A stretch of 32,181 nt of DNA, taken from the NCBI GenBank assembly GCA_937868485.1, contig CALMML010000006.1:1-32181 (forward strand), given 5' to 3'. This DNA is from an uncultured Myxococcales bacterium (lineage in GTDB: Bacteria; Myxococcota_A; Polyangia; Palsa-1104; JAEUJZ01). The notes under the pieces were generated by a model. It saw only the letters and a list, made by a program, of their open reading frames with translations, had not been told where the DNA came from and ran no database searches. Below are positions 1 to 32,181 of the stretch, piece after piece. Numbering within the stretch: the stretch's first letter is position 1; each line of letters begins with the position of its first letter. The position numbers and the translations under genes were made by a program.

Positions 1-111
1 CCGACCCATCAGATTGAGCACTCACAGGCGCATTCTGACACAGGATCGCGGCCTGTCCCTACGTCAATCTGCGTCGTTCGCTCTGTCGGGACGGCGGCGC
101 TTTGGGTCAGG

Positions 112-897
112 CTAGCCGTGGACTTTTTTGCCGAACTCGCGCATCCACTTGGCTTCGTCTTCGCTGAGCGGGCCTTTTTGCAGCGCGTCGAGGTTTTGAA
201 TCAGCTCGGCTTGGCTGGCGGGGCCGGTGAGCGCGAGGTCAACGTGGGGACTGGAGAGCTGAAAGCGGTAGCAGTCGCCCGCGGTCATGACCGGGCCGTC
301 CCAGCCGCTCGGACGCTTGAGCAGCTTGCCCCAGCGGGTGGCGGTGTAGGCCAAGATGGTGGGATCGTTTCCTCGGCGGTGCGGGAAGATGTCGCGCTCG
401 GCACCGGGGTGGGCGGCGTTGTAGCGGATCATCAGCAGGTCGAGCGGCGAGGAGGCGGCCAGCTTGCCCGCGCGCTCGCGGTCGTGGATGGAGCAGCCAA
501 TCGAGCGAACCTTGCCGCTTTCGCGCAGGTGCAGCAGCTCTTTTTCGGTGGCCGATGTCCAGGCCGAGCTGATGCCGAGCCAGCCAAGCAAGTAGGTGTC
601 CAGGTAGTCGACCTTGAGGTCTTTGAGCAGGCGCTCAGCGCTCCTTCGGACGCCCCAGCCGAACCAGCCCAAGGTGGCGTAGCCGATGATGGCAACGCTG
701 TCGCGACGGCTCTTGAGGATCTCTCCGATGGGCGTGCGGAAGGACTTGTTCTTCATCGTCCACAGAAAGACGTTGACGCCGCGATCGATGGCGGTGCGGA
801 CGCCCGCTTCGTCGATGCCGTAGTTGGACGACAGGCCCAAGCGAAACAGCTTCTTGCCGTGGAACGCGGACGGGGTTCGGTACAGCCAGTCGGTCAT
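112..897 (-). CDS. Aldo/keto reductase-fold protein, probably not a reductase
   Basis: 261 residues resembling the aldo/keto reductase TIM barrel. Family landmarks are visible: the segment around residues 40-60 (GVNVFLWT followed by PIGEIL), the strand at 66-75, YLDTYLLGW at 98-106, GKVRSIGCS at 128-136 and RYNAAHPGAERDIF at 158-171. The catalytic Asp-Tyr-Lys-His tetrad of the family appears to be missing. By eye the Asp position holds Leu45, the Tyr position about Asn50, the Lys position about Tyr73 and the His position Gly105. NADPH-dependent carbonyl reduction is therefore doubtful, and a binding or regulatory role is possible. It lies 45 nt downstream of a small membrane-protein gene and may share a transcript with it and the kinase upstream. 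The fold assignment is firm to moderate. The loss of catalysis is inference from a manual alignment. Confidence 0.75.
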   Translation of the reverse strand: MTDWLYRTPSAFHGKKLFRLGLSSNYGIDEAGVRTAIDRGVNVFLWTMKNKSFRTPIGEILKSRRDSVAIIGYATLGWFGWGVRRSAERLLKDLKVDYLDTYLLGWLGISSAWTSATEKELLHLRESGKVRSIGCSIHDRERAGKLAASSPLDLLMIRYNAAHPGAERDIFPHRRGNDPTILAYTATRWGKLLKRPSGWDGPVMTAGDCYRFQLSSPHVDLALTGPASQAELIQNLDALQKGPLSEDEAKWMREFGKKVHG

Positions 898-942
898 GGG
901 AGTCTCCAGGTTGGAAGTCGCTGTTCGGAGGATGATGGCGCG

Positions 943-1305
943 CTAGTTGCGCAGAAATCCTAGCCCTGCACTGACCCCATTGGCGAGCAGCGAAACGAGC
1001 AAGGCATACCGCAGACCGCAAAATTGGAACCACAGCGCTTCGATGACCACTGCAAAGGTCTCGGCCACGGCCACCATCGGCCAGTAGTCATCGATGTAGC
1101 GCGGAAAGACGTACCAGACCCACGGGTGGGTGATGGCGCTGGCCAAAAACGCGACCACGATGCGCATCGGCAGGCCAAGCGGCGGCTCATGCGGCTGCTG
1201 CCACAGCGGGCGAGCCGGCATCCGCGTCAAGATGAGCGTGTAGATCGGCACCTCAATCGCCTGGGTCATCCAAAAGGCGCGCCACCACAGCTCGTGATAG
1301 GTCAT
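943..1305 (-). CDS. Small four-helix integral membrane protein, function unknown
   Basis: 120 residues, mostly hydrophobic. Four probable membrane helices lie at about residues 7-26, 47-67, 73-94 and 97-117. Short basic or Pro-rich loops separate them, including RMPARPLWQQPHEPPLG before helix 2 and PRYIDDYWP before helix 3. No enzyme motif is recognised. The start codon lies only 9 nt after the stop of the Ser/Thr kinase gene, and the stop is 45 nt before the aldo/keto-reductase-like gene. This suggests one transcript for all three. The polar residues inside or beside helices (Glu18, His60, Glu81, Glu89) could serve transport or binding, but nothing proves it. No family is recognised. Confidence 0.75.
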   Translation of the reverse strand: MTYHELWWRAFWMTQAIEVPIYTLILTRMPARPLWQQPHEPPLGLPMRIVVAFLASAITHPWVWYVFPRYIDDYWPMVAVAETFAVVIEALWFQFCGLRYALLVSLLANGVSAGLGFLRN

Positions 1306-1314
1306 GGCCGGAGT

Positions 1315-2565
1315 CTACTTCTTGAACAAGGCTCGCAGCCGACCCATGAGGGTGCGTAGAAACGCGAGCGCCCGCGCGGGCAGCGACGTACTTTGACCGA
1401 CTGGAGCCAGCTTCGGGGCCGAGCGCGACGAGTTCACCTGATTCTGAATGCGCCGCACCAGATCCAGCATCTCGGCCTGGTTCGACGTCGCCTTCATCAC
1501 CAGCGTGGGCCGGTTGTTCATCGAATCGGGCGGCGAGATGGCCTTGATCATCGGCTGGGTCTTGCTGGTGTCGGTCACTTCTCGCTGCGAGGCGTTCGGC
1601 TGCGTGACCTGATCGGTCGGAATCGGCGTCGGACCCACCACGGTCTGGCCGTCTTCAAAGCGGATGCGCAGGGCTTCTTCACGCAGCGCGTTTTCGACGG
1701 CTCGCATGCTGGCGTGACGATCCTTGGGCTTCTTCGCCAGCATCTTGAGGACAATCGCTTCAAGCTGCGCCGAGATGCACGACGCCCGCTGGGCACAGCG
1801 CTGACGCGGCGGCATCGGCGGCGCATTTAGGTGCTTGTACATCACCTCGAAGGCGCCTTTGCCCTCGAAGGGAATCTCGCGGGTCAGCATTTCGTACAAG
1901 ATGCAGCCCATCGAGTACTGATCCGAGCGCCAGTCGACCTGCTCGCCACGCGCTTGCTCGGGCGACATGTACTCGGGCGTGCCGACGGTCATGCCGGTGC
2001 CGGTCAGGTTGTTATTTACCGACTTGGCGATGCCAAAATCCATGATCTTGACGAACGCTGGCTCGCCGCCGTCGTCTTCGCCGCTTGTGTCGGGGGATGA
2101 CGAAGTCTCGGGATCGATCAGAAAGATGTTGTCCGGCTTGAGGTCGCGGTGGACGACGTTCTGCTTGTGGACGGCTTGCAGGCCGCGTGCGATCTGGACG
2201 CCAATCTCGCAGATGATCTGGCTGTCCATGAAGCCGGTGTAGATGGCCTCGCCGACGGTGCGACCGCGCAGAAACTCCATCACGAAGTAGGGCTGATTCG
2301 TCGGGAGCACGCCGAAGTCGCTGATCTCGATGACGTTCGGGTGACGAATCTGCGAAGCGAGCCGCGCCTCTTGCTCGAAGCGCTTGCGATCGACTTCATC
2401 CTTCGTCGGACGCATCACCTTCAAGGCAAACATCTTGTTCAGATGCGAGTGCTCAACCTTGTAGACGATGCCCATGCCGCCGACGCCCAGGCGCTTTAGC
2501 ACCTTGTAGCGACGATCGACCACTGAGCCAATCAGCGGGTCTTTCTCGTGCTCATCCTGCGACAT
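1315..2565 (-). CDS. Hanks-type serine/threonine protein kinase
   Basis: 416 residues. The kinase domain (about 18-300) has the Gly loop GVGGMG at 27-32, ATP-anchoring Lys49, Glu in the alpha-C helix near 64-66, catalytic HRDLKPDN at 139-146, DFG at 176-178 and the activation-segment end GTPEYMSPEQARG at 195-207. All catalytic residues are present, so it should transfer ATP phosphate to Ser/Thr of partner proteins. An unusual acidic, Ser-rich insertion (about 153-169) sits between the catalytic loop and DFG and is a candidate phosphosite region. The C-terminal 115 residues are low-complexity and end in a basic amphipathic stretch (about 395-416). There is no clear transmembrane helix, so it is probably cytosolic or peripherally membrane-bound. 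It heads a likely operon with the membrane protein and the AKR-like protein, which are candidate partners. No strong Shine-Dalgarno sequence is seen upstream of the ATG. Confidence 0.93.
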   Translation of the reverse strand: MSQDEHEKDPLIGSVVDRRYKVLKRLGVGGMGIVYKVEHSHLNKMFALKVMRPTKDEVDRKRFEQEARLASQIRHPNVIEISDFGVLPTNQPYFVMEFLRGRTVGEAIYTGFMDSQIICEIGVQIARGLQAVHKQNVVHRDLKPDNIFLIDPETSSSPDTSGEDDGGEPAFVKIMDFGIAKSVNNNLTGTGMTVGTPEYMSPEQARGEQVDWRSDQYSMGCILYEMLTREIPFEGKGAFEVMYKHLNAPPMPPRQRCAQRASCISAQLEAIVLKMLAKKPKDRHASMRAVENALREEALRIRFEDGQTVVGPTPIPTDQVTQPNASQREVTDTSKTQPMIKAISPPDSMNNRPTLVMKATSNQAEMLDLVRRIQNQVNSSRSAPKLAPVGQSTSLPARALAFLRTLMGRLRALFKK

Positions 2566-2665
2566 AGAGGATCTTGCCGGCAGCTCGCTGCAAGCCCATT
2601 TACTTTATCAAACCATCGTCGAAAAATGGCTCGCTTTTTCAAGATGTAGGCGATAGGAGGACCTC
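2566..2665. promoter_or_regulatory. Divergent control region between kinase and lipase genes
   Basis: This 100-nt gap separates genes that diverge, so promoters for both should lie here. It is clearly more AT-rich than its surroundings. It holds a perfect 6-bp inverted repeat (GAAAAA at 2621-2626, TTTTTC at 2635-2640). A strong ribosome binding site AGGAGG (2655-2660) lies 5 nt before the lipase ATG. No convincing -35/-10 pair could be assigned on either strand. Confidence 0.35.
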
Positions 2666-3682
2666 ATGCGGGCAAAGACGGTGGTGAGTCGGCAAACGTT
2701 TGTGCGCTCGACGCTGTGTGGCTGGCTGCTGGTCGCGCTGAGCGCTGGCTGTGGCGAGCTGCCCGCAGAAGATGCGGTCGGGTCGCTCGGTAGTCAGCGA
2801 GAAGCGCTACGGGCCTGTAAGGGCGCACCGTATCCGATCGTGCTGGCGCATGGCTTTGCGGGCTTTGAGCGCATCGGTCCTTTGAACTACTTTTTCCAAG
2901 TGGCCTCGGACCTGCGCAGTCGAGGCGAGACGGTGGTGGAAGCGCAGGTTCCGCCGTATGAGTCTTCGACGGTGCGCGCGGCTACGCTCGGGGCTGTGGT
3001 CGATGACACGCTCAAGATCTACGGCGCGTGCAAGGTCAACCTTATCGGGCACTCGCAGGGCGGCATCGATGGTCGTGCGCTCATCAGCGGCCTGGGCTAC
3101 GGCGATCGCGTCGCGTCGCTTTTGACGATCAGCTCGCCCCACCGAGGAACCGAAGTCGCCGACGTGGTCAGCGGCTTGGTGCCCGGCTTTTCCTACGACC
3201 TCATCAACGCAATCTTGAAGGCGCTGTCGGGGGTGACGGACGCTCCGGGGAGCCCGAACCTGAAGGCCGCGCTCGTGCAGCTTTCAACCCCGGCGATGCA
3301 GCGCTGGAATGCCCTTCATCCCGACGATGCGCGCGTGCGCTACTACAGCGTTGCTGGTCGATCGGCGGGACGGATTGCCGCAAGTGAGTGCGCGGGCGGA
3401 GCGTGGGGAAACTCGTCGCGGATTGATCTGCTCGACCCGCTGCTGGCGATTCCCGAAGGCGTGTTCGCGCTGTATAGCCCAAACCCACTTGTGCCACGTC
3501 CGAACGACGGTTTGGTGACGGTGCAGTCGGCAAAGTGGGGCAAGTTCCTCGGCTGCGTGCCGGCGGATCACTTGGATGAAGTCGGTCAGATTGGCCACCT
3601 GTTTCCCGACGTAGTGAGTGGCTTTTCGCACAAAAAACTGTTCCGCAAGATCGTCGCAGAGCTACGCAAAGACGGGCTGTAG
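2666..3682 (+). CDS. Secreted triacylglycerol lipase, family I type, probable lipoprotein
   Basis: 338 residues of the alpha/beta-hydrolase fold, expected to hydrolyse long-chain triacylglycerols or related esters outside the cytoplasm. The N-terminus is an export signal ending LSAGCG, so Cys29 is a likely lipidation site (a slightly atypical lipobox). The segment YPIVLAHGFAGF (56-67) carries the oxyanion-hole HG. GHSQGG (128-133) holds nucleophile Ser130. PNDGLV (279-284) supplies Asp281, and ADHLDEV (300-306) supplies His302, which completes the triad. Spacing and flanks (VNLIGHSQGG, TISSPHRGTEVAD) match Pseudomonas/Burkholderia-like family I lipases. No lipase-specific foldase gene lies beside it. 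The ATG follows AGGAGG by 5 nt. The next gene starts 21 nt downstream, so co-transcription is likely. Confidence 0.9.
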   Translation: MRAKTVVSRQTFVRSTLCGWLLVALSAGCGELPAEDAVGSLGSQREALRACKGAPYPIVLAHGFAGFERIGPLNYFFQVASDLRSRGETVVEAQVPPYESSTVRAATLGAVVDDTLKIYGACKVNLIGHSQGGIDGRALISGLGYGDRVASLLTISSPHRGTEVADVVSGLVPGFSYDLINAILKALSGVTDAPGSPNLKAALVQLSTPAMQRWNALHPDDARVRYYSVAGRSAGRIAASECAGGAWGNSSRIDLLDPLLAIPEGVFALYSPNPLVPRPNDGLVTVQSAKWGKFLGCVPADHLDEVGQIGHLFPDVVSGFSHKKLFRKIVAELRKDGL

Positions 3683-3703
3683 GGACAGACGTAAGGACAG
3701 ATT

Positions 3704-5371
3704 GTGGCGACTCAGGTTGATATTTTTGTTCCGCTCTCGGCGGTGACGCAGGCGGCGGGCGAAGCGGTTCACCAAGACCCGGACTCGGCGCTGTGGGCGC
3801 TGGCGCTCCTCGAAGCGTCGCGACGATCCGGCATTGCCAAGCCAAGCGGTGCCCGGCTTCTGCGCAAGTCGCTCGATGCGCGCAAGGGCTTTCCGCTCGG
3901 TTATCGTCTGCAAGTCGAGGTCTATCCGCCGGGATCGCCGCTGCCGGACTCGTGTGCGCGCCTACACGTCGATTCGCGACCGGATGCACTGGCGATTCCG
4001 TTTCTGCAAGGTGGCAATCAGCGACTCGACGCGCCGGTGCCGCTTCTGCAAAAGAAGCGCGTGGTGGTGATCGGCAGCGGTCCGGCGGGAACCTTCTGTG
4101 CGAAGCGCCTGTGTGATGCCGGGGCCGAGGTCATCTTGCTCGAGCAGGGTCAGCCGGTGCAGCCGCGACGACATGACTTGGCGCTGCTTACGCGGGGAAC
4201 GCTTACACCTGACTCGAACTACTGCTTCGGCGAAGGTGGCGCAGGGACATTTAGCGACGGCAAGCTCTACACCCGCAGCAAGGACAAAGCGGCGATTGGT
4301 GAGACGCTGTGGACGCTGTGCGAGCACGGTGCCGATCCTCGGATCAGCGTCGAGTCACGCCCGCACATTGGCAGCAACCTCCTGCCGAAGATCCTGCTGG
4401 CGATGCGCGCGGATCTGACGGCGCGCGGCGTGGTCTATCACTTCGGCGAAAAGGTCGTCGAGCTTTTGCGCTCAACGGCAGGGAAGCTGCTCGGCGTGCG
4501 CTGCGCGTCGGGGACTGAAGTCTTGGCGGATGCGGTGGTGCTGGCCGTCGGACACAGCGCGCGCAGCATCTATGAGCTGATGATCCGTCACGACATCTTC
4601 GTCGAGCGCAAGCCGTTTGCAATCGGTGCTCGCGTCGAACATCCGCAGCCGCTCATCGATCGCATCCAGTACGGCGCGGCGGCCCTTCATCCGGCGCTGC
4701 CTGCGGCGTTTTATCAAGTGGCCACCACCGTCTCTGAGCGCGGCGTCTACAGCTTCTGCATGTGTCCCGGCGGCTGGGTCGTCCCGAGCGCGACGGAAGC
4801 CGACGGTCTGTGCGTCAACGGCATGAGCCTCAAGCGTCGCGACTCACCGCTTGCCAACAGTGCGCTGGTGGTGTCCGTCGAAGATCGCGATGTGAAGCCG
4901 TTTGAGCGCTTTCCGGGCGATCCGCTTGCCGGCATGCTGTTTCAGCGCGCGATCGAGCAGTCGGCGTTTGTGGCAGGTGGCGGACAGTTTCGAGCCCCCG
5001 CGCAGCAGCTGTCCGACTTTGTGGCTGGTCGACGCAGTGAGTCGGTGCTGAAGTCTACCTATCGACCGGGCGTGGTTCCGTCGGACATGTCAGCGATCTT
5101 GCCGCCGTTTGTCGTCGATTCGCTGCGTCAAGCCGTCGGAAAGTTTCAGCGTACGATGCCCGGTTTTCTGTCGTCGCAGGCGCAGCTTGTCGGGGTCGAG
5201 ACGCGAACGTCGTCCCCGCTGCGGATTGTCCGTGGCGAAGATCGTCAGTCGCCGTCGCTTGCCGGACTTTTTCCCGTCGGAGAAGGCGCTGGTTACGCGG
5301 GCGGCATCGTCAGCGCAGCGATTGACGGTCTACGCAGTGCGGATTCTGTGCTGGCGTATTTGCGCGGATAA
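3704..5371 (+). CDS. FAD-dependent oxidoreductase of the COG2509 type
   Basis: 555 residues. An N-terminal domain of about 115 residues contains the SLDARKGFPLGYRLQVEVY segment typical of this family. It is followed by a Rossmann FAD-binding motif VVVIGSGPAG (about 120-129) ending in an acidic residue at LLEQG. The segment GEGGAGTFSDGKLYTR (176-191) is a family signature. The C-terminal LFPVGEGAGYAGGIVSAA closes the FAD site. It is most likely a cytosolic flavin dehydrogenase. The physiological substrate of the family is not established, to my knowledge. The start is GTG at 3704 with AAGGA 6 nt upstream, just 21 nt after the lipase stop. Geranylgeranyl-reductase-like activity is an alternative, but the signature favours COG2509. 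Confidence 0.85.
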   Translation: MATQVDIFVPLSAVTQAAGEAVHQDPDSALWALALLEASRRSGIAKPSGARLLRKSLDARKGFPLGYRLQVEVYPPGSPLPDSCARLHVDSRPDALAIPFLQGGNQRLDAPVPLLQKKRVVVIGSGPAGTFCAKRLCDAGAEVILLEQGQPVQPRRHDLALLTRGTLTPDSNYCFGEGGAGTFSDGKLYTRSKDKAAIGETLWTLCEHGADPRISVESRPHIGSNLLPKILLAMRADLTARGVVYHFGEKVVELLRSTAGKLLGVRCASGTEVLADAVVLAVGHSARSIYELMIRHDIFVERKPFAIGARVEHPQPLIDRIQYGAAALHPALPAAFYQVATTVSERGVYSFCMCPGGWVVPSATEADGLCVNGMSLKRRDSPLANSALVVSVEDRDVKPFERFPGDPLAGMLFQRAIEQSAFVAGGGQFRAPAQQLSDFVAGRRSESVLKSTYRPGVVPSDMSAILPPFVVDSLRQAVGKFQRTMPGFLSSQAQLVGVETRTSSPLRIVRGEDRQSPSLAGLFPVGEGAGYAGGIVSAAIDGLRSADSVLAYLRG

Positions 5372-5442
5372 GCTCACTTTGCCGGTGCGCGCTCCTCGGT
5401 GCAAAGAATAGACAAACACCGACGGGAACACGCGAGCACGAG

Positions 5443-5473
5443 CCTTGACATCGGCGGAAAGTCAAGGTATTTC
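5443..5473 (+). promoter_or_regulatory. Probable sigma70-type promoter overlapped by a perfect inverted repeat
   Basis: A consensus -35 hexamer TTGACA (5445-5450) is followed after exactly 17 nt by TATTTC (5468-5473), a weak -10. A perfect 7-bp inverted repeat, CCTTGAC (5443-5449) and GTCAAGG (5461-5467), covers most of the -35 hexamer and the spacer. It is placed like a repressor operator. It lies upstream of the gene run that begins at 5503, whose ATG follows AGGAG (5490-5494) by 8 nt. This is a sequence reading only. Confidence 0.45.
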
Positions 5474-5502
5474 ATCCGGCCTCACCCATAGGAGTTTGCC
5501 TG

Positions 5503-6084
5503 ATGCCTTCTGGCCGGAACGCCATCGCAACCGTGGCGGGAACTGCTCTTCGCGCTGCCTGTTTTGTCTTCGGGACACTGTGCTTTTCGTCCCTGAGCGC
5601 ATATGCGAACGAGGTTGTCACACTCGCTGACAACACCCAGATCGCTGGCAAGCTGACCCATTACTTTGACGGCGTCGTCGTGATGGAAACCTCCGGCGGA
5701 CAAAAGCTGGAGCTACCGCGCGACAAGATCAAGTCGATCGCCTTCAAGCTGCCGCCGCCGCGTGCCGAGTTTTCGACGCCGGAAAAGACGTTTGAGCGCT
5801 GGCGCTCAGCGATGGTGAAGGGCGACGTTCAAAAGGCGGTCGACTGTTACGCGCTTCTGTACCAAGGCCAGGTCGGACAGCAGATGATGCAGTCTGCCGA
5901 CGAGCTGAAGAAGGCGCAGAAGGATCTCGAAGGTGTGCAGTTTGAGCTTCGCGGTAGCACGTTCAAGAGCCAAGGCGAGTTCAAGCTGGCCAACCTGAAG
6001 GTGCGACGAACCAAGGGCGAAAACGTCCAGACCGACGAAGTGAACCTTGTGCTGGAGAACGGCGAGTGGAAGATGACGCCGTAA
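5503..6084 (+). CDS. Exported protein with SmA/LSm-like N-terminal region, unknown function
   Basis: 193 residues. Residues 1-35 form a Sec signal peptide ending SAYA before Asn36. The mature start (EVVTLADNTQIAGKLTHYFDG through LPRDKIKSIAF, about 37-85) resembles a small barrel in which a strand-turn-strand pattern of the form 'dG..i.G' is followed by 'I.sI'. Residues 92-193 (TFERWRSAMVKGDVQKAVDCYA onward) look like an NTF2/DUF4878-type alpha+beta domain with a helical segment near 120-145. Both domain readings are weak pattern matches. The ribosome binding site AGGAG and ATG are well placed. The last 19 nt overlap the start of the giant repeat protein, so the two are probably translationally coupled and may act together in the periplasm or outer membrane. 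Confidence 0.8.
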   Translation: MPSGRNAIATVAGTALRAACFVFGTLCFSSLSAYANEVVTLADNTQIAGKLTHYFDGVVVMETSGGQKLELPRDKIKSIAFKLPPPRAEFSTPEKTFERWRSAMVKGDVQKAVDCYALLYQGQVGQQMMQSADELKKAQKDLEGVQFELRGSTFKSQGEFKLANLKVRRTKGENVQTDEVNLVLENGEWKMTP

Positions 6085-9000
6085 AAATCTCCCGTCGCTG
6101 GTTGCCGCGCTTTGCACTTGCTCTGTCCCTGCTGCTGGGGATGGGAACTGGCTCTGCGTCTGCGGCACCGCGTCCATCGGGAGTGGTTCTGTTGCCGCGC
6201 AGTGCGGTCCCGCTTGCCAAGGGATCGCTCGCGCCGCTGCCTGCCTTTGCGGGACAGTCCGCTGCGTCTTCGCCCGGTGCGACGACAAGTGGCGGGCCTG
6301 CGACGACAGCGCCAGCATTTGCGCCGCTGCCGCTGTTTGCCCAAGCGCAGCAGGTGAAGACCACCGTTGAACCGTCCGACGAGCCGCAGCGCTTTGCGAC
6401 GCCTGCTCCGGGCCAAGTCATCGAAGACGATGAAGAGGAATCCGAAGAGGAAAAGCAGAAGAAGCGCGAGCTGGCCAGCAAACCCAAGCCTGAGTGTGAC
6501 AGCGACGGTCAGTGTCCCGACAAGACGATCTGCGTCAAGCAGACCTGTCAAAGCATCCAGCGTCCGCTTTCAGCCATCCTGTACTTTCACCGTCTGGGGC
6601 CGATCGGCTACCGGATGGTTCTGCCGTTCTATTATCACTTCTGGCATCCGACGAAGAAGACGCGGGTTCTGTTTCCGCTGTTCGCCGATCACCAGAACTT
6701 CAAAGAGCAGTCGCGCGATGTCTGGGTGTTTCCGACGTACCAGTATCATCGCGACCCGGAGCTGCGCGCGCATCGCATCTGGCCGCTGTTTTTTCATCAC
6801 AGCTACGGAACAAACGGAGAAAAAGGCCGCGCTGTTGGTCTTTTGCCGCTCCTGTGGGTGACGAAGAAGACCGATCAGACGACGGTGGTTCTGCCGCCGC
6901 TTCTCTTCTTTTATCACCGCAACATCGAAGAGCAGCGCTCGGACACGGGCTTTTTGCCGCTGCTGCTGTTTGTGCGCAAGCAGCCCGATCTGACGCAGGC
7001 GTTCTTTTTGGCGCTGGGTTTTTATCGCAAGACGCCGGAACGCACCGTCGGAGGCTTCCTGCCGCTGGTGTTCCACTCGAAGACGGCGGAAAAGCGCCAC
7101 ACGCTGGTTCTGCCGCTATTTTACGACGGGGAAAACTACCAAAGCGGTACGCGGACCTCGACGCTGCTGCCGCTTTATCTCTATCATCGCGGTGCGGACA
7201 AGAGCCGCCTTATCGTCACGCCGCTCGGTGGATCGTACAAAGATCCTGAATCCGAATCGACGACGACGGTTGTGCTGACGCCACCTTCGTTCCATCGCGA
7301 AGATCCGCTGCGCCGCTTTACGACGGTGCTGCCGCCGCTGGCGATGTGGTATCGCAACAAGACGACCGGCGCTTCGTGGGGCTACGCGGGACCGTTTTTC
7401 TACACGCGTGACGAAGAAGGTGGCAGCGAGGGCATGGCTCCGCTCTATCTGCACTTCTTCAGCCGTCGCTCACAGAGTGATACGCGGGTTGTGGTTCCGC
7501 TTTTGGCTGCGCTTCATACGTCGCCGCAGCGAAAGTTCGGCTTCCTCGGTCCGATCTACGGATGGTCGTCTCCCACGGGCTCGGGCGGAGGACTTCTTCC
7601 GCTCATCTCCGTCGCACGCGGCCAACATCCGCACGTTGCGCTTTTGCCGCCGCTGTTCATCTATTCGGCGGACAAGCAAAACGGCAGCTTCCATGTCTCG
7701 ATCGGTCCGGTGTTTGCGCGGGTGAAGACCCGAGGCGAAGACGCTGGCTACACCGCGGGTCTGTTTCCGCTGTTGTGGTTCCACCGTCAGGGCGGCAGCA
7801 GCATGCAGGCGCTGTTCCCGCTCTTTTTCCACAGCCGTCGTCCGTATCAGGAAACGCTCCAGCTGGGACCGTTCTACTACCATCGGAAGTGCCCGGAATA
7901 CCTGGGAGACAAGCGCGCAGAAGTGACGGCGGGCTTGGCACCGCTGCTGTTTTGGAAGCGCTCACCGGATAGCAGCTACACCGTGCTGTTTCCGCTGATC
8001 TGGCAGGTTCGCAATCCGAACAAGTCGGCGCTGGTGATCGGACCGCTGTTCCACACCACGCAGAAGACGCCGGAAGGTCAGGTCTCGACCACCGGACTGG
8101 TTCCGCTCTTTTATATGTCGCGATCGCCGAAGTCGACGTTCGCGATTGCGCCGCTGTTTGCGTACAAGTCGACGCCCGAGACGCGCACGTTCTGGCTGGG
8201 TCCGTACGTGGAGCATGCTTCGGGTCTGGGCACTCGCGAACAGACGGTGACGCGGGCGCTGCTGCCGCTGTTCTTTACCTACTGTGGTCCGAAGCGTCGG
8301 GCGTCGGTGCTGTTCCCGCTGTTTATGGATGTGCGGGACGAAGACACGCGGTTCCGCGAGGTGGCGCTGCTGTACTACGGCGTCAAGACGCCCAAGACGA
8401 CGGCGCATGTGGTGCTGCCGCTGTTTTTCCACGTTCGCGGCGAAGAGCGATCCACGACGGTGCTTCTGCCGTTCTTCTATTCGAAGAACCACAAGACCGA
8501 ATCGACGCAGGCCGGACTTCTGCCGCTGTTTGCGTTTGGCAAGAGCCGCGATACGACCTGGGCGACGACTCCGCTTGGCTTCTTCTACAAAGACGAAAAG
8601 GCGACGCGCGCGGCGGCGCTGCTGTTCTATGCGGATCTGCGCAAGGATCGCGACGACTTCGGCGTCTTCCCGCTGTGGTTTTACACCCGACGAGACACCG
8701 CGCATGCGCTGTACGTCCTGCCGTTCTTTTATCACTCGCATGATGCGGCGCGCAGTCGTTCGCTGACGGTGCTCGGACCGCTGTTCTTTGGACGCAAAGG
8801 CCAGGGAACCTACGGCGGATTTTTGCCGCTGTTCTACGGAGCGAACGATGGAGACGGCTCGTATCGCTTCATGGCGCTGCCGCTTGTGTACTTTTCGCAC
8901 CGCGCGGGAAATGCCCCGGAAAACTGGCTGGTTACGCCGCTGTTTGGTGTGAACAAGAACCCGGTTGGTTATCGCTTCTGGATCGGACCGCTGTACGTGC

Positions 9001-9938
9001 GTCGTCAAGATCCGGTGACGAGCGCGGCGCTGTTCCCGCTGTTCTATTACAGCCGCGACGACAAGGCGAAGACGGAGACGAGCTTTGTGCTGCCGCTGTG
9101 GCTGCGAACCAGCTCTCCGGCGCGCAGCTTGACGATGGTGACGCCGCTGTTTTGGCATGAGCGAACGCTGATGCGGCGGATCTCGGTGCTGTTCCCGCTG
9201 CTGCTGGATGTTCAGCATCTGCACTCGGATCGGCTGACGGCGGCGGGTCCGGTGATTCCGCTGTTTGTGCGCTACGCCGACTACGCAAACAAGACGACGA
9301 GCTGGGTGTTTCCGCCGATTTTGACCTACGTCAAGCGTCGCGCCGACGGCTATCACAACGCGGTGGTGTTCCCGCTTTTGTGGCACTTCGGAGGCAAAGA
9401 TCGCTCGACGACGGTGCTGTTCCCGCTGTTCTACCATGTGCGTCGTCCGGCGACGCTGTTTACGGCGCTGCTGCCTTTCTATGCCTACTCTCGGGACGAG
9501 CACAACACGCGCTCGCTGTTCATTCCGCCGCTGCTCACCTGGGCGCGCGACTATGAAGACGGCAGCCGTGATCGCGTGGTGTTCCCGCTGATCTGGCACT
9601 TCAAGCGTCCGAAGCAGACGACGACGGTGTTCTTCCCAATCGGCGCGCACTGGAGCAACGCCAAAGGTCACTACACGCTGGTGCTCAACAGCTACTACTA
9701 CAAGGGCATCGGCGAGCGAGCGGGCGCATATCGCTTCGAGTTCTGGCCGCTGTTCCACGTCGGACGTCCGCGCGCGGGCGATTTGGAGTGGAGCATCCTG
9801 TCGGGCTTTGTGGGCTACTCGCGAGACGGCATTCGGCGCACACTGCGCTTGCTGTGGGGCGTGTTCATTCCGCTAGAGCCCGTCGGTGCGCGGGCCTCGT
9901 GGTACGGCGCAAGCTGGCGCATGGCTTCCGACCGCTAG
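6066..9938 (+). CDS. Giant exported protein made of ~59 ~18-residue LFPLFYH repeats
   Basis: 1290 residues. A hydrophobic signal segment (about 14-34, ending SASA) is followed by a Pro/Ala-rich stretch, an acidic run (120-130) and a four-Cys motif (Cys144, 150, 156 and 161, of the form CxxxxxCxxxxxCxxxxC). From about residue 181 to 1233 the chain consists of tandem units. In nearly all of them a central Pro is flanked by hydrophobic and aromatic residues (consensus about TTVLFPLFYHSR), then a polar turn rich in Lys, Arg, Asp, Thr and Pro. About 59 units were counted by eye at 16-24 residue spacing, most often 17. This pattern suggests a long run of short beta strands: a surface solenoid, an extended sheet, or a large outer-membrane barrel. 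I do not recognise the family. The GTG start at 6066 has GGAG 8 nt upstream and overlaps the previous gene. A TTG at 6102 is an alternative start. Confidence 0.9.
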   Translation: MEDDAVKISRRWLPRFALALSLLLGMGTGSASAAPRPSGVVLLPRSAVPLAKGSLAPLPAFAGQSAASSPGATTSGGPATTAPAFAPLPLFAQAQQVKTTVEPSDEPQRFATPAPGQVIEDDEEESEEEKQKKRELASKPKPECDSDGQCPDKTICVKQTCQSIQRPLSAILYFHRLGPIGYRMVLPFYYHFWHPTKKTRVLFPLFADHQNFKEQSRDVWVFPTYQYHRDPELRAHRIWPLFFHHSYGTNGEKGRAVGLLPLLWVTKKTDQTTVVLPPLLFFYHRNIEEQRSDTGFLPLLLFVRKQPDLTQAFFLALGFYRKTPERTVGGFLPLVFHSKTAEKRHTLVLPLFYDGENYQSGTRTSTLLPLYLYHRGADKSRLIVTPLGGSYKDPESESTTTVVLTPPSFHREDPLRRFTTVLPPLAMWYRNKTTGASWGYAGPFFYTRDEEGGSEGMAPLYLHFFSRRSQSDTRVVVPLLAALHTSPQRKFGFLGPIYGWSSPTGSGGGLLPLISVARGQHPHVALLPPLFIYSADKQNGSFHVSIGPVFARVKTRGEDAGYTAGLFPLLWFHRQGGSSMQALFPLFFHSRRPYQETLQLGPFYYHRKCPEYLGDKRAEVTAGLAPLLFWKRSPDSSYTVLFPLIWQVRNPNKSALVIGPLFHTTQKTPEGQVSTTGLVPLFYMSRSPKSTFAIAPLFAYKSTPETRTFWLGPYVEHASGLGTREQTVTRALLPLFFTYCGPKRRASVLFPLFMDVRDEDTRFREVALLYYGVKTPKTTAHVVLPLFFHVRGEERSTTVLLPFFYSKNHKTESTQAGLLPLFAFGKSRDTTWATTPLGFFYKDEKATRAAALLFYADLRKDRDDFGVFPLWFYTRRDTAHALYVLPFFYHSHDAARSRSLTVLGPLFFGRKGQGTYGGFLPLFYGANDGDGSYRFMALPLVYFSHRAGNAPENWLVTPLFGVNKNPVGYRFWIGPLYVRRQDPVTSAALFPLFYYSRDDKAKTETSFVLPLWLRTSSPARSLTMVTPLFWHERTLMRRISVLFPLLLDVQHLHSDRLTAAGPVIPLFVRYADYANKTTSWVFPPILTYVKRRADGYHNAVVFPLLWHFGGKDRSTTVLFPLFYHVRRPATLFTALLPFYAYSRDEHNTRSLFIPPLLTWARDYEDGSRDRVVFPLIWHFKRPKQTTTVFFPIGAHWSNAKGHYTLVLNSYYYKGIGERAGAYRFEFWPLFHVGRPRAGDLEWSILSGFVGYSRDGIRRTLRLLWGVFIPLEPVGARASWYGASWRMASDR
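6606..9767 (+). repeat. Coding tandem-repeat tract, ~59 units of ~18 codons
   Basis: This is the DNA behind residues 181-1234 of the giant protein. Units recur every 48-63 nt (one of 72 nt) and share recurring short words such as ccgctgttc (Pro-Leu-Phe). The units have diverged well beyond near-identical copies, so the array looks old and selected rather than a recent slippage expansion. Units lacking the central Pro lie near residues 316, 768, 852 and 1207. Confidence 0.8.
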
Positions 9939-9970
9939 AACCTTTCCTTCCTTTCCCTTTCCAATCAGCG

Positions 9971-10735
9971 ATGGCAACGCGGGCTCGGCTGTTTGTTCCC
10001 CAAGAAAAGCTAGGTCCGCTCGTGGTTCTCGACGGGGCCGAGCATCACTATTTGGTGCATGTGCTGCGGCTACGGCCCGGTGCGCAGGTGACGCTGCTCG
10101 ACGGACAAGGAAGTCAAGCGGACGCGCTCGTCACGGAAGTCGCAGAGCACGTCATCACGCTGTCGGCTTCGCCCGTCGTACGCGCATCGTGTGATCCGGT
10201 GCAGCTGTGGCTCCTGTGCGGGCTGCTCAAAGGCGACAAGCAGGACTTTGTGATCCAAAAAGCGACCGAGCTGGGCGTGCATCACATCGTGCCGGTGAAG
10301 TGTCAGTACAGCGTGGTGCAAGTGTCCGACGACAAAGCGGATGCCAAGCGTCGGCGCTGGCTGGAGATCGCTCGTCACGCAGCGCAGCAGTGTCGTCGTC
10401 CCGATGTGCCAACTGTGTCGGTTCCGCTGTCGTTGGCCGATGCGCTGTCGCAAGCGGAAGGACAGAAGCTCCTGCTGTTTGAGGGCTCGGCGCCACCGCT
10501 TGGGCAGGTTCTGGATTCGCGCACCAACGCCGACAGTCCCCGCGCGGTCAGTATGCTGATTGGTCCTGAAGGCGGCTTACACAAAGACGAAGTTGCGCTG
10601 GCTACGGAGCAGGGTTTTTCCGTCGTGAGCCTGGGTCCGCGCATCCTGCGTGCCGAAACGGCGGTTGTCGCGACGCTGGCGGTCGTGTCTCATCATCTGC
10701 ATCTACAAGGAGCTTCCCTTGATCCGTCCAAGTGA
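9971..10735 (+). CDS. rsmE: 16S rRNA (uracil-1498-N3)-methyltransferase RsmE
   Basis: 254 residues, the usual length for RsmE, a SPOUT-class enzyme that uses S-adenosylmethionine to methylate N3 of U1498 in 16S rRNA. Visible hallmarks are RLFVP near the N-terminus, EHHYLVHVLRLRPGAQVTLLDG of the PUA-like domain, LLKGDKQDFVIQKATELGV, and the knot-region signatures LIGPEGGLHKDEV and SLGPRILRAETAVVATLAVV. The reading frame stays open upstream to 9788, but homology begins at the ATG at 9971, 32 nt after the giant repeat gene. The leader there is a pyrimidine-rich tract (about 9943-9962) with no Shine-Dalgarno sequence. The 3' end overlaps nagZ by 17 nt. Confidence 0.93.
   Translation: MATRARLFVPQEKLGPLVVLDGAEHHYLVHVLRLRPGAQVTLLDGQGSQADALVTEVAEHVITLSASPVVRASCDPVQLWLLCGLLKGDKQDFVIQKATELGVHHIVPVKCQYSVVQVSDDKADAKRRRWLEIARHAAQQCRRPDVPTVSVPLSLADALSQAEGQKLLLFEGSAPPLGQVLDSRTNADSPRAVSMLIGPEGGLHKDEVALATEQGFSVVSLGPRILRAETAVVATLAVVSHHLHLQGASLDPSK
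10707..10712 (+). promoter_or_regulatory. Ribosome binding site fixing the TTG start of nagZ
   Basis: AAGGAG lies inside the end of rsmE, 6 nt before TTG at 10719. No ATG or GTG near it fits the NagZ N-terminus, so this site decides the start. Confidence 0.65.
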
Positions 10736-11795
10736 GCTGTTCATTGTCGGCTTTCATGGTCCCAAGCTGCCGGAGCCGCTCTCGCAGCGGTTTGTGCGCG
10801 GAGACTTCGCCGGGCTGATCTTCTTTCGGCGCAACTTTACGGCTCCTGATGAGGCGCTCGCGATTGGCGAAGACGTGGCGCAGGTGATACGCGGCTATCG
10901 CGCAGACCTTTTGCCGCCGGTGCTAGCGATCGATCACGAAGGCGGACGGGTGCAGCGGCTGCGTGGTCAGGTCACGGTGTGGCCGCCGATGATGAACCTG
11001 GCCGACAAGCCGCCGGAGCTGGCGGAATCAGTCGGTCGCGCGATGGGCCTAGAGCTGTCTGCGCTCGGCTTCAACGTGAGCTTTGCGCCTGTGCTCGATG
11101 TTCACACCAATCCCGACAATCCCATCATTGGCGATCGCGCGTTTGGGACCAATCCCAGCGCAGCGGCGGATCGCGCGCTGCACTACCTGCGCGGCCTGGA
11201 GTCGGTTGCCGGTCTGCGCGGCTGCGGCAAGCACTATCCCGGTCATGGCGATACCGAGACGGACTCTCACCTGACGCTGCCGGTGGTGCGACGCGACATG
11301 CAGACGCTCGAAGCGGTCGAGCTGGTTCCGTTTCAGCGTGCCATCGAAGCAGGGATCGGCATGCTGATGACCGCGCATGTGGTCTATCCAGCGGTGGACG
11401 CGCGCCCGGCGACCTTGTCGAAGGTGTGGCTCCACGACATCTTGCGCCGCCGGTTTGGCTACCAAGGCCTGGTGGTGTCCGATGATCTGGACATGAAGGC
11501 GGTGACGGCGGAGCAGCTTGGGCTCGCGGATGACAGCGGCGTGGTGGTGGAAAGCCTCCTTGCGGGCTGTGACGCCTTTTTGTTCTGTCAGGAACCGGAG
11601 CGACTGGCGCGTGCAGAAGAAGCGCTCACGTACGCGGCAGAGCGCAGCTCGCAGGTGCGGGATCGCTTGGCGGAAAGTGCGGCGCGACTGGCGACGTTCC
11701 GGCGCACGCTTTCCTATGGACAGCCGAGCCGCGAGCGACTACAGCAGTTCCCGTTTTCAGAACACTTGCGTCTGCGTGAGCAAGTCTTACGGTGA
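10719..11795 (+). CDS. nagZ: Beta-N-acetylhexosaminidase NagZ (GH3)
   Basis: 358 residues from the TTG start. Glycoside hydrolase family 3 single-domain enzyme that removes terminal beta-1,4-GlcNAc from muropeptides during cell-wall recycling. Seen: GLIFFRRNF (32-40), LAIDHEGGRVQRL (69-81), FAPVLDVHTNPDNPIIGDRAFG (122-143, read in parts), the substrate and catalytic-loop signature KHYPGHGDTETDSH (171-184) with the His177/Asp179 general-acid dyad, MTAHVVYPA (217-225) and VSDDLDMKAV (253-262) with nucleophile Asp255. The start overlaps rsmE by 17 nt, so translation is probably coupled. The protein has no signal peptide and is cytosolic, as expected for NagZ. The C-terminal 60 residues are helical and unremarkable. 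Confidence 0.95.
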   Translation: MIRPSELFIVGFHGPKLPEPLSQRFVRGDFAGLIFFRRNFTAPDEALAIGEDVAQVIRGYRADLLPPVLAIDHEGGRVQRLRGQVTVWPPMMNLADKPPELAESVGRAMGLELSALGFNVSFAPVLDVHTNPDNPIIGDRAFGTNPSAAADRALHYLRGLESVAGLRGCGKHYPGHGDTETDSHLTLPVVRRDMQTLEAVELVPFQRAIEAGIGMLMTAHVVYPAVDARPATLSKVWLHDILRRRFGYQGLVVSDDLDMKAVTAEQLGLADDSGVVVESLLAGCDAFLFCQEPERLARAEEALTYAAERSSQVRDRLAESAARLATFRRTLSYGQPSRERLQQFPFSEHLRLREQVLR

Positions 11796-11861
11796 CGCCG
11801 GCTGCTGGGACTTCGGGACACACAAAACCCTGAGCCGCTGCGCAGACTTGGCGTCTGTCTC

Positions 11862-11891
11862 TTGACGAAGAGGGATTCTAGTGGCTCGAAT
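11862..11891 (+). promoter_or_regulatory. Possible promoter for the carotenoid oxygenase gene
   Basis: TTGACG (11862-11867) and TCGAAT (11886-11891) are separated by 18 nt and match the sigma70 hexamers at 5/6 and 4/6 positions. They lie in the 126-nt gap before the ATG at 11922. The assignment is weak. Confidence 0.3.
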
Positions 11892-11921
11892 CGTAGCAAG
11901 CCTTAGCCGACGGACAATCGC

Positions 11922-13421
11922 ATGAACACAGAGCACGCGATCGTAAAGAGCTACGTCGCTGCCCATCAACCCGTTACGCAAGAGCTGCAGGCGGTTCTCT
12001 CGGTGAGTGAGGGACAAGTTCCTGCGGATCTACGCGGTGTCCTGTTTCGCAATGGGCCAGGACGGTTTGCCAGCAACGGACAGACGTACGGACACCTCAT
12101 CGATGGCGATGGCATGGTGGTCCGATTCGCAATTGGCTCGACCGGACCCGACGGACAGCCGTGCATTCGCTACCGCAACAGCTATGTCCGCACCACTGAG
12201 TTTGTGTACGAGCAGCGCGCAGGAAGACTCCTGTATCGCAACTTTGGCACCAATCGATCGGGCGGCTTCTTTGGGAACTTCTTCCGAACGCACCTAAAAA
12301 ACGTCGCCAACACCAGCGTCATCTATCACCACGGTCGTCTGTTTGCGCTGTGGGAAGGGGGACTTCCGCACCTGCTGGATCCGGTGACGCTCGACACGCT
12401 GGAACGCTATGACTTCTTCGGTGCGCTCAAGAATCGGGGCCCTTTGCTCGAGCGTGTGATGATGCCGGAGCTTCCGTTTTCCGCGCATCCCAAGGTCGAT
12501 CCGCAGACCGGCGATCTGTATAACTTCGGACTGTATCTGGGACCGAATCCGAAGATCCTCCTATACACGATTCGATCCGGTGTTGCGCTGACGGTGACGC
12601 GAGAAATTCCGCTGGCCGCTCCGCAGCTTGCACATGACTTTTTGCTGACCCCAAACTGGCAGATTCTGTTTCTGTTTCCGGTCTCTGTGCGGATGCTTCC
12701 TACGCTGATGGGAAAGCCTCCGCTTGGTGCGGTTCAGGAAATCGAAGGCGGAGTGACGCGCATCCTGCTGATTCCGCGTGATGGCGGTCCGGTGCGAGAG
12801 TTTCAAGCGTCGCCGTGCTTTGTGCTGCACTTTGTGAATGCGTACGAAGACGAAAACGGCTGCGTGGTCGTCGATGGCTGTCGGCAAGAGCGCTTTCCTG
12901 ACGCACCACGACCGGGAGAGCTGCTCGCCGGACACATCTCGGACATTCCGCACGTTCAGCTTACGCGCTATCGCATCGATCCGAAGGCAGAAGATGGCAG
13001 CGAAGTGACCGAGTCTTCCCTCGGTGGATACTCATCCGAGCTGCCGCGTGTGCATCCGAGTCGTGAAGGCTTTCCCTATCGCTATGCGTACACGGTTTCG
13101 GCGACTCCGTTTGCGCCGCACGGACTGTTTTCCGCGATTGCACGCATTGATGTCGACACCCAGCAGACGCTGCTGCGTGACTTTGCGCCAGGCATTCCGG
13201 GTGAGCCCGTGATGGTTCCGCGTCCCGGTAGCAGCGACGAGACTGATGGCTGGATCCTGACCGTGGTCTATCACGGCAGTGCGCATCGCTCTGCGCTCTA
13301 CATCTTGGATGCGCGCGATCTGTCTACGGTCTGCGTGGCCGAGCTTCCGCATCACATTCCGCCTGGATTTCACGGCAACTGGGTGTCTTCGCCCGACTGT
13401 CCGCCCGGCTGGAGTTCCTAA
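11922..13421 (+). CDS. Carotenoid oxygenase (RPE65/CCD family)
   Basis: 499 residues, normal for the family, which uses a four-His non-haem Fe(II) site to cleave carotenoids, apocarotenoids or stilbenoid double bonds with O2. N-terminal GVLFRNGPGRF (39-49) and HLIDGDGMVVRF (58-69) are classic. The four iron ligands are placed by eye at His189 (SAHPKVDP), His238 (AHDFLLT), His303 (VLHFVNAYEDE) and His484 (PPGFHGNW). All are present, so an active dioxygenase is expected. It is cytosolic or peripherally membrane-bound, since no signal peptide is seen. No carotenoid-biosynthesis gene is nearby, so the substrate cannot be read from context. The gene has no strong Shine-Dalgarno sequence and converges with the C39 peptidase gene across a gap full of palindromic elements. 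Confidence 0.92.
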   Translation: MNTEHAIVKSYVAAHQPVTQELQAVLSVSEGQVPADLRGVLFRNGPGRFASNGQTYGHLIDGDGMVVRFAIGSTGPDGQPCIRYRNSYVRTTEFVYEQRAGRLLYRNFGTNRSGGFFGNFFRTHLKNVANTSVIYHHGRLFALWEGGLPHLLDPVTLDTLERYDFFGALKNRGPLLERVMMPELPFSAHPKVDPQTGDLYNFGLYLGPNPKILLYTIRSGVALTVTREIPLAAPQLAHDFLLTPNWQILFLFPVSVRMLPTLMGKPPLGAVQEIEGGVTRILLIPRDGGPVREFQASPCFVLHFVNAYEDENGCVVVDGCRQERFPDAPRPGELLAGHISDIPHVQLTRYRIDPKAEDGSEVTESSLGGYSSELPRVHPSREGFPYRYAYTVSATPFAPHGLFSAIARIDVDTQQTLLRDFAPGIPGEPVMVPRPGSSDETDGWILTVVYHGSAHRSALYILDARDLSTVCVAELPHHIPPGFHGNWVSSPDCPPGWSS

Positions 13422-13443
13422 GTCCGTCGCTGTGTTTCGCTCC

Positions 13444-13470
13444 ATATGAAGCAGATGAAATGCCTCATAT
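13444..13470 (+). repeat. 27-nt palindromic element, copy 1
   Basis: Arms ATATGAAGCA and TGCCTCATAT enclose a 7-nt loop GATGAAA, with one arm mismatch. Pairing extends outward to about 13439-13475 with GCTCC against AGAGC and one more mismatch. It lies 22 nt after the carotenoid oxygenase stop. Confidence 0.75.
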
Positions 13471-13505
13471 AGAGCGAGCATACGAGCTGCGCTGAGCGTG
13501 TCTCC

Positions 13506-13532
13506 ATATGAAGCAGATAAAATGCCTCATAT
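13506..13532 (+). repeat. 27-nt palindromic element, copy 2
   Basis: Same arms as copy 1 with loop GATAAAA, 26/27 identical to it. The stem extends outward (CTCC against GGAG) to about 13502-13536. No T-run follows, so it is not a standard terminator. Confidence 0.75.
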
Positions 13533-13576
13533 GGAGCGGTCTAGGCTGATCCTTTGTGCGGGTCTATCTTCCAGCA

Positions 13577-13603
13577 ATAAGAGGCATTTGATAGGACTCT
13601 TAT
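13577..13603 (-). repeat. 27-nt palindromic element, copy 3, reversed
   Basis: On the minus strand it matches copy 1 at about 20 of 27 positions, keeps the ATCAAATGCCTC core and ends in perfect 7-bp arms (ATAAGAG, CTCTTAT). It contains the stop codon of the C39 peptidase gene (13600-13602). Confidence 0.6.
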
Positions 13604-14997
13604 CGCAGGGATGCCGGATGATCGGTGCTGGGAACTGCGGACCACGACGAGGGATAGATCACGTACGCGGTGCGATGTGAGTGTGACCACGCCGCTTCAA
13701 GCGCTGCGCGCGGATAGACAAGCTGCACCGATTCATTGTCCTTCGCTGCGGGGTCGTTTACGATCACGTCGCCGTTTTTGTCAAAGCCACGCACGACGAT
13801 CAGGTGTCCGTTGGTCTTGCTGATCGGCGCGCCGGGAAGCTCTCCCGCTTTGAACGCGATGCTGATGATGAGCGGAATCCCTGCTTTGATCCACGATGCC
13901 GCATGCGCAAAGGAATAGAAGCGCGTGATGTAGCCGGTGAGTCCGAGCGTGCTGGCATACGCGGTGTTAAACGGCCAGTTTCCGGTTCCTTTGTACACCC
14001 AGTCATAACAAGCGATCGCAGCGTCGGGAACGGACTGATTCCATTTCGGTTCCTTTTGGACCTGCGCAAAGTATTCCATCACCATGCTGGTGGACGTAGG
14101 ACTGCACCAGACTTCGCCACCGCCTCCGTACTGCTGGTATTCCGGTTTTTTGTACTCGGCCAGCTCTTGCGAGCGCTGCGGAACGGTCAGGTTGGTTCCG
14201 TACACGCTGGGATCGGGGGTCATGGCGGGATAGGTCGGAAGCTCTCTGGATGCAACCGCTGCAATCAGACTGACCGTCGGAGAGTTCGTTCCACTTGCAC
14301 TAAACAGCGTGGCCGCAAGCTGATAGGAAGTCGCGGTCTTTTGGTTGCGTAGCTCCAGCGTATCGACGTTCACATAACCGGTGTCATCGGCTGCAACCTT
14401 GACGCTGTGGCGCTTGATTGTGGCGGGATCACTGCCCCAGATCGGGAGTCTGTACCACTTGCTCCAGCCGCTTTCGAGCTTGACGCGGACCCGAAGCTGA
14501 AGCCATGTTCCCGTCGGTGTGATTGCATTCCAAGATGCTATCAAGTGATCGATCGGTGCGCGCAATCGAACTTCCGGTGACAGCATCGTTCCGTAATAAA
14601 ACGATCCGCCATTGTAATAACTTACGCCGGTTGGGAGTCCGCTCGGCATCGGATCGGACCCGAAACACAGTCCACTTGTGGCATCAAAGCGCGCGGCTCC
14701 ACCGTCGATGTCATCGCTTGCGCAGGGGAGCGTTCCGTTCTTTTGTGGGGACAGCTCGATCTGGGCGCGATCGCTTCCTGCGGAGGTGGAAACAGAGACT
14801 CCGCTGGTGGTCCATGCAGAGAAGTCGACCGCCGTTTTTTGAACCCAGGTGTGGTTGTAGGAAGCGGTCAAATCGATCGGCGGCAGCGTCGGAAGATCGA
14901 CTCCGTTTGTGGGCGGCAGCGTGACCTGCGGTTCGGGATGCGTACACGCAGACAGACACAGCAGGACAGACACCAAAGAGACTCGACGGCAGGTCAT
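13600..14997 (-). CDS. C39-like cysteine peptidase lipoprotein
   Basis: 465 residues from the ATG at 14997, chosen because AAGGA lies 5 nt upstream and a lipoprotein signal follows directly (LLCLSAC, lipidated Cys18). The frame is open further upstream but without a signal. Residues about 50-250 form a beta-rich N-terminal region (DFSAWTTSG, LIASWNAITPTGTWLQLRVRV, KWYRLPIWGSD). The C-terminal half is a papain-like C39_2 domain with GGGGEVWCSPTSTSMVMEY (catalytic Cys298), GNWPFNTAYAS, NGHLIVVRGFD (His398) and DVIVNDPAA (Asn414/Asp415). From memory, actinobacterial 'peptidase C39 family' secreted proteins share this whole layout. It is not linked to an ABC transporter, so bacteriocin processing is unlikely. 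An envelope peptidase or amide hydrolase is the better guess. Confidence 0.85.
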   Translation of the reverse strand: MTCRRVSLVSVLLCLSACTHPEPQVTLPPTNGVDLPTLPPIDLTASYNHTWVQKTAVDFSAWTTSGVSVSTSAGSDRAQIELSPQKNGTLPCASDDIDGGAARFDATSGLCFGSDPMPSGLPTGVSYYNGGSFYYGTMLSPEVRLRAPIDHLIASWNAITPTGTWLQLRVRVKLESGWSKWYRLPIWGSDPATIKRHSVKVAADDTGYVNVDTLELRNQKTATSYQLAATLFSASGTNSPTVSLIAAVASRELPTYPAMTPDPSVYGTNLTVPQRSQELAEYKKPEYQQYGGGGEVWCSPTSTSMVMEYFAQVQKEPKWNQSVPDAAIACYDWVYKGTGNWPFNTAYASTLGLTGYITRFYSFAHAASWIKAGIPLIISIAFKAGELPGAPISKTNGHLIVVRGFDKNGDVIVNDPAAKDNESVQLVYPRAALEAAWSHSHRTAYVIYPSSWSAVPSTDHPASLR

Positions 14998-15110
14998 GGT
15001 AGTCCTTTTTTGGCAAAGGGAAGGAGCCGCAAGCGGCGGTTTGTGCGGCATCATATCGGGCGACGGCCAGACGTAAAGCGACATGCGCGCGGCCATCACG
15101 CGGGAGGAGG

Positions 15111-15986
15111 ATGGTGGAAGCGGAAACAAGCTCGGCAGACGCAGCAGACGAGACCGTGAGCGCCTGGGATCAGCCTGAAAACGCGGTGGCCTATGCTCGG
15201 TTTTGTGCGGAATCGGACTATTACCGCAGCGTCAGCGAGGCGCTGGTGAAGGCCGCGCAGCTTTCGTTGGGGGAGCGCGTCTGTGACCTGGGCTGCGGAA
15301 CGGGACAGACGCTGTCTGCGATTGCGGGTGCGCTGGGACGCGGTGCGTGCGTGGTGGCAGTCGATCCGGCGCGCGCGATGCTTTCCTATGCGCAGAACTC
15401 ACAGCGCTTGCCCGGTGTCTCGTTTGTGCTGGGAACCAGTCGTCGTCTTCCTTCGCTGCGAGGAGCGTCGGGCTTTGATGCGGTGCTGTGCTCGTCGGCG
15501 GCGTGGCTGCATCCGAGTCGGGATGAGCTGCTTTCGGACGTGTTTCAGTCGCTGTCTGGGCGTGGACGCTTGGCGCTGTCGATCCCAAGCGAGTTCGTCG
15601 GTGAGTCGAGTCACCTGATCGAGCCAACGGCGCAGCGCTTTGTGACCTTGCTTTCGTCGCTGCGAACTGAGCTGGGAATCGGGCAGGCGGCTGTCACTCC
15701 GTCCGTCGAGCCTTCGCTGCGCGTGCGCGATGCGTTTTCGCTTCACGCGTGGCTGGATGCGCTGTCGAACGCGGGCTTTTCGCGCGTCGAGGTATCGGTT
15801 CATCCGTTTGAGATGCCCGTCCGTGACTGGGCCGCGCATCTGGCGATTCCGGCGGTGCTATCGGGTCTGCTGCCGCACGCTTCCGACGATCAGCGACGGC
15901 AGTTTGTGAATCAGCTCTCGCAGCGCTGTGACCAAGACGCGCGAGCGGCCCGACCATGGCACCTGCTCGTCGCGTGGCGAGTGTAA
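15111..15986 (+). CDS. Class I SAM-dependent methyltransferase
   Basis: 291 residues with a Rossmann-type methyltransferase core. Motif I is VCDLGCGTGQT (57-67), the post-I acidic residue is Asp85 in VVAVDPARAM, and a motif IV-like segment FDAVLCSSAAWLHPS follows. The C-terminal half (about 180-291) is less typical and likely covers the substrate. It resembles UbiE/type-11 small-molecule methyltransferases, and no target is identifiable. The start is uncertain: GGAGGAGG (15103-15110) abuts the ATG at 15111, and GTG at 15114 would have slightly better spacing. It lies 103 nt upstream of the large lipid synthase on the same strand, so modification of a lipid product is possible but unproven. 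Confidence 0.88.
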   Translation: MVEAETSSADAADETVSAWDQPENAVAYARFCAESDYYRSVSEALVKAAQLSLGERVCDLGCGTGQTLSAIAGALGRGACVVAVDPARAMLSYAQNSQRLPGVSFVLGTSRRLPSLRGASGFDAVLCSSAAWLHPSRDELLSDVFQSLSGRGRLALSIPSEFVGESSHLIEPTAQRFVTLLSSLRTELGIGQAAVTPSVEPSLRVRDAFSLHAWLDALSNAGFSRVEVSVHPFEMPVRDWAAHLAIPAVLSGLLPHASDDQRRQFVNQLSQRCDQDARAARPWHLLVAWRV

Positions 15987-16089
15987 GCGCAGCTTCCCGT
16001 CGGAAAGCTCAGCAATCGTGCGACAACGTGGGCGGACATCGGGCTGCTTGCTTCCCGTTTCGTGGGGAACGTAGTAGGTTCGTCCGACC

Positions 16090-19000
16090 ATGACCTCGTC
16101 CGCTCCTCCTCTTGACGTTGCCGAGACGCTTGCAGGCAAGCGTGTTCTGTTTATTGGCGGTACCGGCTTCGTCGGCAAAGTGACGATGTCGATGCTGCTG
16201 TGTAAGTATCCGCAGCTCGGCAAGCTGTATGCGCTGGTGCGTCCCGGCTCGGGCTACACCGCCGAGACGCGGTTTTTCCAAAAGATTGCCAAGTCGCGTC
16301 CGTTCGATCCGGTGTGGCAGACCTTTGGCGGGGCCACCGAGCAGCATCTGCGCGAAAAGGTGGTGCCACTCGCCGGAGACGTATCGCGTGTGAACGTCGG
16401 TCTGTCGGATGCGGACCTGGCGCTTTTGACCAAAGACGGGCCGCTTGATGCGATCTTGAACTCGGCGGGACTGGTGTCGTTTAACCCGTCGCTGGAATCG
16501 GCGCTGCGGATCAACGTCCACGGTGTGCGCTACGTGATGGATCTGGCGCGTGCGACGGGGGCCAAAGTGGTTCACGTCTCGACCTGTTTCGTAGCGGGAC
16601 GACGCGAAGGCGAGGTCTGGGAAGACGAGCAGCTCATCGGGTACTTTCCGCGTCGACCAGGGCACTCGCGGTCGGACTCGGCGGGATCGGCGCTGCGCAA
16701 GGGCGACTTCGACCCGGAAGCCGAGATTGCCGACTGTGAGCGCCTGATTGAACAGACGCGAGCGCGGGCCGACGATCGGGCGCACCTGTCGATGTTCCGT
16801 GACCAAGGCGCGGATCGACTGCGTCAAGAAGGCCGCGATCCCGACGATGAGCGGCACCTCAAAGCGGCGCTTCAGCGTGAAAAGAAGACCTGGACGGCAG
16901 AGCGTCTGACCGAGCTGGGCATGGAGCGCGCGCAGCACTGGGGCTTTACCAACACCTACACGTACACCAAGAGCATCGGCGATCAGCTGTGTGCGCTGGC
17001 GGCGCTGCCCGAGTCCGAGCGCAAAGACGGCAAAAAGCCGGTGCGTGTCTCGATTGTTCGTCCCGCGATCGTCGAGTCGGCGGTGAGCTATCCGTTCCCC
17101 GGCTGGAACGAAGGCTTTAACACCACCGCGCCGCTCATCTTTATGGTCTTAAAAGGCCACATTCAGGTTCCGGCGTCGCTCGGTACGATCCTGGATCTGA
17201 TCCCAGTTGATATGGTTGCGTCGGGAACGATTGCGGCGCTGGCTGCGACGATTGCCGAGAGAAACGAGCTGATTTATCACCTGGGCTCGAGCGACAGTAG
17301 CCCGCTGCGGATGCCGCGCGCCGTCGAGCTAACGGGTCTGTACAAGCGTCGTCACTTCCGCGCCAAGCTCGACGCGGGCGTGGGTGATCCGGTGATGAAT
17401 CGGGTGCGCTCGCGAATGGAGTCGGTTCCCGTCAGCAAGGCGCGCTATCAGTATCTGAGCGTGCCGCTTCTGCGCGGGGTGGCGGAAGCTGCGTCGGGAC
17501 TGATTGGCGATGCGCTCGACAAGATGTGGGGCATGCCGCGTCTGACGGCGCTCGGTGAGCGGGCGCGCGAAAAGCTGGATGCGACGGCGCAGCTTGCCAA
17601 GCAAGGCGAGTCGATCTTCGACCTGTTTTTGCCGTTTGTGCACGACAACGCGCCGATCTTCCGCACCGACAACACGCGACGGCTGTACGAAAGCCTGACG
17701 CCGCACGATCAGACGATCCTGCGCTGGGTGCCTGAGACCATCAACTGGCGCGAGTACATGCTGGATGTCCACATTCCGGGTCTGGAAAAGTGGATCTTCC
17801 CGTCGCTCGATGAAGAGTTCCAAGCGCGTGCCAAGGCGGTCTACACCTATCGCGACCTGCTGGAAATGCTGGAGTCGGCGGCGAAAGCGTATCGAGGCCG
17901 AACCGCGATGCGGATGCTGCCTCCGCTCGATGCCGACGGAGAGCCGGTGGGCTACGGTCAGCGCTACACCTATCGCGACTTGAGCGAGCGCTCGGCGCGG
18001 GTGTCGCTGACGCTGCGACGGCTGGGGCTGCCGGTCTCGGGCAAGGTGCTGCTGATGTCCGAAAACCGTCCCGAGTGGGCGATTTCGTACTTTGGCATCT
18101 TGAAGTCAGCCGCCGTGGTGGTTCCCGTCGACAAAGAAGCGACGCTCGACGAAGTGCTGAACATCTGTCGCTGGGCCGATGTCTACGCGGCGATTGTGTC
18201 GGACAAGGTGGCGGCGCGGATTGACATCCGAGGCGCGCTGGCGCAGTCGATGCCGCAGGTCAAGGTGCTGCGCTTCGACGAAGTGCTCGGTGGAGAGACG
18301 GAGCACGCGCTTGTCCCGGCGAGCAGCCTGCCTGCCATTACGCTGTCGGGTCGCGCCGAGGAGATGGCGTCGCTCATCTTTACGTCGGGTACGACGGGTC
18401 GTCCGAAGGGCGTCATGCTGTCGCATCGCAACTTCACGTCGCTGCTGTCGAAGATGGGTGGCGTGTTCGATGTCGATAAGCACGACGGACTTCTGTCGGT
18501 GCTGCCGCTGCATCACACCTTCGAGTTTTCCGCCGGTCTGCTGATGCCGATGTCACGCGGCGCGCAGATTGCGTACCTGCCGGAAGTGAACGCGGACGCG
18601 CTTCAGAATGCGTTTGCGTCGACGCACATCACGGGAATGGTCGGTGTTCCGGCGCTGTATCAGCTCTTGTATCGGCGGATTACCAAGCAGATCTCGGATC
18701 GACTGCCGTCGCGAGCGGTGCCGTGGATTCTGCGACTGCTCGAGCGACTGTATGACCTGACGCGATCGATTCGTGAGCGGTCGCGCAAGTCGCTGGGCTT
18801 TGAGCTGAACCTGCCACGCGCGCTGTTTTTCCCGGTTCACAGTCGGTTTGGCGGCAAGCTGCGGCTGCTCATCAGCGGTGGTTCGGCGCTGCCCGTCGAG
18901 ACGATGAAAGAGTTCCGAGGCCTGGGCTTCAACCTGTACGAAGGCTACGGCATGACGGAAAGCTCGCCGGTTCTGACGGTGACGCGACCGGGAACGCAGC

Positions 19001-20646
19001 TTCTGCTGGGCAGCGTCGGCGAAGCACTGCCCGGCGTCGATGTGAAGATCCACGAACCGGATGCGAGCGGCGTCGGAGAAGTCATCGCTTCGGGTCCGAA
19101 CGTGATGCTCGGGTATTACAACGATCCAGAGCTGACCGCCGAGACGATCAAAAACGGCTATCTGCACACGGGTGACTTGGGCCGCACCGACGGAAAGGGC
19201 CACCTGTATATCGTCGGACGCAAGAAGGACGTGATCATTGGTCTCAACGGTGAAAACGTCTATCCCGACGAGCTGGAAGAGCGCTATCGCGAGTCGCCGT
19301 TTATCAAAGAGCTGTGCGTCGTCGGTCTTCCCGAGGCCGAGCTAAAAGACAATCCGTCGCCGGATGACAAGGGCGAAGCGGTGGCGTGCTTGGTGGTTCC
19401 GGCCTATGACGCGCCTCAGTCGGAAGGTCTGTCGCGAGAAGACGTGCGCGAAAAGGTGCGCGAGCACATGCGTCAGGTGTCGGGCAAGCTGTCGGTGGCC
19501 AAGCGGGTGAAGATCCTGCATCTCACCGACCTGGAGCTGCCCAAGACCGCGACGCGCAAGGTCAAGCGCAAGCTGGTGGTCGAAGAGCTGCGTCGGCTGG
19601 AACGAACGCGCCGACAAGCGCAAGCCGAGGTGCAGAGCGGCGGAACGCAGTCGGCGGGGGACTGGCTGCTGAACCTGTTGGCGGATGTGACGGGCAAGCC
19701 GCGATCGTCGGTGCGTCCAGAGTCGACGATGCAAGAGCTGGGGCTCGATTCGCTGTCGTTTGCGGAGCTGGGCGTTGCGCTGGAAGCAGCGGGCGTGCAG
19801 GTGCCGGAAAACGCCGACATCACCGGCATCGTCAGCGTGCCCGAGCTGCAAAAGACGATTGCGCAGTGGGGACGACGCAAGCCGCAAAAAGACGAAAAGA
19901 AGGATCAGCCGAAGAAAAAGAAGAAGAAAGCCGACAGCGAGAGCACCGACGATCGCTTGGTGCTTCCCGACTGGCTGGTGCGGGCGGGAAATCACGGGCT
20001 CAACGTCGGTCAGCGGGCGCTGTACGAGCGAGTGCTCAAGACGCGCGTCACGGGCAAAGCGTATCTGCCTGCGTCGCGGCAGTTTATCGTCGCGGCGAAC
20101 CACTCCAGTCACTTGGACATGGGCCTTGTCAAGCATGCGCTCGGCGACTGGGGCGATCGACTGGTGGCGCTGGCGGCGAAGGACTACTTCTTCGACGATC
20201 CGCTCAAGCGGGTGTACTTCGAAAACTTCACGAACCTGATTCCGATGGATCGGACGGGATCGCTGCGAGAGTCTCTGCGGCTGGCGGCGCGTGTCATCGA
20301 AGACGGCTACGTGCTGCTGATCTTCCCCGAAGGTACGCGCAGTGAAACGGGGCTGATGCAGCCGTTCAAAGCGTCGATTGGCTATCTGGCGCTGCATCAC
20401 AAGATCGACGTGCTGCCGATGTATCTGGAAGGGACGCACGACGCGATGCCGAAGGGAAATGTGCTGCCCAAGCAAGGCACGTCGGTGTCGGCGCACATCG
20501 GTCCGGTGCTGACGTTCGAGAGCCTTCAGCAAGCGGTCGCGAAGGTGCCGCGTACCGAACAGAATCGCGAAGCGGCGCGGCTCGTTGAAGTGGCGGTGCG
20601 CAAGCTGGCCCCGGAAGGTCCAAACCGCAAGATGCCGACGGAATAG
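16090..20646 (+). CDS. Four-domain lipid synthase: acyl reductase / acyl-CoA synthetase / ACP / PlsC acyltransferase
   Basis: 1518 residues. Domain 1 (about 15-410) is a fatty-acyl-CoA-reductase/thioester-reductase-like SDR with GGTGFVG (23-29) and active site Tyr290-x3-Lys294. It contains a charged helical insertion at about 190-280. Domain 2 (about 585-1170) is an AMP-forming acyl-CoA/ACP synthetase with FTSGTTGRPKG (764-774), GYGMTESSP (952-960), HTGDLG (1026-1031) and probable catalytic Lys1157. Domain 3 (about 1187-1262) is a carrier domain with LGLDSLSF, phosphopantetheine on Ser1221. A Lys-rich linker (1264-1280) leads to domain 4, a PlsC acyltransferase (about 1295-1500) with NHSSHLD (1337-1343, HX4D) and FPEGTRS (1412-1418). 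Expected work: activate a fatty acid, hold it on the carrier, reduce it to aldehyde or alcohol, and/or transfer it to a glycerol-type acceptor. It recalls the multifunctional ElbD of myxobacterial ether-lipid synthesis (from memory). All catalytic motifs look intact. Confidence 0.93.
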   Translation: MTSSAPPLDVAETLAGKRVLFIGGTGFVGKVTMSMLLCKYPQLGKLYALVRPGSGYTAETRFFQKIAKSRPFDPVWQTFGGATEQHLREKVVPLAGDVSRVNVGLSDADLALLTKDGPLDAILNSAGLVSFNPSLESALRINVHGVRYVMDLARATGAKVVHVSTCFVAGRREGEVWEDEQLIGYFPRRPGHSRSDSAGSALRKGDFDPEAEIADCERLIEQTRARADDRAHLSMFRDQGADRLRQEGRDPDDERHLKAALQREKKTWTAERLTELGMERAQHWGFTNTYTYTKSIGDQLCALAALPESERKDGKKPVRVSIVRPAIVESAVSYPFPGWNEGFNTTAPLIFMVLKGHIQVPASLGTILDLIPVDMVASGTIAALAATIAERNELIYHLGSSDSSPLRMPRAVELTGLYKRRHFRAKLDAGVGDPVMNRVRSRMESVPVSKARYQYLSVPLLRGVAEAASGLIGDALDKMWGMPRLTALGERAREKLDATAQLAKQGESIFDLFLPFVHDNAPIFRTDNTRRLYESLTPHDQTILRWVPETINWREYMLDVHIPGLEKWIFPSLDEEFQARAKAVYTYRDLLEMLESAAKAYRGRTAMRMLPPLDADGEPVGYGQRYTYRDLSERSARVSLTLRRLGLPVSGKVLLMSENRPEWAISYFGILKSAAVVVPVDKEATLDEVLNICRWADVYAAIVSDKVAARIDIRGALAQSMPQVKVLRFDEVLGGETEHALVPASSLPAITLSGRAEEMASLIFTSGTTGRPKGVMLSHRNFTSLLSKMGGVFDVDKHDGLLSVLPLHHTFEFSAGLLMPMSRGAQIAYLPEVNADALQNAFASTHITGMVGVPALYQLLYRRITKQISDRLPSRAVPWILRLLERLYDLTRSIRERSRKSLGFELNLPRALFFPVHSRFGGKLRLLISGGSALPVETMKEFRGLGFNLYEGYGMTESSPVLTVTRPGTQLLLGSVGEALPGVDVKIHEPDASGVGEVIASGPNVMLGYYNDPELTAETIKNGYLHTGDLGRTDGKGHLYIVGRKKDVIIGLNGENVYPDELEERYRESPFIKELCVVGLPEAELKDNPSPDDKGEAVACLVVPAYDAPQSEGLSREDVREKVREHMRQVSGKLSVAKRVKILHLTDLELPKTATRKVKRKLVVEELRRLERTRRQAQAEVQSGGTQSAGDWLLNLLADVTGKPRSSVRPESTMQELGLDSLSFAELGVALEAAGVQVPENADITGIVSVPELQKTIAQWGRRKPQKDEKKDQPKKKKKKADSESTDDRLVLPDWLVRAGNHGLNVGQRALYERVLKTRVTGKAYLPASRQFIVAANHSSHLDMGLVKHALGDWGDRLVALAAKDYFFDDPLKRVYFENFTNLIPMDRTGSLRESLRLAARVIEDGYVLLIFPEGTRSETGLMQPFKASIGYLALHHKIDVLPMYLEGTHDAMPKGNVLPKQGTSVSAHIGPVLTFESLQQAVAKVPRTEQNREAARLVEVAVRKLAPEGPNRKMPTE

Positions 20647-20667
20647 CGTCGGCGCAGTCGGGCATAC

Positions 20668-20711
20668 ACGGAGCCGCACACGGACGAGTCGCTTGGGTCC
20701 GTGCGCTCCGT
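20668..20711. terminator. Interrupted hairpin between convergent genes, possible bidirectional terminator
   Basis: Outer arms ACGGAGC (20668-20674) and GCTCCGT (20705-20711) and inner arms CACGGAC (20679-20685) and GTCCGTG (20697-20703) pair perfectly, with a few unpaired bases between. The hairpin fills most of the 72-nt gap between the lipid synthase and the pseudokinase gene, which converge here. No T-run follows on either strand, so termination is inferred from position. Confidence 0.45.
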
Positions 20712-20718
20712 CGCTGCG

Positions 20719-22908
20719 TTAGAACTTCACCTTCAGCTTCGCGCCCTTCTTTTTCACCTTGATGGACTTTTCGCGCAGCTCGTCGGACGTCGGGCTGAGG
20801 AATCCCAAGGTGTACTTGCCGGGCTGGAGCATCAGCTCTTCCGTCGGACAAGTCAGGCCGCTGTCGTTTCCATCGACGAGGATGCGCAGCGTGCCTTCGG
20901 TCTTGCACTTGACCTTGACCGCCGCACTTCCGCTGACATCGTCGGGGAGCGCGGCTTTGACCAGCTTGGCGGAGATGTTCTGACCGCCGCTCGCTTCTTG
21001 CCGCAGGAACTTGTACGCGTCGGCGACCAGCACCAGCTTGTGCGTACCGGGCTTGACCTTGAGCTTGAGCGGCGACTTGCCTTTGGCTTCTCCGTCGAGA
21101 TAGACCGAAGCCACAGGCGTGCTGTCGACTTGGATCTCATCGCTCGGGGTCTTGGCGACGACGGGCTCGGTGCTGGTTGCCATCGCGTCGCTGGTTCCAC
21201 CGTCGCTGACGCTGACTGATCCGCTGGATCCTTTGCCAATGATCGCAAACATCGCGACGCTGGCGACGAGCGCTGCACCCAGACCAATTGCGATCAGCGC
21301 TGGCGTGCCGAGCTTCTTCGGTTCCTCGACGGGCGGAGTCGATGACTCGACGGGACTGGCGGCCTGACTGACCGATGCGGCGGGCGCTCCGGCGGCAGCC
21401 AAGTCTTGCTCGGACACCGGCGGAAGGTCTGGCTGCGAGTAGTTTCCCGTCGAGTCGAGCGCGGGATTTTCTTCGAGAACCTCTGCTGCATCGATCGTCG
21501 AGGGATCGGCTGCCTGCGCTGCTGCTGCGTCGGCTTTGAGCTGAGCCGCTGCCGCATCGAGCTTGAACTGATCGGTGGGCTCGTCGCCAACAGCCTTGGA
21601 TGGCTCTGCCGTTCGTCGCGGACTGGCCTTGCCCATTGGCTTCATCGCCGGGTTGGTCTCGGTGACAGAGATCTCGTCGGCTTCCGGGAGCGCGGGCGTG
21701 GACTGTCGTCGCTGCTTGGCGGCGGCAAAAATTCGATTGGAGGTGTCGTTGCTGCTGGCGACTTCCGCTGCGGCGGTATCGACATCGGCAGTGGGCGTGA
21801 CGGCAGACGAGGGTGAGCCCGCCATGCCCGATCCAAACGCCGCACGCGGATTGATCGATACCGGGCTCCCGACGGGCTTGGCATCGGTCAGCGACTGCGC
21901 CGGATCTTTTGCCGCGTCTTTGGCCGGTTCTTTGCTTGGCTTGGCTGCATCGCCCGGTTTTCCGACGGCAATTCGCATGCTCGGCGGTGGCGGAAGCGGC
22001 TCGGCGCTGGATCTGTCGCTCGTCGTCACTGGCTGCGGAACGGTGTCGCCCGCCAATTCATAGAGCTGTCCAAAGCGCTGAAGCTGTGCCTTTGCTGCGT
22101 CGGTGACGCGGATCGCATCGAGTCGCGAGATCAGCTCCACGATGTTGGACAGCCGCTGTCCCGCCGTCTTGTCCGTCGCTTTCTGACACAGCGCATCCAG
22201 CGCTTGCAGGGCCGCTTTCGACTCTGCCGTCAGCTTGTCCGTCGGACCCAGCCGAACCAGCTCGCGCAGCAGCGTCCCGAGCGCAAACACCTCGCTGCGT
22301 GGACCCGGCACGCCACTTTGCACAAGCTCTGGTGCCAAGAAGCCCGCGAGCGGCTTCAGATCACCTTCCAGCTTCCAACCGCCCTGCGGCAGCACCGACC
22401 AAAGGCCCAGCTCCGCGACGAGCGCTTCACCGCTTTGATCGATCCACACGCACGACGGACAGAGCAGTCCGTGCATCACGCCGCGCTCTTGCGCCGCCGC
22501 CAGCGCCCGTCCAAGCTGCTGTCCGACGAGCGCCACAAGCTGTGGCAGCAGCGCTTTTCCTTCGTCTCCGAGCAGCTCGATTCCCGCCTTGAGCTTGCCG
22601 AGATCTGCGAAGCCCACAAACTCGTAGGCGACGAAGAAGTCAGTGCCTTGGCTGCCGAACTCTTCCAGGTGAAGCAGGTTCGCGTGCTGAATTTCAGAGA
22701 CGCTGCGCAGCGCGGCCTGAAGTCGCAAGTTTGCCGTCGGGTCCTGCGCGAGCAGCGACGCGCCGATCCGATAGACTAGATACTGACGGTCTAGTCCGGC
22801 CAGGCCAAAGCGCTTGGCTCGCCACACCTCTCCGACTGGGCTTGATCCGAGTCGCTCGACACAGGTGTAACGCCCGAGCGTGAACGTACGCGATAGCACG
22901 GCAAACAT
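20719..22908 (-). CDS. Membrane pseudokinase with PEGA-like C-terminal domains
   Basis: 729 residues. Residues about 10-265 align with the protein-kinase fold: a glycine-poor nucleotide loop LGSSPVGEVW (20-29), YEFVGFADLGKL hinge-like region, GFLAPEL (189-195) in the place of the APE motif, and helical C-lobe. Catalytic residues are missing. The ATP lysine position holds Arg47, HRDLKPxN is replaced by HGLLCPSC (146-153), and DFG is replaced by ELG (166-168). A long Ala/Pro/Asp-rich linker (about 290-530) leads to one transmembrane helix (about 534-557). The far side has a PEGA-like domain (about 592-655, VASVYLDGEAKGKSPLKLKV) and a second, degenerate copy (about 670-729). Topology suggests an inner-membrane receptor with a cytoplasmic pseudokinase and periplasmic PEGA repeats. 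Signalling by binding rather than phosphorylation is inference. Confidence 0.88.
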   Translation of the reverse strand: MFAVLSRTFTLGRYTCVERLGSSPVGEVWRAKRFGLAGLDRQYLVYRIGASLLAQDPTANLRLQAALRSVSEIQHANLLHLEEFGSQGTDFFVAYEFVGFADLGKLKAGIELLGDEGKALLPQLVALVGQQLGRALAAAQERGVMHGLLCPSCVWIDQSGEALVAELGLWSVLPQGGWKLEGDLKPLAGFLAPELVQSGVPGPRSEVFALGTLLRELVRLGPTDKLTAESKAALQALDALCQKATDKTAGQRLSNIVELISRLDAIRVTDAAKAQLQRFGQLYELAGDTVPQPVTTSDRSSAEPLPPPPSMRIAVGKPGDAAKPSKEPAKDAAKDPAQSLTDAKPVGSPVSINPRAAFGSGMAGSPSSAVTPTADVDTAAAEVASSNDTSNRIFAAAKQRRQSTPALPEADEISVTETNPAMKPMGKASPRRTAEPSKAVGDEPTDQFKLDAAAAQLKADAAAAQAADPSTIDAAEVLEENPALDSTGNYSQPDLPPVSEQDLAAAGAPAASVSQAASPVESSTPPVEEPKKLGTPALIAIGLGAALVASVAMFAIIGKGSSGSVSVSDGGTSDAMATSTEPVVAKTPSDEIQVDSTPVASVYLDGEAKGKSPLKLKVKPGTHKLVLVADAYKFLRQEASGGQNISAKLVKAALPDDVSGSAAVKVKCKTEGTLRILVDGNDSGLTCPTEELMLQPGKYTLGFLSPTSDELREKSIKVKKKGAKLKVKF

Positions 22909-23025
22909 GTTACCACGTATCGCTTAGAAAAAATCGTTTGTTAGCTTAATGTTTTTCGACGTTTGAATGAGATCGACCGAGCCTGGCCCCTGCGACCTCT
23001 GGCGAGCCGACAGCGGCTCACATCG

Positions 23026-24066
23026 TCACATCGGTGCGGTGACGACAGTCGACTTCTTGCGGCGAAGACCCATCTGCGGCAGGCGAATCCGAGGCGGCTT
23101 CGGCTGCTTGGGCTGCGTAACCTTGCCTCGGACCGGCGGCAGATACGGAATGTTTGGCAGATCGACCGGCGTTGGCTCGGCCAGATCATCGATGCCAACC
23201 TGCGACAGGTACGACGCCTGCGCGCTCTTGGAAAAGTCGCCGCTCACGAAGTACTCGTACGACAGTGTCGTCAGCTTGCCGAGTCGTCGCTCCGCCGCTG
23301 CGTAGAACTCCCGGGTGTCAAACTCGGTGTTCACAAAGTAGCGCTCGCGCAGCGCGTCGGTTCGCGTCTTTTGGCTGTGCTTGGCCACCCACGGCGTCGA
23401 CAAAAGCAGGCCAAACTGACGGAAGTTGCGCACCCACTTGCTAAACTGCACTTCCGACGGAGCCGAGCCGTACGCTTCTCGGAACGCACTGCTCATCAGA
23501 TCGAGGATCGGCTGCTCGATCTTGAGCGACAGCGACGTGCCTCGCTTGGTGATGCGGCAGCGCTCGGCAAACGCGGGCGTTCCGATCTGATCGTCGCCGA
23601 GTCGCCACAAGTGGATAAACAGCGCGTGATACTTTTCCGTCAGACGGTGATGCGTGCTTTCGTGACCGCCGTGACGCAGCACATCGCGACGCGCGCAGTA
23701 GTTCACGAGCGGATGCATCGACAGATCGATCGCACAGTGCGAAAGCAGTCCGCCGATGAGCGCCAGTCGCTCTTGTTCCGTCAGACCCGCGACGGTGCGT
23801 GCCGCGCGAATGTACGACGCCACCAAGCGATCGGGATGCACCGAGTGCAGACGATAACCCCACGGCTCATCGAGCGCTTGCGCACCGAGTCCGTAGCGAA
23901 CCGCCTCGAACACCATCGGTGCGTAGTAATAGGGCAGATCGTGAAAGATCGAACCGAGACGCGCGTAAACCGGCTCGGCGGCACACGCTCGTCGCATCGC
24001 GGGCGGAACGAGCGGATTGTGCTGAACAAGATCGCCGAAAGTTAAGTGAAGCTGCGGCGCAGGCAT
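23026..24066 (-). CDS. Zinc-dependent phospholipase C-like protein
   Basis: 346 residues from the ATG at 24066. In-frame GTG codons at 24072 and 24090 are alternatives, but the family-like start PAPQLHLTFGDLV begins here. It matches the pattern of zinc-dependent phospholipase C-family (PF00882-like) proteins, which hydrolyse phospholipid head groups using a three-zinc site. Many His/Asp candidates are arranged in order: His7, His42-Asp43, His74/His77, His110-x3-Asp114-x3-His118, and the HGGHESTHH cluster at 132-140. There is no signal peptide, which is unusual for a secreted phospholipase, so a cytosolic role or another substrate is possible. The C-terminal 60 residues are Pro/Lys/Arg-rich and probably disordered. 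A gap of about 117 nt separates it from the downstream pseudokinase gene. Confidence 0.7.
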   Translation of the reverse strand: MPAPQLHLTFGDLVQHNPLVPPAMRRACAAEPVYARLGSIFHDLPYYYAPMVFEAVRYGLGAQALDEPWGYRLHSVHPDRLVASYIRAARTVAGLTEQERLALIGGLLSHCAIDLSMHPLVNYCARRDVLRHGGHESTHHRLTEKYHALFIHLWRLGDDQIGTPAFAERCRITKRGTSLSLKIEQPILDLMSSAFREAYGSAPSEVQFSKWVRNFRQFGLLLSTPWVAKHSQKTRTDALRERYFVNTEFDTREFYAAAERRLGKLTTLSYEYFVSGDFSKSAQASYLSQVGIDDLAEPTPVDLPNIPYLPPVRGKVTQPKQPKPPRIRLPQMGLRRKKSTVVTAPM

Positions 24067-24216
24067 GCGCACGATTCTATCAGCACACACTCACTTCAGC
24101 GTGGCGATCTCCGTCGCGTATTGACGATGATGACCCGACCAGTTGGGCAAGCGTGCGCAAGCACTGGGACATTTCCGAGTGAGCCAATGCTGACGTAACG
24201 GCAGCCCACACGGTCA

Positions 24217-26463
24217 TCAGGCGGCAGGACGAGCAGATCCATCGGTCAGGTTGCGATAGCAGACCACACGGTTTCGACCTTGGTGCTTGGCGGCATAGAG
24301 CGCGGCGTCGGCATGCGCGATCAGCTCGGTGGTGCTACGACCATCGCCGGGAAACGTCGCCAGCCCGAGCGACAGCGTGCAGTGAAATGGACCTTTTTCC
24401 GACGACAGCGGCATTCGCTCGGCTTCTTGACGGATTCGCTCGGCCAAGAGCTGCGCGCCTTCCAGCTCTGTCGCTTCGAGCAAGATCGCAAACTCTTCCC
24501 CGCCATAACGCGCCGCGACATCGACCTTGCGCACCGTATCGCCGAGCAGCCGTCCAATCTGCCGCAGCACTTCGTCGCCGACCAAGTGACCGCGCGTGTC
24601 GTTGATCTTCTTGAAGTGGTCGATGTCACACAAGATGAGCGACAGCGTGCGTCCCTGACGATGGGCGCGCTCTCGCATCTCGTCGATCCGCTGCTGGAAC
24701 GTGCGTCGGTTATAAAGCCCAGTCAGTCCGTCGGTGGTGGCCAGCGCTTCGACCGCTTGATACATCCGTGCGTTGTCGAGCGAGACCGCGATCTGGTTGA
24801 CCAGCACCTTCAGCAGCGACTGACGCTCGGGGACGGAAGGATCACCTCTGCCCGCGACGACCAGCGTGCCGCGCGGCTTGTTGTGAAGCAGCAGCGGCAG
24901 CACCATCAGCCAGGCATAGCCTCGCAGCCGTGTGTGTTCGTCGAAGACTTGGGTATCCGAGCCGTGATCGCGCAGGATTCCACCGACGGGAAGAACCTGC
25001 TGATGACGAATCACCAGCGAGCACAAGCCTTCGTTGTCGGCAAAGCGCAGCGCCTTGAGCGGTCCACCGAGTGAAGCATCGCCGCTGACCGACAGAACCT
25101 GATGCTGACGCTGCTTGTCGTCGTATTCGGTCAGGGCTGCAAAGTCGAACGGACACAGCTTGGCGACGGCAGACAAGGCAGACTCGGCCACTTCTTCGGG
25201 TCGCAGCGCCGCCGATAGAAGTCCCGACGCATAGGCCAGGCTCTGGCTGGCATCGCGACCTTGCTCGACGGAACGAAACACGCGCTCTGACTGAATGCTG
25301 CGCAAGATGATCGGCACCGCCGCTCGCAGCGCTTCTTCGTCGTGATGAGCAAACGGATGACTCGGTGCTCCGTCGCGAGCAATGCGATCGACACACAGCG
25401 CTCCGCACAGCGCGCCTTCTTCAAACAGCGGCAACACCAGCGCCGCAGCACAGCGAATGCCTTCACCTTCTGCGACGGAATCGGGACGATCGTAATACGC
25501 AAGCTGCGCAAGCTTGGGCGCCGTCAGCGACAGCAGCGATCGCGTCTTTTTCACCGTGCCAAGCAGACCGGCGCTCGATGGAACCTGACGCAGCAGCATC
25601 AGCGGACTGTCCGTCGAAGCAGCCACCACTTCTAGCTTGCTATCGTCGCTGTTTTGCCACAGCACCGCGCAGGTTGTCAGCCCGAGCGCTTGCCGCAGCA
25701 GTCCCACCAGCGCGTCGAGGTTCTGACGAACCATCACCACCGCGCTGCGCAGGATCAGTCGCTCTGCGTCGCTGCGATCGATGTGCTCGGCGGTCTTGCG
25801 GCTGCCGTGCTCGGTCCACTCAGTCGTCGTCGCCACCAGCGAAGTTTCCGTCAGGTTTAAGCGAAACAGCTCGGCTTGTCGGCTCAGATCATCGATCGCA
25901 TCAGCGACGCGACGCTTGTGCTCGATCTGCTGACGGAGCAGCTCGCCGCGAAACACCGCTTCTCGCAGGCCCATAAACAGACCGAGCAGCACCAGCGAGC
26001 CAAACAGCTCACTTGGCGTGTGTTGTCCCGTCGCGTAGCGAAACAGACCTTCACACAAAAGCGCCAGCACCGACAGCCCGAGCAGCCGCAGTCCGCGATG
26101 AAATCCCAGCACCGCAGCGACGAGCGCATAGCGAATCACCGCCGCTTCGCCCCACAGTCCTGAAAGCCACTGCGCCAGCGCGTAACCGAGCACAAGCTGC
26201 GCGGCTCCCGTCGCAAGCTGCGCATCGGGAAGCTCGGACAGCGACAGCTTGATGCGACCAGGCCACATCCGATGTGTGAGCAGCCCACACAGCGCGACAA
26301 AGCAGACGCCGGCCAGCAGCCCGAGCGAGCCGGTGCCCAGCGTGCGAAATCGTCCGTCCGCCAAAAGCAGCAGCATCGTGCCGATAAGTCCCCACAGCGC
26401 CCACCACTTGATGCGACGTGTGACGATGCGTGCGATGTCGTGCAGCCACCTTTCGCCGAGCAT
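24217..26463 (-). CDS. Membrane diguanylate cyclase, TM-GAF-GAF-GGDEF
   Basis: 748 residues. Five or six hydrophobic helices (about 20-168) are followed by a helical linker and two GAF-like sensory domains (about 245-395 and 425-565). The C-terminal GGDEF domain (about 575-740) should make cyclic di-GMP from two GTP. Seen: TTDGLTGLYNRR (576-587), CDIDHFKKIND (612-622) with metal-binding Asp613, RYGGEEFAILL (652-662) with the active-site signature, and Arg645-x2-Asp648 five residues upstream, which is the allosteric I-site for product inhibition. All catalytic elements are intact. The ATG directly follows the ftsB stop (TAAATG on the minus strand), so it is very probably translated together with that division gene. 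The ligands of the GAF domains cannot be read from sequence. Confidence 0.95.
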   Translation of the reverse strand: MLGERWLHDIARIVTRRIKWWALWGLIGTMLLLLADGRFRTLGTGSLGLLAGVCFVALCGLLTHRMWPGRIKLSLSELPDAQLATGAAQLVLGYALAQWLSGLWGEAAVIRYALVAAVLGFHRGLRLLGLSVLALLCEGLFRYATGQHTPSELFGSLVLLGLFMGLREAVFRGELLRQQIEHKRRVADAIDDLSRQAELFRLNLTETSLVATTTEWTEHGSRKTAEHIDRSDAERLILRSAVVMVRQNLDALVGLLRQALGLTTCAVLWQNSDDSKLEVVAASTDSPLMLLRQVPSSAGLLGTVKKTRSLLSLTAPKLAQLAYYDRPDSVAEGEGIRCAAALVLPLFEEGALCGALCVDRIARDGAPSHPFAHHDEEALRAAVPIILRSIQSERVFRSVEQGRDASQSLAYASGLLSAALRPEEVAESALSAVAKLCPFDFAALTEYDDKQRQHQVLSVSGDASLGGPLKALRFADNEGLCSLVIRHQQVLPVGGILRDHGSDTQVFDEHTRLRGYAWLMVLPLLLHNKPRGTLVVAGRGDPSVPERQSLLKVLVNQIAVSLDNARMYQAVEALATTDGLTGLYNRRTFQQRIDEMRERAHRQGRTLSLILCDIDHFKKINDTRGHLVGDEVLRQIGRLLGDTVRKVDVAARYGGEEFAILLEATELEGAQLLAERIRQEAERMPLSSEKGPFHCTLSLGLATFPGDGRSTTELIAHADAALYAAKHQGRNRVVCYRNLTDGSARPAA

Positions 26464-26799
26464 TTACTCCACCTTAAACAGCAGCTCGTCGCTGTGGATC
26501 AGACCCAGCTCGTCACGCGCGACGCGCTCAATCTCGGTGTCGTCTTCTTGTACGCGCAGCAGCTGAAGCCGAAGCTCGTTGTTTTCCCGACGGAGCTTGT
26601 CGTTGCTTTCCATCAGCGAACCCAGCTCGCGACGGAGCTGAACGTGCTGCTGAAGACCGATGCGAACATAGAGCCGATACGGCACATATCCGACGAACGC
26701 AGCGACGGACAGTGCCGCCGCGATTCGCAAGGTCCAGACGGTGATCTGCCACGATGGACGGGCTCGTCGTACCGAGGTCGCGACATGTGTTGCGTACAT
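26464..26799 (-). CDS. ftsB: Cell-division protein of the FtsB/DivIC family
   Basis: 111 residues from the ATG at 26799. It was preferred over an upstream in-frame TTG at 26835 because AAGGA (plus-strand 26808-26812) lies 8 nt before it. Layout is typical for FtsB/DivIC: a short basic cytoplasmic tail (1-16), one transmembrane helix (about 18-40), a heptad-like coiled coil (about 45-88, LRRELGSLMESNDKLRREN) and the family ending ERVARDELGLIHSDELLFKV. The protein would join FtsL and FtsQ at the septum and help activate FtsW/FtsI. The gene ends exactly where the diguanylate cyclase gene begins. It lies 66 nt downstream of hutH. The symbol is by family, since single sequences do not separate FtsB from DivIC reliably. 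Confidence 0.88.
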   Translation of the reverse strand: MYATHVATSVRRARPSWQITVWTLRIAAALSVAAFVGYVPYRLYVRIGLQQHVQLRRELGSLMESNDKLRRENNELRLQLLRVQEDDTEIERVARDELGLIHSDELLFKVE

Positions 26800-26865
26800 T
26801 GTCTCGATCCTTGCGGGAGACGACGGCGATCTCAAATTTTTCGGCGAGCGCTCGGAGCAAGCGAG

Positions 26866-28473
26866 CTAGTGCAGCGGCAGGTGCTGACGGGCTGCAGCCA
26901 AGATCGATCCGTTTTCACAGAGCGTGCGAACGGCCTCGATCTCGACGTGAAGCGGACGATCGTGAATCAGCTCGGGCACCTTGGAACGGACCAGTCGAAA
27001 CACCGACGACAGCGCGTCCGCAGGCAGAAGCGGCGCACGCAGCGAGATGCCTTGCGTCGCACAGCACAGCTCAATCGCCAGCACGGTACGGACGTTTTCG
27101 ACGATGCGCTGGAGCTTGTCCGCCGCGTGAACGCCCATCGAGACGTGATCTTCTCGACCCGCCGACGACGGAATCGAATCGACCGACGCGGGATGCGCCA
27201 AGATCTTGTTTTCCGACACGAGCGCTGCCGCCGTCACTTGCCCGATCATGTAGCCGGAGTTGAGCCCACTTTCGCGGATCAAAAAGGCGGGCAGTCCCGA
27301 CGACAAGTGTGGGTTGACGAGCTGCTCGATGCGACGCTCGGAGATGTTGGCCAGCTCGGCGGTCGCAATCCCGGCAAAGTCGAGCGCGAGCGCCACCGGC
27401 TGACCGTGAAAGTTGCCACCGCTCACGATGTCGTAGCGCAGCGGCTCGCTTTCGTTCGTCGTGGGCTCGACGAAGATGAGCGGGTTGTCGGTCGCGCTGC
27501 GCGTCTCGCTGAGCAGCACGCTGTGCGCATAGCCAATTCCGTCGCGGGACGCGCCATGAACCTGCGGCATGCAGCGCAGTGAGTACGGATCTTGGACTTT
27601 TCCACAGTTGCGATGCGACGCGACGATCGGACTGTCGGTGAGCAGCTTTCGCAGGTTTTCGGCGGACAGCGACTGACCCGGCTGCGGACGGGCGGCGTGA
27701 ATGCGCGGATCAAACGCACGCGGCGTCCCGAGCAGCGCTTCCAGCGACATCGCACCGATGATGTCGGCCAGCGTACAAAGCTCCAGCGCGTCGGCAATCG
27801 CCAGCATGCCAATCGAGGTCATGCACTGCGTCCCGTTGATGAGCGCCAGTCCTTCTTTGGCGGCGAGCACAATCGGAGTGATGCCTTCGTCGTCGTGCGC
27901 TTGTGCGGCGGTCTTGCGCTGTGCCCGATCGCCGAGCCCGACCTGGACTTCGCCTTCCCCGATGACACCAAGGGTCAGGTGCGCGAGCGGGGCCAAGTCT
28001 CCCGATGCACCGACGGAGCCGCGACTGGGCACACAGGGATGAATCTGCCGGTTGAGCAGCTCACACAGGCGCTCTGCGACGAGCAGCCGCACACCACTGT
28101 GCCCGAGCGACAAGGTACAGGCGCGCAGCAGCAGCATCCCGCGCACCACCGGAATCGGCAGCAGCGGTCCGACGCCAGCCGCGTGGGAACGCACCAAGTT
28201 GTACTGCAGCTCGACGATCTGCTTGGCGGAGATGCGCACGTCGGCCAAAAAGCCAAAGCCGGTGTTGATGCCGTACGCGCTCGGGGCTGCGTCGCCGCCG
28301 CTGACTAGCTCATCGACGACGGCACGAGAGCGTGTAATGCGCTGCTTGGCGGCTTCCGACAGCACGACCTTGCGGCCACTTCGACAGATGTCGCGCATGG
28401 CTGCCAGATCGAGCACATCGTGGCCTATCTGAAACGGGGTTTCTTGGTCGCGAAGCGAGGTGACAATCGACAT
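26866..28473 (-). CDS. hutH: Histidine ammonia-lyase
   Basis: 535 residues, slightly longer than typical HutH (about 510). It deaminates L-histidine to urocanate without ATP, using a 4-methylidene-imidazole-5-one cofactor formed from Ala156-Ser157-Gly158 (GSVGASGDLAPLAHL). Also seen: YGINTGFG (67-74) with catalytic Tyr67, the substrate-pocket segment NLVRSHAAGVG (92-102), whose Ser-His favours histidine over tyrosine or phenylalanine, and VQDPYSLRCMPQVHGA. It is expected to be a cytosolic homotetramer. No hutU, hutI or hutG lies next to it, so the rest of histidine breakdown must be elsewhere or absent. It diverges from panB across a 156-nt control gap. A secondary-metabolism aminomutase is an alternative, but the motifs fit a lyase. 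Confidence 0.93.
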   Translation of the reverse strand: MSIVTSLRDQETPFQIGHDVLDLAAMRDICRSGRKVVLSEAAKQRITRSRAVVDELVSGGDAAPSAYGINTGFGFLADVRISAKQIVELQYNLVRSHAAGVGPLLPIPVVRGMLLLRACTLSLGHSGVRLLVAERLCELLNRQIHPCVPSRGSVGASGDLAPLAHLTLGVIGEGEVQVGLGDRAQRKTAAQAHDDEGITPIVLAAKEGLALINGTQCMTSIGMLAIADALELCTLADIIGAMSLEALLGTPRAFDPRIHAARPQPGQSLSAENLRKLLTDSPIVASHRNCGKVQDPYSLRCMPQVHGASRDGIGYAHSVLLSETRSATDNPLIFVEPTTNESEPLRYDIVSGGNFHGQPVALALDFAGIATAELANISERRIEQLVNPHLSSGLPAFLIRESGLNSGYMIGQVTAAALVSENKILAHPASVDSIPSSAGREDHVSMGVHAADKLQRIVENVRTVLAIELCCATQGISLRAPLLPADALSSVFRLVRSKVPELIHDRPLHVEIEAVRTLCENGSILAAARQHLPLH

Positions 28474-28615
28474 AGCGCGCTTCGTAGCACAGAAGATTCA
28501 TCATTTTCGCGGGTTCCCCCTTGCTCCGCCCCGGCAAGGTGTGGAATCGATCAAGGGGTCCGCTCATCATTGGCCCTAGCACGCCGCTTGGATCCTCTGG
28601 CAGGACCGAGACGGC

Positions 28616-28621
28616 AAGGAG
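28616..28621 (+). promoter_or_regulatory. Ribosome binding site fixing the panB start
   Basis: AAGGAG lies 8 nt before the ATG at 28630. The reading frame is open 70 codons further upstream, but homology to PanB begins only after this site. Confidence 0.7.
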
Positions 28622-28629
28622 TCCGGTTC

Positions 28630-29595
28630 ATGTCTGTTCACACCGCTCGTCGGAGCAAAGTCACTCACCTCGATTTGCGCAAGATGAAGGAGCAAGGCGA
28701 ACGCATTGCCATGCTCACTGCCTACGATTACAGCTTTGCGCGGCTGTGCGACCAAGCGGGTACCGATGTGCTGCTCGTCGGTGATTCGCTGGGAATGGTC
28801 ATTCAAGGCCAGAAAAACACGCTGCCTGTGACGATGGATCACATGATCTATCACTGTCAGGCGGTGGCGCGCGGGGTTGAAGCCGCGACGGGCCGAGCGA
28901 TGATCGTCGGTGACTTGCCGTTTATGTCGTATCAGTCGGGGCTCGACGAAGCGATGCGCAATGCCGGGCTGCTGCTCAAAGAAGGTCAGGCCGAAGCGGT
29001 CAAGCTCGAAGGTGGCGCCGAGTATGCCGAGCTGGTCAGTCGCTTGGTTCGCGTCGGAATTCCGGTGATGGGACACATTGGACTCACGCCGCAGTCGCTG
29101 CATGCGCTTGGTGGCTTCAAAGTCCAAGGTCGCGAAGATGCGGCGGCGCAGCGACTGAAAGCCGACGCCCTGGCGCTGGCGGAAGCGGGCTGCTTTTCGC
29201 TGGTGCTCGAAGGCATTCCGCAAGAGCTGGGCGCCGAGATCACCGAGTCTTTGTCGATTCCCACCATCGGGATTGGCGCCGGTCCCGAGTGCGACGGTCA
29301 AGTGCTGGTCCTCTACGATCTGCTCGGGATGAATGAAGAGTTTCGGCCTCGCTTTGTGAAGCGCTACGAAAACTTCGCGGTTCGCGTGCGCACGGCCATC
29401 GACAGCTACATCGGCGAAGTGCGCGGCGGTGAGTTTCCGGGTCCCGAGCACTCGTTTTCACGCGGCGAAAAGAGCAAGGACAAGCCACGCGCACTTGCCG
29501 TCGGTGGTGTCGTCGCAGAGTCGGAAGGAAGCCAGCTGGAAGCGGTCGGAGTCGGCTGCATTCCGCTGCGGCCCGTTTCGCAAAAGCCGCAGTAA
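28630..29595 (+). CDS. panB: 3-methyl-2-oxobutanoate hydroxymethyltransferase PanB
   Basis: 321 residues. It catalyses the first committed step of pantothenate (vitamin B5) synthesis, adding the hydroxymethyl group of 5,10-methylene-THF to alpha-ketoisovalerate to give ketopantoate. Seen: MLTAYDYSFARLCDQAG (28-44), LLVGDSLGMV (48-57), VGDLPFMSY (93-101), AVKLEGG (123-129), MGHIGLTPQS (147-156) and LVLEGIP (191-197). Probable Mg ligands are Asp52, Asp95 and Glu127, with catalytic base Glu194. About 50 residues after residue 270 (Pro/Ser/Lys-rich, then Val/Gly-rich) exceed the usual 264-280-residue length and match no domain I know. It is cytosolic. panC and panD are not nearby, and the divergent neighbour is hutH. 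Confidence 0.95.
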   Translation: MSVHTARRSKVTHLDLRKMKEQGERIAMLTAYDYSFARLCDQAGTDVLLVGDSLGMVIQGQKNTLPVTMDHMIYHCQAVARGVEAATGRAMIVGDLPFMSYQSGLDEAMRNAGLLLKEGQAEAVKLEGGAEYAELVSRLVRVGIPVMGHIGLTPQSLHALGGFKVQGREDAAAQRLKADALALAEAGCFSLVLEGIPQELGAEITESLSIPTIGIGAGPECDGQVLVLYDLLGMNEEFRPRFVKRYENFAVRVRTAIDSYIGEVRGGEFPGPEHSFSRGEKSKDKPRALAVGGVVAESEGSQLEAVGVGCIPLRPVSQKPQ

Positions 29596-29655
29596 GGCAG
29601 TGTCCCTCTCGCACGCCGAGTCTGGCATGATGAACGAGTAGGAGTGGAGGCTGTG

Positions 29656-30144
29656 ATGGCTGAAGAGACTTCGGTGCGCGAGCTGTCGACTGCGACCTTT
29701 GCGGAGTCGTTTGAAAAGCTGCTGCCCGCAATCACCGCAGAGTGGAGCGAGCTGGATCCAGGTGCGCTGTCAAAAACGAGCGGGGATCTGGACAAAGTGA
29801 TTGCGCTGATTGCCGAGCACACCGCGCACACCAAGACGCTGGTTCGGCGACAGCTGGACGAGCTGTGGCACGTTGTGATGGATCCGCCGCGTCGGCGGGC
29901 TCCTTCGACGGCTGGTCGTCGCAGTCACACCGCCGGTGCTCCGCTTCCCCAGACCGCCGATCTCCTGCTGCAAGAGCTGGAAGAGCGCACCGCACAGATC
30001 ATGCGAGAGATTCGCAACGGCGTGTTTACCGACACCCGCACCAAGGTCAAAGACAACCTGCTGTTTTCGCTGCTCGTGAGCATCGGGCTCGGCTTCATCA
30101 TCGGCGTGGTCTTTACCGGCTGGAACTTTCAGCGTGGAAAATAA
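29656..30144 (+). CDS. Small tail-anchored membrane protein, possibly YqjD/ElaB (DUF883)-like
   Basis: 162 residues from the ATG at 29656, chosen because GGAGG (29646-29650) lies 5 nt upstream. A GTG at 29644 is possible but overlaps that site. Residues 5-130 are polar and mostly helical (KLLPAITAEWSELD, LLLQELEERTAQIMREI) with a basic Arg/Pro patch at about 78-92. One transmembrane helix lies near the C-terminus (about 135-157, FSLLVSIGLGFIIGVVFTGW). This is the layout of YqjD/ElaB proteins, which in E. coli are C-tail-anchored and associate with ribosomes in stationary phase. The match is by architecture more than by residues. It overlaps the next gene by 11 nt, and that neighbour resembles YqjE, which strengthens the reading. 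Confidence 0.6.
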   Translation: MAEETSVRELSTATFAESFEKLLPAITAEWSELDPGALSKTSGDLDKVIALIAEHTAHTKTLVRRQLDELWHVVMDPPRRRAPSTAGRRSHTAGAPLPQTADLLLQELEERTAQIMREIRNGVFTDTRTKVKDNLLFSLLVSIGLGFIIGVVFTGWNFQRGK

Positions 30145-30562
30145 CCTGTCTCACGATCTGCACGACGTGACCGATCGCTTGCTGCGTGAGGACGACGACT
30201 ATCGTGCGCCGCGTGGTTCGGGATCGCGCCTTGTGCGGATTGTGCTGGGACTGTTTTCCGTTCACACCGAAGTCGCCAAGCAGGAGCTTTCCCGTGAGCA
30301 AGGACGGCTGCTGTCCGGTCTTCTGTCTCTGTTTATCGGACTGAGCTGTCTGTCGATGCTGATCCTGCTTCTGCAAGGGGTGGGAATCTGGTTCTGTCTT
30401 GCGCGGGGTCTGTCGCTCGGTCTGGCGCTGCTCATCATGGCGGGTGTGGATCTGCTGCTCGGGGGACTGTTTCTGCTGCTGGCTCGACGGGCGCTGTCCA
30501 GGCCGCTGCTTCCTGAGACGCGCGCGCTGGTTCGACGCACCATCACGGCGATCCTGCCGTAA
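30134..30562 (+). CDS. Holin-X/YqjE-like membrane protein
   Basis: 142 residues from a GTG start that overlaps the previous gene by 11 nt. Two long hydrophobic helices (about 54-77 and 83-113) are joined by a very short turn. An amphipathic helix precedes them (LFSVHTEVAKQELSREQGRLLSG), and the basic tail contains PETRALVRRTITAI. This matches the general plan of the phage-holin-3_6/YqjE family, commonly found beside YqjD/DUF883 genes in bacterial chromosomes. Despite the family name there is no phage context here, and a stress-related envelope role is more likely. The function is not established. The assignment rests on topology, length and neighbour. Confidence 0.65.
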   Translation: MENNLSHDLHDVTDRLLREDDDYRAPRGSGSRLVRIVLGLFSVHTEVAKQELSREQGRLLSGLLSLFIGLSCLSMLILLLQGVGIWFCLARGLSLGLALLIMAGVDLLLGGLFLLLARRALSRPLLPETRALVRRTITAILP

Positions 30563-30570
30563 CGCAACCG

Positions 30571-31626
30571 ATGCCTTGCTTTCGCCGATTCCTGTGGGCT
30601 GCGTGCTGTCTGCTTCCGCTGCCGCTTTCGCTCCTTTTGGGCTGTCACGGACAGGTGGCTCCGTCGGATTCTTTGACACAAAAAGAGGCAGATCAAATGC
30701 CTCATATTGCAGATCGTGAACCCGCTGCTTCCGCGAAGTCAGCGTCCACAACACAAGGAATCAGCCTGGCTTCTGTGTCAGGTACGTGGGACTGGCTGCA
30801 CAAGAGCGAGTCGCAGCAAGGCGATCTGCGCATCGAGCAAGAGGAGTGGCAGCTGTCCCAAAAAGGACGGAAGCTAAGCGGTCACTATCTGCGACAAGTG
30901 ACGATGCTATCGCGCGATCAGAAGCCGTATCGCTGCAACGGAATGCTCGGCTTTGTGGTGACATCGCGCGTGCAAGTGGACGGTCAGCGCATCGGCGATC
31001 AGATCGATCTGCGAGAGCTGTCTGTGGAAAAGGAGCAGAGTCCGTGTGACGATACGATTCCGCCGCTGCGGAGCTATCAAGGACTGCTGCAAGGGGATCG
31101 CTTGCTGCTTCAGTTTCCAGGTGGTTCGGAGCAGCTTGTTTATCGAACGTCGGAGCGGGTGGTGTCTCCTCTGACTCCGATGGAAGGGGGCGGGCGCGAA
31201 GTGCTCACCGATGCAGAGCGGAACCTCGGCGGAGTCTGGGACTGGCAGACCGAAGCGAAGGTTTCCACCGACGGAGAAGGCGATCTTCACAGCGAAAAGG
31301 AAGAGTGGCATCTGGTCGATCTGGACGGCAAGCTCGCGGGCTACTTTGATCGGGTGGTCGAGCGTCGCAGGCTGCGCGGTGTGTTTCCGTGTACCGGATC
31401 GCAGGTGATGCGATCGCAGACGCGCTACACGCTGCGTGGACGACGGACTGGCGAACAGCTCTTCCTAAACGAAGTGGACTACAAGAGCGAGCCGAGTCCG
31501 TGCGAAAACGGCGGACGCAGGCTGGATTCCTATCGCGGTACGCTGCTTCCTTTGGGCCAGCTTCTTTTGGAATGGAGCGGCGGACAGCAGATCCTGCGGA
31601 GACGATCGAGCGAGCGAAAGCCGTAA
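30571..31626 (+). CDS. Lipoprotein with a duplicated GxW-type beta domain
   Basis: 351 residues. The signal ends LLLGC, so Cys25 is the lipidation site. Residues 37-46 are encoded by a 27-nt palindromic element also found at 13444-13603. After the linker, two related domains follow (about 69-195 and 219-347). Each begins GTWDW or GVWDW, continues with an EEW motif (EEWQL, EEWHL) and KLSGHY or KLAGYF, then carries a Cys pair (Cys122/Cys159 and Cys274/Cys311) and SYQGLL or SYRGTL, ending LLLQFPGG or LLLEWSGG. The leading Gly-x-Trp and the strand-rich pattern recall lipocalin or avidin-like barrels, but this is only a resemblance. It starts 8 nt after the YqjE-like gene, so co-transcription is likely. 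No known family is recognised. Confidence 0.85.
   Translation: MPCFRRFLWAACCLLPLPLSLLLGCHGQVAPSDSLTQKEADQMPHIADREPAASAKSASTTQGISLASVSGTWDWLHKSESQQGDLRIEQEEWQLSQKGRKLSGHYLRQVTMLSRDQKPYRCNGMLGFVVTSRVQVDGQRIGDQIDLRELSVEKEQSPCDDTIPPLRSYQGLLQGDRLLLQFPGGSEQLVYRTSERVVSPLTPMEGGGREVLTDAERNLGGVWDWQTEAKVSTDGEGDLHSEKEEWHLVDLDGKLAGYFDRVVERRRLRGVFPCTGSQVMRSQTRYTLRGRRTGEQLFLNEVDYKSEPSPCENGGRRLDSYRGTLLPLGQLLLEWSGGQQILRRRSSERKP
30681..30707 (+). repeat. 27-nt palindromic element, copy 4, inside a coding sequence
   Basis: Matches copies 1 and 2 at 23 of 27 positions, with a perfect core stem GAGGCA (30685-30690) and TGCCTC (30698-30703) around loop GATCAAA. It lies in frame in the linker of the lipoprotein, downstream of the lipidation Cys, and adds no stop codon. 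Confidence 0.7.
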
Positions 31627-31672
31627 ATCAGCACGCGGACAAAGTAACGCTGTTGCTTTGCGGTGCGATTTT

Positions 31673-31678
31673 TATAAT
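31673..31678 (+). promoter_or_regulatory. Consensus -10 box just before a start codon
   Basis: TATAAT ends 6 nt before the ATG at 31685, so a start site at the usual distance would fall on or near the ATG and give a leaderless mRNA. The best -35 candidate, TTGCTT (31653-31658), is only 14 nt upstream, which is short. No Shine-Dalgarno sequence is visible. Confidence 0.3.
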
Positions 31679-31684
31679 CGCGCC

Positions 31685-32181
31685 ATGATGAGCGAGAAAA
31701 GTCAGCGGCGTGTAGCTCGTTTCTGGTTGCTTGGTGTTGGCTGTTCCGTCGGTGTCGCGCTGTGGATGACCGGCCTTGTCGGAGGCTGCGGTCCAGCGGG
31801 CTCGGACGCTCCGGTGATGGAATCCGATCCGATGATCGATGCCAGCACAGAGACGCCCGATCAGGCTTCTGTGATGGATGCAGCGAGTCCCGATCTGGCG
31901 ATGGCTGTGGGCTGTACCGGAAAGTCCGCGATGACTGCGGGCACCGTGACCAAAAAGCTTACGTCGGGAGGGAAAGAGCGAACCTATCTGCTGCACATTC
32001 CGACCGGCTACGATCCCCGCAAGCCCACGTCGCTGGTGTTTGCGTTTCATGGACTGTCGGACAAAGCGCCAGCGTTTCTCAAAGGAATCAACTTAGAGAG
32101 TGAAGCGGACAAGCGGAACATGATCGCGATTGCTCCGCAGGGACTTGGGGTTGTCGCGGGCTGGAATGCGGGCAACTGCTG
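31685..32181 (+). CDS. Secreted PHB-depolymerase/feruloyl-esterase-like lipoprotein, 3' end cut by window
   Basis: The first 165 residues are present. An export signal with basic start and hydrophobic core ends LVGGC, giving lipidated Cys35. An Asp/Ser/Pro-rich linker (about 40-75) follows. From CTGKSAMTAGT the chain matches the LpqC/esterase_phd group: a segment RTYLLHIPTGYDP, the oxyanion strand LVFAFHG, and IAIAPQG followed by GWNAGNC. The nucleophile GxSxG and the rest of the catalytic triad lie beyond the window. It would hydrolyse short polyester or hydroxycinnamoyl ester bonds at the cell surface; the exact substrate is unknown. The start may be either of two consecutive ATG codons (31685 or 31688). 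Confidence 0.8.
   Translation, partial: MMSEKSQRRVARFWLLGVGCSVGVALWMTGLVGGCGPAGSDAPVMESDPMIDASTETPDQASVMDAASPDLAMAVGCTGKSAMTAGTVTKKLTSGGKERTYLLHIPTGYDPRKPTSLVFAFHGLSDKAPAFLKGINLESEADKRNMIAIAPQGLGVVAGWNAGNC

Follow-up and report, generated by a model that had tools for sequence, protein, structure and literature searches.

The locus analysed here raises the question of which product is made by a single protein that combines an acyl reductase, an acyl-activating domain, a carrier domain and an acyltransferase. The protein is encoded in a 32,181-nucleotide stretch of DNA from an uncultured Myxococcales bacterium, referred to in the following as the window, by a single intact open reading frame on the forward strand (16090-20646, ATG start, 1518 residues). 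At its N-terminus lies an NAD(P)-binding fatty-acyl reductase domain (16156..17223; NAD_binding_4, residues 23-378, PF07993, E=2e-45) with the motifs GGTGFVG and Y290xxxK294, followed by an FAR_C or 'Sterile' element (17590..17799, residues 501-570; PF03015, 1.4e-7), the match to which scores 3 bits under the gathering score. The acyl-activating AMP-binding (ACS) domain (17872..19119, residues 595-1010; PF00501, 1.2e-73) contains the loop SGTTGRPKG and continues into an AMP-binding_C subdomain (19270..19560, residues 1061-1157; PF13193, 3.6e-7). A PP-binding carrier domain (ACP; 19660..19812, residues 1191-1241; PF00550, 1.4e-8) with the motif LGLDSL and the phosphopantetheine serine S1221, and a PlsC/AGPAT-type acyltransferase (20041..20427, residues 1318-1446; PF01553, 3.5e-22) with NHSSHLD and FPEGTRS complete the chain. 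All six motifs named in the first-pass annotation are found in the open reading frame, and its coordinates and its order of reductase, adenylation, carrier and PlsC domains agree with the reading frame, the Pfam matches and the alignments.

In an alignment with 18 full-length relatives, which are 40-97% identical to the window protein, Y290 and K294 of the reductase, the SGTTG-PKG loop and S1221 of the carrier are invariant or nearly so, as are N1337-H1338-(x4)-D1343 and FPEGTRS of the PlsC domain. The catalytic motifs are again conserved in a second alignment of 15 more distant homologues. There the ACP varies more than any other domain and the linker between ACP and PlsC more than any other stretch, and all four domains stay fused across both alignments. 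Dozens of genomes in the phylum encode full-length homologues with an identical domain order, hence the architecture is not a product of chance. A class-level search returned homologues with ~39-46% identity, and among the matches listed in a wider scan four were full-length, at L061 (Bradymonadaceae), L062, L063 and L064 (Blastocatellia), with none from Myxococcus.

Carboxylic acid reductases (CARs) also consist of adenylation, carrier and SDR-type reductase domains, and the protein had at first been described as a permuted enzyme of this kind. The ranking of structural homologues does not support this assignment. When the first 590 residues were searched against PDB sequences, the best match was the fatty acyl-CoA reductase 7eoz (E=5e-42) and the second the myxalamid reductase domain (9e-12), while no CAR was matched under E=0.1. 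Residues 1-600, modelled with AlphaFold (mean pLDDT 85), are likewise nearest in fold to 7eoz, the rice protein DPW (E=1.2e-26, TM 0.63), whereas the R-domains of CARs reach E values of about 1e-10 and TM scores of 0.38-0.44. In addition, the FAR_C element is positioned C-terminal to the Rossmann part of the reductase, and CARs follow the order A-PCP-R, while in the window protein the reductase comes first and a PlsC domain is added. A permuted or otherwise rearranged CAR is ruled out by both rankings; sequence and predicted fold place the reductase in the FAR1/male-sterility type, as a putative alcohol-forming acyl reductase fused to ACS-ACP-PlsC. DPW uses acyl-ACP as substrate.

The linear order that had appeared unusual is already published and therefore not new: ElbD of Myxococcus xanthus, encoded in the elb operon (MIBiG BGC0000871) of a likewise myxobacterial host, is composed of FAR1, ACS, ACP and AGPAT-like domains (PMC9131029). 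There, elbD is flanked by elbC, the function of which is given as unknown, and by elbE, coding for an NAD epimerase/dehydratase, and shares the operon with elbB (HAD); in some myxobacteria elbB/elbC are unlinked (PMC9131029), hence linkage is no requirement. ElbD is required for ether lipids in M. xanthus and its ACS and ACP activities were demonstrated, while FAR and acyltransferase activities were not detected in vitro (PMC9131029).

Likeness to M. xanthus ElbD was judged from its published domain order and neighbourhood. The neighbourhoods of 65 homologues were gathered, in which ElbE is found in 57/65 loci, ElbC in 48/65 and ElbB in 42/65, all on one strand and in the order B-C-D-E. The resulting cassette comprises a HAD protein, a ~545-residue protein, ElbD and an SDR/epimerase; it is the elb operon minus elbA and agrees with the operon of M. 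xanthus. Orthology therefore rests on architecture and synteny, and the resemblance to ElbD noted in the first-pass annotation holds for the domain order as well as for the conserved elb neighbourhood of the orthologues. With a probability of roughly 0.87, we assign the gene as an elbD orthologue of alkyl-ether glycerolipid synthesis. The enzyme type is already known, and the protein extends it to another lineage.

Two other readings take up parts of this domain set. As a stand-alone enzyme of the fatty-alcohol or wax type, the protein would activate and reduce fatty acids and free the alcohols, with PlsC producing phosphatidic acid or wax-like esters and no part in ether formation; the FAR-type reductase and a fatty alcohol as plausible direct product are in line with this, and so is the separation of elbB, elbC and elbE from elbD in the window. 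It is nevertheless unlikely, given that the orthologues lie in the elb cassette, that ElbB, ElbC, ElbE, an alkyl-DHAP synthase (AGPS) and a PlsB-like enzyme are retained in the same genome (see below), and that free fatty alcohols were not detected for M. xanthus ElbD (PMC9131029). ACS and PlsC are also the two halves of Aas, where they share one chain as in the window protein, and the NCBIfam acyl-[ACP]-phospholipid O-acyltransferase models do match, albeit far under the cut-off (213 vs 1221 bits). Lysophospholipid remodelling of this kind, in which acyl-ACP made by ACS and ACP would be passed to PlsC for the reacylation of lysolipids and the FAR domain would be accessory, is very improbable: Aas has neither ACP nor reductase and a different domain order, whereas here an ACP and an entire FAR belong to the same chain and are conserved, within a neighbourhood of ether-lipid genes.

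Proteins of related composition are found more widely. Homologues of elbD with the same four-domain core, described as NRPS-like, are present in sponge metagenomes, in Acidobacteriota and Poribacteria and thus in other phyla than the genome studied here; they are flanked by hydrolase, dehydratase and oxidoreductase genes (PMC9426513). Some carriers of elbD homologues, namely Pontiella, showed no ether lipids (PMC11868695), which speaks against the ether-lipid assignment, as do the undetected FAR and acyltransferase activities of M. xanthus ElbD and the unlinked position of elbD in the window's genome (see below). Four genomes (G026, G042, G018, G034) contain reading frames of 573-828 residues that match ElbD over the FAR part only, with 38-39% identity, and are possibly comparable to the FAR-GNPAT fusion MXAN_1675. 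Outside the Myxococcota, relatives with ACS-ACP-PlsC and no FAR were observed at L066-L073 (Bacteroidales, Verrucomicrobiia, Uhrbacteria), consistent with the published remark that FAR is missing from most ElbD-like proteins.

In the window and in the near relatives G002 and G003, no elb genes adjoin elbD, different from the linked elbB, elbC and elbE of M. xanthus. However, the genome to which the window belongs contains strong orthologues on other contigs, each a clear best match to the respective cassette member of the relatives: ElbC on C189 (81% identity), ElbB on C283 (68%) and ElbE on C305 (67%). On this evidence the operon is dispersed rather than lost. The same genome encodes an orthologue of AGPS (the mammalian enzyme, 4bby, is matched with E=1.4e-165), directly followed by a PlsB/GNPAT-like acyltransferase (L199, G000:C328, 9642-12979). 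This acyltransferase lacks a FAR domain, whereas the corresponding operon of M. xanthus has a FAR-GNPAT fusion (PMC9131029), which suggests that the FAR domain of ElbD may provide the fatty alcohol for AGPS. The placement of AGPS in this genome is less certain, since the 20,484-base contig C328 (L199/L247) holds a long repeat with an offset of 13,867, the copy being exact over its first 6,133 bases and agreeing at 6,429/6,617 bases up to the contig end; it is either a tandem duplication, a circular element or an assembly artefact.

CarF (Lipid_desat, PF10520) is absent from this genome and from all 14 genomes of its order, while it occurs in other families of the phylum. As CarF is missing, plasmalogens are not expected, and a plasmalogen was rejected as the product; the orthologue, in a lineage with unlinked elb genes, predicts lipids that are probably of the alkyl-ether (plasmanyl) and not of the plasmenyl type.

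For the preferred elbD assignment, the following route to ether lipids is proposed. The ACS domain would adenylate a free fatty acid and load it onto the phosphopantetheine of the ACP, and we infer all catalytic steps after this loading. Using NADPH, the FAR domain would convert the acyl chain on the ACP into an aldehyde or alcohol, and the reduced chain would become the sn-1 alkyl chain. Formation of the ether bond is placed outside ElbD, either at the AGPS orthologue or at another step depending on ElbC and ElbE. A keto or hemiacetal intermediate would be reduced by ElbE, an SDR. Finally, the PlsC domain would add the (sn-2) acyl chain to the alkyl-glycerol-phosphate.

Within this route, the identity of ElbC is of particular interest. 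ElbC orthologues score 827-847 bits against the NCBIfam model NF052592 ('NPN-dependent hydroxyacid isomerase, LarAH14/15/16'; cut-off 740) and have the LarA fold; K230 in the pincer motif GGxK is invariant, as are H155 and H246. By sequence and fold, ElbC is a predicted nickel-pincer protein of the LarA superfamily (LarAH14/15/16), with which it shares the pincer lysine. In contrast to LarA, it has no counterpart of the catalytic His174, as the Mar2 segment carrying this second catalytic histidine is a gap in ElbC. The LarAH groups 14 and 15 also have no His174 counterpart (PMC12611868), and LarA homologues without the second histidine were suggested to perform perhaps another hydride-mediated reaction and maybe no racemisation (PMC7583248). 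A link to the nickel cofactor is provided by larB-larE-larC, which in two genomes lie directly upstream of elbB-C-D-E on the opposite strand (L168:2292-5246 in G050; L169:1928-4074 in G056). In the window's genome LarC is present, on two contig fragments. Furthermore, larC co-occurs with elbD (23/25 genomes vs 17/31; Fisher p=0.003 for 56 genomes, with kinship ignored), which is only supporting evidence.

ElbC, without its second histidine, might carry out the missing hydride-transfer step, for instance at the level of an ester, a hemiacetal or glycerol C2, together with ElbD and ElbE. We regard this as a tentative proposal, possible but rather less probable than its opposite, and the link of ElbC to ether-bond chemistry may serve as a lead, not as a demonstration. 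Among the papers searched, none brought LarAH, lactate racemase or DUF2088 together with ether lipids, and an elbC mutant is not reported in the review of the system (PMC9131029). If the proposal were true, the nickel-pincer cofactor would serve in a reaction other than racemisation and ether lipids could be made without AGPS. It would also join two puzzles, the formation of the ether bond in ElbD-dependent bacteria and the reaction of LarA homologues without His174. This connection is more worth pursuing than the ElbD orthologue, which is in itself of modest interest.

Upstream of elbD, at a distance of 103 bp and in the same direction, lies a gene for a SAM-dependent methyltransferase (15111..15986, forward strand; PF13649, 3e-13), which had been proposed to modify the product. 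Its close homologues are restricted to G001 (55%) and G002 (69%) of the same genus, in both cases beside elbD, corresponding to 2/65 loci, so that it is no general component of the system. Between the two closest genomes the methyltransferase is 69% identical and ElbD 97%; it thus diverges much faster. It may be co-transcribed with elbD in the genus, but as a pathway member it was rejected for its lack of conservation past the genus, and it probably stands outside the core pathway. The arrangement could also be read as an NRPS-like secondary-metabolite locus, in which the released lipid would be methylated by the product of the gene at 15111. Although three genomes within the genus share the co-directional gene, its absence beside elbD at all other loci, its rapid divergence relative to ElbD and a window without other biosynthetic genes make such a function extremely unlikely.

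Several further genes of the window were recorded. A 1290-residue reading frame at 6066-9938 (forward strand) has no Pfam match and only a partial NCBIfam match, to the LA_1737 C-terminal family. At 11922-13421, also on the forward strand, a homologue of RPE65-type carotenoid/lignostilbene cleavage dioxygenases is encoded (PF03055, 1e-126; below the NCBIfam cut-offs). The histidine ammonia-lyase gene hutH (26866-28473, reverse strand) scores over the cut-off, and divergent to it lies panB for ketopantoate hydroxymethyltransferase (28420-29595, forward strand), the product of which has an N-terminal extension of ~80 residues.
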